Below, in pieces: positions 1 through 41,420 of a stretch of 41,420 bases of DNA. Made by a program: the position numbers and the translations under genes. The notes below the pieces were generated by a model. It made no database searches. It saw nothing but the letters and a program-made list of their open reading frames with translations, and was not told the origin of the DNA. Within the stretch, counting starts at the first letter, position 1, and the number at the start of each line of letters is the position of its first letter. Origin of the DNA: a virus; the IMG/VR virus record IMGVR_UViG_3300032435_000023, positions 1-41,420 of that record. One strand, given 5' to 3'.

Positions 1-106
1 CAGACACCAGCTATTGCGGCGGCGATTGTTAAAGAGCTCAGCGATGTATCAGACACTATGTATAAATATATCGTTGCGTCTATCGAAGATGATAAGATTG
101 ACACGA
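1..106. repeat. Direct terminal repeat, left copy
   Basis: Bases 1-106 are identical to 41315-41420. Both copies fall inside one small reading frame that is continuous across the join, so the window is a closed circle (or a terminally redundant molecule) cut at an arbitrary point. Whether the 106 bp are physical redundancy or an assembly overlap cannot be told from the sequence. Confidence 0.95.
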
Positions 107-144
107 AACAATTGAAAGTACCAAAACCAACCGAGGGCAAATAA
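1..144 (+). CDS. 3' part of small phage protein that spans the genome join
   Basis: Frame 1 is open from base 1 to the TAA at 142-144. It continues in frame from the ATG at 41258 across the circle join, giving one 66-residue protein: 19 residues lie before the repeated block and 47 lie from base 1 onward. The chain is helical and acidic in the middle (ELSDVSDTMYKYIVASIEDD) and ends in a Lys/Pro-rich tail. It lies directly after the large tail-fibre gene and is followed after 1 base by the next gene. I do not recognise the family; a small tail-associated or pre-lysis protein is possible by position only. Confidence 0.75.
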   Translation, partial: QTPAIAAAIVKELSDVSDTMYKYIVASIEDDKIDTKQLKVPKPTEGK

Positions 145-145
145 C

Positions 146-643
146 ATGGCTATTACAAGTATTTTAAGAAATTTTGTTGGCGATCCAAACACCGTTACGA
201 TTGTAACAGATGACACGTTAGCAACAATTACCACAGCAGGATATGTAACAGCTCAAACAACTAATATTGAATTGTTAAACAATGGCGAATTTCAGTGGCA
301 AGATACAGATATCGTATTGATTTCTTATGCCTCTGGAATTGCGTTTTTCACTTACGACTCAGTAAACGCAGACTTTATTGCAAACCCAGTAGCTGGAACT
401 AAACCCGCTTATGTTGTTGTATTTGCTGGTAAAGAATCTTATGCGGGCGGTAGTGCTACGGATGTTATTACTGTAACAGGCGTTCTTGATACAGATTTAG
501 TTTTCGCGCAAGTACAGGCAAGTACTACTGCGGTATCTGTGCAAAAAGTAACGCCAACAGCTAACACTTTAACTGTGTTGATGTCTGCCGATCCGGGCGC
601 TGCAACTGTAATCACATGGCAAGTTTTAAGACTTGCAGCTTAA
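146..643 (+). CDS. Putative phage structural protein, beta-rich
   Basis: This 165-residue protein is rich in Val, Thr, Ala and Tyr with almost no Lys or Arg, like capsid- or fibre-associated beta proteins. The first half (MAITSILRNF, then alternating Thr/Val strands and a TTAGYVTAQ to FFTYD stretch) resembles a module I associate with phage structural proteins; the C-terminal half has alternating Val/Thr strands like an adhesin domain. It lies 1 base after the gene spanning the join, in the block following the tail fibre, and is followed by a terminator hairpin, so it probably closes the late transcript. Decoration or fibre-associated protein is an inference; no enzyme motif is visible. Confidence 0.75.
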   Translation: MAITSILRNFVGDPNTVTIVTDDTLATITTAGYVTAQTTNIELLNNGEFQWQDTDIVLISYASGIAFFTYDSVNADFIANPVAGTKPAYVVVFAGKESYAGGSATDVITVTGVLDTDLVFAQVQASTTAVSVQKVTPTANTLTVLMSADPGAATVITWQVLRLAA

Positions 644-654
644 TAATACCAGTC

Positions 655-680
655 GCCCGCTTCGGTGGGCACTTCTTCAA
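655..680 (+). terminator. Rho-independent terminator with UUCG loop
   Basis: GCCCGC (655-660), loop TTCG (661-664) and GTGGGC (665-670) form a six-pair stem with one G-U pair, capped by a stable UUCG tetraloop. The T-rich tract acttctt follows. It sits 12 bases after the structural gene stop, as expected for the end of the late operon. Confidence 0.6.
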
Positions 681-691
681 GGCTTGAAATA

Positions 692-820
692 ATGTTAAAA
701 AAAACGAATTCCAGCATGAAAGAATCTGCTTCAAAAAGCAAATGCAGCCCTACTAAAACAATGGCTAACGCACTTGATTCGGCTAAAAAATCAGCAGAAA
801 ATAAAAAGGGTAAAAAATGA
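692..820 (+). CDS. Small basic Lys/Ser-rich protein
   Basis: The 42-residue frame starts with ATG at 692 and ends TGA at 818-820. It is strongly basic (14 Lys) and Ser-rich, with no hydrophobic core, so it is probably disordered or nucleic-acid binding. The next gene starts at 817 with an ATGA overlap, which supports translation of both. The upstream AAGG (680-683) is a modest ribosome site. No family recognised. Confidence 0.5.
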   Translation: MLKKTNSSMKESASKSKCSPTKTMANALDSAKKSAENKKGKK

Positions 821-978
821 GAGACGAAATACAAGCTAAGTTAGATTTAATTATTAAAGATATTGAGCAAGTAGCAATTAATCATCACCAGCTTTTAGGT
901 GCTAAAGCTATCTGTGAACAGTTGCTAGCTAATTGTACACCTGAAGTATTGGAAGTTATGGAAGGCGAAGTAATTTAG
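817..978 (+). CDS. Small acidic helical hypothetical protein
   Basis: The 53-residue protein overlaps the previous stop by ATGA (817-820), pointing to translational coupling. It is predicted almost wholly helical (EIQAKLDLIIKDIEQVAI, then an AKAICEQLLAN helix) with two Cys and an acidic C-terminus. No family recognised. Its place between the late structural block and the lysis genes suggests an accessory role, but nothing in the chain defines it. Confidence 0.6.
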   Translation: MRDEIQAKLDLIIKDIEQVAINHHQLLGAKAICEQLLANCTPEVLEVMEGEVI

Positions 979-1016
979 TGATACATTGATATTGATGGCC
1001 TCCACTCCATTGACTA

Positions 1017-1048
1017 GCCGCCTATAACTCACGTGTAGGTGGCACCCT
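1017..1048 (+). terminator. Hairpin upstream of the lysis genes, possible terminator
   Basis: GCCGCCTA (1017-1024) pairs with TAGGTGGC (1036-1043) through eight pairs including one G-U, loop 11. A short ACCCTTT follows rather than a long T run. It lies between the 978 stop and the lysis gene start, so it may be a weak terminator or a leader structure controlling lysis gene expression. Confidence 0.35.
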
Positions 1049-1064
1049 TTAAAAGGAGTTGAAA

Positions 1065-1241
1065 GTGAAAAAATTAATCCCACTGCTTATAATTTCTTGC
1101 CTAGCCCTTTCCGTAGAATACTTGTTAGAAAAAAAAGACACTTCAACAAAAAGCTGCAAATCAAAGTACACGATCAATGTATCAGAAGCGTTAAATGATG
1201 ACGAATCAAAAGGAATTAATGATGAGCAAGGAACTGATTAA
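1065..1241 (+). CDS. Small putative lipoprotein next to endolysin (spanin-like candidate)
   Basis: I use GTG at 1065 because AAGGAG (1053-1058) lies 6 bases before it; TTG at 1059 would touch the ribosome site. The 58-residue product starts VKKLIPLLIISC, a basic N-end, a hydrophobic run and an IISC lipobox-like motif around Cys12, followed by a charged, Lys/Asp/Glu-rich hydrophilic tail. This is the layout of a small outer-membrane lipoprotein such as an o-spanin. It overlaps the endolysin start by 23 bases. A short membrane-anchored lysis regulator is the main alternative. The family is inferred from topology and position, not recognised sequence. Confidence 0.6.
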   Translation: MKKLIPLLIISCLALSVEYLLEKKDTSTKSCKSKYTINVSEALNDDESKGINDEQGTD

Positions 1242-1650
1242 TAAACTTGTAGCACACGAAGGAGTTAAGCGTTTCGCGTACAAAGACACGCTGGGATTCC
1301 TTACAATCGGATGCGGCAGGGTAATTGATAGCCGTGTAGCTGGCACAGGCCTATCTATCGATGAAATATTTTATCTGCTCAACAACGACATCACCAAATT
1401 TCGCAAAGAATTATCTAAACACACATGGTTTAACAAGCAGAACGCTGTACGCCAAGAAGCGTTGATTGAATTAGCTTTTAACATGGGCACACCAAATTTA
1501 CTGAAATTTAAAAACATGATTGCATCCTTAATGATGCTGGATTATGAAACGGCCGTTATTGCGTTGGTTGATTCCAAGTGGTCGACACAAGTCGGCAAGT
1601 CACGGGTTGCTGATATACGGCATCGGTTACTGCATGGGGCGTATAGATGA
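1219..1650 (+). CDS. Endolysin, T4-type lysozyme (glycoside hydrolase 24)
   Basis: Muramidase cutting the beta-1,4 MurNAc-GlcNAc bond of peptidoglycan at lysis. From ATG 1219 the protein has 143 residues, close to the usual phage lysozyme size. The catalytic triad spacing matches T4 lysozyme: Glu14 in AHEG, Asp23 in YKDT and Thr29 in FLTIG, 9 and 6 residues apart. The C-terminal helical part has ALIELAFNMG and a final RVADIRHRLL helix. Start choice: AAGGA at 1209-1213 fits ATG 1219 or 1222; in-frame ATG 1195 lies too far upstream. No signal peptide or SAR segment is visible, so it needs a holin. The downstream nuclease overlaps by 4 bases. Confidence 0.93.
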   Translation: MMSKELINKLVAHEGVKRFAYKDTLGFLTIGCGRVIDSRVAGTGLSIDEIFYLLNNDITKFRKELSKHTWFNKQNAVRQEALIELAFNMGTPNLLKFKNMIASLMMLDYETAVIALVDSKWSTQVGKSRVADIRHRLLHGAYR

Positions 1651-1982
1651 ATGCAGAAGACATCATCCAGATAAACGTGCATGAATTTGCTAAACACTAT
1701 AAATTACCGTTTTTCCACTTTGCGGGCGAAAGATTTTGTTCACCTGTTTATGGTGCGATGTTAAAACGCAAAGGTTCAAAAGCAGGTGTAAGCGACTGTT
1801 TTTTTCCACGCGGTAACGGTAATTTTAGTGGGTTGTGGTTGGAATTAAAGTCAGCTAAAGGCAGGTTATCCGAGCATCAAGTTTCATTTATGAAACTAAT
1901 GACAAACGAAGGATATCAGTGCCACACGGCTTATAGTTTTTATGAAGCTGAATTGATGATACGCGCGTTCTACTCGCTATAG
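1647..1982 (+). CDS. VRR-NUC domain nuclease
   Basis: A stand-alone VRR-NUC protein of 111 residues, the PD-(D/E)XK fold found in FAN1-type and phage structure-specific nucleases. The core is visible: KRKGSKAGVSDCFFPRG, with the G-V-S-D acidic residue, then LWLELKSAKGRLSEHQ, with the E-x-K catalytic pair and the downstream Gln. It starts in an ATGA overlap with the endolysin, and its 3' end overlaps the convergent helicase gene by 13 bases. Such nucleases are often beside phage helicase or recombination genes, as here. Likely role: branched DNA cleavage in replication, recombination or packaging. Confidence 0.88.
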   Translation: MNAEDIIQINVHEFAKHYKLPFFHFAGERFCSPVYGAMLKRKGSKAGVSDCFFPRGNGNFSGLWLELKSAKGRLSEHQVSFMKLMTNEGYQCHTAYSFYEAELMIRAFYSL

Positions 1983-3667
1983 AATATTTTGCTAATCAGT
2001 TTCAAGCGGCCATATTCATCGGGCTGAACGATAAGCTGGTTAGGTGTTTTTAGTGGGTTTTGATATATCATCTCTTTCATTTTTTCTTGATTCATTATGT
2101 GCGGGTACCAGTCGCTTGGTTTCTCGGTATGTTGTTTGATGAATTTGGCATAAAATATATTTTTAGACCGTTCAGTTATGACATAGGATTCAAATACTGG
2201 TTTATCTTTAGTTATATATCGCGAGTTGAACACTTGATTTCCATAGCCTGGGATATTTAACCAGTATTCAGCGCGTATAACGTCAATGGTTAGGCGTTCG
2301 GTGTTTAGTGTTAGCTTTGCATTGGGATCGATTAACTCAGCGTCACATGCTCGGCATACCCTGCTAGTAATGTCATTTTGTACAGCGCAAGATGGGCACG
2401 CTTTAAATTCAAAATAATAATCACAACGTTTATTGTTTAGAGTTCCTATACATCTACGCGTTGTAACCTTATTCAGAGTCATGCACTGATAACATTTTAT
2501 GACGTACTCACCATCCTCCGGGTTGCGTGGTTTGATGGCCTCGTTAATAATCGGATCGTCCCACGATTGAAAACGGTCAAGGTTTCCAGCGGCATCAATT
2601 ATCAATGCGTCCTTCTTTCCTTCATGCAACCTTAAAACCCTACCTATAGCTTGTACAAAAAGAACTAAAGACTCAGTCGGGCGGACAAAACAGGCGACAT
2701 CCGCTATTGTGCAATCAATGCCAACTAAAAGCGTTTGTACGTTTACTAAGTATTTAATTTTACCACTTCTTGCGTCATTTAATATTCGTTTTCGTTCCTC
2801 GTGTGGTGTTTTTCCTGTTATACACGCGCTTTCATTTGGTGGTAATGAGCGTAAACATTCCTCGCAGTGCTTAATCGTAGAGGCAAAAATAAATACTAGC
2901 TTGCGTCCGCCTTCGATTATCTTGATAAGCTTTCGCATGATCTCGCCTGTTAGTCGCTCGTTTTGATCAACTACTTCCTGGAGTTCGTTGTTATTAAACT
3001 TTCCGAATTTATTGGTTTTTAGTTTGCTAAAATCAATTGATTCTTCGGAATTATAATCAAAGTTTGGTTTGGTTAGGTATCCTTGTTCGATAAGGTATGA
3101 TGCGCTAATAGAACATGCTTTAGTTTTGAAAAATTCATTTTCACCGCATATTGAGACCCCATTACCACGGTAACAAGTTCCCGATAATCCTACGATTCTA
3201 AATTTCCGTTGGTCTTGTTGTGCTTGAAAGCCATAAAAATTTAAGATGCGCATATACATTGAGTCGTTTTTTGTGTGGTCAATATTATGGCATTCGTCGA
3301 CTATTATTATATTGAATGGTACGCGTTCTATCGGTTTATGTGCTTTAAGGCCGATGGCGATTGAGTGGGGGCTAGCAAATATAATGGGCGCGGTTGTATT
3401 CAGTTCTTTTAGTCCACTGCAATAGATGCCTGAATTTCCTCCTTGACGCTGATATGTGGCGTTGTTCTGGTCGATGAGGGTGCTATTCATCGTCAAGCAT
3501 AGACCTCGATACCCTGCGCGCTCAACTGATAGCAGCAATTCCGAGAGTATTAGGCTTTTTCCTGATCCGACTGATGAATCAACCAATACGGGATCGGCTG
3601 ATTCTTTCAAGCATTTTTTTATTGATGCAAGCGCGTCAGCTTGGTATGGCCTCAGGGATTTAATCAT
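1970..3667 (-). CDS. SF2 DEAD/DEAH-type helicase with C-terminal zinc-ribbon region
   Basis: ATP-dependent nucleic-acid helicase or translocase of 565 residues. Visible order: Q-type motif LRPYQ (about 5-9), Walker A GSGKS (34-38), DECH box (124-127), motif III LSGT (about 161-164), then a helicase C domain with GIDCTIAD and QAIGRVLRL (motifs V and VI). After that comes a Cys-rich region (CYQC, RRC, CPSC, CRAC) typical of paired zinc ribbons, and a unique C-terminus. It is the last gene of the leftward recombination operon and converges on the VRR-NUC gene. Restriction-type or RecG/UvsW-like branch processing is plausible; the exact substrate is inference. Confidence 0.9.
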   Translation of the reverse strand: MIKSLRPYQADALASIKKCLKESADPVLVDSSVGSGKSLILSELLLSVERAGYRGLCLTMNSTLIDQNNATYQRQGGNSGIYCSGLKELNTTAPIIFASPHSIAIGLKAHKPIERVPFNIIIVDECHNIDHTKNDSMYMRILNFYGFQAQQDQRKFRIVGLSGTCYRGNGVSICGENEFFKTKACSISASYLIEQGYLTKPNFDYNSEESIDFSKLKTNKFGKFNNNELQEVVDQNERLTGEIMRKLIKIIEGGRKLVFIFASTIKHCEECLRSLPPNESACITGKTPHEERKRILNDARSGKIKYLVNVQTLLVGIDCTIADVACFVRPTESLVLFVQAIGRVLRLHEGKKDALIIDAAGNLDRFQSWDDPIINEAIKPRNPEDGEYVIKCYQCMTLNKVTTRRCIGTLNNKRCDYYFEFKACPSCAVQNDITSRVCRACDAELIDPNAKLTLNTERLTIDVIRAEYWLNIPGYGNQVFNSRYITKDKPVFESYVITERSKNIFYAKFIKQHTEKPSDWYPHIMNQEKMKEMIYQNPLKTPNQLIVQPDEYGRLKLISKIFYSE

Positions 3668-3699
3668 TGGTTAGCAATAATCCATATTCTTTCACACTG

Positions 3700-4593
3700 T
3701 TAATAAACAACCCTCAAGCCTCGAATTTTACCATCAAGAACGGCGGCAAGAATCAAACTGGATTGCAAGGGATCGAAACCAGTAGCCATCCAATCGTCAA
3801 TAATTGAACCGTGTACAGCATCAACATTGCTTTGTTGTTGTCTTGCTTTTTCTTGTATCCGCTCTTGTTCTTGTATGATTTGCTCCTTTTTATCTTGCAA
3901 TTCTTTTGCTTTCTGCATCGCGAGTTGTGCCCCGATTTCAATATCTCTCATGGCTTGCTCTTGTACTCTGATTATTTCTCTTTCTGCTGATAATGCGCGG
4001 GCTTCTGATTCGATTACAGCGCGTCTAGCTTGCTCTTCTGCTGCAATTACAGCACGTCTTGCACGTTCCTCGGATTCAGCAATCTCGCGCCTAGCTTGCT
4101 CTTCGGCTGCAATCTTAGCTTGTGCGAGCACCTTGGCTTCGTAGTCTGCTTTTTCTTTTGCTATTCGTTCCAATTCGACTTGTTTCTTGACGTCAAATTC
4201 GACGTTATCAAGGAAAGCCTGTTCATGATCTACAAGAACCTTTTCAGCAAGCGCAATTGCTTGTTGCTCTTTTTCCCAGTCGTCAAGCGGTTTGCGCACT
4301 GTATCTTTCAACGCATCTAAAAAGTCTCGGGCATATTTTCGGTTAGCATCAACTAGTTTCGGCAGTTCTTTTAATTCTGCTGCAAGCTCTTTGCCGTAGC
4401 TTTCTATATACGTTTTAGATTGCGCTACACGATACGCCATTGACGCGATTGCTTTGCGTCCTTTTTCTGTTGTTGTGTCCGCTGTTTCCTGTGTTGCTGC
4501 GTGTTCGATTTGTAAAAGCAACGGTGTTATTAATTCGCGCCTCGTAAAAATCTCCATTGATTCATGTTTTTGTATAGCAATTAATTCATTCAT
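3700..4593 (-). CDS. Coiled-coil phage protein of the recombination operon
   Basis: 297 residues. The first 120 hold a conserved-looking phage motif (TTEKGRKAIASMAYRVAQSK, then KPLDDWE) that I associate with proteins in lambdoid and related recombination regions, often labelled TolA-like. Residues about 120-265 are a long Ala/Glu/Arg/Gln coiled coil with repeated EEQARRAVI units, and the C-terminus is a small folded part (DDWMATGFDPLQSSLILAAVLDG). The DNA in the coiled-coil region contains near-repeats of about 50-60 bp, so its length may vary between relatives. The role is unknown; position suggests a helper in annealing or nuclease control. Its ATG overlaps the previous stop by 1 base. Confidence 0.8.
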   Translation of the reverse strand: MNELIAIQKHESMEIFTRRELITPLLLQIEHAATQETADTTTEKGRKAIASMAYRVAQSKTYIESYGKELAAELKELPKLVDANRKYARDFLDALKDTVRKPLDDWEKEQQAIALAEKVLVDHEQAFLDNVEFDVKKQVELERIAKEKADYEAKVLAQAKIAAEEQARREIAESEERARRAVIAAEEQARRAVIESEARALSAEREIIRVQEQAMRDIEIGAQLAMQKAKELQDKKEQIIQEQERIQEKARQQQSNVDAVHGSIIDDWMATGFDPLQSSLILAAVLDGKIRGLRVVY

Positions 4594-4799
4594 TATTCAC
4601 CCACTTCAATTAACACGCCTATTATCATTTCCAAAGCATTCTCATACCCTATATTGAAAAATTTAAGTTTCATGTATTCATCTGTACTCATTTTTACACC
4701 AAGACCATAAAACTCACTATCTAAATATTTACCATAATTATTTTGTTCAAGAATTTTTTCATTTATTAAATTTTGTATGTATTTCAATTTATCAATCAT
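4593..4799 (-). CDS. Small hypothetical protein
   Basis: 68 residues, Lys/Glu/Asn-rich and mostly helical, with no Cys or His, no membrane segment and no motif I can name. The stop overlaps the next start by one base (TAATG) and the start overlaps the upstream gene by 8 bases, so it belongs to the tightly coupled leftward recombination operon. Confidence 0.65.
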   Translation of the reverse strand: MIDKLKYIQNLINEKILEQNNYGKYLDSEFYGLGVKMSTDEYMKLKFFNIGYENALEMIIGVLIEVGE

Positions 4800-5097
4800 T
4801 TTTTTTCTTCATTTTGGTCGTCCAACTGGTGCTAATCAAATACGCATGGATTGCATTCGTAACCGAATCAAACAACGCTAATATCTCGCGCCTGCTCATT
4901 GCTCCAAACACATCAACCATCTTGGCATCAATACTGTCTTGAGTCATACCCATAGCAATACACTGGTTGAGAAGCGCCTCCTTTACCGTGTCATACGTGC
5001 CAACGTAAACGCGGCGCTTGCTTCGGTTGTAATACGCCTCAAAGCGCCCGTTGCTACTCATAATTCCGACATAGCCCGAAAGAGTTACTCGACTCAT
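4792..5097 (-). CDS. Hypothetical protein with AP2-like N-terminal beta unit
   Basis: 101 residues. The N-terminal third (YVGIMSSNGRFEAYYNRSKR, then RVYVGTYDTVKEAL) looks like the three-stranded AP2-type DNA-binding unit found in phage HNH endonucleases and integrase arm domains, but no HNH or recombinase part follows. The remainder is helical (DVFGAMSRREILALFDSVTN) and ends in a Lys-rich tail. It may be a stand-alone DNA-binding protein in the early leftward operon. It overlaps the neighbour on each side by 4-8 bases. Confidence 0.65.
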   Translation of the reverse strand: MSRVTLSGYVGIMSSNGRFEAYYNRSKRRVYVGTYDTVKEALLNQCIAMGMTQDSIDAKMVDVFGAMSRREILALFDSVTNAIHAYLISTSWTTKMKKKND

Positions 5098-5267
5098 GAA
5101 ACAGCGTCCAATTTTTGAAGTAATGAAAAATTAGACAAAACATCAATAATGTCAGATAAAATGTCATCAGCCATTTTGTCAATATAAAGAATATCGCCAC
5201 AAACCAAATTTGATTTTATTACCGCTCTCAAATGTATATCCCTATCGTCAGCACTTATACCAGCCAT
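5094..5267 (-). CDS. Small acidic hypothetical protein
   Basis: 57 residues, ATG at 5267 and TGA at 5094-5096, overlapping the next gene by ATGA. Sequence MAGISADDRDIHLRAVIK followed by an acidic helical half (DKMADDILSDIIDVLSNF). AGGATTAATT upstream (minus strand) gives a weak ribosome site. No family recognised; gene status rests on the overlap and the coding-like composition. Confidence 0.6.
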   Translation of the reverse strand: MAGISADDRDIHLRAVIKSNLVCGDILYIDKMADDILSDIIDVLSNFSLLQKLDAVS

Positions 5268-5325
5268 AATTAATCCTTAATTTTTAATAATTAGTTGCCC
5301 ATTCGCACGATAGAGGGCTGCTATC

Positions 5326-5345
5326 TAAAAGTCAGCGAATCGCTG
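5326..5345 (-). terminator. Possible weak terminator or attenuator in leftward operon
   Basis: On the minus strand CAGCG, loop ATT, CGCTG (5333-5345) is followed by ACTTTT. The stem is only five pairs and the operon continues beyond it, so partial termination or mRNA stabilisation after the ssDNA-binding gene is more likely than a full stop. The rest of 5268-5364 shows no gene. Confidence 0.3.
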
Positions 5346-5364
5346 TCATATGCAAAAATAAAAC

Positions 5365-5934
5365 TTAAAATGGTACGTCGTCTAAATCCATTACTTTGTT
5401 AGCGTTACGTTGCAAAGCCGACATCGGTACACCCGTTGCAACCGGTGTTACTTTCTTAACGCCGACTTCATTCGCAACAGAACCCGCCGCGTGAACTTCC
5501 GTCACATTATTACCAGTCAGATTTTTACCGTCTTGCGTAGTCAGTTCCCACTCAGCAATTTTTATTGTAGCAATCCGGCCTTGCATAGGCGCTAAGTCAG
5601 CATCTGTTGGCGCGTTGGCATGCAAAGGCTTGAATTCAAACAATCCCATCACAAGTTTTAACATTGACAGATTGCGATCAATCGCCAAAAGGCTGCCATC
5701 AAAACATTTTATTTTCTGCGATACTTCGCGGTTTTTAAATTGTCCGCTTGTTAGCTTCCACTTAATTTCATAATACTTTTTATTGCCAAAAGGCGTATTA
5801 GAATCAACTAGTAAGAAACTCTTAATACTTGCATCTGATATGGTTCCATCCGGAATCGATGAAAAATCCGATAAAAAACTGTCTTCTGGTTTACCTGATG
5901 GTGCTATTCCTGTACCTGAAGTCCAAAAACCCAT
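5365..5934 (-). CDS. DUF669-like single-stranded DNA-binding protein
   Basis: 189 residues. The N-terminal part (KYYEIKWKLTSGQFKNREV, then FDGSLLAIDRN) fits the DUF669 family of phage ssDNA-binding proteins with an OB-like fold. The extreme C-terminus is acidic and ends LDDVPF, the hallmark of SSB tails that recruit partner proteins. It lies 5 bases downstream of the Sak4-like ATPase gene, a pairing common in phage recombination modules. Ribosome site GAGGGG sits inside the end of the upstream gene. Expected role: coat ssDNA and deliver the annealing ATPase and helicase. Confidence 0.85.
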   Translation of the reverse strand: MGFWTSGTGIAPSGKPEDSFLSDFSSIPDGTISDASIKSFLLVDSNTPFGNKKYYEIKWKLTSGQFKNREVSQKIKCFDGSLLAIDRNLSMLKLVMGLFEFKPLHANAPTDADLAPMQGRIATIKIAEWELTTQDGKNLTGNNVTEVHAAGSVANEVGVKKVTPVATGVPMSALQRNANKVMDLDDVPF

Positions 5935-5939
5935 AATAT

Positions 5940-6593
5940 TTACCCCTCAAAGTATGTTGTCATTGATTGCCGTACAAATTCTAAATCGTTATCTATATAT
6001 TGATCTGAAAACATATCAATAGGCGATTTAGCCAAGTGCGTTCCATTGTGTTGCGTTAAAAACTTATACTTACCATCCTGTACCTGGGAATGTAAAACAC
6101 ATGTAACCATACCAGCAAGGCATATTTTATCATCGATGAGCTTACCGATTGTCTTTATCTTTACGTTACCCTGTGCGTCGGTGTCGCTGTGCGTCAAGAT
6201 GAAACACGTCAAATCTTCGCGCGTCCTTGTAATTTCTGTAATCATTTCATATGCATGAAAAGCTAACTCATTGTACTTATCAAAACCACGCTCCATTACT
6301 CGATTCATAAACTCATGTGTCATGTAATAATTGAAGTCGTCGATTACAAGTGTTTTAATTTCTGGCCGTCTTTTATCGATTGCCCTAATGTAACCAATCA
6401 CTTTATTGTGATCTTGAATATGATAAAAGTTCTTGGCTTCCTCGTTGTAATTCTTCTTGTAACCACGAAAAGGTAACGGCTTGTCATTCGCTGAAATAAT
6501 CACAGTTGACAGCGGATCTAAACCCCTAATGCTCGTACTTTTTCCGCTGCCTGACGCACCCACTATAATCACCGTGTTGCTCATGCTCCACAT
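5940..6593 (-). CDS. Sak4-like RecA-fold ATPase (single-strand annealing/recombination)
   Basis: 217 residues from ATG 6593. Walker A GASGSGKST lies near the N-end (12-20), Walker B is KTLVIDDFNYY (about 79-89), and sensor-type ILTHSD follows (about 145-150). Size and layout fit the AAA_24/Sak4 group of phage recombinases related to the RecA core. An alternative start at 6584 (MSNTV) would give a precise ATGA overlap with the small lipoprotein gene; neither start has an ideal ribosome site. Its partners are the adjacent ssDNA-binding protein and the distal helicase. Confidence 0.88.
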   Translation of the reverse strand: MWSMSNTVIIVGASGSGKSTSIRGLDPLSTVIISANDKPLPFRGYKKNYNEEAKNFYHIQDHNKVIGYIRAIDKRRPEIKTLVIDDFNYYMTHEFMNRVMERGFDKYNELAFHAYEMITEITRTREDLTCFILTHSDTDAQGNVKIKTIGKLIDDKICLAGMVTCVLHSQVQDGKYKFLTQHNGTHLAKSPIDMFSDQYIDNDLEFVRQSMTTYFEG

Positions 6594-6712
6594 CCATCAG
6601 AGTATAAATCCCCGTTTTGATTATGATTCTGGTTCTGGTGTGTACTAGGGGCAGGGATATCAGCAACACACGCAGACAATAATAAAAACATCAACAAAGC
6701 CGCGTATTTCAT
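6581..6712 (-). CDS. Tiny lipoprotein in early recombination operon
   Basis: 43 residues, ATG 6712, TGA 6581. The start MKYAALLMFLLLSACVAD is a textbook lipoprotein signal: one Lys, a hydrophobic core and an LSAC lipobox with Cys15 as the acylation site. The mature peptide is only about 29 residues, Asn/Gln/His/Pro-rich, with a second Cys near the end. Both ends overlap coding neighbours (ATGA with the upstream gene, and the ATPase start). A surface-exposed or periplasmic early product suggests superinfection exclusion, but this is inferred only from the localisation signal. Confidence 0.75.
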   Translation of the reverse strand: MKYAALLMFLLLSACVADIPAPSTHQNQNHNQNGDLYSDGCGA

Positions 6713-7149
6713 ACAGTCACCTTCGCAATTTTAATATGCAACTTCTTAGGTGTTGCTGACAAATAAGCATCTTTAATCGCGTTATCTTGTTGCGTGCCAT
6801 ACATTTCGCAATCACGAATCGCTTTGTTATTAAGCTCAAATTTTGTTACTTGCTTCACAATCGTAAACCTACCATCAATATTATCAACAGCACTTAGCGA
6901 ATCAATGTATCTATCAATATTTAGTCTATAGTTTAAACCGGTTGTGATTGTAATTTTCCAGTCGTCAAACGTGTGAGTGTGTGCGCCGATTTTTGTGTGC
7001 TCTAACAACCTTGCTAAATCATTCTCAGCAATAGCCTTTGAATTCGACATCATATCAATCGTGTCATTACATAAATTAATATGCTTTATCAAGTCACGAA
7101 CAGTCGCGCCGTTGTCTAGAACCTCAGGAAACTCATCTTTCATACTCAT
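6709..7149 (-). CDS. First gene of leftward early operon, unrecognised phage protein
   Basis: 146 residues from ATG 7149, preceded by AAGAGG (7155-7160) with 5-base spacing; longer in-frame extensions would run through the promoter. The N-terminal half is helical (DLIKHINLCNDTIDMMSN, then AENDLARLLEHTKIG). The C-terminal half ends KLHIKIAKVTV after a conserved-looking FELNNKAIRDCEMYG stretch. No catalytic motif is visible. It is the immediate product of the leftward promoter, at the head of the recombination genes. It does not resemble a CI repressor or an N-type antiterminator. Confidence 0.78.
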   Translation of the reverse strand: MSMKDEFPEVLDNGATVRDLIKHINLCNDTIDMMSNSKAIAENDLARLLEHTKIGAHTHTFDDWKITITTGLNYRLNIDRYIDSLSAVDNIDGRFTIVKQVTKFELNNKAIRDCEMYGTQQDNAIKDAYLSATPKKLHIKIAKVTV

Positions 7150-7192
7150 ATTTACCTCTTTAAAATTAATTGCGTCGGTATGACGTAGGGTA

Positions 7193-7221
7193 ATTATATT
7201 ATGACTCTTGACATAAATCAA
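7193..7221 (-). promoter_or_regulatory. Leftward early promoter (pL-like)
   Basis: On the minus strand TTGATT (7216-7221), a 17-base spacer and TATAAT (7193-7198) make a near-consensus sigma70 promoter. Transcription would start near 7186 and read the recombination operon. Its -35 box overlaps the palindrome shared with the rightward promoter. Confidence 0.8.
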
Positions 7222-7222
7222 G
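7207..7222. promoter_or_regulatory. Palindromic operator candidate between divergent promoters
   Basis: CTTGA (7207-7211), six bases CATAAA, TCAAG (7218-7222) is a perfect five-base inverted repeat. It overlaps the -35 boxes of both divergent promoters, so one bound dimer could block both. The natural candidate ligand is the Cro-like protein encoded just to the right. Confidence 0.55.
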
Positions 7223-7235
7223 CGAATGTTATAAT
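7208..7235 (+). promoter_or_regulatory. Rightward early promoter (pR-like)
   Basis: TTGACA (7208-7213), a 16-base spacer and TATAAT (7230-7235), with TGT directly before the -10 giving an extended -10. Both boxes are perfect consensus. The start would lie near 7242, leaving a leader of about 23 bases before the Cro-like gene, with ribosome site AGGGGG. Confidence 0.85.
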
Positions 7236-7264
7236 ATATTAACATTAGTAAAAGGGGGTAATAA

Positions 7265-7474
7265 ATGACATTAGATGAAGCAGTAAAGCACTACGGTACT
7301 ATGTACAAACTATTTAAAGCGTGCGGTTTTTCAGCGGGAACGCCGTGTCACTGGAAACGTCGGGGTTATATCCCGTATCCGTCACAAATGAGGATAGAGA
7401 AGCAAACAGGCGGCGTATTAAAAGCTGATACCGACTACATTACTAAAAGGGTGAACGATGAGCTTGACGCTTAG
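7265..7474 (+). CDS. Cro-like helix-turn-helix repressor
   Basis: 69 residues with the Cro/YdaS layout: YGTMYKLFKACGF forms the first helix pair, SAGTPCHWKRRGYIP covers the turn and recognition helix with the typical W-K/R-R-G-x-I-P end, and RIEKQTGGVLKAD is the closing helix found in P22-type Cro proteins. It is the first gene after the rightward promoter and presumably binds the palindrome between the promoters. No CI-type partner is encoded opposite it. The next gene starts inside its 3' end. Confidence 0.85.
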   Translation: MTLDEAVKHYGTMYKLFKACGFSAGTPCHWKRRGYIPYPSQMRIEKQTGGVLKADTDYITKRVNDELDA

Positions 7475-7670
7475 CGAACGCGAAGAATTAGAAGGTTTAC
7501 GCAAGTCAGCGGCCAAGTTTATGACTAGTCCACTTGATAAAGCTTTTTTTGCTTTAGAGTCTTTGATAGACAGAGACCGACCGAATCGCGTTGATTCAGT
7601 CATGTCGAACACGGCTTTTAATGTCTTAGCTCGTGCGCTCGTTGAGTTAAAAAGAGAGGTTTGCAAATGA
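7458..7670 (+). CDS. Small early hypothetical protein
   Basis: 70 residues, ATG 7458 with AAGG 7 bases upstream, overlapping the Cro-like gene by 17 bases. It is helical and charged (SEREELEGLRKSAAKFM, then DKAFFALESLIDRDRPNR). No recognised family. Adjacent early genes are joined by the same kind of overlaps, so it is probably translated from the same rightward mRNA. Confidence 0.65.
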   Translation: MSLTLSEREELEGLRKSAAKFMTSPLDKAFFALESLIDRDRPNRVDSVMSNTAFNVLARALVELKREVCK

Positions 7671-7897
7671 TTTCGGCTGGCTCATTACGCTTGATGAAAA
7701 AAGAATCAAAAAAAACATCTATCGGGATTAAGCGTGTCATTAAGATGATGGAAGGTAGTTTGAACAGTAGTAGTGAGTATCAGATACAGATTGCAGCAGC
7801 TTTCTTTCAGATACTAAAGTATCACATTGAAGACGGCGATTTAGAGCCTAAAAATATTATTTTAACAAAACTTTTAAGAGAGGAGATACAAGAATGA
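7667..7897 (+). CDS. Small basic early hypothetical protein
   Basis: 76 residues from ATG 7667, chosen because GAGAGG (7654-7659) lies 7 bases before it and the start overlaps the previous stop by ATGA; TTG 7661 would be too close. The chain is basic at the N-end (MKKESKKTSIGIKRVIKMM), then a helix (IQIAAAFFQILKYHIEDGD) and an acidic end. No recognised family. Confidence 0.65.
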   Translation: MISAGSLRLMKKESKKTSIGIKRVIKMMEGSLNSSSEYQIQIAAAFFQILKYHIEDGDLEPKNIILTKLLREEIQE

Positions 7898-7974
7898 CAT
7901 TTTTAATATCAGCAGCCGGCATTATGATTACATTTGGCATATTGGGGTTGGCTCAGCATTTTTTCGGTGTTTGA
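7894..7974 (+). CDS. 26-residue membrane peptide
   Basis: ATG at 7894 overlaps the previous stop by ATGA, with AGGAG (7880-7884) 9 bases upstream. Nearly the whole peptide is one hydrophobic segment (TFLISAAGIMITFGILGLAQ) long enough to cross the membrane once, with no charged residue and a short HFFGV tail. Too short to classify; a host-membrane-targeting early peptide is possible. Confidence 0.5.
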   Translation: MTFLISAAGIMITFGILGLAQHFFGV

Positions 7975-8078
7975 TTGATAACTATTGTGAGAAAAGCCTA
8001 GCGAATAACACCGATAGCCCCGCGAATAGTGATGAGAGCCTAGCGAATAGTGAGGAGAGTTTTACAAATGATAACTAA
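7971..8078 (+). CDS. Possible small peptide with heptapeptide repeats
   Basis: TTG at 7971 overlaps the stop of the membrane peptide (TTGA). The frame runs 35 residues to TAA 8076-8078, which itself overlaps the next ATG at 8068. It contains three and a half seven-residue units (SLANNTD, SPANSDE, SLANSEE, SFTNDN) encoded by 21-base repeats. The repeat length is a multiple of three and no stop arises, which favours translation, but the TTG start and lack of a clear ribosome site keep this uncertain. Confidence 0.35.
   Translation: MIDNYCEKSLANNTDSPANSDESLANSEESFTNDN
7995..8078 (+). repeat. 21-bp tandem repeat, 3 good copies plus a decayed one
   Basis: Units start at 7995, 8016 and 8037, each beginning AGCCTAGCGAATA or AGCCCCGCGAATA; a degenerate fourth unit occupies 8058-8078. 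The copies differ by a few bases and the third contains the GAGGAG used as ribosome site for the gene at 8068. Confidence 0.8.
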
Positions 8079-8214
8079 AATAACAAACTGGATAGACGAA
8101 AAGATGGGAACATGTACAGCAGCGGAAGAGCCGTTACTACTCGAATTAATGTCTTTTATTATTACTGAAATGCAAAAAGAGGTTACGGAAATGAAAGAGG
8201 CGCAAGATGAATAA
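8068..8214 (+). CDS. Small early hypothetical protein
   Basis: 48 residues, ATG 8068, TAA 8212-8214, with GAGGAG (8052-8057) about 10 bases upstream. The sequence MITKITNWIDEKMGTCTAAE followed by a helix LLLELMSFIITEM and a charged C-terminus has no recognised family. Both ends overlap the neighbouring frames, in keeping with the compact early operon. Confidence 0.55.
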   Translation: MITKITNWIDEKMGTCTAAEEPLLLELMSFIITEMQKEVTEMKEAQDE

Positions 8215-8422
8215 TCTAACAACGATAGACATACCCGGAAATATTGGGAAAACCATTCCCAGTGCCGCACACAGTGCCGGACACATTGTTTGCAACGGCT
8301 TTAAAATGATTGATGTTATCACAGAGGTTTTAGATGCGCATTGTGGTTTTGGTTATCCGACACAAATTGCTGAAGCGATTGAACGGGCTTTTATAATTAA
8401 ACTTGGACTTATACAGGGGTAA
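8207..8422 (+). CDS. Small early hypothetical protein
   Basis: 71 residues, starting 8 bases inside the previous gene. Contains a Gly/His/Ala-rich start (PGNIGKTIPSAAHSAGHIV) and a helical C-terminus (TQIAEAIERAFIIKLGLIQ). One pair of Cys but no zinc motif. The family is not recognised. It is followed 3 bases later by the DUF6948-like gene. Confidence 0.65.
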   Translation: MNNLTTIDIPGNIGKTIPSAAHSAGHIVCNGFKMIDVITEVLDAHCGFGYPTQIAEAIERAFIIKLGLIQG

Positions 8423-8425
8423 AAC

Positions 8426-8764
8426 ATGAACAACAATGAAATAGTAATAAACGGCGAAACTTACGTAAAACAGTCAATCGAAGCTGAATACAAGATAGTG
8501 AGAACGTATTCTGCTGGCGTGTTTTTCGGCGTGATTGAGTCAAGAAACGGGCAGGAAGTTGTTATACGGAATGCGCGAAGAATTTGGTACTGGTCAGGCG
8601 CAGCATCTTTGAGTCAGTTAGCAATGGAAGGGACTAAATCACCCGGTGAATGTAAATTTCCGTGCGCCGTTGATCGTATTGAGCTTTTGCAAGTTATTGA
8701 GATTTTAGATGTAACGCAACAGGCAAAAGAGTCAATAGATGGCGTGAAAGTTTGGGCTGAATGA
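8426..8764 (+). CDS. DUF6948-like phage protein
   Basis: 112 residues with the run I associate with this phage family: YKIVRTYSAGVFFGVIESRN, then EVVIRNARRIWYWSGAASL and a C-terminal AKESIDGVKVWAE. The arginine-tryptophan core is highly regular, but the function of the family is not known to me. Members are common among small early genes of phages of proteobacteria. Ribosome site AGGGG (8415-8419) is well spaced. It overlaps the following Gly-rich gene by ATGA. Confidence 0.8.
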   Translation: MNNNEIVINGETYVKQSIEAEYKIVRTYSAGVFFGVIESRNGQEVVIRNARRIWYWSGAASLSQLAMEGTKSPGECKFPCAVDRIELLQVIEILDVTQQAKESIDGVKVWAE

Positions 8765-9054
8765 TTGTGAAACCCTCTAGTAAAATCCATGGCTCTGGCC
8801 ATGGTTATGGCCGTACCCATGGCCATGAATCCGGCGATGGCTATAGTGATGGCACTGGTGATGGCATTGGGGATGGCTATGGCAAAGGATCTGGAGATGG
8901 TTCAGATTCAGGCTATGGCTTCGGCTCGGGCTCTGGCTTCGGCTCGGGCTCTGGCTCTGACAATGGCTCTGGCGATGGATATGGCACTGGATTGGATTCT
9001 GGCTATGGCTTTGGCTCCGGCTATGGCTACGACAGTGGAGATGGCGATGGTTAA
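8761..9054 (+). CDS. Gly/Asp/Ser/Tyr-rich repetitive protein, first of a tandem pair
   Basis: 97 residues composed almost only of Gly alternating with Ser, Asp, Tyr, Phe or His (for example DGYGKGSGDGSDSGYGFG). The start overlaps the DUF6948-like stop by ATGA. Such proteins recur in phage early regions; the alternating Gly-X pattern suggests an extended or disordered, acidic chain and no known activity. The frame stops at TAA 9052-9054, but the same composition resumes one frame over in the gene starting 9047. Confidence 0.65.
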   Translation: MIVKPSSKIHGSGHGYGRTHGHESGDGYSDGTGDGIGDGYGKGSGDGSDSGYGFGSGSGFGSGSGSDNGSGDGYGTGLDSGYGFGSGYGYDSGDGDG

Positions 9055-9289
9055 TGATGATGAATATGGCTCTGGCAGTGGCGATGGCTTTGGATCTGGC
9101 TATGGATTTGGATCTGGGGGCGGGGATGCTCATGGCTATGGCGATGGGGATGGCACAGGATTTGGCTCTGGGGATGGATTTGGCTCTGGCTATGTAGATG
9201 GCTCCGGCTATGGCTCCGGCTCGGGCGATAGATATGGCTATGGTTGTGGCTATGGTTGTGGCTCTGGCTCTGGTGGCGGCGATGGTTAG
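8791..9289 (+). repeat. Low-complexity hexanucleotide tract (GGCTCT/GGCTAT/GGCGAT)
   Basis: About 500 bp built from degenerate GGC-TNT or GGN-GAT six-base units encoding Gly-X pairs. The strong codon bias leaves several frames open on both strands, which produces spurious Met/Ala- and Ser/His/Gln-rich frames. Confidence 0.85.
9047..9289 (+). CDS. Gly/Asp/Ser/Tyr-rich repetitive protein, second of a tandem pair
   Basis: 80 residues from ATG 9047 (MVNDDEYGSGSGDGFGSGYG), in the +1 frame relative to its neighbour and overlapping its end by 8 bases. GGAG at 9037-9040 lies 6 bases before the ATG, so it can start on its own. Composition equals the first gene, plus GYGCGYGCG near the end with two Cys. 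It is either a duplicated gene or the back half of one gene split by a frameshift. No function known. Confidence 0.6.
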   Translation: MVNDDEYGSGSGDGFGSGYGFGSGGGDAHGYGDGDGTGFGSGDGFGSGYVDGSGYGSGSGDRYGYGCGYGCGSGSGGGDG

Positions 9290-9309
9290 ATTTAAACTAG
9301 GGGTAAAAA

Positions 9310-9546
9310 ATGAAAATTGACCAAAAAGACTTTAACGATCTAGCGTTCTACGCGTTTCGATACGCGCTAGGTCGCAAAACGTATTGTACCGCTGACGTGT
9401 CTGACCTACTGATTAAATTCGCAGATAAGATTGATGGAAAAAGTAAGTATTGCGCAGAAATACAAGACGCAATTGACAGAGATGACGCTGGCATGGATTG
9501 TGACGTCAAAGCTTGGGTTAAATGTCTCAATAAACTTTTGGAATAA
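9310..9546 (+). CDS. Conserved-looking small phage protein, unknown function
   Basis: 78 residues with FAFYAFRYALGR-type start (LAFYAFRYALGRKTYCTADV), then SDLLIKFADKIDG and DRDDAGMDCDVKAW. I have seen this pattern in small proteins of many phages of enteric bacteria, where its role is unknown. Strong ribosome site AGGGG (9299-9303). The four Cys do not form an obvious zinc pattern. Confidence 0.78.
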   Translation: MKIDQKDFNDLAFYAFRYALGRKTYCTADVSDLLIKFADKIDGKSKYCAEIQDAIDRDDAGMDCDVKAWVKCLNKLLE

Positions 9547-9548
9547 TT

Positions 9549-9749
9549 ATGATTAAAACATTAGAAAAATTAGAAGAATTATCCGAAGCAATATTAAGCT
9601 TTCGGCAAGACAGTCGAGACCATTGCTTGGAAAATCTCGAAGAATCCACAGAGTTTACGCGCGGTGTCTCAGCGGGTGAAGATCGCGCGTTTCATTTAGT
9701 TTTATGCCTGTTTTGTGTCATTCTTGATGAACTCGAGGATAGCGTTTGA
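9549..9749 (+). CDS. Small acidic hypothetical protein
   Basis: 66 residues, 2 bases after the previous stop. Helical and acidic (EKLEELSEAILSFRQD, then HLVLCLFCVILDELEDSV) with a hydrophobic patch in the last helix. No recognised family. The ribosome site is weak, so translation may depend on coupling. Confidence 0.6.
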   Translation: MIKTLEKLEELSEAILSFRQDSRDHCLENLEESTEFTRGVSAGEDRAFHLVLCLFCVILDELEDSV

Positions 9750-9773
9750 TCTAATATAGCAAACAAAGTAGGA

Positions 9774-9813
9774 TGGTGGCTTAGTTCGTGTTCTAGCACT
9801 TACTAAACCACTG
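9774..9813 (+). other. Long hairpin in early intergenic region
   Basis: GTGGCTTAGT (9776-9785) pairs with ACTAAACCAC (9802-9811) except one C-A mismatch, and the inner GTG/CAC extends the stem around a TTCTAG loop. A second small hairpin GGGC, GCA, GCCC follows at once (9813-9823). There is no T run, so it is not a simple terminator. It occupies most of the only 104-base gap in this operon; leader structure or small RNA is possible. Confidence 0.4.
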
Positions 9814-9853
9814 GGCGCAGCCCGATGGCAACATTCACAGCATTAGGAGTGCC

Positions 9854-10129
9854 ATGAATATTAATGATAAACACAGCTATAGTAAGGTAGCCATGAATAT
9901 GAACAGAAGTATAACAGCTAAAGCACAAGAAATCAACGGACATGCTATGTTTTTCAACATGGGCAGGATTTTTAACGCATTTTTTTTATGTAACTCTATG
10001 AATAATGACGCTATTTTGAGTAATATTTTGAGCGAATGGTTAGCAGTATTGGCGAAAATGCCTTTGTCGATGGATGAGAAAGCAATCAGGATTAGGCTTG
10101 CAATTGAAATTTTAGAAGGAATTAAATAA
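9854..10129 (+). CDS. Small early hypothetical protein
   Basis: 91 residues, ATG 9854 behind AGGAG (9844-9848). Asn- and Met-rich N-terminus, then helical (FNMGRIFNAFFLC, ILSNILSEWLAVLAKMPLSM, RIRLAIEILEGIK). No recognised motif. It follows the hairpin region and overlaps the next start by one base (TAATG), leading into the replication genes. Confidence 0.65.
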   Translation: MNINDKHSYSKVAMNMNRSITAKAQEINGHAMFFNMGRIFNAFFLCNSMNNDAILSNILSEWLAVLAKMPLSMDEKAIRIRLAIEILEGIK

Positions 10130-10281
10130 TGGAAAATAAAAAAGAGTATAAAGAAACATGGTTTATTGTGCCAAGTTATATCGCAGACTTGCCGGGCATG
10201 ACGCTAGAGCGTTTAAAAAAATATGAATACGACTATCGAAAGTCTATTGAAAAACCTGTTGATAAGGATCTACAAAAATGA
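10129..10281 (+). CDS. Small charged protein before replication initiator
   Basis: 50 residues, ATG 10129 to TGA 10279-10281, overlapping the previous gene by 1 base and the initiator gene by ATGA. Aromatic- and charge-rich (KKEYKETWFIVPSYIADLPG, then LERLKKYEYDYRKSIEK). No recognised family. Coupling to the initiator start suggests coordinated translation. Confidence 0.65.
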   Translation: MENKKEYKETWFIVPSYIADLPGMTLERLKKYEYDYRKSIEKPVDKDLQK

Positions 10282-11075
10282 GCGTAGACGCAACCAGATC
10301 AACATGGTTATTAACAAAAAAACAAGTGACACCAACCCAGAAATTTATTTTATTGGCTTTAGCAGATCGTGCTGGAGAAGATGGTGAATGCTGGCCTTCG
10401 GTTAAACGGATTGTGACAGATACCGGATACGACCGAGAAACCGTCATAGCTAATCGCCTTCAATTAATTGAAATGGGATTAATAGAATTAACAGGCCGAA
10501 TGTTCGGAAGAACAAAGCAAATACCAGAAATGAAATTAATTTACATAAATCGTAGAGAGGGAAAATCCACAAATGAATCTCAGGAAGAAACAAACAGTCG
10601 GCAAACACCTACTGTTACAAATTTAAACAGTCGGCAAACACCTACCGTTAAACAGTCGGCAATTGCCGATACGGAACCTAAAAGTCTTTTGAACCTAAAA
10701 GATACTGCTGCTGGCGCAGCTTTTTCAGCAGCATCACTTCCCCTTTCCCCTATAACCCCTGTAGAGTTAATCGCGGTTTATCACGAGGTGTTGCCGGACA
10801 ATCCGCGTGTATTAATAAATCCGGTAACGGGCGCGATTGAGTCGAAGGTTAAGGAAGCTATTCGTGAATTTAAAAAGTATTGGTTCCGTAGGGCGGGGTC
10901 TCCAATAACCATTGATGATTTTAAAACTTACATGATGGATTTACGGAATAACTGTAGTCGGTTTACGCTTGATAGCTACATAGGGAAAGGAGGTAATGAA
11001 CAAAAAAACGGGCTGATTACATTTTTAAAGTGGGAAACAGTGGAAAACGTGAACGCTAACAAGAATCTTTATTAA
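10278..11075 (+). CDS. O-like replication initiation protein with winged helix-turn-helix
   Basis: 265 residues. The N-terminal 90 form a helix-turn-helix_36-type domain (TPTQKFILLALADRAGEDGE, then CWPSVKRIVTDTGYDRETVI) with aromatic-rich WPS motif, as in phage replication proteins. A Ser/Thr/Gln linker (about 100-150) follows, whose DNA contains iterated sites. The C-terminal 100 residues (VELIAVYHEVLPDNPRV, FLKWETVENVN) match the helicase-loader-type tail often found in such proteins. It directly precedes the DnaB-type helicase. Expected role: bind the origin inside its own gene and load the helicase. Confidence 0.85.
   Translation: MSVDATRSTWLLTKKQVTPTQKFILLALADRAGEDGECWPSVKRIVTDTGYDRETVIANRLQLIEMGLIELTGRMFGRTKQIPEMKLIYINRREGKSTNESQEETNSRQTPTVTNLNSRQTPTVKQSAIADTEPKSLLNLKDTAAGAAFSAASLPLSPITPVELIAVYHEVLPDNPRVLINPVTGAIESKVKEAIREFKKYWFRRAGSPITIDDFKTYMMDLRNNCSRFTLDSYIGKGGNEQKNGLITFLKWETVENVNANKNLY
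10592..10668 (+). repeat. Iteron-like repeats inside the initiator gene (candidate origin)
   Basis: AAACAGTCGGCAA occurs at 10592, 10625 and 10650. Copies 1 and 2 extend identically through ACACCTAC and end in TGTTA or CGTTA, and each is an imperfect inverted repeat (AACAGT with ACTGTT). The third copy is in another reading frame and ends in the perfect palindrome CGGCAATTGCCG. This mirrors the lambda arrangement of iterons inside gene O. Confidence 0.65.
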
Positions 11076-11096
11076 CGAACGAACGAAGGAACAGAA

Positions 11097-12419
11097 ATGA
11101 CAAATCCAAAATATAACCCCGAAGCCGAACTCGGGGTTATCAGTGCGCTTATTAACGATGGGGATTACTCGTCTTTTACAGTACAAAAATCAATGCTTAG
11201 ATTAGAAGAGCGGTTTTTTTATGTGCCTGTCCATCGTGAACTGTTTAAGATTATCAAAAAATGCTTTGATGAGAAACATGTTTTCGATATGTCAGCGATG
11301 AGTGACATTCTACAATCAAGCAGCAATGATGTTTTTATGACGATGTTGAATGGCTTGAATAAAACCTATTATTCAACGTCACGGCTTGAACGTGAAATAA
11401 CAACGCTTGAACAAGCCGCTCAGATGCGCCAACAACTTAAAACCATGCAAAGCATCATTTTAGATTGTCATGACGAACCTTTGACAAATCTTGCGTGCGA
11501 TATCCTGCACCACGGTATACAAAAACTGGGGGGCATTAAATTGAACGCGATGAATGACGGGGCAGACTATGAGCAAATAGCAGAAAGCCATCTTAATGGC
11601 GAATTTCTGGACATGGAGCCGGTAGAAATTGGTATAGATGGGTTTGGTGAGTTAAGAAACTGCTCGCTAGTAACAATTGCAGGGGCTTCTGGCGTCGGTA
11701 AGACCTATTTTGGCGTATATCTCATGAATCAGGTGGGAATGTACCAGCCTGACAAACAAGCCTTGTTTTTCAGCCTTGAAATGGCTCGTAATGAAATTTG
11801 GGAAAGGCATTTATCAATTTTGGCGAATAAAGCGTTTGATGAGCTTACAAAATCAGAATTGACGGAGGCAATCGGGCTTTCATTGGCTGTTGATTATCGC
11901 GTTTACGATGAGCCGCGCATTGATATTGATTACATTGAAACTATGTGTCGATTGCAAGCTATGCGAAAACCGATTTCGGTTATTGTGGTCGATTATATCG
12001 GGTTGGTTACGTCAAAGCAGAAACACGATCGCGAAGATTTAAGGGTATCAGATATAACGCAACGGTTGGCGGCTTTAGCTATGAACTTGAAATGTATCGT
12101 TATCGGACTAACACAAGTTAATCGTGATCCGTCCAAACGCGAAAAGTCAGACCGATGCCCATACCCGAACGATGTAGCTGATTCCGTGGGTAGCGTGCGG
12201 TCTTCAAGTATTTGGATAGGAATAGACCGACCCGAATTATATTCAGATGAATTGCAAGATAAAAACCTGTTTGTGGCAAAATGCAGGAAAAACAGGCGCG
12301 GCGATAACTTTGAAGTGTATTTTGATTTCAATGGCGGCAGGTTTTTACCTCGTGATAAACCAAACTGGCAAAGTACGCCAAAACCTATGGCAAATAGATA
12401 TAAATTTAAAGAGGATTAA
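11097..12419 (+). CDS. DnaB-type replicative helicase
   Basis: 440 residues of the SF4 helicase family, the hexameric 5'-3' helicase that opens the replication fork. The N-terminal domain starts NPEAELGVISALI, as in DnaB. The motor has Walker A GASGVGKT (about 196-203), the SLEM motif, Walker B VIVVDYIGL (about 294-302), the LTQVNRD sensor loop, and a final NRRGDNFEVYFDF stretch. It follows the initiator gene by 21 bases; the large repeat-rich gap lies downstream. No primase is encoded nearby, so host DnaG is probably recruited. Confidence 0.93.
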   Translation: MTNPKYNPEAELGVISALINDGDYSSFTVQKSMLRLEERFFYVPVHRELFKIIKKCFDEKHVFDMSAMSDILQSSSNDVFMTMLNGLNKTYYSTSRLEREITTLEQAAQMRQQLKTMQSIILDCHDEPLTNLACDILHHGIQKLGGIKLNAMNDGADYEQIAESHLNGEFLDMEPVEIGIDGFGELRNCSLVTIAGASGVGKTYFGVYLMNQVGMYQPDKQALFFSLEMARNEIWERHLSILANKAFDELTKSELTEAIGLSLAVDYRVYDEPRIDIDYIETMCRLQAMRKPISVIVVDYIGLVTSKQKHDREDLRVSDITQRLAALAMNLKCIVIGLTQVNRDPSKREKSDRCPYPNDVADSVGSVRSSSIWIGIDRPELYSDELQDKNLFVAKCRKNRRGDNFEVYFDFNGGRFLPRDKPNWQSTPKPMANRYKFKED

Positions 12420-12592
12420 AAAAGGAACAGGAGCAAAACGCAGGCATTATTATCTACCCATATCATGTTCATTTAACATGTGACACCTCATGCAGGTGTC
12501 ACGGGTGTCACTTTAGGTGTCACATCAATACCATCAAGGGTTTTATGCGTGTTTATGACACCTATGACACCTAAATATATATTTTTTAATAA

Positions 12593-12610
12593 GTATGTAG
12601 TTATACATAC
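12593..12610. repeat. Perfect seven-base inverted repeat
   Basis: GTATGTA (12593-12599), loop GTTA, TACATAC (12604-12610). It lies in the AT-rich stretch between the two heptamer groups, where an unwinding element or a protein site would be expected in an origin. Confidence 0.55.
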
Positions 12611-12705
12611 AGTACAGAGTAGCGAAACAGCTTAGAAGGATAACTAGGGTGTTATATAGATATGGGTGTCATGGGTGTCACAATTTTTATTTTTTAAAAA
12701 GTTAG

Positions 12706-12746
12706 TATCGCCTACAACTCAATGACATCAAGGGTTGTAGGCGATA
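12706..12746. repeat. Perfect 13-bp inverted repeat, 15-base loop
   Basis: TATCGCCTACAAC (12706-12718) and GTTGTAGGCGATA (12734-12746) are perfect reverse complements. The loop contains CATCAAGGG, also found at 12532-12540 and followed there too by TT. No T run follows on either strand, so it is a poor intrinsic terminator; a cruciform, origin hairpin or RNA structure is more likely. Confidence 0.65.
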
Positions 12747-12818
12747 ATTTGGTTTAAATAAAATGTGACACCCCCTATTTGAATTTTTAGAGTTAAACGA
12801 CAAAGAGGATAAAGTTCA

Positions 12819-12965
12819 ATGATTAAAGATTATCATGCGGTGTTTAAGGTCGTTATTCAACGCAAACACGAAAGCGAAATTGATGGTATACCTGTATCGC
12901 GCATTAACAAGGGTTTTGTGGGGCGAATAGCCCCATTTATTACTGGTGTGAATGCTTTGTATTAA
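12819..12965 (+). CDS. Small basic hypothetical protein after the repeat region
   Basis: 48 residues, ATG 12819 with GAGG (12805-12808) about 10 bases upstream. Basic with beta-like start (YHAVFKVVIQRKHESEIDGI) and a KGFVGRIAPFITG end. No recognised family. Its isolated position between the repeat region and a terminator leaves gene status moderately uncertain. Confidence 0.5.
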   Translation: MIKDYHAVFKVVIQRKHESEIDGIPVSRINKGFVGRIAPFITGVNALY

Positions 12966-13005
12966 GCTTGATCATACGATACAATCAGGAAATAAACATA
13001 ACAAT

Positions 13006-13067
13006 AAAACCTAATTAGCCAATATTAAAACAGTCAGCTTAAGTTTGTTGCTGATTTAGGTTTTTTC
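13006..13067 (+). terminator. Terminator-like nested hairpin before the methyltransferase genes
   Basis: AAAACCTAA (13006-13014) pairs with TTAGGTTTT (13056-13064); an inner TCAGC (13034-13038) pairs with GCTGA (13050-13054). The right arm runs straight into TTTTTTC. The long internal distance makes it an unusual intrinsic terminator, but it sits properly between two gene groups. Confidence 0.45.
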
Positions 13068-13094
13068 TTGATTAAATTGTAGAGGTTTAGATAT

Positions 13095-13679
13095 ATGGGT
13101 TTTCCTGTTTACTCTGTGAAATCATGTGCGGAATTAATTAAGTATAGTCAAAACTCGCGTACTCATTCTTCTGATCAAATTAATCAAATAAAACGTTCTA
13201 TTGAGCAATTTGGATTTACAAACCCTTTATTGATTGACGAAGATAACTTGATTATAGCAGGGCACGGTCGATTAGAGGCAGCTTTATTATTGAATATGGA
13301 TGATATTCCTTGCGTGATTATTAATGGCTTAACTGAGGCTCAAAAGCGCGCTTATATTATTGCTGATAATCAGCTCGCGTTAAATGCGGGATGGAATGAA
13401 GATCTTCTTAAACTCGAATTGACGTTTTTAGAAGACGAAAATTTTGATTTATCTTTTCTTGGTTTTGATGAAAATGATTTAGAGACGTTATTGAATGATG
13501 TGGAGCTGGATTACTCAGACAAAAACAAGGAGCTAAATACCAATGATTTCAGTGATGACATTATGGAACTAAAATTTAAATTTTCGCAAGAAAAATATGA
13601 GCTTGTAGTTGAAAAGTTGCGCAATATAAACTCATCGAAAGAAATAGCTTTATTGCAGTTGTTAAATAATGAGCTATAA
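13095..13679 (+). CDS. ParB/Sulfiredoxin-fold protein paired with methyltransferase
   Basis: 194 residues. The N-terminal 100 carry a ParB-like nuclease domain: NSRTHSSDQINQIKRSIEQF, TNPLLIDEDN, then IIAGHGRLEAALLLN with the GHGR motif. ITEAQ-type EAQKRAYIIADNQLALNAGW follows, as in the ParB domains fused to phage DNA methyltransferases. Here the methylase part is absent, and a separate C5 methyltransferase starts 11 bases inside the 3' end. The acidic C-terminus is unmatched. Likely role: DNA contact or specificity partner of the methylase; nuclease activity is not assured. Confidence 0.85.
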   Translation: MGFPVYSVKSCAELIKYSQNSRTHSSDQINQIKRSIEQFGFTNPLLIDEDNLIIAGHGRLEAALLLNMDDIPCVIINGLTEAQKRAYIIADNQLALNAGWNEDLLKLELTFLEDENFDLSFLGFDENDLETLLNDVELDYSDKNKELNTNDFSDDIMELKFKFSQEKYELVVEKLRNINSSKEIALLQLLNNEL

Positions 13680-14691
13680 ATTTCCGTACAAATGGAATCT
13701 TTCAGATGGTTATCCTGGAAAAGGAATTGATGCGCATGGATTAAAAGTGTTCGGTACGTTTGTTTGCGGCGGCGGTTCATCGATGGGCTATAAGCTGGCC
13801 GGCTTCAATCATCTTGGCGGCGTGGAAATTGATCAGCCAATAGCTGACGTTTACGAAGCCAACCACCACCCAAAATATTTATTTAATGAAGACATTAGAA
13901 AATTTGTTTTGCGTGACAACCTACCAGAAGAATTGTTTAACTTGGATTTATTGGACGGGTCGCCGCCATGTAGTAGTTTTTCAATGGCTGGAAACCGTGA
14001 AAAGGACTGGGGAAAAGAAAAAATATTTAAAGAAGGGCAAGCAAAACAAAAGCTAGATGATTTATTTTTTACATATATTGAGCTTGCGAAAAAGTTACAA
14101 CCAAAAGTTGTTATAGCGGAAAATGTCAAAGGATTATTACAAGGCAATGCAAAAGTTTATGTGAAAAATATTGTCAAAGGCTTTCAAGAGGCAGGATATA
14201 ACGTGCAGTTTTTTTTGCTTAATGCGGCAAGCATGGGCGTTCCACAAATGCGCGAAAGGGTCTTTTTTATATGTCACAGAAAAGACTTAAAATATCCAAA
14301 GCTAGTTTTTAACTTTAATGAAAAAGCAATTGTTTATTCTCAAATAGAAGATGATGTATATGAAAATAAAGTACTCAATTGCCATTTGCCATATTTAGCA
14401 ATTTGCAAGCCGGGTTATTCTCTTTCTTCCGTGCATCCTAAGGGAAGCATGTTTAATGCAAAAAAATTGCACCCGCAAAAAGTAATAAATACAATAGCAA
14501 ATGGAAGTTGTCTTTTTCATTATTCTAAAATAAAATTATTGTCAAACAATGAATTGAAATTATCTGGTAGTTACCCACTTGATTACAATTTTAAAAAAGT
14601 AAAACCGATATATTTAATTGGAATGAGTGTTCCGCCAGTAATGACAGCACAGATAGCGCATCAAGTTTATTTACAATGGCTGAAATGCTAG
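13669..14691 (+). CDS. DNA (cytosine-5) methyltransferase
   Basis: 340 residues, methylating cytosine C5 with S-adenosylmethionine. The motifs come in the normal order: I (VFGTFVCGGGSSMGYKLAGF, about 27-46), IV (GSPPCSSFSMAG, catalytic Cys near 101), VI (ENVKGLL, about 150), VIII (QMRERVFF, about 194), and a late PPVMTAQIAHQV corresponding to motif X. The GGGSSMG form of motif I is a common phage variant. No restriction gene is visible, so it is an orphan methylase likely protecting phage DNA or changing host gene expression. Target site unknown. Confidence 0.93.
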   Translation: MSYKFPYKWNLSDGYPGKGIDAHGLKVFGTFVCGGGSSMGYKLAGFNHLGGVEIDQPIADVYEANHHPKYLFNEDIRKFVLRDNLPEELFNLDLLDGSPPCSSFSMAGNREKDWGKEKIFKEGQAKQKLDDLFFTYIELAKKLQPKVVIAENVKGLLQGNAKVYVKNIVKGFQEAGYNVQFFLLNAASMGVPQMRERVFFICHRKDLKYPKLVFNFNEKAIVYSQIEDDVYENKVLNCHLPYLAICKPGYSLSSVHPKGSMFNAKKLHPQKVINTIANGSCLFHYSKIKLLSNNELKLSGSYPLDYNFKKVKPIYLIGMSVPPVMTAQIAHQVYLQWLKC

Positions 14692-14696
14692 GCAAA

Positions 14697-14714
14697 GCGG
14701 GGGATTAACCCCGC
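14697..14714. terminator. Bidirectional hairpin between convergent operons
   Basis: GCGGGG (14697-14702), six-base loop GATTAA, CCCCGC (14709-14714). It lies between the rightward methylase stop and the leftward operon end. Flanks are only modestly T-rich (TTTG on the minus strand), so it is a plausible but not textbook terminator for both. Confidence 0.5.
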
Positions 14715-14722
14715 GCAAAATT

Positions 14723-14944
14723 CTAAGGGGTGCGAAGATCAAATATTGTATATCTTTCTTTGCATTTCATTAATTTATCTATAAAATCCAGCGCAGAATC
14801 ATTAGACTTTATTTTGATAGTAGCGTAATCGTTATCACTGCCGTCAAAATAAAAATATAATTTGTTTTCTGTGTTTGTAATACAAGAAACCAGATCTAAA
14901 TTAATTGTTATCTGACCTTCATTGTAAATAATTGTTACGAACAC
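14723..14944 (-). CDS. Small hypothetical protein translated with csrA
   Basis: 73 residues with a GTG start at 14944 that shares its G with the csrA stop (TAGTG); AAAGGAG lies 7 bases upstream inside csrA. Beta-rich start (FVTIIYNEGQITINLDLVSC) then YFYFDGSDNDYATIKIKSND and a helix. No recognised family. It is the last gene of the leftward accessory operon and its coupling to csrA suggests matched amounts. Confidence 0.68.
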   Translation of the reverse strand: MFVTIIYNEGQITINLDLVSCITNTENKLYFYFDGSDNDYATIKIKSNDSALDFIDKLMKCKERYTIFDLRTP

Positions 14945-15114
14945 TATAATTCTCCTTTAATTTTGTTGTATATTTCTTCCCGATGAATGTCGATGTGATC
15001 CGGCGCTTCGATTCCCACTCTAACCTGCTTTCCTTGCACGTCTAAAATCGTTACAATGATTTCGCGGTCATTTATGTATACTTTCTGTCCTATATTTCTA
15101 GTTAAAATTAACAT
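14944..15114 (-). CDS. CsrA-family RNA-binding translational regulator
   Basis: 56 residues, not flagged by size-limited gene finding. The start MLILTRNIGQKVYIND and end VRVGIEAPDHIDIHREEIYN are diagnostic of CsrA/RsmA. RNA-contact residues Leu4, Thr5, Arg6 and Arg45 (Arg44 in the E. coli protein, shifted by one inserted residue) are present; the usual Arg7 is Asn. Bacterial CsrA dimers bind GGA in hairpin loops and ribosome sites to repress translation or stabilise mRNA. AGGAG is 6 bases before ATG. The C-terminal tail is short, as in many minimal CsrA proteins. It could retune host carbon or virulence control, or the phage's own leaders. Confidence 0.93.
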   Translation of the reverse strand: MLILTRNIGQKVYINDREIIVTILDVQGKQVRVGIEAPDHIDIHREEIYNKIKGEL

Positions 15115-15126
15115 GCTAAACTCCTG

Positions 15127-15240
15127 TTATAAAATTATGTAAAAAATAAAAATTATGGCAAACGTGCACACAGTTATTAGTGCGCCTTCGAATAAAACGA
15201 TTAGTACATCTTTAACTAGCTCTCGATCAATCACAAACAT
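15127..15240 (-). CDS. 37-residue membrane protein
   Basis: ATG 15240 to TAA 15127-15129; GTG 15234 has better spacing from GAGGGG and is an alternative start. After a charged N-end (VIDRELVKD) comes one long hydrophobic segment (VLIVLFEGALITVCTFAIIF) that should span the inner membrane. It overlaps the upstream gene by 14 bases and precedes csrA by 12. No family recognised. Confidence 0.55.
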   Translation of the reverse strand: MFVIDRELVKDVLIVLFEGALITVCTFAIIFIFYIIL

Positions 15241-15532
15241 ACCCCTCATCAGGATTTTGATTCAAGTACTCGCAAACACCTGGGCGATTACACTTTATAA
15301 CGCTTGTCCAACAATGTCCGTGCGCTCTTGCTGTACAAATAGCACCACCAAGTGGCATATCTTGCTCATTGCGATACATATCATAAAATCTTGTCCAGAA
15401 TTTTGCGCCCTGTGCTTCACATTCAACAAGTGTTTTGTATGGTCCCTCTTGATATTTTTGTGTGCTGCCAGGCGTTCGGTGGCTGACAGATGTGTTTAAT
15501 ATCCATACTGCAAAGGCGGCGGCTGTTATCAT
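15227..15532 (-). CDS. Putative exported or membrane-anchored Cys-rich protein
   Basis: 101 residues. The first 20 are hydrophobic (MITAAAFAVWILNTSVS) without a basic N-end, so an uncleaved anchor is as likely as a signal peptide. The rest is hydrophilic with six Cys, an even number suitable for disulfides, in a spaced pattern (VEC, AIC, HCW, KC, VCEY, VCD). It overlaps the upstream coiled-coil gene by ATGA. An envelope-located product fits superinfection exclusion or lysis control, but neither is shown. Confidence 0.65.
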   Translation of the reverse strand: MITAAAFAVWILNTSVSHRTPGSTQKYQEGPYKTLVECEAQGAKFWTRFYDMYRNEQDMPLGGAICTARAHGHCWTSVIKCNRPGVCEYLNQNPDEGYVCD

Positions 15533-15687
15533 TTTACTACTCCAATAATGTTTTCTACTTGCTGAAAAATGTATTTTACGAAATCTTTATGGCGCGCTAC
15601 GTTTTGTTCTTGGATCATTATTAACTGTCTACGCAAGTCTATGATTTCCTTTCTTAGTTGATTTAATTCTTTTTTGCATCCAAACAT
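15529..15687 (-). CDS. Small coiled-coil protein
   Basis: 52 residues, ATG 15687 behind GGAG (9-base spacing), TGA overlapping the next ATG. Sequence MFGCKKELNQLRKEIIDLRR, then a continuing helix to KYIFQQVENIIGVVK: a heptad-like Leu/Ile pattern suggests a coiled coil. No family recognised. Confidence 0.6.
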   Translation of the reverse strand: MFGCKKELNQLRKEIIDLRRQLIMIQEQNVARHKDFVKYIFQQVENIIGVVK

Positions 15688-15693
15688 TTTTAA

Positions 15694-15768
15694 TTACTCC
15701 TCACATTCCTCGTTATCCGGCAAAGCGTCGTAGTCTTCATCACCGTAAGCCTCATTCTCTCTACTCAT
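15694..15768 (-). CDS. 24-residue acidic peptide
   Basis: ATG 15768 to TAA 15694-15696, with GAGG about 9 bases upstream, overlapping the upstream gene by 8 bases. Thirteen of 24 residues are Asp, Glu or Asn (MSRENEAYGDEDYDALPDNE). The good spacing and placement between genes support it, but it is very short. Confidence 0.42.
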   Translation of the reverse strand: MSRENEAYGDEDYDALPDNEECEE

Positions 15769-15949
15769 TATTTAATCCTCGCTTATACAAACTTATCGCA
15801 TGTAAAATATCCGTTAATGCAGATTCAAGGTTTTCAATCTCATCATCATTTGCTAAGATAGTGTCGCCGCAAAGGGTTATACATGTTGCTGACCCTTTTC
15901 GGTTAATCGCTATCGTGTAATTATTGTTTAATAATTGATGTATTATCAT
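15761..15949 (-). CDS. Small hypothetical protein of csrA operon
   Basis: 62 residues: MIIHQLLNNNYTIAINRKG, a beta-like ATCITLCGDTILAN and an acidic helix (DEIENLESALTDILHAISLY). Starts immediately after the previous stop (TAGGATG). The GGGCTAGG before the start resembles the leader hairpin arms elsewhere in this operon. No family recognised. Confidence 0.62.
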   Translation of the reverse strand: MIIHQLLNNNYTIAINRKGSATCITLCGDTILANDDEIENLESALTDILHAISLYKRGLNNE

Positions 15950-15950
15950 C

Positions 15951-16157
15951 CTAGCCCTCTCCTGATTCTAGTTTGTCGATGTGCTCTTTTGCGGCCGTGT
16001 CAGCGTCAGTCTTAGTGTCGTACCATTCATCAGATTCACGGATTACGCAATTATCACCATAAGCATCTTCGCCAAGTATTTCGTATACCCATGAGACGCT
16101 GTGCTCGCCGAAAAGGTCTTGTATTAATGTGTATTCGTATGTGCTGTATTTTTTCAT
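15951..16157 (-). CDS. Small acidic hypothetical protein of csrA operon
   Basis: 68 residues if translation starts at ATG 16157 (MKKYSTYEYTLIQDLFGEHS), which overlaps the upstream stop as TGATG; an in-frame ATG at 16184 is possible but lies inside the neighbour. Tyr/Asp/Glu-rich with a DEWYDTKTDADTAAKEHID segment recalling small phage stress or DNA-mimic-type proteins, though this is only composition. No family recognised. Confidence 0.62.
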   Translation of the reverse strand: MKKYSTYEYTLIQDLFGEHSVSWVYEILGEDAYGDNCVIRESDEWYDTKTDADTAAKEHIDKLESGEG

Positions 16158-16378
16158 CACGCGACCCCGCTCATTGTCATACAAGAGCAGTCACGGTATT
16201 TATGTGGACAAAGCGCATTGCGAAGTCGACTAAGTTTTCTATAGTCTTTGTCCTTAGAATTTATATATCCTGCATAATACATATAATCAATATTATGAGC
16301 TTTTTCCTCATTTATTGTACTTTTTGCGCGTGTTTTATGAAACCTGTTTTCCCACTCGTGCATTATCTTTGTTGTCAT
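16157..16378 (-). CDS. Small basic Cys-containing hypothetical protein
   Basis: 73 residues, basic (HEWENRFHKTRAKSTINEEK, then KDKDYRKLSRLRNALCPHKY), ending RDCSCMTMSG. Three Cys and several His near the C-terminus might bind metal. The leader CACAACGGAGTA precedes the ATG and is identical to that of the upstream gene. Overlaps neighbours on both sides. Confidence 0.6.
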   Translation of the reverse strand: MTTKIMHEWENRFHKTRAKSTINEEKAHNIDYMYYAGYINSKDKDYRKLSRLRNALCPHKYRDCSCMTMSGVA

Positions 16379-16638
16379 TTTGTGTACTCCGTTGTGCTCT
16401 TTTGCGACCGTTTCTCAGGGTTCAACTTCATAAATTCTAGTAAGTGTTCTAAGTTTCCAATTATTCTATTAAGTTCACTTTCTATTTGTTCGCGCTTTGA
16501 TATTGGATATATTTCCAGATCATTAGTATCTAGCAGTTTGTTTTGGGGAAAGCTTAGCGGGCAGCGTGTTCCCTTGATTTCAAAGTCATCATCTTCCCAA
16601 TCGTACATTATCTTTTCTTCTGCTACTGTCATTTTCAT
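16375..16638 (-). CDS. Small acidic hypothetical protein
   Basis: 87 residues starting MKMTVAEEKIMYDWEDDDFE, then a hydrophilic middle and a helical C-terminal half (ISKREQIESELNRIIGNLEH). Ribosome site CGGAG in a CACAACGGAGTA leader just below a GAGA-loop hairpin. No family recognised. Asp/Glu concentration at the N-terminus is notable. Confidence 0.65.
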   Translation of the reverse strand: MKMTVAEEKIMYDWEDDDFEIKGTRCPLSFPQNKLLDTNDLEIYPISKREQIESELNRIIGNLEHLLEFMKLNPEKRSQKSTTEYTK

Positions 16639-16649
16639 TACTCCGTTGT

Positions 16650-16665
16650 GGGCTATCTCTAGCCC
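16650..16665 (-). promoter_or_regulatory. Leader hairpin with GAGA tetraloop
   Basis: Read on the minus strand: GGGCTA, loop GAGA, TAGCCC. GNRA loops are unusually stable and often bound. It lies 12 bases upstream of the start codon of the gene at 16638 and its right arm runs directly into CACAACGGAGTA, the ribosome site. Confidence 0.6.
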
Positions 16666-16672
16666 GATAGTT

Positions 16673-16915
16673 TTAGATTACTTCAAAGCCATTATTTTCA
16701 GCTTCTAAAAATAAAGCGTTCATGCATTCATCTTCACCAAACGCTTCAAAAGCTGCTTCGTTATTTTCACCGGACAAACCCCAATTGTGACCGCAATCAG
16801 TCTTTTTAATGACTTTTTTGTGGTCTTTCAGACAAACTTGAACTGTCATTTTATTGTCTAGTGTTATCCAGGCGAAGCCGTGTTCAATATCGTAATCAAA
16901 ACTTAATACATCCAT
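16673..16915 (-). CDS. Small acidic hypothetical protein
   Basis: 80 residues: MDVLSFDYDIEHGFAWITLD, a Lys-rich VCLKDHKKVIKKTDCGHNWG, and an acidic helical end (AAFEAFGEDECMNALFLEAE). The charge is segregated, acidic outside and basic in the middle. No recognised family. It has its own leader hairpin (GAAA loop) and AGGA ribosome site. Confidence 0.65.
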   Translation of the reverse strand: MDVLSFDYDIEHGFAWITLDNKMTVQVCLKDHKKVIKKTDCGHNWGLSGENNEAAFEAFGEDECMNALFLEAENNGFEVI

Positions 16916-16937
16916 TTTATTTTCCTAATTGTTGTGT

Positions 16938-16953
16938 GGGCTATTTCTAGCCC
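16938..16953 (-). promoter_or_regulatory. Leader hairpin with GAAA tetraloop
   Basis: Read on the minus strand: GGGCTA, loop GAAA, TAGCCC, identical in stem to the hairpin at 16650. It is followed by CACACAACAATTAGGA and the ATG at 16915. Two copies with conserved stem and GNRA loop argue for a repeated regulatory element. Confidence 0.6.
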
Positions 16954-16987
16954 GTTTGTTTAATTGTTTATTATTGCAGTTCAAGTG

Positions 16988-17176
16988 CTAAATTACTTTG
17001 CAAAATGTTGCGCCTAGGTTGTCGCATAAAGCGTTAAATGTTATCGACCTTGCCGTATATTCTTCTGTTCTTTGTCGTCCAAAAATCGGCGCGTTTTCAG
17101 CAAGCCATTGTTTTTCTATAATCATGTCAGGTGTAAGTAAGTCTTGATTAGCTTTGTAGTTTGTTGGCATTCTCAT
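16988..17176 (-). CDS. Small hypothetical protein, first of leftward accessory operon
   Basis: 62 residues: MRMPTNYKANQDLLTPDMII, then KQWLAENAPIFGRQRTEEYT and a C-terminal FNALCDNLGATFCKVI. AGGA lies 8 bases before the ATG in a CACAACAACTAGGA leader related to those of the next three genes. It is the first product of the promoter at 17217-17245. No recognised family. Confidence 0.62.
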   Translation of the reverse strand: MRMPTNYKANQDLLTPDMIIEKQWLAENAPIFGRQRTEEYTARSITFNALCDNLGATFCKVI

Positions 17177-17208
17177 TTTTGTTTCCTAGTTGTTGTGTTG
17201 TTTAGTTG

Positions 17209-17490
17209 ATGAATGAATTATATCAAGCTCTTGAATATATTACAAGGGTTAGTGCAAAAACATTTGTAATATACTCAGGATATTTAATTAGTATTAAAAT
17301 AATCACATTGTTTAAAGCACATCAAAGCTTACTCACTAGACTCACCAACGTTTTTGGCGCATTATTAACAGCTTTACCCACAGTTTTTGTTAGTAAATAT
17401 CTATTGAGAAGCGCATGCCTATTCCTTTTGATTTTGATTTTAAGAAGCCAGATTATTCATTTGTTTTTAAACGTCGAGTCGATATTTTAA
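17209..17490 (+). CDS. Possible small membrane protein overlapping terL
   Basis: 93 residues from ATG 17209, with three hydrophobic segments ([54 protein letters not shown]). It could be a holin-like protein, but 75 bases overlap the terminase gene, no ribosome site is evident, and the leftward promoter lies inside it. It is retained as uncertain because 17177-17414 otherwise holds no gene. Confidence 0.35.
17217..17245 (-). promoter_or_regulatory. Leftward promoter of the csrA operon
   Basis: On the minus strand TTGTAA (17240-17245), a 17-base spacer and TATAAT (17217-17222), with TGA before the -10 giving an extended -10. Transcription would begin near 17210 and leave a leader of about 34 bases before the gene at 17176. 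Confidence 0.72.
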
Positions 17491-19034
17491 AAAAAATACG
17501 TGCCGATTCTTCTTTGCTTCCTCCTTTAAAAAAGTTTTACAAAGAAAACCCCGCGCAATTTATTATAGATTGGGGCGTGACTAGTGATCCTCGGAATGTT
17601 GAGCGTGGTTTACCTGCTTTGACCCCTTTTTTGCTTTTTGAGCGTCAAGAGGAATGGGTTAACTGGCTGATGGAAAGATGGAAAAACAAAGAGCCGGGGA
17701 TTACTGATAAGTCGCGAGAACTTGGCATGTCGTGGCTTACGATAAGTACAGCGTGCACATTGTGTCTTTTTTATGAGGGTATGACGATTGGGTTTGGAAG
17801 TCGTAAAGAGGAGTACGTGGATAAGAAGGGCGATCCAAAATCTTTATTATGGAAAGCTCGACAATTTTTGCGATATTTACCCGTCGAATTTAAAGGAACG
17901 TGGAGTGAGCGAAAACATAGCCCTTATATGCGCGTCGAATTTCCGGATTCAGGATCGGTTATAACTGGGGAAAGCGGAGACGGAATAGGGCGCGGAGGGC
18001 GAGCGGGCATTTATATAATTGACGAAGCCGCTTTTATTCCTCGAGCGCATTTGATGGATGCTTCGCTATCACAAACTACTAATTGTCGAATTGATGTTTC
18101 TACGCCGTGCGGGATGAACAATTCTTTTTCACGAAGGCGATTCAGTGGCAAAGTGCCCGTTTTTTCATTCCATTGGACGTCCGATCCCCGGAAAGATATA
18201 GAATGGTACAAGCGCACATGTGATTTTATTGACGATCCAGTTATTATAGCCCAAGAATTAGACTTAGATTATTCGGCCTCAATGGAGGGCGTTCTCATTC
18301 CAGCAGCATGGGTGCAATCGTCACTAGACGCGCACATAAAGCTTAATATTACACCAACAGGCGTTCGTAAAATAGGTTTTGATGTCGCGGATGAAGGAGC
18401 AGACAAAAACGCAATTTGTGCAAGACATGGTATTCTAGTATCCAGCGTTCACTTTTGGTCAGGAAAAGGCGGTGATATATATGATTCGGTCAACAGGGTT
18501 TTTGATTTTGCTGATGATCTTAATTTTTATAGCGTTGACTATGATGCTGATGGCCTCGGAGCTGGTGTGCGCGGCGATGCTCGTACTATTAATAAAATTC
18601 GAGCTGAAGAAGGTAAAAAGAAAATTTTGTTTAACCCGTTTCGCGGCTCGGGTGAGGTGGTCAATAAAACAGCTAACCCGTTTAAATCAGAAAATGAAAA
18701 TCGCGATACGGAAAAGGGTCGTAGTAATGAAGATTTTTTTGCGAACGCAAAAGCGCAAGCCTGGTGGTCATTACGTCGACGATTTCAAATGACTCATCGC
18801 GCAATCGTTGATGAGCTAGAAGTGAATCACGAAGATATAATTTCAATATCGAGTAAAATACCGGATTATAAAAAGCTGATGGTTGAACTTAGTCAACCCA
18901 CTTACGGTCAAAACAGTAACGGAAAAATACTTGTAAATAAAAAGCCAGATGGTTCAAAATCACCAAACTGTGCGGATGCGGTTTTGATCGCTTTTGCTCC
19001 TACTCACAAACCAAATGCGGGATTTTTCACATGA
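17415..19034 (+). CDS. Terminase large subunit
   Basis: 539 residues, the ATP-driven packaging motor with a nuclease that cuts concatemers. The ATPase has the variant Walker A seen in one terminase group ([10 protein letters not shown], about 97-106) and Walker [10 protein letters not shown] (about 199-207). The RNase H-like nuclease has GFDVADEG (about 322), VDYDADGLG (near 376) and a final [11 protein letters not shown]. The start is 6 bases after a weak GAGAAG. It overlaps the portal start by 4 bases. The family is full length. The packaging mode cannot be read directly from it. Confidence 0.94.
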
Positions 19035-20545
19035 TCACTAAAATACTAAAAAAATACGGTTACGAAAAAGTCTCTTTAATAGTACCCGAAAAACGAGAAA
19101 AGCCGCGCCAAATGTTTTCAACGCACGAAGAACAAGAAAGCGTGCACGAGCAAATAGAGAGACTTTGGGAAATAAATTTCCAGCCCGCTCGGCATAATGT
19201 AATGACAAAAGATGGAAAAGAAACGTTCGCCATGGATAATCATGCAAACATAAAATCATCTTTTAGAAATCAGCTAATCCCGGAGCAACAAGTGCTCTGG
19301 TACGCTAACAAATCGTTTATCGGGTATCAGTTGTGCGCTATGATTGCTCAGCAATGGTTAGTGTCGAAGGCGTGTTTAATGCCCGCTAAAGACGCTGTAC
19401 GCAACGGTTATGACATAACCGTAAATGATGGAACAGAAGTAGATCCAAGTATTATTGATGAAATTAGAAATCTAGATGTAAAATATGACGTTAATAAAAA
19501 TCTTATACAATTTATACAAATGGGTCGAGTGTTCGGCATTCGCGTTTGCATGTTTGTTGTTGAGTCTAGCGACCCGGATTATTACCGCAACCCGTTCAAC
19601 CCCGACGGCGTTACAGAGGGCAGCTATAAAGGCATGTCGCAGATTGACCCGTATTGGATAACCCCACAATTAAGTAACGAAGATTCAGGAAACCCAGCAT
19701 CAATAAATTTCTACGAACCAACTTGGTGGAATATTAATGGCCAATTAGTTCACAGAACACACCTAGTTATTTTCAAAGGTGATGAAGTAGCCGACATCAT
19801 GAAACCCGCGTACATATACGGTGGCATATCAGTCCCTCAAAAGATTGCAGAGCGTGTTTTTGCAGCAGAAAGAATCGCGAATGAAGCTCCTATGCTTGCT
19901 GTAACAAAAAGAACTGATGTTATAAATTTAGATTCTGCCCAGTTTGAAGCGATACCTGGTCAAGCCGCTGCAAGACTCGCCCAATGGGTCTATAATCGTG
20001 ATAATTTTGGCGTTAAAACGCTAGGTCTTGATGAATCAATGACCCAGTTCGATACTAGTTTAGCTGACTTAGATGATGTGATTATGACTCAATATCAGCT
20101 TGTCGCTGCGGCATCTAACGTCCCTGCAACAAAATTACTAGGAACAGCACCCAAGGGATTTAATTCAACAGGCGAGCACGAAGAAAAATCATATCACGAA
20201 GAGTTGGAAACGATTCAGTCGCACGACTTAACGCCATTGCTTAACCGACATCACTTGCTTTTAATACGCTCAGAGATAGCACCAACAAACAATATTGAAA
20301 ATTTTGATATTACAATATCGTGGAAGCCGGTTAACGCAATGAGCGCAAAAGAGCTCGGAGAAATAAACAAGCTTCGTTCAGAGACTGGTCAAACACTGAT
20401 TACATCGGGTGCGATTGATGGTAATGACGAGCGTAAACGTGTAATTAACGACCCCGATTCAGGCTATACAGGGCTTCTTGATGAGAACTTTGAAACGGAC
20501 TTGGACAACGATATTGACATTGCATCAAATGAAACGGGTGCTTGA
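19031..20545 (+). CDS. Portal protein, DUF1073-type
   Basis: 504 residues forming the dodecameric portal ring for DNA entry. Recognisable parts: [20 protein letters not shown] near the N-end, the [20 protein letters not shown] segment, [13 protein letters not shown], and [20 protein letters not shown] near 375, all typical of the Mu-like/DUF1073 portal group. The C-terminus is acidic. It is placed between TerL and the head morphogenesis protein as in most phages. The family name also covers proteins labelled Acb1-like; the length and context here say portal. Confidence 0.9.
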
Positions 20546-21378
20546 TGAAACCATCAATTTCAAAAAAACGTGAAATAGTTTTACGAGGGCAACCATTGAA
20601 CGTTAATGCTTCGATTCAAAACAAATACGCGGGCGAGTTGAGAAAAATGGTGTTGCAAATGACGCGGGAAACTAGGCAGGCGATCACTAATTTATTCAGA
20701 CGTTTGCCTGTGCTGGATTCAGCTATGGACGATAGCTTAGCAAGTCAAGCGCGGATATTAACTAACGCTTTAACTAACAAGTTCACGGAATTATTCAGTT
20801 ATCGCTCTAGTAAGCTAGCAAAAACAATGGTTGATTACTCTCAAAGATACGCAACAACGAGCTTGCATAGAAGTCTATCGCAATTAACGGGCGGCCTATC
20901 TTTAAAGACGTCAATTATAACGCCGGAAATTGAAGACGTATCTAAGGCTATTATTGCTCAAAACGTGTCACTTATAAAATCTATTCCTGACGAGTATTTT
21001 AAGAACGTTACGGGCGTTGTAATGCGATCAATATCGGGCGCGGGTACGTTTGATTTAGTTAGCGAACTTGATAAGTATGCGGGTATGACAGAGCGACGCG
21101 CAAAATTGATTGCATTAGATCAAACTCGAAAAGCTTACAACCTAATTGCAAAAGCTAAAATGGAGGCATTGCAGGTTAAAAAGTTTGAATGGCTTCACAC
21201 CGGGGGTAGTCAACATCCCCGCGATTCTCATATAAAAATGAACGGTATGATTTTTAGTTTTGAAAATCTAATAGCAGAGCAAAAAGCTATAAATATACCT
21301 GAACGAGACTTGGGATTTCCCAGCGTGCCGCCTTATTGCAGGTGTCGAGCTTTACCAGTTTTTGATCTATCTGGTTAA
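20545..21378 (+). CDS. Head morphogenesis protein (SPP1 gp7 / Mu gpF type)
   Basis: 277 residues from ATG 20545, which overlaps the portal stop as TGATG. The C-terminal domain shows the family motif: ARLIALDQTRKAYN-type (KLIALDQTRKAYNLIAKAK), FEWLHTGGSQHPRDSHIKMN, and a final GFPSVPPYCRCRALP with the paired Cys. Such minor head proteins bind the portal and enter the procapsid. The N-terminal 120 residues are helical and specific to this phage. Confidence 0.88.
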   Translation: MKPSISKKREIVLRGQPLNVNASIQNKYAGELRKMVLQMTRETRQAITNLFRRLPVLDSAMDDSLASQARILTNALTNKFTELFSYRSSKLAKTMVDYSQRYATTSLHRSLSQLTGGLSLKTSIITPEIEDVSKAIIAQNVSLIKSIPDEYFKNVTGVVMRSISGAGTFDLVSELDKYAGMTERRAKLIALDQTRKAYNLIAKAKMEALQVKKFEWLHTGGSQHPRDSHIKMNGMIFSFENLIAEQKAINIPERDLGFPSVPPYCRCRALPVFDLSG

Positions 21379-21383
21379 TAATA

Positions 21384-21392
21384 TGATATAAT
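21384..21392 (+). promoter_or_regulatory. Extended -10 promoter candidate
   Basis: TGA followed by TATAAT (21387-21392) lies just after the head morphogenesis stop; the best -35 (TTGATC at 21362) is 19 bases away, so recognition would depend on the extended -10. It would transcribe the hairpin at 21411 and the genes beyond. Confidence 0.45.
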
Positions 21393-21410
21393 ACGAGAGT
21401 AAAATGGAGT

Positions 21411-21444
21411 GCCTAACTTACTTTGAACGAGAAGTTAGGCTTTT
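21411..21444 (+). terminator. Rho-independent terminator
   Basis: GCCTAACTT (21411-21419) pairs perfectly with AAGTTAGGC (21432-21440), loop 12, followed by TTTTG. It comes only about 12 bases after the expected start of the promoter at 21387, so it could also act as an attenuator or end a very short RNA. Confidence 0.7.
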
Positions 21445-21503
21445 GTACCGAATCAGGATACAGGCGTATCGGCCAACAACGAACGACACGGAGCAATCAT
21501 ACC

Positions 21504-22370
21504 ATGAGTGACCATACATTTAACCCTTTCATAGCAGAAAAATACGGAATAAATGAAGCTATATTTTTAAATACGATTATTTTCTGGACTAGAACTAACG
21601 CGGCTAAAAAGAAAAACTTTCATGAGGATCGTTATTGGACATACGGCACACCAGAGTTTTACGCTGCATATTTCCCATATTTTAAACCAAGATTAATAAA
21701 GGATATTATAGCAAGTTGCATCAAACAAAATGCACTAATTAAAGGCAACTTTAATAAAAAGAGATACGATAGAACATCGTGGTATTCATTGTCAGATAAT
21801 ATACTTTTTGATTTAAATTTAGACATAGCATGCCTACAACCCAATGCCAGAACCATTGTACGTAATTCGTATAATGGATTAGACGTAATCCGTACAATGG
21901 ATCGTACGGATTACGTACCACCTATACCAGATACTTATACAGATACTGAAACACAAACTAATACTACTGATGAAAATTTGAATAGTAGTAGTGTGGTTAT
22001 TTCAACGTCAACAGACAAAACCCTTTTATCCGCAAAGCTTGATTCAGACACAAGAACCGATCAACAGTTTTTGATGGCCTGTAAATTTCACCTAGAAATT
22101 CAAGGCACAAAGAAATACACGAATGCACAGAAGATTAACGGGCTAATAAAGATTATCAAAAAGGGCTTTGAAACGCCGATTGGTGCTAAAGGTCAACCCC
22201 CTAACCCCGTTAATAGTGGCAAGGTCAACACCAAGTTCAACCCCGAAGACCAAGACCGCGCTCACGAAAAAAGATTAGAAGAGTACAAAGCGGCCGTAAA
22301 CACAAGAAACCCCCGCAAAAAAATAATGTGTTATAATGAGCAAGTCACTAAATCTAGGGGCGTAACATGA
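21504..22370 (+). CDS. Winged-helix replication-type protein in an accessory insert
   Basis: 288 residues from ATG 21504; longer frames begin in the terminator. The N-terminal 110 (NPFIAEKYGINEAIFLNTII, FWTRTNAAKKKNFHEDRYWT, RLIKDIIASCIKQNALIKGN, RYDRTSWYSL) form the winged-helix domain seen in DnaD/O-like phage replication proteins. A Thr/Asp/Asn-rich linker with TDTETQTNTTDENLN follows, then a basic C-terminus (IKIIKKGFETPIG). It is out of place among head genes and is the second such protein in this genome. DNA-binding is likely; whether it acts in replication or as a regulator is unknown. Confidence 0.75.
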   Translation: MSDHTFNPFIAEKYGINEAIFLNTIIFWTRTNAAKKKNFHEDRYWTYGTPEFYAAYFPYFKPRLIKDIIASCIKQNALIKGNFNKKRYDRTSWYSLSDNILFDLNLDIACLQPNARTIVRNSYNGLDVIRTMDRTDYVPPIPDTYTDTETQTNTTDENLNSSSVVISTSTDKTLLSAKLDSDTRTDQQFLMACKFHLEIQGTKKYTNAQKINGLIKIIKKGFETPIGAKGQPPNPVNSGKVNTKFNPEDQDRAHEKRLEEYKAAVNTRNPRKKIMCYNEQVTKSRGVT

Positions 22371-22573
22371 AAAATTTAAAAGACAAACTTTATCTAGCGG
22401 TCGGCGCACCTGCTGTCCTGTGCTTTATTACGTTCATAACTAACTTTTTTCAAGCTATCAGCGATGGAAACATCGACTCAACAGAAATGCACGGCTTACT
22501 AGCGTCAATTGACGGCTTTGAATCGGTCGTTCTTTTTGCTGTGATGTACATAATGAAAAAAAAAGAAAAGTAA
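22367..22573 (+). CDS. Holin-like small membrane protein
   Basis: 68 residues with two hydrophobic segments, GAPAVLCFITFITNFFQAIS (about 13-32) and FESVVLFAVMYIM (about 50-62), a short polar turn (DGNIDSTEMHGLLASIDG) and a Lys-rich C-end. This is the layout of a small class II holin or a similar phage membrane protein. It overlaps the upstream gene by ATGA. It lies 20 kb from the endolysin, so the holin assignment rests on topology. Confidence 0.55.
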   Translation: MKNLKDKLYLAVGAPAVLCFITFITNFFQAISDGNIDSTEMHGLLASIDGFESVVLFAVMYIMKKKEK

Positions 22574-22610
22574 AATGATGATGTTTAACCACTATCTTAG
22601 GGGTGATATC

Positions 22611-22829
22611 ATGAAAGATAAAACTGAAATAGTTGTTCCGCCCGTTGTTATTGATGTTGTGATTGCTGATGAAAAGGCAGAGCCAAGGCGTGCGCATCGC
22701 GAATCAAAGACGTCTGCCGGATTGCGTGGCAGCTTCATGGGTAGTAGTCTTTCATTTTTTGTAAGTCGAGACACAGTAGTAGACGAAGACGAAGAAAAGC
22801 AATCTAAATCTAAAGTATGGTGCTGTTAA
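22611..22829 (+). CDS. Small hypothetical protein ending the accessory insert
   Basis: 72 residues from ATG 22611, preceded by AGGGG at 7 bases; an in-frame ATG at 22575 has no ribosome site. MKDKTEIVVPPVVIDVVIAD, a basic middle (KAEPRRAHRESKTSAGLRG) and an acidic end with VWCC. The C-terminal Cys pair could be modified or bind metal. No family recognised. The 98 bases after it are AT-rich and hold only a weak -10-like TACAAT. Confidence 0.6.
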   Translation: MKDKTEIVVPPVVIDVVIADEKAEPRRAHRESKTSAGLRGSFMGSSLSFFVSRDTVVDEDEEKQSKSKVWCC

Positions 22830-22927
22830 ATTTGATGTAAAATTTTTAAAATATCAAAATACAAATATATATTTAAATCGTAAAAATAAGATACAATGAT
22901 TTTTGTTTTGATTGGAGCGTATAAAAA

Positions 22928-24031
22928 ATGGCAGCATCAAAACGCGAATACGATATTAATGATTTCATGGAAATAAAAGGTAATCCGATATCTCGAACGG
23001 GCGTTTTTGAGTATTCGGGCGCACAGATATCTAGTGATTTGCCTCCCGATCAAATATTTGGGGTGTATCGTTCAGAAGAATCATTAAACAATCTTGAAAC
23101 TATCGAGTCTTTCAAACTAATCCCGTTTACTGACGATCACGAAATGATCGGAAATAAAGCCGACAATCTAACTGACGCAGCTGATAAAGGTGTTCACGGC
23201 ACAACGGGAGAAACAGTGGAATTTGATTCTCCTTATTTAACCGCTAACATTAAAATATTTTCTGAAAAACTTCGTGATCTAATTGACAATGGCAAGCGAG
23301 AACTATCCATAGGTTACCGTTGTGTATACGAAGAACAAAATGGCGAGTATGATGGTAAGCAGTATCAATTTATACAAACTAATATCAGAGGCAATCATCT
23401 TGCTTTAGTGCAAGAAGGGCGATCGGGGCATGACGTGTCGGTTCTTGATTCGTTTAAATTTACGTTAGATGCAAAGGATATCAACATGACTAATTGCAAA
23501 GTTACCGAAGAAGTAAAAGATGAAAATGAAATGTCTATGTCTGAAATTAAAGATATGGTTAAAAGATGCTACGATTTACTTGAAAGTATGAGTTCATCAG
23601 CATCAGACGAAGAAATCGAAATTGAAGACTCAGTAGAACCCGCTGATTTTGTCAACGAAGAAAATGCAATTGACGAAGCTACAGAAGAAGCAGAAGACGA
23701 AACCGAAGAAGAAAAAGAAAAAAAAGATGACAAAGAAGATGCTGCAATGGATTCAAATTCCTTTAAAAATATAATGGTTGAAATTAATGCTCGCGATTCT
23801 TTAGCTAAAAGATTGTCCGCTCATGTAGGTTCTTTTGATCACTCGTTGAAAACACTTGATGAAGTAGCACAATACGGCGCTAAAAAACTAGGTCTAAAAT
23901 GTACTAAAGATACCGCCAAATATGTTCTAGACGGATACCTAATGGGTGCTAAAAAATCAATCATAGCAATTACTCAAGATAAAAAAATCGCATCAACATC
24001 AATTGATGCTTATCTTAAAGGAGAAAAATAA
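22928..24031 (+). CDS. Capsid maturation protease with scaffold tail (DUF2213)
   Basis: 367 residues. The N-terminal 180 fit DUF2213, a prohead-protease-like family: GVHGTTGETVEFDSPYLTAN, then GKRELSIGYRCVYEE with Ser near 126, and IRGNHLALVQEGR with His near 157, the expected Ser/His pair. From about 195 the chain becomes a Glu/Asp/Lys-rich coil (EEAEDETEEEKEKKDDKED) and ends in a helical domain, consistent with a fused scaffold that is degraded in maturation. It directly precedes the decoration and capsid genes. Confidence 0.87.
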   Translation: MAASKREYDINDFMEIKGNPISRTGVFEYSGAQISSDLPPDQIFGVYRSEESLNNLETIESFKLIPFTDDHEMIGNKADNLTDAADKGVHGTTGETVEFDSPYLTANIKIFSEKLRDLIDNGKRELSIGYRCVYEEQNGEYDGKQYQFIQTNIRGNHLALVQEGRSGHDVSVLDSFKFTLDAKDINMTNCKVTEEVKDENEMSMSEIKDMVKRCYDLLESMSSSASDEEIEIEDSVEPADFVNEENAIDEATEEAEDETEEEKEKKDDKEDAAMDSNSFKNIMVEINARDSLAKRLSAHVGSFDHSLKTLDEVAQYGAKKLGLKCTKDTAKYVLDGYLMGAKKSIIAITQDKKIASTSIDAYLKGEK

Positions 24032-24552
24032 TGGCTTTTCAATCTACTGTTTCAATTCAACAGGGTTTCGGTGTACCTGGCGAATTGTTTAGCGATTCAC
24101 CTTATCAAGCACAAACGTATACAATTGTATCGGCTTTAGCATCTTATAATATTATTGGTAAAACATGCTGCACAATTACAAGCGAAGGACTATGCCAAGC
24201 AGGTTCAGCCGGAGCCGGTGGGTTTGCAGGCTTTCTAGTTAATCCAAAAGTAGTCGCATTATACGGAACTGCTGGCGAACCATTGGCCGCAACTTTAACT
24301 GTGCCTAATCAAACAATTGTCGAGTTATTGACCATGGGCGTAATTGTTGTAACATTACCAGCTGCCGCAGCTCTAGGTGACTTGGTTGTTTATGACAACA
24401 CTACTGGCGCAATTGAAACTATCGCACCAGCTGCCGCCTTGCCTGTTGGTAAAACCTTTGCAAATGCCATTGTTAGTTATGTAACAGTAGCTGGCGCGGG
24501 TCTTGGTGTTGTAACTGTTAATCCTACTTTTGTGATTCCACAACTAGCATAA
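24031..24552 (+). CDS. Capsid decoration / structural cement protein
   Basis: 173 residues, one base after (TAATG overlap with) the protease gene. It starts MAFQSTVSIQQGFGVPGELF and continues with a Gly/Ala/Val/Thr-rich beta chain, the pattern of phage structural proteins encoded between protease and major capsid. Low charge throughout. It would sit on the capsid surface as cement; the exact family (DUF2190-like) is tentative. Confidence 0.8.
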   Translation: MAFQSTVSIQQGFGVPGELFSDSPYQAQTYTIVSALASYNIIGKTCCTITSEGLCQAGSAGAGGFAGFLVNPKVVALYGTAGEPLAATLTVPNQTIVELLTMGVIVVTLPAAAALGDLVVYDNTTGAIETIAPAAALPVGKTFANAIVSYVTVAGAGLGVVTVNPTFVIPQLA

Positions 24553-24566
24553 TTTAAGGATAGAAA

Positions 24567-25685
24567 ATGAGAGCTAACGACGTAAAAAGCTATATCGCAG
24601 CTAAAGATTGCCGGCATTTACAAAACTTTAATGTTTCAGAGTATGAATCATTACCAATGATCGGCATTAACATCAACAAATCACATGTTAAACAAATGAT
24701 GGCCGGAAAAAAAGCAATGGATGCAATGGCTTTTTCAATGGATGCCGTTCAGCCTACGGTAACGACCGCTTCAGTTGCTACCCCCGTTCAATTTTTGCAA
24801 AATTGGTTACCAGGTTTAGTTTACGTAGCTACCGCACCTCGTAAAATTGATGACTTAGCTGGTATCATGATTTCCGGAAACTGGGAAGATGAGCAAATTG
24901 TTCAATCAATCTTAGAGCGAGTTGGAACATCATTGCCATACGGCGATTACAGTAACGTGCCTTTATCCTCTTGGAATACTAACTTCAATTATCGTACAGT
25001 AGTACGCTTTGAAGAAGGCATGAAAGTCGGGATTCTTGAAGCTGCTCGTGCTGCTCGTATGCTTGTTGACGATTCCGGCGCTAAACGCGAAGCCGCAGCA
25101 CTTGCACTTGATATCCAGCGCAATAACGTGGGTTTTGTAGGTTTTAACAGTGGCAATAACAACACTTATGGGTTCTTGAACGATCCAGCTTTAGGCTCTT
25201 ATGTACAAGTAGCGGCTGGCGTTGCAGGCAGAACTTGGGCCGTTAAAACTTTCCTTGAAATTCAATTGGATATCGTGACAGCAATTCAAGCGTTACGCAC
25301 ACAATCACAAGACTTGATTGATCCCGAAAGCGTTGATTTAACTCTTGCCGTAGCAACTGACTCAGTAGATTACTTGTCAAAAACATCGGACTTCGGTATC
25401 AGTGTTAGGGCTTGGATGACTGCTGCATATCCTCGTATTCGCGTCGTGTCCGCTCCTCAGCTTAACGATGCAAATGCAGGAGATAACGTATTTTATCTTT
25501 ACGCTGACAGAATCCAAGACCAGTCAACCGATGGCGGCGCTACAATGATTCAAGTTGTACCGACAAAATTCATGATGCTTGGCGTTCAACAATTAGCTAA
25601 GTCTTACGAAGAAGATTATAGCATGGCCACTGCCGGTATCATGGTAAAACGTCCGTGGGCAGTTGTACGCTATTTTAATATTTAA
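24567..25685 (+). CDS. Major capsid protein, DUF2184 type (HK97-like fold expected)
   Basis: 372 residues. ATAPRKIDDLAGIMISGNWE, QIVQSILERVGTSLPYGDYS and NFNYRTVVRFEEGMKVGILE match the DUF2184 major capsid family, with a late SYEEDYSMATAGIMVKRPWA typical of the P-domain end. It follows the protease and cement genes in the usual order. Ribosome site AAGGA 9 bases upstream. No N-terminal delta domain is obvious, so the scaffold is probably the tail of the protease. Confidence 0.92.
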   Translation: MRANDVKSYIAAKDCRHLQNFNVSEYESLPMIGININKSHVKQMMAGKKAMDAMAFSMDAVQPTVTTASVATPVQFLQNWLPGLVYVATAPRKIDDLAGIMISGNWEDEQIVQSILERVGTSLPYGDYSNVPLSSWNTNFNYRTVVRFEEGMKVGILEAARAARMLVDDSGAKREAAALALDIQRNNVGFVGFNSGNNNTYGFLNDPALGSYVQVAAGVAGRTWAVKTFLEIQLDIVTAIQALRTQSQDLIDPESVDLTLAVATDSVDYLSKTSDFGISVRAWMTAAYPRIRVVSAPQLNDANAGDNVFYLYADRIQDQSTDGGATMIQVVPTKFMMLGVQQLAKSYEEDYSMATAGIMVKRPWAVVRYFNI

Positions 25686-25706
25686 AATTTAATCATATAG
25701 TGTAAA

Positions 25707-25735
25707 ATTCACACCGGATTTATTCTGGTGTGAAT
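25707..25735. other. Hairpin after the major capsid gene
   Basis: ATTCACACC (25707-25715) pairs perfectly with GGTGTGAAT (25727-25735), loop 11. An A run follows on the plus strand, so it is not an intrinsic rightward terminator; it probably stabilises the abundant capsid mRNA or separates it from the next genes. Confidence 0.55.
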
Positions 25736-25751
25736 AAAAAAAGGAAAAACT

Positions 25752-26129
25752 ATGCAATATATTTATTGTACCGCAACTTGCAGCATTATTTACACTGAAT
25801 ATCATAATCACACATCAGGCCCTGCACGTATATTAAAAAAAGTAGAAATTAAAGGCGGCCATGGGGTAGCAACGATTAAGAATCTGCATACACCGCTGGG
25901 CGTTATGACTCCTGTTAGTGATGAAGATTTAGAATGGCTTATGAAAAACGATTCGTTTTTAAAGCACATTAAAGAAGGCTGGATATCAGTCGATAAAAAA
26001 GATGTATCAACAGAAAAGAAAATCAAAGATATGAACGATAAGGATGGCAGTGCTCCTTTAACTCCCGAAGATTTTGCTACTGGTGAAAACTCGTCAAAAG
26101 ATAATAAAGTTTACACTAAAAAGATCTGA
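25752..26129 (+). CDS. Structural-region hypothetical protein
   Basis: 125 residues. MQYIYCTATCSIIYTEYHNH, then GHGVATIKNLHTPLGVMTPV and SDEDLEWLMKNDSFLKHIKE; the C-terminal 45 residues are Lys/Asp-rich and look disordered. The VSDEDLEWL-type segment is a usual feature of small phage head-region proteins between capsid and connector genes. Function not recognised. AAGGA lies 6 bases before the start. Confidence 0.72.
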   Translation: MQYIYCTATCSIIYTEYHNHTSGPARILKKVEIKGGHGVATIKNLHTPLGVMTPVSDEDLEWLMKNDSFLKHIKEGWISVDKKDVSTEKKIKDMNDKDGSAPLTPEDFATGENSSKDNKVYTKKI

Positions 26130-26153
26130 ATTTAGAAACTAAAAGGAAAGGCT

Positions 26154-26636
26154 ATGACTTGCCCGCCGTTGTTAACTTTTGATTACGACTTATTTATTGC
26201 AGTTGCCCCCGCTTACTCAAATATAGTTATTTATCCGGAGTCAACTTTACAACAGTATTGGAATAATGCGATTAATTACGTATCTGATGTAAGTTGGCAG
26301 GGTAACTTGCAATGCGATGGCAGGCAGTATGCAATAAATTTAATGACAGCTCATTTGGTTTATTTATCCGGCTTAATTGCTATCGGTCAAGTCCCTGGTT
26401 TGATGCAAAACGCTACAGTTGATAAAGTTACTGTAACTTTAACCCCGCCGCCTCTTAAAAATCAATGGCAATGGTGGCTCAGTACTAGCCCTTATGGCGG
26501 ACAGCTACTAGCCTTATTACAAGTTAACACTGTGGGCGGGCAATTTGTTGGGATGCCCGGAACAGGTTTAGCGGGCTTTGGTTTAGTTCCTAGTTTTGGT
26601 TATGGTACTTACTGGCCAAGGGGTGGGGATTCTTAG
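26154..26636 (+). CDS. DUF4054-like head-tail connector protein
   Basis: 160 residues. The N-terminal two thirds ([20 protein letters not shown], then [20 protein letters not shown]) fit the helical DUF4054 adaptor that contacts the portal, including a HLVYLSGL helix. The C-terminus ([20 protein letters not shown], Gly/Tyr-rich end) is the extended part that runs along the neck. It lies in the connector position after the capsid genes. Confidence 0.82.
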
Positions 26637-26638
26637 CG

Positions 26639-27136
26639 ATGGAAATCAAAAGAGTATCTTCGGATATTGCTAGAAAACTTGAAGTAGCAATTAACGGTAT
26701 TGAAGGCCTTTCTGGTAAGGTAGGTTGGTTTGAAAAGTCTAGGTATCCTGAAGACCAAGGGGGCGATTTTGTGGCAGAAATTGCGGCTCAAAATGAATAC
26801 GGAAACCCCTCAAAAAATATACCACCCCGTCCCTTCATGCGAACAACAATTATTGAAAAACAAAATGATTGGCGTGCTTTTGCAGAAAAGCTTGCTGAGA
26901 AAGTTTTAAAAGATAATTTATCGCCTGTTACCGCTATGACGTTTTTGGCGGTGCAAGCTGAAAACGATGTACTTAAAAAGATAAAATCTATTACGTCTCC
27001 GCCATTGGCTCCAGCAACAATAGCCGCCCGGTTAAGCAGATACAAAGATAAAAAAACCATAGGGTTATTAACTAAGCCTCTGGTTGACACGGGATTGATG
27101 ATTGCTACGTTAACGCACGAAGTGAGTAAAACATAA
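26639..27136 (+). CDS. Neck/tail completion protein (HK97 gp10-like)
   Basis: 165 residues. GKVGWFEKSRYPEDQGGDFV, VAEIAAQNEYGN and IPPRPFMRTTI are the run found in phage head-closure and virion morphogenesis proteins. LLTKPLVDTGLMIATLTHEV at the C-end is also typical. It sits among the connector genes and overlaps the next start by one base. Role: closing the head or joining it to the tail. Confidence 0.82.
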   Translation: MEIKRVSSDIARKLEVAINGIEGLSGKVGWFEKSRYPEDQGGDFVAEIAAQNEYGNPSKNIPPRPFMRTTIIEKQNDWRAFAEKLAEKVLKDNLSPVTAMTFLAVQAENDVLKKIKSITSPPLAPATIAARLSRYKDKKTIGLLTKPLVDTGLMIATLTHEVSKT

Positions 27137-27516
27137 TGGCTAATGTTCCCGGTGCAAATTTATTAAACATGGCGATGACGATTATTAGAGAGCAAACAGT
27201 CCAATACTATCGGTTTGAAAGTCGCTTATTAAATTTGGTTGGTCAATATGTTGCTACTTATGAAACAATGATTGAGTTAGTCGGGAGTTGGCAGCCTGTG
27301 CCGCGCACTTTATATGCGTCTTTAAATTTAAGTTTTCAGAAAGATTATTTTACTTTTTACACGTCTAACGATATTTTAGATATCACGCGCGACACTTCCG
27401 CCGATCAAATTGAGTTTATGGGAAAACGCTATCAAGTTGAATCAAATAACGATTGGTATCAATTGGACGGATGGAAAGGCGTTCTTTGCTGTAATATAGG
27501 GGTGGATGATGCCTAA
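27136..27516 (+). CDS. Putative neck/collar protein
   Basis: 126 residues. Mixed alpha/beta: LLNMAMTIIREQTVQYYRFE, WQPVPRTLYASLNLSFQKDY, FTFYTSNDILDITRDTSADQ, then a final strand pair. I associate this pattern with small connector proteins of myoviruses of the DUF3383 type but cannot name the family. Starts in a TAATG overlap and overlaps the next gene by 11 bases. Confidence 0.72.
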   Translation: MANVPGANLLNMAMTIIREQTVQYYRFESRLLNLVGQYVATYETMIELVGSWQPVPRTLYASLNLSFQKDYFTFYTSNDILDITRDTSADQIEFMGKRYQVESNNDWYQLDGWKGVLCCNIGVDDA

Positions 27517-28057
27517 TCAAACTGATAATTCAATCATAAAAATATTTTTACCGATTCTTAATAGCGCGCTTGTTGCTGATGGATTTACTAACGTTGTTGT
27601 CCAGCAATCTAGCCAGCCAACTCTTCAGGGAATTAACACAAAAGCATCAATATACTTTTTCAAAGTTAGCAGTAAGCGATACGGATTTTTAGGAAGAAAT
27701 GACAGGTGGAATGCTGATAACGAAGAAATGGAGCATGTTGAAAAGCAGTATTACGAATCCACGTGGCAACTAATGTCTTTGGTTTTACAAAATCCAAGCA
27801 CGCCTAATCAATATACTGCTTCGGACTTGGTTGATGAGTCAGCATCTATTATGCAAAGCGATCAGACTAGAGCTATACTAAACGATAATGGCATTGGAAT
27901 TTTAAGAATACAAAATATTTCTAACCCTTATTTTGTTGATGATAGGGATAATTTTGAAGCGTCCCCAGCCTTAGAATTTACATTGGTTTATTTAAATTCG
28001 CGAGTATCAAACAATAATTATTTTGATACTTTTCAGTCCGGTATTTTTAGAATTTAG
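27506..28057 (+). CDS. Tail terminator-like neck protein
   Basis: 183 residues. Pattern of the phage neck terminator (LIC_12616/gp12-like) family: IIKIFLPILNSALVADGFTN, KASIYFFKVSSKRYGFLGRN, EKQYYESTWQLMSLVLQNPS and a late SNPYFVDDRDNFEASPALEF beta segment. It lies directly before the sheath gene. Such proteins cap the tail tube and set the junction with the neck. Alternative start ATG 27509. Confidence 0.8.
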   Translation: MMPNQTDNSIIKIFLPILNSALVADGFTNVVVQQSSQPTLQGINTKASIYFFKVSSKRYGFLGRNDRWNADNEEMEHVEKQYYESTWQLMSLVLQNPSTPNQYTASDLVDESASIMQSDQTRAILNDNGIGILRIQNISNPYFVDDRDNFEASPALEFTLVYLNSRVSNNNYFDTFQSGIFRI

Positions 28058-28065
28058 GGGTTATT

Positions 28066-29859
28066 ATGTCAATTAGTTTGCAGAGATACGTTAATATCAA
28101 TTCTGTTGTGGGCGCTGGTGAAGTTGTAAATCAGCGTGCTTTAGTATCTCGTTGCTTTACAGGAAATACATTACTTGCACCTGGTAATTTTTTGCAATTT
28201 ACAACAGCGGCTGATGTAGGTACGTTTTTTGGATTAAATTCGGAAGAGTATTATCGGGCGGCTTTTTACTTCGGATGGATAAGCAAAAACGGACTTTTTC
28301 CTCCTTTTATTCAGTTTGCCAGATGGGTTGATGTAGCTAGCGCGCCTTTAATTCGTTCTATTCCCGATGAAAATCCAGATCAAGCGCAATCGTTAGCCAC
28401 GTGGGTTGCTATAACAGATGGATCTTTTGGCATTACTATCGGTGCAGAAGCTTACGTTTTAACTGCCCTTGATTTTACTGGCTTATCAAGTTTGGCCGAT
28501 GTTGCTGATTACATAGAGACAGCGGTTCAAGCAATAGGCGGCGCAAGCGCTCAATTTACAGGATCTACAATAACAGTTGTGGGTAGTGGATTTTTGTTCA
28601 CGGGCGGTCTAGCTGTTAGTAATTCAGCGGTGTCTATTCAACAAGCAACGGGCGGAACGGATATAAGCGGCATAGGTTTGTTAGGATGGTATCCTGGCGA
28701 TACTTATACTAACAATTTATTTAGTAGTGTTACTTATCTGGCAAACGCTTCGTGGATAGCTGGCTCAGTTGTTGAAGCAATAACATCAACATTGAACGCC
28801 TCTTCTAGCGTATCAGATAATTTTGGTTCGTTTTTATTCTTAAACAACTTATCATTAAATTTAGCTGAGATTGAAGAAGCGGCGACGTGGAATACTGGTG
28901 CTGTTAATAACAATAAATATTTATATGTTGTTCCTGTTGTTGCTGCAAACGTAACCAGTTATTTAACTTCACCTAGCACTTTGATAGCCTCTGCCGGTTT
29001 AGCTTTAACTTTATCACAATCATCAACTGTTCAATCTGGAATCACGGCAAGTGGATCGAGTGTAATAACTGGTTTAAATAGCACTACTAGCTTACAAGTA
29101 GGAATGCCGGTCTCCGGATCAGGTATTACCGTCGGCGCTGTTATTATAGCCATTCCTAGTTTCAACAGCGTGCAAATATCAATAAACGCTACTGCAACCG
29201 CAACTGTTTCACTAACCTTTTCCACAATCCAGTTTCCTGAAATGGCTCCAGCAATGATTGCCGCAGCGACTGACTATAGCCAGATAAACGCGGTTCAAAA
29301 TTACATGTTCCAAGTTTTTCCAGGTTTAACACCGCTTGTTACTACTGATAGCGCCGCAAGTTCCTATGATGCATTGTCGTTAAATTATTACGGTCAAACA
29401 CAAACAGCAGGCATTGAATATAATTTTTATCAGCGTGGATTGTTGCAGGGAGAATCTACGGACGCGTTAGATCAAAACATTTACGTAAATGAAGCATGGT
29501 TAAAGAATGCACTGGGTAGCTCTTTAATGAGTTTGTTATTGGCTTTAAGTCAATTGCCAGCTAACGCGCAAGGAAAGGGATTAACTCTTTTAGCAATACA
29601 AAGCGTTATCGATCAATCCTTATTAAACGGCGTTATCTCAGTAGGCAAGCTTCTAACATCGACACAACAAGCTTTTATTACATCAATTACAGGTGATAAT
29701 AATTCTTGGTATCAAGTTCAAAATAATGGGTATTGGGTCGATGTTGTTATTGGAGTAATACCTGATTTATCGCCCGTCCAGTATCAAGCATCATACACGC
29801 TTGTTTACTCGAAAGATGACGTAATACGTAAAATTGTTGGCCAAGATATTTTAATTTAA
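28066..29859 (+). CDS. Tail sheath protein, DUF3383 type, with an inserted beta domain
   Basis: 597 residues; contracts during injection. The N-terminal half (VNQRALVSRCFTGNTLLAPG, FFGLNSEEYYRAAFYFGWIS) and C-terminal half (YNFYQRGLLQGESTDALDQN, YSKDDVIRKIVGQDILI) are DUF3383 sheath sequence. Residues about 320-385 form an extra beta domain (ASGSSVITGLNSTTSLQVGM, PVSGSGITVG, TVSLTF) that also occurs in the tail fibre at 36927. The insert may be a surface decoration. It establishes a contractile tail. Confidence 0.9.
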   Translation: MSISLQRYVNINSVVGAGEVVNQRALVSRCFTGNTLLAPGNFLQFTTAADVGTFFGLNSEEYYRAAFYFGWISKNGLFPPFIQFARWVDVASAPLIRSIPDENPDQAQSLATWVAITDGSFGITIGAEAYVLTALDFTGLSSLADVADYIETAVQAIGGASAQFTGSTITVVGSGFLFTGGLAVSNSAVSIQQATGGTDISGIGLLGWYPGDTYTNNLFSSVTYLANASWIAGSVVEAITSTLNASSSVSDNFGSFLFLNNLSLNLAEIEEAATWNTGAVNNNKYLYVVPVVAANVTSYLTSPSTLIASAGLALTLSQSSTVQSGITASGSSVITGLNSTTSLQVGMPVSGSGITVGAVIIAIPSFNSVQISINATATATVSLTFSTIQFPEMAPAMIAAATDYSQINAVQNYMFQVFPGLTPLVTTDSAASSYDALSLNYYGQTQTAGIEYNFYQRGLLQGESTDALDQNIYVNEAWLKNALGSSLMSLLLALSQLPANAQGKGLTLLAIQSVIDQSLLNGVISVGKLLTSTQQAFITSITGDNNSWYQVQNNGYWVDVVIGVIPDLSPVQYQASYTLVYSKDDVIRKIVGQDILI

Positions 29860-29869
29860 GGGGTAAATA

Positions 29870-30313
29870 ATGAATAATATTTCAGGTTTTGGATTGGGAA
29901 TTACTATTCTCGCATCAAACACATACCCAATCGGCATACAAATAACGCAGTACTCAGATGACACCGACCCTTTAGATATTGCCGGTTTACAAATCGGCGA
30001 TACGGCAATGGGATTGAATGGCGACTTGATTACATGGGCAAAAGCAAATCCCATCAAAGCAACAATTAGCGTTATTCCCCAAAGTGAAAATGATAAAGAT
30101 TTATCTATTTTGTTAAGTGCTAACAGGCCGGGAAAAGGAAAAATACCTATTCGGGACGTAATAAGTATGGTTATTGGTTACCCTGATGGTAGTTTTGTTT
30201 TGCTAACAAATGGCATTTTAACTGATGGTACTCCTTTGTCTCCTGTTGCTAGCAGTGGTCGATTAAAGACTCGGATATATTCATTTACTTTTGAATCGTA
30301 TGTAGGTGTTTGA
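29870..30313 (+). CDS. Tail tube protein, DUF3277 type
   Basis: 147 residues right after the sheath gene. The DUF3277 signature is visible: VIPQSENDKDLSILLSANRP, IRDVISMVIGYPDGSFVLLT, NGILTDGTPL, and a final LKTRIYSFTFES. It polymerises into the inner tube inside the sheath. RBS AGGGG 9 bases upstream. Confidence 0.9.
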   Translation: MNNISGFGLGITILASNTYPIGIQITQYSDDTDPLDIAGLQIGDTAMGLNGDLITWAKANPIKATISVIPQSENDKDLSILLSANRPGKGKIPIRDVISMVIGYPDGSFVLLTNGILTDGTPLSPVASSGRLKTRIYSFTFESYVGV

Positions 30314-30325
30314 TAGGGGTTTTAT

Positions 30326-30754
30326 ATGTTACGAGATACAAAAGAAATAAATCTTGAGGGCAAAACTTACGTTTTGTCCAAGTTTCCTTGCGTAGCTGGT
30401 CGCGAAATTGTGACGCAATATCCGATGACTGCTATGCCAAAAATTGGCGACTATCCCGCTAATGAAATTTTAATGTACAAAATTATGTGCTATGTAGGCG
30501 TGATAGTTGAAGGACACAAAGAACCATTAGTTTTAAATACGCCAAGTTTAGTTGATAACCATATTTTGAATTTTGAACTTTTATTACGTATTGAAAAGGA
30601 GATGATTTCATATAATTGTTCTTTTTTTCACAACGGCAAGATCTCAAGCTTTCTAGAAGATTTAGCGGCGAAAGTCCCAGCGTGGATTTCGTCAACGTTG
30701 ACCCAATGGTGGCCACAATCATCGAATCAGGAAAAGCCACCTATCGAGAGTTGA
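30326..30754 (+). CDS. Tail assembly chaperone, zero-frame product
   Basis: 142 residues between the tube and tape-measure genes, the usual place of the chaperone pair. MLRDTKEINLEGKTYVLSKF and a middle VGREIVTQYPMTAMPKIGDY-like run are typical, ending in a Trp-rich helix. The stop at 30752-30754 is overlapped by an open -1 frame to 30858. The chaperone wraps the tape measure while the tube grows. Confidence 0.8.
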   Translation: MLRDTKEINLEGKTYVLSKFPCVAGREIVTQYPMTAMPKIGDYPANEILMYKIMCYVGVIVEGHKEPLVLNTPSLVDNHILNFELLLRIEKEMISYNCSFFHNGKISSFLEDLAAKVPAWISSTLTQWWPQSSNQEKPPIES

Positions 30755-30858
30755 AAGAATATTATACTCTTGAAGAAGCGTTTGATATCTGGGAAGTGAT
30801 TATTATTTCCAGATATAATGAGAATCTTGCCGTGGAACATCAGCAAAAAAGGAAATAA
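30616..30858 (+). CDS. Tail assembly chaperone, -1 frame extension
   Basis: Open -1 frame whose end (ATYRELKEYYTLEEAFDIWE, then VIIISRYNENLAVEHQQ) resembles the second part of phage tail chaperones. It has no credible start of its own. Fusion by -1 slippage could occur at the T run 30622-30628 or at GGAAAAG (30730-30736); the true N-terminal boundary depends on which is used, so the left coordinate is a frame limit. Two frames, short overlap and position before the tape measure match the classical arrangement. Confidence 0.65.
   Translation: MFFFSQRQDLKLSRRFSGESPSVDFVNVDPMVATIIESGKATYRELKEYYTLEEAFDIWEVIIISRYNENLAVEHQQKRK
30622..30628 (+). promoter_or_regulatory. Candidate -1 ribosomal slippery heptamer
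   Basis: In the chaperone frame the bases read as T TTT TTT, which permits full re-pairing after a -1 slip. A second, weaker candidate G GAA AAG lies in the same frame at 30730-30736, close to the zero-frame stop. No structured stimulator is obvious downstream of the first. Confidence 0.45.
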
Positions 30859-30859
30859 A

Positions 30860-32116
30860 ATGGCCGTCTTGGATACTTTTTACTTAATGTTCAAATCCGA
30901 CACCAGCGATCTAAAAAAAGGTGTCGGAGAAGTTCAAAAGATTATAAGCGGCCTATCTAGTGTTCTTAGCGCAGCAATCCCCGCAGCTTTCGGAATTGCT
31001 GGCATAAAAAAAGCTATTGATTATGGCGTTGAACTTAGCCGAACATCACAAAAACTAGGCGCAAATGCCGCTGATATTCAAGCATGGGGCAATGCTGTCG
31101 AAATAGCAGGGGGCAACGCTAAGCAATTTGAAAGTACACTTTCATCAATGTCAGCAAAATTTAATACAACCTCTGATACTATTCTTAAAGTTTTGCCTCG
31201 TTATGCCGATTTACTCAGCAAGCTAAGCCCATCTAGAGCGCAACAAGTAGGTAGAAATTTAGGGCTTGATGAAAGTACTATATTGTTATTACAACGCGGC
31301 AGACGTGAATTAGATGGATTTTTAAGGCGACAAAAAGAACTGGGAACGTTAACAAAAGAAGATACAGAAACGTTTAAAAAATACGATCAATCCGTTACTA
31401 AAGCAAGCCAATCATTTGGACGTTTAAATCAAGTCTTAGCGTTAACTTCTATTCCATTTCTAACAACAGCTATGAATGCGCTTGATAGAGCTTTTATTTA
31501 CTTTATTGACCATCAAGATTTAATAATTGGGGGAATAATTGCTTTAACCGCGGCAACAACAGTGCTCGGTTTTACGTTTGGAGCTTTGTCATTGCCAGTT
31601 ATCGGTGTTACTTCTCTTGTTCTCGCGTTAAGCGCTGTTTTTGCTATTGCGTACGAAGATATAAAAGCGTTTATTGAAGGCAGTGAATCACTAATAGGCG
31701 ATATTGTTAATTCTTTTCCTAATGCTGCTGCCGCCGTCAAATCGTTTTTTAATATTATGAAAGATGCAATAATGACTGTTATGCACCCGCTTGAATTGCT
31801 TGAAAAATTGTTTGATCGAATTATGTCAAAAATTCAAGGCTCATCAGGTGCAAAGTTATTAACTGATTTAACGAGCGGAGACCTATCTAAAGCAAAACAA
31901 ACGTTGATTGATGTTCGCGCTCAATCTAGAGATAGTTTAAATAAAGTTCCGTTTCTTGCGAGTGGAAATACTAATTCAAGCTCAGTAACTACCGGTGCAA
32001 TAACTATTAATACGCAAGCCACGGATGCGCAAGGAATTGCATCAAATTTAAAAGATAGGTTAGACCAGCAATATTCGCAGGTTGCCAACTATCATTCTGA
32101 TGGAGTGCTCGCATAA
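30860..32116 (+). CDS. Tail tape measure protein
   Basis: 418 residues from ATG 30860, with AAGGA 6 bases upstream. N-terminal MAVLDTFYLMFKSDTSDLKK and a long Ala/Leu/Ser helical chain with hydrophobic segments (IIALTAATTVLGFTFGALSL, IGVTSLVLALSAVFAIAY), which the protein uses to enter the membrane. Its modest length predicts a short tail, of the order of 60 nm by the usual ratio. It overlaps the next gene by one base. Confidence 0.88.
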   Translation: MAVLDTFYLMFKSDTSDLKKGVGEVQKIISGLSSVLSAAIPAAFGIAGIKKAIDYGVELSRTSQKLGANAADIQAWGNAVEIAGGNAKQFESTLSSMSAKFNTTSDTILKVLPRYADLLSKLSPSRAQQVGRNLGLDESTILLLQRGRRELDGFLRRQKELGTLTKEDTETFKKYDQSVTKASQSFGRLNQVLALTSIPFLTTAMNALDRAFIYFIDHQDLIIGGIIALTAATTVLGFTFGALSLPVIGVTSLVLALSAVFAIAYEDIKAFIEGSESLIGDIVNSFPNAAAAVKSFFNIMKDAIMTVMHPLELLEKLFDRIMSKIQGSSGAKLLTDLTSGDLSKAKQTLIDVRAQSRDSLNKVPFLASGNTNSSSVTTGAITINTQATDAQGIASNLKDRLDQQYSQVANYHSDGVLA

Positions 32117-32661
32117 TGGCTATAGTGCAAAATATTGTTAATACGATTTTACCATCTTTTGCTTTTGATTATGTAGCTGTTTTAACTCAAGACTATAAGC
32201 AAGTTTTTAAAGATGCCCGGCCGCTTAAAGCCATTGTAAAAGAAGAAGCAAAATTAATGGAGCATCCGGTAGAAACCGGAATAACAATAGTTGATCACAG
32301 AATAATATTGCCTATTGAAATAGAAATATCTCTTATTCTTCCATCGGCGGACTATAAAAATACTTACAATCAAATTAGAGAACTGTATTTAAACGCAACT
32401 CTTTTAATTGTTCAAACTCGGTCGGGCGTATATTTAAATCAGCTTATACAATCGATGCCGCACGAAGAAGATCCCTCTATGTACGATGTTTTTTCCATTG
32501 CTTTAAGCTGCAAGCAAGTGCAGTTTGTAACCGCTTCTTTTTCAAATACTCCTGCCAAGTCGTCAAACACAAACACAGCAGACAGAGGCACACAACAATC
32601 TAAAACAGTATCAAGACCAACTGCCGCGCAACAAATAAGAAACAAACTACTAGGGAGATGA
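32116..32661 (+). CDS. Dit-like baseplate protein
   Basis: 181 residues. FAFDYVAVLTQDYKQVFKDA, KLMEHPVETGITIVDHRIIL, IEIEISLILP and RELYLNATLLIVQTRSGVYL match Dit-like tail proteins, which form the ring beneath the tail tube. The C-terminus is a Ser/Asn/Thr-rich linker and a basic helix. It starts in a TAATG overlap with the tape measure gene. Confidence 0.85.
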   Translation: MAIVQNIVNTILPSFAFDYVAVLTQDYKQVFKDARPLKAIVKEEAKLMEHPVETGITIVDHRIILPIEIEISLILPSADYKNTYNQIRELYLNATLLIVQTRSGVYLNQLIQSMPHEEDPSMYDVFSIALSCKQVQFVTASFSNTPAKSSNTNTADRGTQQSKTVSRPTAAQQIRNKLLGR

Positions 32662-32662
32662 A

Positions 32663-33061
32663 ATGGTTGATATTCCGCTTATTGCAATACCAAATCAATC
32701 GCTTTCTGTGCAACTGGACAGTAATTTAGTTGATGACGCTAACAATACGCCTAATCTAGTAAATTTTGATATAAAAATACATTCTTGCAACAACAACCCA
32801 GAAACCCCAGGAACGGCAATAATGTCTGTAACAATCACTGTTAATAGCGGTGTGTTGCCGGTTGTTTTAGTAGAAAATGTTCGAGCATCATCCAGTGGAA
32901 CACTTTTAGGGTATGATTATTTAGAAGAATACGGAGATTTTATTTTCACAACAAAAAACGATGAGTACCCTGATTATAATGAATTTGGTATCACGCAGTT
33001 TTTAACGTACGTTTCATCCGCTGAAATTGGTTTGTTAAGAGATAGCAATGACCAATCTTAA
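32663..33061 (+). CDS. Baseplate plug protein (Pam3 gp18-like)
   Basis: 132 residues of mixed beta type: VDIPLIAIPNQSLSVQLDSN, FDIKIHSCNN, LLGYDYLEEYGDFIFTTKND and FLTYVSSAEIGLL. This pattern fits the small plug protein that fills the baseplate of simple myoviruses such as cyanophage Pam3. It lies between the Dit-like and hub genes, as it should. Overlaps the hub start by 14 bases. Confidence 0.78.
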   Translation: MVDIPLIAIPNQSLSVQLDSNLVDDANNTPNLVNFDIKIHSCNNNPETPGTAIMSVTITVNSGVLPVVLVENVRASSSGTLLGYDYLEEYGDFIFTTKNDEYPDYNEFGITQFLTYVSSAEIGLLRDSNDQS

Positions 33062-33887
33062 TTTAGATCCGCGCATAGTATCCGTTAGTCTTGAAGTTAA
33101 CGGGAAAATAAAAACTTATTCCAGCCCTCTTAGCATCAAAGCTACGGGTACAAAGTTTGCTAACGCCCTGCAAAACGAGGCTACAATTACAATATACAAT
33201 CTAGATAAAACCACTCAAGATTATTTATTAACAGAAACCACCCCTTTTAATCTTAATAGACAAGTAAAAACTTTAACGCTAAAGGCTGGGCGACAATCTT
33301 ACGGAACGGCAGTTATATATACAGGTAATATTGTTAGTTCTTCAGTAACTCAACCGCCGGACACAGGAATAATTTTAAAGTGTTTAACAGGTAATTTTTT
33401 AAAAGGAAACGTGATTGCTAGTAATATAAATTCGCAAGCATCATTAGAAACCGTAGGCGGTCAAGTTGCACAACAATTAGGGCTGTCATACGTATACCAA
33501 GCTCAAGAAAAAACAGTTAACAGTTATAATTTTACTGGAAGTGCACCCAAGCAAGTTCAGTTAATTAATTCGCTTGGGGGCGTTAATGCTTTTGTTGATA
33601 ACAACACGCTATACATTAAAGACGGATTAATTCCAATAACGGGAACCACAAGACTATTAGATGCAAGTAGCGGAATGGTTGGTATACCAGAATTTACAGA
33701 ACAAGGCTTAAAAGTAACGTTTTTGTTAGATAATAAAACCAGTATTGGAGGAGGATTAGATATAAAATCTTCGGTATATCCTTCAATTAACGGAAAATAT
33801 GTTATTTATAAACTAGGGTTTAATATAACTACTCGTGACACCCCTTTTTATTATGTAGCAGAATGTGCGAGGATTTCGGGAAAATGA
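33048..33887 (+). CDS. Baseplate hub protein (T4 gp27-like)
   Basis: 279 residues with beta-rich N-half: VSVSLEVNGKIKTYSSPLSI, EATITIYNLDKTTQDYLLTE, VIYTGNIVSSS. The middle NSQASLETVGGQVAQQLGLS and the GGVNAFVDNNTLYIKDGLIP motif are common to tail hub proteins. It lies between the plug and spike genes. Forms the central trimer that carries the spike. Confidence 0.82.
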   Translation: MTNLNLDPRIVSVSLEVNGKIKTYSSPLSIKATGTKFANALQNEATITIYNLDKTTQDYLLTETTPFNLNRQVKTLTLKAGRQSYGTAVIYTGNIVSSSVTQPPDTGIILKCLTGNFLKGNVIASNINSQASLETVGGQVAQQLGLSYVYQAQEKTVNSYNFTGSAPKQVQLINSLGGVNAFVDNNTLYIKDGLIPITGTTRLLDASSGMVGIPEFTEQGLKVTFLLDNKTSIGGGLDIKSSVYPSINGKYVIYKLGFNITTRDTPFYYVAECARISGK

Positions 33888-34558
33888 CTTTTATTAATAA
33901 TCCAGATATTGACCCGGCTAATAATTATACGCTGGTTGGCGTAACGGAGTTTGCTTTTAAAAAGATGCAGCAAGCAATAAATGGTATGTTGCCGGCAAAA
34001 GTTATTGAGTACGATCGCACAACTAATCGAGTTAGTGTGCAGCTATCTATAGATTTACGAACAACGTCTGGCGGTTCTGTATCACGTGCCCAGCTGTCTA
34101 GCATCCCTGTTTTTTGTTTAGGGGGTGGATCGTTTAGCGTAAGTTTTCCACTAGAAGCTGGCGATACGGGATGGGTGCTTGCAAGCGATAGAGATATATC
34201 AGAATTCTTGAAGAACTACGATCAAGCTGCACCCCCGACAACTCGAATGTATAATTTTGCAGATGGTGTTTTTTATCCCGATGTGATGCAAACATATAAC
34301 ATCACAGACGCAAAAAAAGATTATGCAATCATACAAAGCGAAGATGGAAATATTACAATTGAATTGGGTGTAAACACAGTTACCGGAGCTAAAGAAATTA
34401 ATGTTTTAGCAGACAGGGTTAATATTGCTTTAAATAACACAGCAACCGGTTTTGTTACTGTAAATGGCAATTTAATTGTGAGTGGAACAGTAACAGCGCA
34501 GGTGCTTACACCAACGGGCGCACCTATTGTCCCCTTTCCTCCACCTTTTCCGCCTTAG
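33884..34558 (+). CDS. Baseplate spike, Gp138-type
   Basis: 224 residues from ATG 33884, overlapping the hub stop by ATGA. The N-domain (AKVIEYDRTTNRVSVQLSID, IPVFCLGGGSFSVSFPLEAG, DTGWVLASDRDISEF) is the OB-like Gp138/Gp45 N-terminal module. Then comes a triple-beta-helix-like stretch (ITIELGVNTVTGAKEINVLA, TVNGNLIVSGTVTA) and a Pro-rich tip. It punctures the outer membrane after sheath contraction. Confidence 0.85.
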   Translation: MTFINNPDIDPANNYTLVGVTEFAFKKMQQAINGMLPAKVIEYDRTTNRVSVQLSIDLRTTSGGSVSRAQLSSIPVFCLGGGSFSVSFPLEAGDTGWVLASDRDISEFLKNYDQAAPPTTRMYNFADGVFYPDVMQTYNITDAKKDYAIIQSEDGNITIELGVNTVTGAKEINVLADRVNIALNNTATGFVTVNGNLIVSGTVTAQVLTPTGAPIVPFPPPFPP

Positions 34559-34565
34559 GAGGCCT

Positions 34566-34976
34566 ATGCCAGATTTAACGATTTCATCTAACGTAAACAA
34601 CTTGTCCAGCATTAACGGCAGAAGCGTTGCTTTTAACGATATTTATTTAGATCAATTCGATAACATTTCCGTTAGCGTTGATTTATTGGCTGTTCTTGAA
34701 GACTGTGCCCAATCGGCTAGAACGGTTTTAGGGGAGTGTATATTTAACGTCAATGAAGGAATACCATACAAACAAGTTGTCTGGGTGGGCGTTCCAAATA
34801 TACCTCAATTTTCAGCGTCATTACGTGCAGCGTTTTTGTCTGTTGAAGGGGTAACCGACGTTATATCTCTAGATATAGTTCAAACAAATAATACGTCTAT
34901 TAGCTCGCAATCCGCGGATATGCTAACCTATGTTGCAAATATACAAACAATTTATGGAACGGGGATTATACAATGA
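34566..34976 (+). CDS. Baseplate wedge protein, gp25-like
   Basis: 136 residues from ATG 34566, with AGGAGG just upstream. DLLAVLEDCAQSARTVLGEC, FNVNEGIPYKQVVWVGVPNI and SLRAAFLSVEGVTDVISLDI show the gp25 wedge layout, including an NEGIP-type motif. It links sheath and baseplate. It overlaps the J-like gene by 4 bases. An alternative start at 34527 is not supported by a ribosome site. Confidence 0.83.
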   Translation: MPDLTISSNVNNLSSINGRSVAFNDIYLDQFDNISVSVDLLAVLEDCAQSARTVLGECIFNVNEGIPYKQVVWVGVPNIPQFSASLRAAFLSVEGVTDVISLDIVQTNNTSISSQSADMLTYVANIQTIYGTGIIQ

Positions 34977-36196
34977 CCGCAACAGTTTATAATTTTAATT
35001 TGAGCACGGCGGGCGTTGTAGTTGATGATACTTCAATTATTCAAGCCGAAGTTCAAAATGAATACTCGGTTTTGTTTGGCGGAGATATGGACGTTACATC
35101 TCCATCAACGCCTCAGGGTTTGTTAATTAACGCGGAAACTTTGGCTCGCGTTAACATCGCAAATAATAACGCTACTTTAGCCAATCAAATTAATCCAAAC
35201 TTTGCAGGCGGCGTTTTTCTTGATTCCATTCTTTCATTAATGGGTTCACAGCGATTAACAGAAACGTTTAGTATCGTTCAAATAACATACACGGCCACAC
35301 CCGCTACGGTAATTTTATCTGGATTTCAAATAAGAGACACAAATGGAAACATTTGGTTATCAAGTGACAGCGCAACAATTCCCGGAGGGGGTGTAGTTGA
35401 TAGCGTACAATTTCAATGCGAAGTTCCAGGCGAAATTGTTGTGTCGGCTTTATCGACATGGGTGCAAGTTGTTCCGGTTTCCGGATTGTCTGTTACTAAT
35501 GTCGCAGACAACAGTAATACAGGCACGCTGGAACAATCAGATGCGCAAGCTCGTTTGTTTCGCTTAAACACTTTGTTTTTGCAAGGTAATGCCAGCGCTG
35601 GATCAATTATTTCTTCAGTTAGCAATGCGCTAGGTGTGTCAAGTTTGTCATTTTTAGAAAATGATGGAGTTGCGGCTACAATAAATGGTATATCGATGCT
35701 AGCAAATTCGATTTATCTTTGCGTAAATGGCGGAACAAGTGAAGATATAGCGGCGGCAATGACAGCATCAAAAGCGTCGGGAATTGCTTACACTAACGGC
35801 GCAAGTTCCACGCCCATTACTTACTCTTACAGTGTGCCTGTTTCAGGTCAGTTAATTGATGTTAAATTTGATAGGCCTGATACGATTGATATTGGAGTAA
35901 AGGCAACAATAAAACTAAATCAACCTGTTCAGAACTACATAACTACCGTTAGAAATGCCATTTTATCTTACGCGGCTGGTGAAATAAGTGGGTTACCAGG
36001 CTTAACGGTTGGTCAAAGTGTTTCGCCTTTTGAAATTTCAAGCGCTATCGGCATTCAATATCCGCAAGTTTATGTTACAAAATTAGAGGTTCAAAATATT
36101 ACAGCTAGTGGCAGTTTGCAAACAATTCAAATAGACTTGAATTTATGGCAAATAGCCCAGATACAAGCTTCTAATATTTTAGTGGTGATCGGATGA
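34973..36196 (+). CDS. Baseplate J-like wedge protein (Mu gp47 type)
   Basis: 407 residues. Recognisable blocks: IIQAEVQNEYSVLFGGDMDV, TPQGLLINAETLARVNIANN, GGVFLDSILSLMGSQRLTET, ATIPGGGVVDSVQFQCEVPG, and GTLEQSDAQARLFRLNTLFL, the order seen in baseplate J proteins. The C-domain (AILSYAAGEISGLPGLTVGQ, FEISSAIGIQYPQVYVTKLE) is also typical. Forms the wedge arms of the baseplate. Confidence 0.88.
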   Translation: MTATVYNFNLSTAGVVVDDTSIIQAEVQNEYSVLFGGDMDVTSPSTPQGLLINAETLARVNIANNNATLANQINPNFAGGVFLDSILSLMGSQRLTETFSIVQITYTATPATVILSGFQIRDTNGNIWLSSDSATIPGGGVVDSVQFQCEVPGEIVVSALSTWVQVVPVSGLSVTNVADNSNTGTLEQSDAQARLFRLNTLFLQGNASAGSIISSVSNALGVSSLSFLENDGVAATINGISMLANSIYLCVNGGTSEDIAAAMTASKASGIAYTNGASSTPITYSYSVPVSGQLIDVKFDRPDTIDIGVKATIKLNQPVQNYITTVRNAILSYAAGEISGLPGLTVGQSVSPFEISSAIGIQYPQVYVTKLEVQNITASGSLQTIQIDLNLWQIAQIQASNILVVIG

Positions 36197-36912
36197 ATAT
36201 ACAAAAGTTTGATTACAGTGCCAACATTTTGCCATCAGTTTTGTGGCAATACGATCAAGCCATTAATTTGTTAAATATAATAAGAAATAAACAAGAATGG
36301 ATTGATAAAAATCAAACCGTTTTCTGGAATCTTTGGTATTCAACCGTTTTTAATATTTCAGCCGAAAACGTATTGATGACCGATTTTGGTTTAAATGTCT
36401 GGTCTTTTATTTTAAATGTGCCCTCTTTTATTCCTTTGTCTGTTTCCGATGATGAAATTTGGGGATTTAATTCATTCAATCCAACTTTTCCAACTTTTAC
36501 AAACGATAACCTAAATTTTGATAACGCTCCTTTTGCCGCATCAATTCCCGTTATCAATTTAAACGCAGCGCAACAACATTTTTTAATTTTACTAAAATAT
36601 TTTAATTGCACTTCACGGCTATCAATACAATCTTTTCTGCCTAATAATTACGAAGCAGAAACCACACCAAAAAACGTTTATAGTGATTCATTTTTATACG
36701 ATGTAAATACATATCTCCAATATCTTTGTTTCAATTTAGGGGAAAGTATTGGTTATTCTACTAATACAATTTTTTGCCACGACAATTTAGATTTAACTAT
36801 CAGTTATGTTTTTAGTGATTTATCAGCTTTTCCAACAGCTTTAAGATCGGCGATAGATTTATTGAAGTTATGGCCAAAACCGGCTGGTATTAAAATATCA
36901 TCATTTTCATAG
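36193..36912 (+). CDS. DUF2612 baseplate protein
   Basis: 239 residues. LWQYDQAINLLNIIRNKQEW, FWNLWYSTVFNISAENVLMT and DFGLNVWSFILNVPSFIP fit DUF2612, the wedge component following the J-like protein in this type of phage. FLPNNYEAETTPKNVYSDSF and the late LRSAIDLLKLWPKPAGIKIS are also characteristic. It probably anchors the fibres to the baseplate and overlaps the J-like stop by 4 bases. Confidence 0.85.
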   Translation: MNIQKFDYSANILPSVLWQYDQAINLLNIIRNKQEWIDKNQTVFWNLWYSTVFNISAENVLMTDFGLNVWSFILNVPSFIPLSVSDDEIWGFNSFNPTFPTFTNDNLNFDNAPFAASIPVINLNAAQQHFLILLKYFNCTSRLSIQSFLPNNYEAETTPKNVYSDSFLYDVNTYLQYLCFNLGESIGYSTNTIFCHDNLDLTISYVFSDLSAFPTALRSAIDLLKLWPKPAGIKISSFS

Positions 36913-36926
36913 GGAACTAAAATAAA

Positions 36927-38015
36927 ATGGCAGCTCCAATTCCTTTACCTTATTTTCTTAATCCGTTTTGTGAGCTAGGCACAAAAGATACCGATATTAC
37001 GGAGATTGACAACACTGGATCAAATGCCGGGTTAGTAAATTATCAATACGGCTGGACTCCAAACTATGAGTTACCAAGTGCCGATCCTGACGTTTTACCC
37101 GTTCCTCGTCAACAAATGAATCAAGTTTTGTTTGATTTAACAACAGCAGTAAAGCAATTACAAACTCAAGGATTTTCACTATGGGTTTCATCAGCAAGCG
37201 GCGGACCATCTAGTTATCCAATCAATGCGCAAGTAGCATATAATGACGGATCGGGCGTTAAATTGTATTACAGCGCAATTGCTGCAAACACCAGCACCCC
37301 TTCCGTTGCTAGTTCTACATGGCTAGTCTTTAGCGGCAATCAGTTGGGAGTGCAACCCGGTACTGTTGTAGATTTTGCCGGTGCAACTGCTCCCGCGGGT
37401 TATTTATTGTGTGACGCTTCGCAACAGTCGCGAACTACCTACCCATTACTATATCAAGCAATCACGCAAGTTCAGTCCTGTACTACAAACTCAAACACTA
37501 CGCTAAATGTTGTTAGTAACTTGCAATTTTACGTAGGAATGGCAGTTGAAGGCGTGGGAATTCTATCAGGAACAACTCTAACAGTAGTTGACACATTAAC
37601 ACCAACAGTAGTTACGATTTCTCAAGCTGCTACAACAAGCGCGACCGCTAACGCTAGATTTTTTAATTGGGGAAATGGGAACGGGTCAACTACTTTCACG
37701 CTTCCGCCCTCATCTAGACGTACGTTTATCGGGTCGGGCGGCACGGGCGGATTAACATCGGGAGGCGTTGCGGGTACTGTTTTAGGTCAATCCGGCGGAA
37801 ATGAATCGGTCGTCTTAACGATAGCGCAACTTGCCGCGCATGATCATCCAGGCTCTACTGTTGCGGTGTCTACTCAACCAACGAGCACATCAGGCAGCGA
37901 GACTACCACACGCGCCGGTGGAACAACATCAGTAACAGTAGCATCACAAGGGAACAACGAAGCTCACAACAACATGCAGCCCAGTATAATCATGAATAAA
38001 ATAATAAAAACATAG
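36927..38015 (+). CDS. Tail fibre with split tail-collar domain
   Basis: 362 residues. The collar domain begins GTVVDFAGATAPAGYLLCDA and SRTTYPLLYQAITQ, then is interrupted by about 65 residues of beta domain (GMAVEGVGILSGTTLTVVDT, TVVTISQAATTS), and resumes WGNGNGSTTFTLPPSSRRTF. It ends QGNNEAHNNMQPSIIMNKII, the classical fibre tip. The N-terminus (LPVPRQQMNQVLFDLTTAVK) binds the baseplate. The same inserted domain occurs in the sheath. Confidence 0.88.
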   Translation: MAAPIPLPYFLNPFCELGTKDTDITEIDNTGSNAGLVNYQYGWTPNYELPSADPDVLPVPRQQMNQVLFDLTTAVKQLQTQGFSLWVSSASGGPSSYPINAQVAYNDGSGVKLYYSAIAANTSTPSVASSTWLVFSGNQLGVQPGTVVDFAGATAPAGYLLCDASQQSRTTYPLLYQAITQVQSCTTNSNTTLNVVSNLQFYVGMAVEGVGILSGTTLTVVDTLTPTVVTISQAATTSATANARFFNWGNGNGSTTFTLPPSSRRTFIGSGGTGGLTSGGVAGTVLGQSGGNESVVLTIAQLAAHDHPGSTVAVSTQPTSTSGSETTTRAGGTTSVTVASQGNNEAHNNMQPSIIMNKIIKT

Positions 38016-38023
38016 AGGTGATT

Positions 38024-38431
38024 ATGGAAGCACAATTTAGAGATATGCGAAGACTTACTACCGATGATATTGCGAAAGCCGCTTCATTATCCGGAGCTGG
38101 ATTAACTCAGCAACAAATCGCCGATTACTTTGAAATGAGTTTGGCAACTCTAAAAACAAAAATGAAAGCCAATCCAGATTTAAAATGCGCTATGAGAAAA
38201 GGTAAGTCAATTCGAATAGCTCATGTATCTGGTAAACTGATGCAGCTGATTGATAACGGCAATATCACAGCAATTATTTTTTATCTGAAAACGCAAGGAC
38301 GATGGAAAGAAGCTCAAGAAAATACTCTTGATCCCGATGATGATGAAACGATGGCTGAAAAATTGTCAATCGAAACGTGCGATCCAATCGAAGCGTCAAA
38401 AATATATCAACAATTGATGTCTAGGGAGTAA
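38024..38431 (+). CDS. Small terminase-like helix-turn-helix protein
   Basis: 135 residues from ATG 38024 (GAGG 5 bases upstream). The homeodomain-like N-terminus (DDIAKAASLSGAGLTQQQIA, DYFEMSLATLKTKMKANPDL) is followed by VSGKLMQLIDNGNITAIIFY and LKTQGRWKEAQEN, the pattern of many terminase small subunits. The acidic C-terminus resembles their oligomer tail. It lies between the two fibre genes, 20 kb from terL, so a transcription regulator is the alternative. Confidence 0.7.
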   Translation: MEAQFRDMRRLTTDDIAKAASLSGAGLTQQQIADYFEMSLATLKTKMKANPDLKCAMRKGKSIRIAHVSGKLMQLIDNGNITAIIFYLKTQGRWKEAQENTLDPDDDETMAEKLSIETCDPIEASKIYQQLMSRE

Positions 38432-38435
38432 AAAA

Positions 38436-38624
38436 ATGGCTGATTATGTAACAGCATCAAATGGCGCACAGTTAGATTTATCATCTCTGGCGCAGACAAT
38501 AACGTACAACGGCGAATTAGTTGAATCAGTTAGCGTTACCCTAAATAGCGTTGTTTATATACAAACATTTACAAATAACGGCACAAAAATAACTACATCA
38601 ACTCAATGGGTGAATCAGCCATGA
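38436..38624 (+). CDS. Small fibre-region protein
   Basis: 62 residues, all-beta and low-charge: MADYVTASNGAQLDLSSLAQ, TITYNGELVESVSVTL, VVYIQTFTNNGTKITTSTQW. It is probably a small structural or adaptor protein for the following fibre, whose start overlaps its stop by ATGA. No family recognised. Confidence 0.68.
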   Translation: MADYVTASNGAQLDLSSLAQTITYNGELVESVSVTLNSVVYIQTFTNNGTKITTSTQWVNQP

Positions 38625-41200
38625 TAAATACCGGAGATATTGCTCAATTAGATGTTTTATTAAGCATGCTAAACGTGCCTACTGGTGGCGGCGGCGGCGG
38701 TAGTGTAACTCAATCGGAAGTACAAAGATCGGCATTTAATTACGCTCCAGCAACAGGCGTAAATGATGCTTTTGTAGTGACTTTAAACCCTGTTCCTGGG
38801 TCACTAACAAACGGATTACTTGTAACAATGACCACCGGAGCACTAGAAAATACAACAAACAACCCGACTTTAAAAGTAAACACAATTGCAGCCAAGCCAA
38901 TTGTATTGTGGGCTGGCGGGCTTGCGCCGGGTGACATGCAGGCTAATGGCGCATATATTTTTGTTTATAGCACTCAAGAAGATGTTTTTTATTTAATTAA
39001 TCCGTCTGTATCCACTGCCAACTCTTTTTTAACTCAAGCAAATGCCTATAATTCATTTATTGATGCTGGTGCGGCAGATGCATATGTAGGAACTTTATCG
39101 ATTCAAAGCGATGCTTCTCTATCCTCCGGATTTACTGTTTTGATGCAAGCATCTGCCGAAAATACGGGCGCTTCAACTTTAACAATTAACGGTGATACGT
39201 TACCGATAGTTTTTGAAGGAGGAACAGATCTAACCGCGGGCGTAATTGTTGCAAATCAAATCTATTCGCTAATCTATTCACTAACTTTTGATTCTTGGGT
39301 TTTATTAAACCCAAAAAATACGTCAACTGTTTTGACGTTAGCTAACAATAGCAACACGTTACCAAGCTCGTTTAGTTTAGGTAGTTTAACTAATGGACTC
39401 TTAAAAATCGGAGTTTCTTCAAGCATTGCCACGGTCTCAAACGCGATTAATAGCACTGATTACTGGGCACCAAACGACGTTATTACTTTGCCGGGGTTCC
39501 CCTCAAATAGTAATGATGCGTCGTCCAAGGGCTATGTTGATAGTGTGGTTGCTGGTCTTAACCCGGTATCATCATGCTACGGAGCAAGCACAGGCAACCT
39601 TGCTGGATACTCTTATAATAACGGTGCATCAGGTGTAGGAGCTACTTTAACAGCAGGAAGTAACGGCGCGTTTACGCAGGATGGCTTAACAATACCAGTT
39701 GATGAACGCTGGTTGTATAAAGACGATACAAATGGATCAGGAGCCTATAACGGCGTTTACGTCTTAACAACGGCAGGAGATGCAAGCAATCCGTCTGTAT
39801 TAACGCGGGCTGAAAACTACGATACCCCAGAAAATATAAATTCTTCCGGTGTCGTGCCAATTCTTTTTGGTACGCTCAATGCTGGAACAGGCTGGATAAA
39901 TGCATCAGTAATTGTAACAGTTGGAGTTAGTCCCATTGTTTATATTCAATTCGGTGGTTTGACAGGAATTGTGTCAGGTGCTTTGGGCGGTACTGGAATC
40001 GCAAACACCGGTAAGACAATCACGATAGGTGGCAGCCTAAGCACTATAGGCGCATTCACATCAGACTTTACAATGACTGGTAATACTGCTGTGACTTTTC
40101 CAACGTCCGGTACGTTAGCTACCACGGCGAGCGCGTCAGGTATTGTAAATTCTGGACTGATTAATCAATTGACCTGGTATGCCGCCACTGGAACGACAGT
40201 AAGTGGCCTTGCAACAGCTAACAATGGATTGCTTGTAACGTCAGCCGCTGGGGTTCCTAGTATTGGGAATGCTATTTTGGCTAACATATCGATTAATAGC
40301 ATTCAGGCAGGTAGGGGCACGTCAAATGTAGCTACCAATACTGTATTTGGTACCGCATCTGGTAACGCACTTACTGCCACATCAAACAGTAATGCATTCT
40401 TTGGTTACATCGCTGGAATCGTAGTTACAGATGGGATAGGAAATGCATTATTTGGATCTGTTTCTGGCGGCCATTTAACTACCGGTTCATTCAATACTTA
40501 TGTAGGACGAAGTTCTGGTGAATCAGATGGCGCTTTAAACATAAATACAACAACCGCGGAGTCATGTACTTTTGTTGGATTTTCCTGTGGCTCAGGTAGC
40601 GCCGATGCAATTGGGTGTATTTCACTGGGAAGGCAAGCTAATTCAAATAAAGCAACCGGGACAACATCAGGAACCATTGGTCCCGGTATTGCAATAGGTT
40701 CTACGGCGTTCCCTGTTGGTGTTCGTGGCGACGGAACAGTTTATCCCGGAAGTATGTGGAGACCAAAGATAAACGGTTCTTTCTACATGGTTCCATTGCT
40801 TACTGATGGAGCGACAGCAACAGGAACTGGCAATCTTGTACTGGCTACATCGCCAACACTTGTCACGCCGGTGCTAGGGGTAGCTACTGGTACGAGTTTA
40901 ACATTTACTAAGGTAAACGGCGCAGAAGCCGCAAATGCTGTGACGGCATCAGGTGGTGCAGGTATCATAACAACCTCAGCACTGACGACAGCCGCAGGTG
41001 GCACATATGTAATTACCTGGACAAACTCGTTAATCACTGCTACATCAATGATATCTTTAACTGTAAACGGCGGTACAAACACACGCTACACAACATTTAG
41101 TGTCGTGCCCGGAGCAGGTTCTGCAACACTAACAATCAATAATATAGACTTGATAAACGCGCTCAACGGCACAATATTAATTGGGTATCTTGTAGTTTAA
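38621..41200 (+). CDS. Large tail fibre / receptor-binding protein
   Basis: 859 residues from ATG 38621. Thr/Ser/Gly/Asn-rich throughout. Repeated fibre modules are visible: two similar ALENTTNNPTLKVNTIAAKP / ENTGASTLTINGDTLPIVFE units near the N-end, NDASSKGYVDSVVAGLNPVS, a GALGGTGIANTGKTITIGGS shaft, and a hexapeptide-like stretch (NTVFGTASGNALTATSNSNA, GCISLGRQANSNKATG). The C-terminal 100 residues form a compact beta domain with no visible chaperone peptidase. The longest gene here and the likeliest host-range determinant. Confidence 0.87.
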   Translation: MINTGDIAQLDVLLSMLNVPTGGGGGGSVTQSEVQRSAFNYAPATGVNDAFVVTLNPVPGSLTNGLLVTMTTGALENTTNNPTLKVNTIAAKPIVLWAGGLAPGDMQANGAYIFVYSTQEDVFYLINPSVSTANSFLTQANAYNSFIDAGAADAYVGTLSIQSDASLSSGFTVLMQASAENTGASTLTINGDTLPIVFEGGTDLTAGVIVANQIYSLIYSLTFDSWVLLNPKNTSTVLTLANNSNTLPSSFSLGSLTNGLLKIGVSSSIATVSNAINSTDYWAPNDVITLPGFPSNSNDASSKGYVDSVVAGLNPVSSCYGASTGNLAGYSYNNGASGVGATLTAGSNGAFTQDGLTIPVDERWLYKDDTNGSGAYNGVYVLTTAGDASNPSVLTRAENYDTPENINSSGVVPILFGTLNAGTGWINASVIVTVGVSPIVYIQFGGLTGIVSGALGGTGIANTGKTITIGGSLSTIGAFTSDFTMTGNTAVTFPTSGTLATTASASGIVNSGLINQLTWYAATGTTVSGLATANNGLLVTSAAGVPSIGNAILANISINSIQAGRGTSNVATNTVFGTASGNALTATSNSNAFFGYIAGIVVTDGIGNALFGSVSGGHLTTGSFNTYVGRSSGESDGALNINTTTAESCTFVGFSCGSGSADAIGCISLGRQANSNKATGTTSGTIGPGIAIGSTAFPVGVRGDGTVYPGSMWRPKINGSFYMVPLLTDGATATGTGNLVLATSPTLVTPVLGVATGTSLTFTKVNGAEAANAVTASGGAGIITTSALTTAAGGTYVITWTNSLITATSMISLTVNGGTNTRYTTFSVVPGAGSATLTINNIDLINALNGTILIGYLVV

Positions 41201-41215
41201 TCAGATACAATAAAA

Positions 41216-41234
41216 TGCGCGTCTCGAGCGCGCA
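41216..41234. other. GC-rich hairpin after the tail fibre gene
   Basis: TGCGCG (41216-41221), loop of seven bases, CGCGCA (41229-41234). There is no T run on the plus side (CAACTTTAT follows), so it is a partial terminator or an mRNA end stabiliser before the next small gene. Confidence 0.45.
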
Positions 41235-41257
41235 CAACTTTATAATGGAGATACAAC

Positions 41258-41420
41258 ATGATAGAGCGTCTCGGTTCGGAAATACTATCTCTAATAGTTA
41301 AAGAAATAGCAGCGCAGACACCAGCTATTGCGGCGGCGATTGTTAAAGAGCTCAGCGATGTATCAGACACTATGTATAAATATATCGTTGCGTCTATCGA
41401 AGATGATAAGATTGACACGA
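41258..41420 (+). CDS. 5' part of small phage protein that spans the genome join
   Basis: ATG 41258 has GGAG (41247-41250) 7 bases upstream and follows the fibre hairpin. The frame (MIERLGSEILSLIVKEIAAQ) is open to the window end and continues at 1-144 to complete 66 residues. The N-terminal helix has a hydrophobic face (ILSLIVKEI), then an Ala-rich segment TPAIAAAIVK. No family recognised. Confidence 0.75.
   Translation, partial: MIERLGSEILSLIVKEIAAQTPAIAAAIVKELSDVSDTMYKYIVASIEDDKIDT
41315..41420. repeat. Direct terminal repeat, right copy
   Basis: Identical to bases 1-106. Removing one copy gives a circle of 41,314 bp with an intact gene over the join. Confidence 0.95.

Follow-up and report, generated by a model that had tools for sequence, protein, structure and literature searches.

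A gene for a DnaB-type replicative helicase in the 41,420-bp virus contig studied here (the window) is followed by an array of nine short repeats. The flanks of this array are mosaic: an O-like gene and the DnaB gene lie on its left, and genes for a ParB-like protein and a cytosine methyltransferase follow on its right. The features of the locus are as follows.

10278–11075, plus strand: gene for an O-like replication initiator with an N-terminal HTH_36 domain (domain matches)
10592–10669, plus strand: three copies of ACAGTCGGCAA inside the O-like gene, with 33/25-bp spacing; putative origin of the O/DnaB module
11097–12419, plus strand: gene for the DnaB-type replicative helicase, 440 aa (DnaB_C, 5e-31; phrog_19, 2.4e-58)
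12406–12483, plus strand: frame of 25 codons, LKRIKKGTGAKRRHYYLPISCSFNM and a stop, resembling a vapE C-terminus and possibly a remnant of one (local score 46 against the vapE tails of L130 and L227)
12481–12772, both strands in the order +---++--+: array of nine exact TGACACC/GGTGTCA heptamers (motif positions, shuffles)
12481–12522, unstranded: outer left cluster of one plus and three minus heptamers (motif positions)
12556–12571, plus strand: inner left tandem pair TGACACCTATGACACC, 9-bp period (motif positions)
12572–12664, unstranded: AT-rich core, 93 bp, 73% AT (composition); putative melting region
12665–12680, minus strand: inner right tandem pair, in the opposite orientation to the left one (motif positions)
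12706–12746, unstranded: perfect 13-bp dyad TATCGCCTACAAC/GTTGTAGGCGATA, the left arm of which aligns with dyads of the VapE-linked arrays of L130 and L227
12766–12772, plus strand: outer right heptamer (motif positions)
13095–13679, plus strand: ParB-like gene, with homologues after the helicase or array in L192, L193 (VapE), L305 (VapE) and L286 (DUF5906-like)

The initial annotation had described nine exact heptamers in 292 bp, in both orientations, and the positions are exactly as claimed: 12481+, 12495-, 12504-, 12516-, 12556+, 12565+, 12665-, 12674- and 12766+. Three pairs (12495/12504, 12556/12565 and 12665/12674) keep the strict 9-bp period noted there, and the region does follow the DnaB-like gene, which ends at 12419. 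The density is also beyond chance, as had been supposed, since no heptamer of any kind exceeded five copies in 2000 dinucleotide shuffles of positions 12420–12818. The genome-wide count proposed as a check gave 12 copies of TGACACC in the whole 41.4-kb window against 2.67 expected, and the three copies outside the array are singletons (10327, 29959 and 33836). Comparable heptamer density elsewhere in the window is limited to a coding tandem repeat at about 8.85–9.25 kb; there, at 8850–9254, CATAGCC is repeated inside a low-complexity coding frame (MALAMVMAVPMAMN...). Two labels had to be narrowed. The region is gene-free in that it contains no open reading frame of at least 60 aa, except for one overlap at 12483, and "AT-rich" applies to the 93-bp core (73% AT against 61% for the whole window) but not to the whole span. 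GC skew, suggested as a further check, shows no inflection at the array. Searches of the window gave no support for reading the array region as integrase arm sites, a tRNA, an RNA family or a promoter.

Ten loci (L317–L326), 46–71% identical to the DnaB protein across a 119-aa fragment, are the closest relatives found for it. Nine of them extend far enough past the DnaB gene, and none of these carries an array 3′ of it; L318 is left out of this count because its sequence stops too soon after the gene to judge. With eleven more distant loci included, the count is 0 of 20. Short direct repeats 15–25 bp apart do occur inside the O-like gene of six of the ten relatives (L317, L319–L323), and the repeats in the O-like gene of the window occupy the same in-gene position. 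The ParB-like gene has no matching homologue in the DnaB relatives. Judged from these sequences, relatives of the neighbouring DnaB/O-like module do not have the TGACACC array as its cognate origin, and replication of the present phage most likely starts within the O-like gene. This arrangement resembles the lambda-type origin inside the O gene, for which the repeats at 10592–10669 lie at the expected place. The TGACACC array differs in lying outside the O-like gene, about 1.4 kb downstream of it. The two sets of repeats had been described as distinct; they do differ in sequence (ACAGTCGGCAAACACCTAC...), but the 7-mer ACACCTA is common to both.

Opposed short repeats around an AT-rich core are also the layout of VapE-type and SaPI-like 3′ origins. 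In SaPIbov1, two oppositely oriented sets of repeats reportedly flank an AT-rich region, according to a paper from 2012. The sections on SaPIs in PMC7581432 (citing Ubeda et al. 2007) locate the origins immediately after the rep helicase gene and describe short iterons to which Rep binds through its C-terminal domain. In this group, the helicase itself is the initiator. Both the SaPI origin and the window array have short repeats immediately past the 3′ end of a helicase gene. They differ in the neighbouring protein, which is the origin-binding Rep in SaPIs and a DnaB-type helicase in the window, and in the element, since SaPIs are satellites whereas the window is a phage-sized genome. A second parallel is the putative origin of SCCmec Cch2, where a D5-type helicase binds, in vitro, repeats that lie downstream of its own gene (PMC7581432). 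The placement downstream of a helicase gene is the same, but this site consists of three 5-nt iterons in a 23-bp direct-repeat site and belongs to another element with another helicase.

Arrays of this general kind are frequent behind VapE genes. Of 38 closer VapE loci, 19 have one heptamer at least five times in the 450 bp that follow the gene on its 3′ side; stretches inside the gene reach this number in 0 of 38 cases, and stretches lying further downstream in 4 of 157. Different loci have different heptamers (ACTGTCA, GGGGTCA, AGGGTAG, ACAGGGT, CTGACAG, AGGGCAC, AGGTGTC and others), and the layout recurs with similar spacings: inverted tandem pairs about an AT-rich centre, plus outer sites. 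Some VapE phages, for example nine named lytic ones, are without such an array. The helicase module also varies among phages with a TerL about 59–64% identical to that of the window. L305 has VapE and a ATGACACT array followed by a ParB-like gene of the window's kind, L288 has VapE and a TGACACTTG array that is weaker than the others by heptamer count, and L286 has a DUF5906-like helicase with TTAGAGAA repeats, again followed by a ParB-like gene of this kind. Two terminase relatives, L293 (DUF5906) and L276 (DnaB), have no array behind the helicase. From such comparisons it appears that the terminase-related phages exchange their helicase/origin module. In the E. coli phage vB_EcoM-611R5 (L311:5452-5714), another phage of this TerL group, a GGTGACG array lies directly behind an unannotated DUF5906/Prim-Pol protein, with spacings that form a near-perfect palindrome (11, 22, 44, 7, 88, 7, 45, 22, 11). 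At L297:8076-8347, the heptamer ACCCCGT occurs eleven times, on both strands, just before the gene ahead of the terminase, and the helicase gene is far off.

The heptamer TGACACC itself recurs widely. We scanned IMG/VR for the 9-bp heptamer pair, and IMG/VR together with GTDB genomes for a mixed-orientation triple. These scans returned arrays of up to 11 exact copies in phages and prophage-like loci of 33–72% GC. Their surroundings form two main groups, behind a primase/helicase gene or inside an O-like HTH_36 gene. Non-coding arrays lie directly behind VapE (L018, L078, L123/L131/L134, L125/L128, L127 and L130), DUF5906 (L007, L124, L129), DUF3987 (L106/L009, L175), DUF927 (L178) and Prim-Pol/AAA (L138) genes; arrays inside O-like HTH_36 genes are found in L069 and L098 and, by similarity, in L095 and L137. 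The heptamer does not identify its binder, because TGACACC arrays occur 3′ of DUF5906 and DUF3987 helicases and inside O-like genes as well. A control motif composed of the same letters reversed, CCACAGT, also returned origin-like arrays, mostly from one phage family (L141–L161; inverted sites around a TATATA centre, for example at L143:1488-1622). These arrays probably represent another origin with the same overall layout. We can therefore exclude TGACACC as a universal motif; architecture and place are diagnostic, and the heptamer alone is not. When annotated phages were searched at the DNA level for the array, only chance-level matches came up. Two further loci depart from the main groups. 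On L370, a contig of L072, the TGACACC array lies about 6 kb from vapE with minus-strand genes between, and at L058:1457-1761 TGACACC sites lie on either side of what looks like a tRNA 3′ end, next to a tyrosine integrase, where they are likely arm sites of an attP.

The window array is most similar to the arrays linked to VapE. In an nhmmer comparison of the array region with all fetched loci, the eight distinct best loci all come from VapE-bearing records (L127 at 2e-6, L123, L134, L131, L072, L130, L018 and L192); TGACACC arrays without VapE are absent among the matches listed. The L130 match begins within the vapE tail. With the heptamers masked, similarity in the expected orientation persists for L227 (z 3.7), L130 (z 2.9) and L018 (z 2.2), the only 3 of 14 arrays at p ≤ 0.025 in plus orientation, so that the likeness outside the heptamers is modest and confined to these three. 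We regard the masked flanks as moderate evidence because most arrays failed and a non-VapE array, L009, matched on the opposite (minus) strand (z 3.3). The right-hand dyad is common to the window, L130 and L227 (left arms CCTACAACTCAAT, CCTATAACCCAAT and CTTATAACCCAAT, respectively), and the core stretch TTTAATAA is, judged by eye, common to the window and L130/L227. Set beside the VapE-linked arrays of L130, L227, L123, L127, L018 and L305, the window array has the heptamer or a near motif, 9-bp tandem pairs, inverted arms, an AT-rich core, a right dyad and, as in some of them, a ParB-like neighbour.

What differs is the gene to the left. The VapE-linked arrays have a vapE gene, whereas the window has only the tail-like frame. 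VapE, DUF5906 and DUF3987 genes were sought in the window and none was found, and the array does not lie directly 3′ of a cognate initiator-helicase gene, its neighbour being DnaB_C. The tail-like frame ends with a TGA stop that is the start of the first heptamer, and LKRIKKGTGAKRRHYYLPISCSFNM resembles the C-termini of the VapE proteins of L130 (KGIGKLRRSYWMPI) and L227 (KGVGSTAQKRKYYMP). Among 12000 segments of 79 bp drawn at random from the window, none scored as high as its 46 (null maximum 44), and the best tail score at the same place in the 20 DnaB relatives was 37. An HMM profile of vapE C-termini did not detect the frame in the window. Since the frame is short, was picked by eye before scoring and exceeds the null maximum by two points, and since this profile was negative, we treat it as supporting and not as decisive.

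The VapE-like array, the vapE-tail-like frame and a ParB-like gene syntenic with VapE phages suggest that a vapE module was replaced. We consider it probable that the array is a VapE-type iteron origin orphaned by a swap of the replication module. The ancestral cassette would have consisted of vapE and its origin, and vapE would have been lost to an incoming cassette of O-like and DnaB genes, which brought its own origin repeats within the O-like gene. The crossover would have fallen within about the last 25 codons of vapE, leaving the vapE tail and the origin as an orphan. By analogy with the SaPIs, an active VapE-type initiator would attach to the opposed pairs flanking the AT-rich core and melt this core, and we infer that the array once worked in this way. 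That all nine copies are intact speaks for a swap not long ago or for an array still in use. The array may now be silent, or it may serve secondarily or in trans; the O-like protein might use it, or initiators from other phages sharing the cell might. That it has been kept for such a benefit, bound by VapE-type initiators from phages and satellites that co-infect or are resident, and so giving a second, borrowed start or titrating the initiator of a competitor, seems to us distinctly unlikely. The candidate origin proposed in the initial annotation is supported by architecture, place and homologous phage arrays, but to judge from relatives of the neighbouring DnaB/O-like module it is not the origin that goes with this module.

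The array could also be the working origin of the present module, with the O-like HTH protein binding TGACACC, melting the core and loading DnaB. The intact heptamers, the position right behind the O and DnaB genes, the ACACCTA shared with the O-gene repeats and the TGACACC arrays inside the HTH_36 O-like genes of L069, L098, L095 and L137 are all consistent with this. We nevertheless think it unlikely, given the lack of a 3′ array in the 20 DnaB relatives and the placement of their repeats within the O-like gene, where the window phage has such repeats too. Furthermore, the recognition-helix pattern S.R...R, seen by eye in O-like proteins with in-gene TGACACC, is missing from the window protein. 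A cognate VapE-type gene might instead reside in an unsequenced part of the genome, in which case the array would not be orphaned; the record is linear and may be incomplete, and the L072 genome offers an example of an array remote from vapE. Against this, the vapE-like tail sits directly at the array. Genes for replication, packaging, the head, the tail and an endolysin are also present in the 41.4 kb of the window, and most of the larger related contigs measure 39–47 kb, so that little seems to be missing; the chance of a hidden vapE is therefore slim.

The initial annotation had also considered a regulatory hub. The array region is non-coding and precedes an operon, and a promoter-like match at 12555–12583 overlaps the inner pair, as might be expected of an operator cluster for a repressor or activator of the ParB-like and methyltransferase genes. 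Promoter-like matches are fewer than in shuffled sequence, however (2 against 5.0), and homologous arrays follow helicase genes regardless of the next gene, which makes such a role very improbable. Least plausible of all, despite the precedent of L058, are arm-type integrase sites of an attP: the window contains neither a tyrosine integrase nor a tRNA, and both the architecture and the homologues are those of the VapE-linked arrays.

This kind of origin is itself already known. In the open-licence literature that we searched, we found no description of its wide occurrence, with heptamers that diverge, behind VapE-type genes or of an orphan beside DnaB. Our observations point to a widespread and fast-diverging class of phage origins behind VapE/D5-type helicases, and they provide an easy recipe for predicting the origins of phages with such helicases. 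An orphaned VapE-type origin in the window would be a natural case of an origin parted from its initiator, with bearing on origin–initiator compatibility and on the exchange of replication modules. Elsewhere in the window, a 315-aa gene among the head genes (21423–22370) is similar to replication-initiation and DnaD-like loader families. Contig L294, otherwise about 98% identical to the window, differs from it at about 21580–22226, in the middle of this gene.
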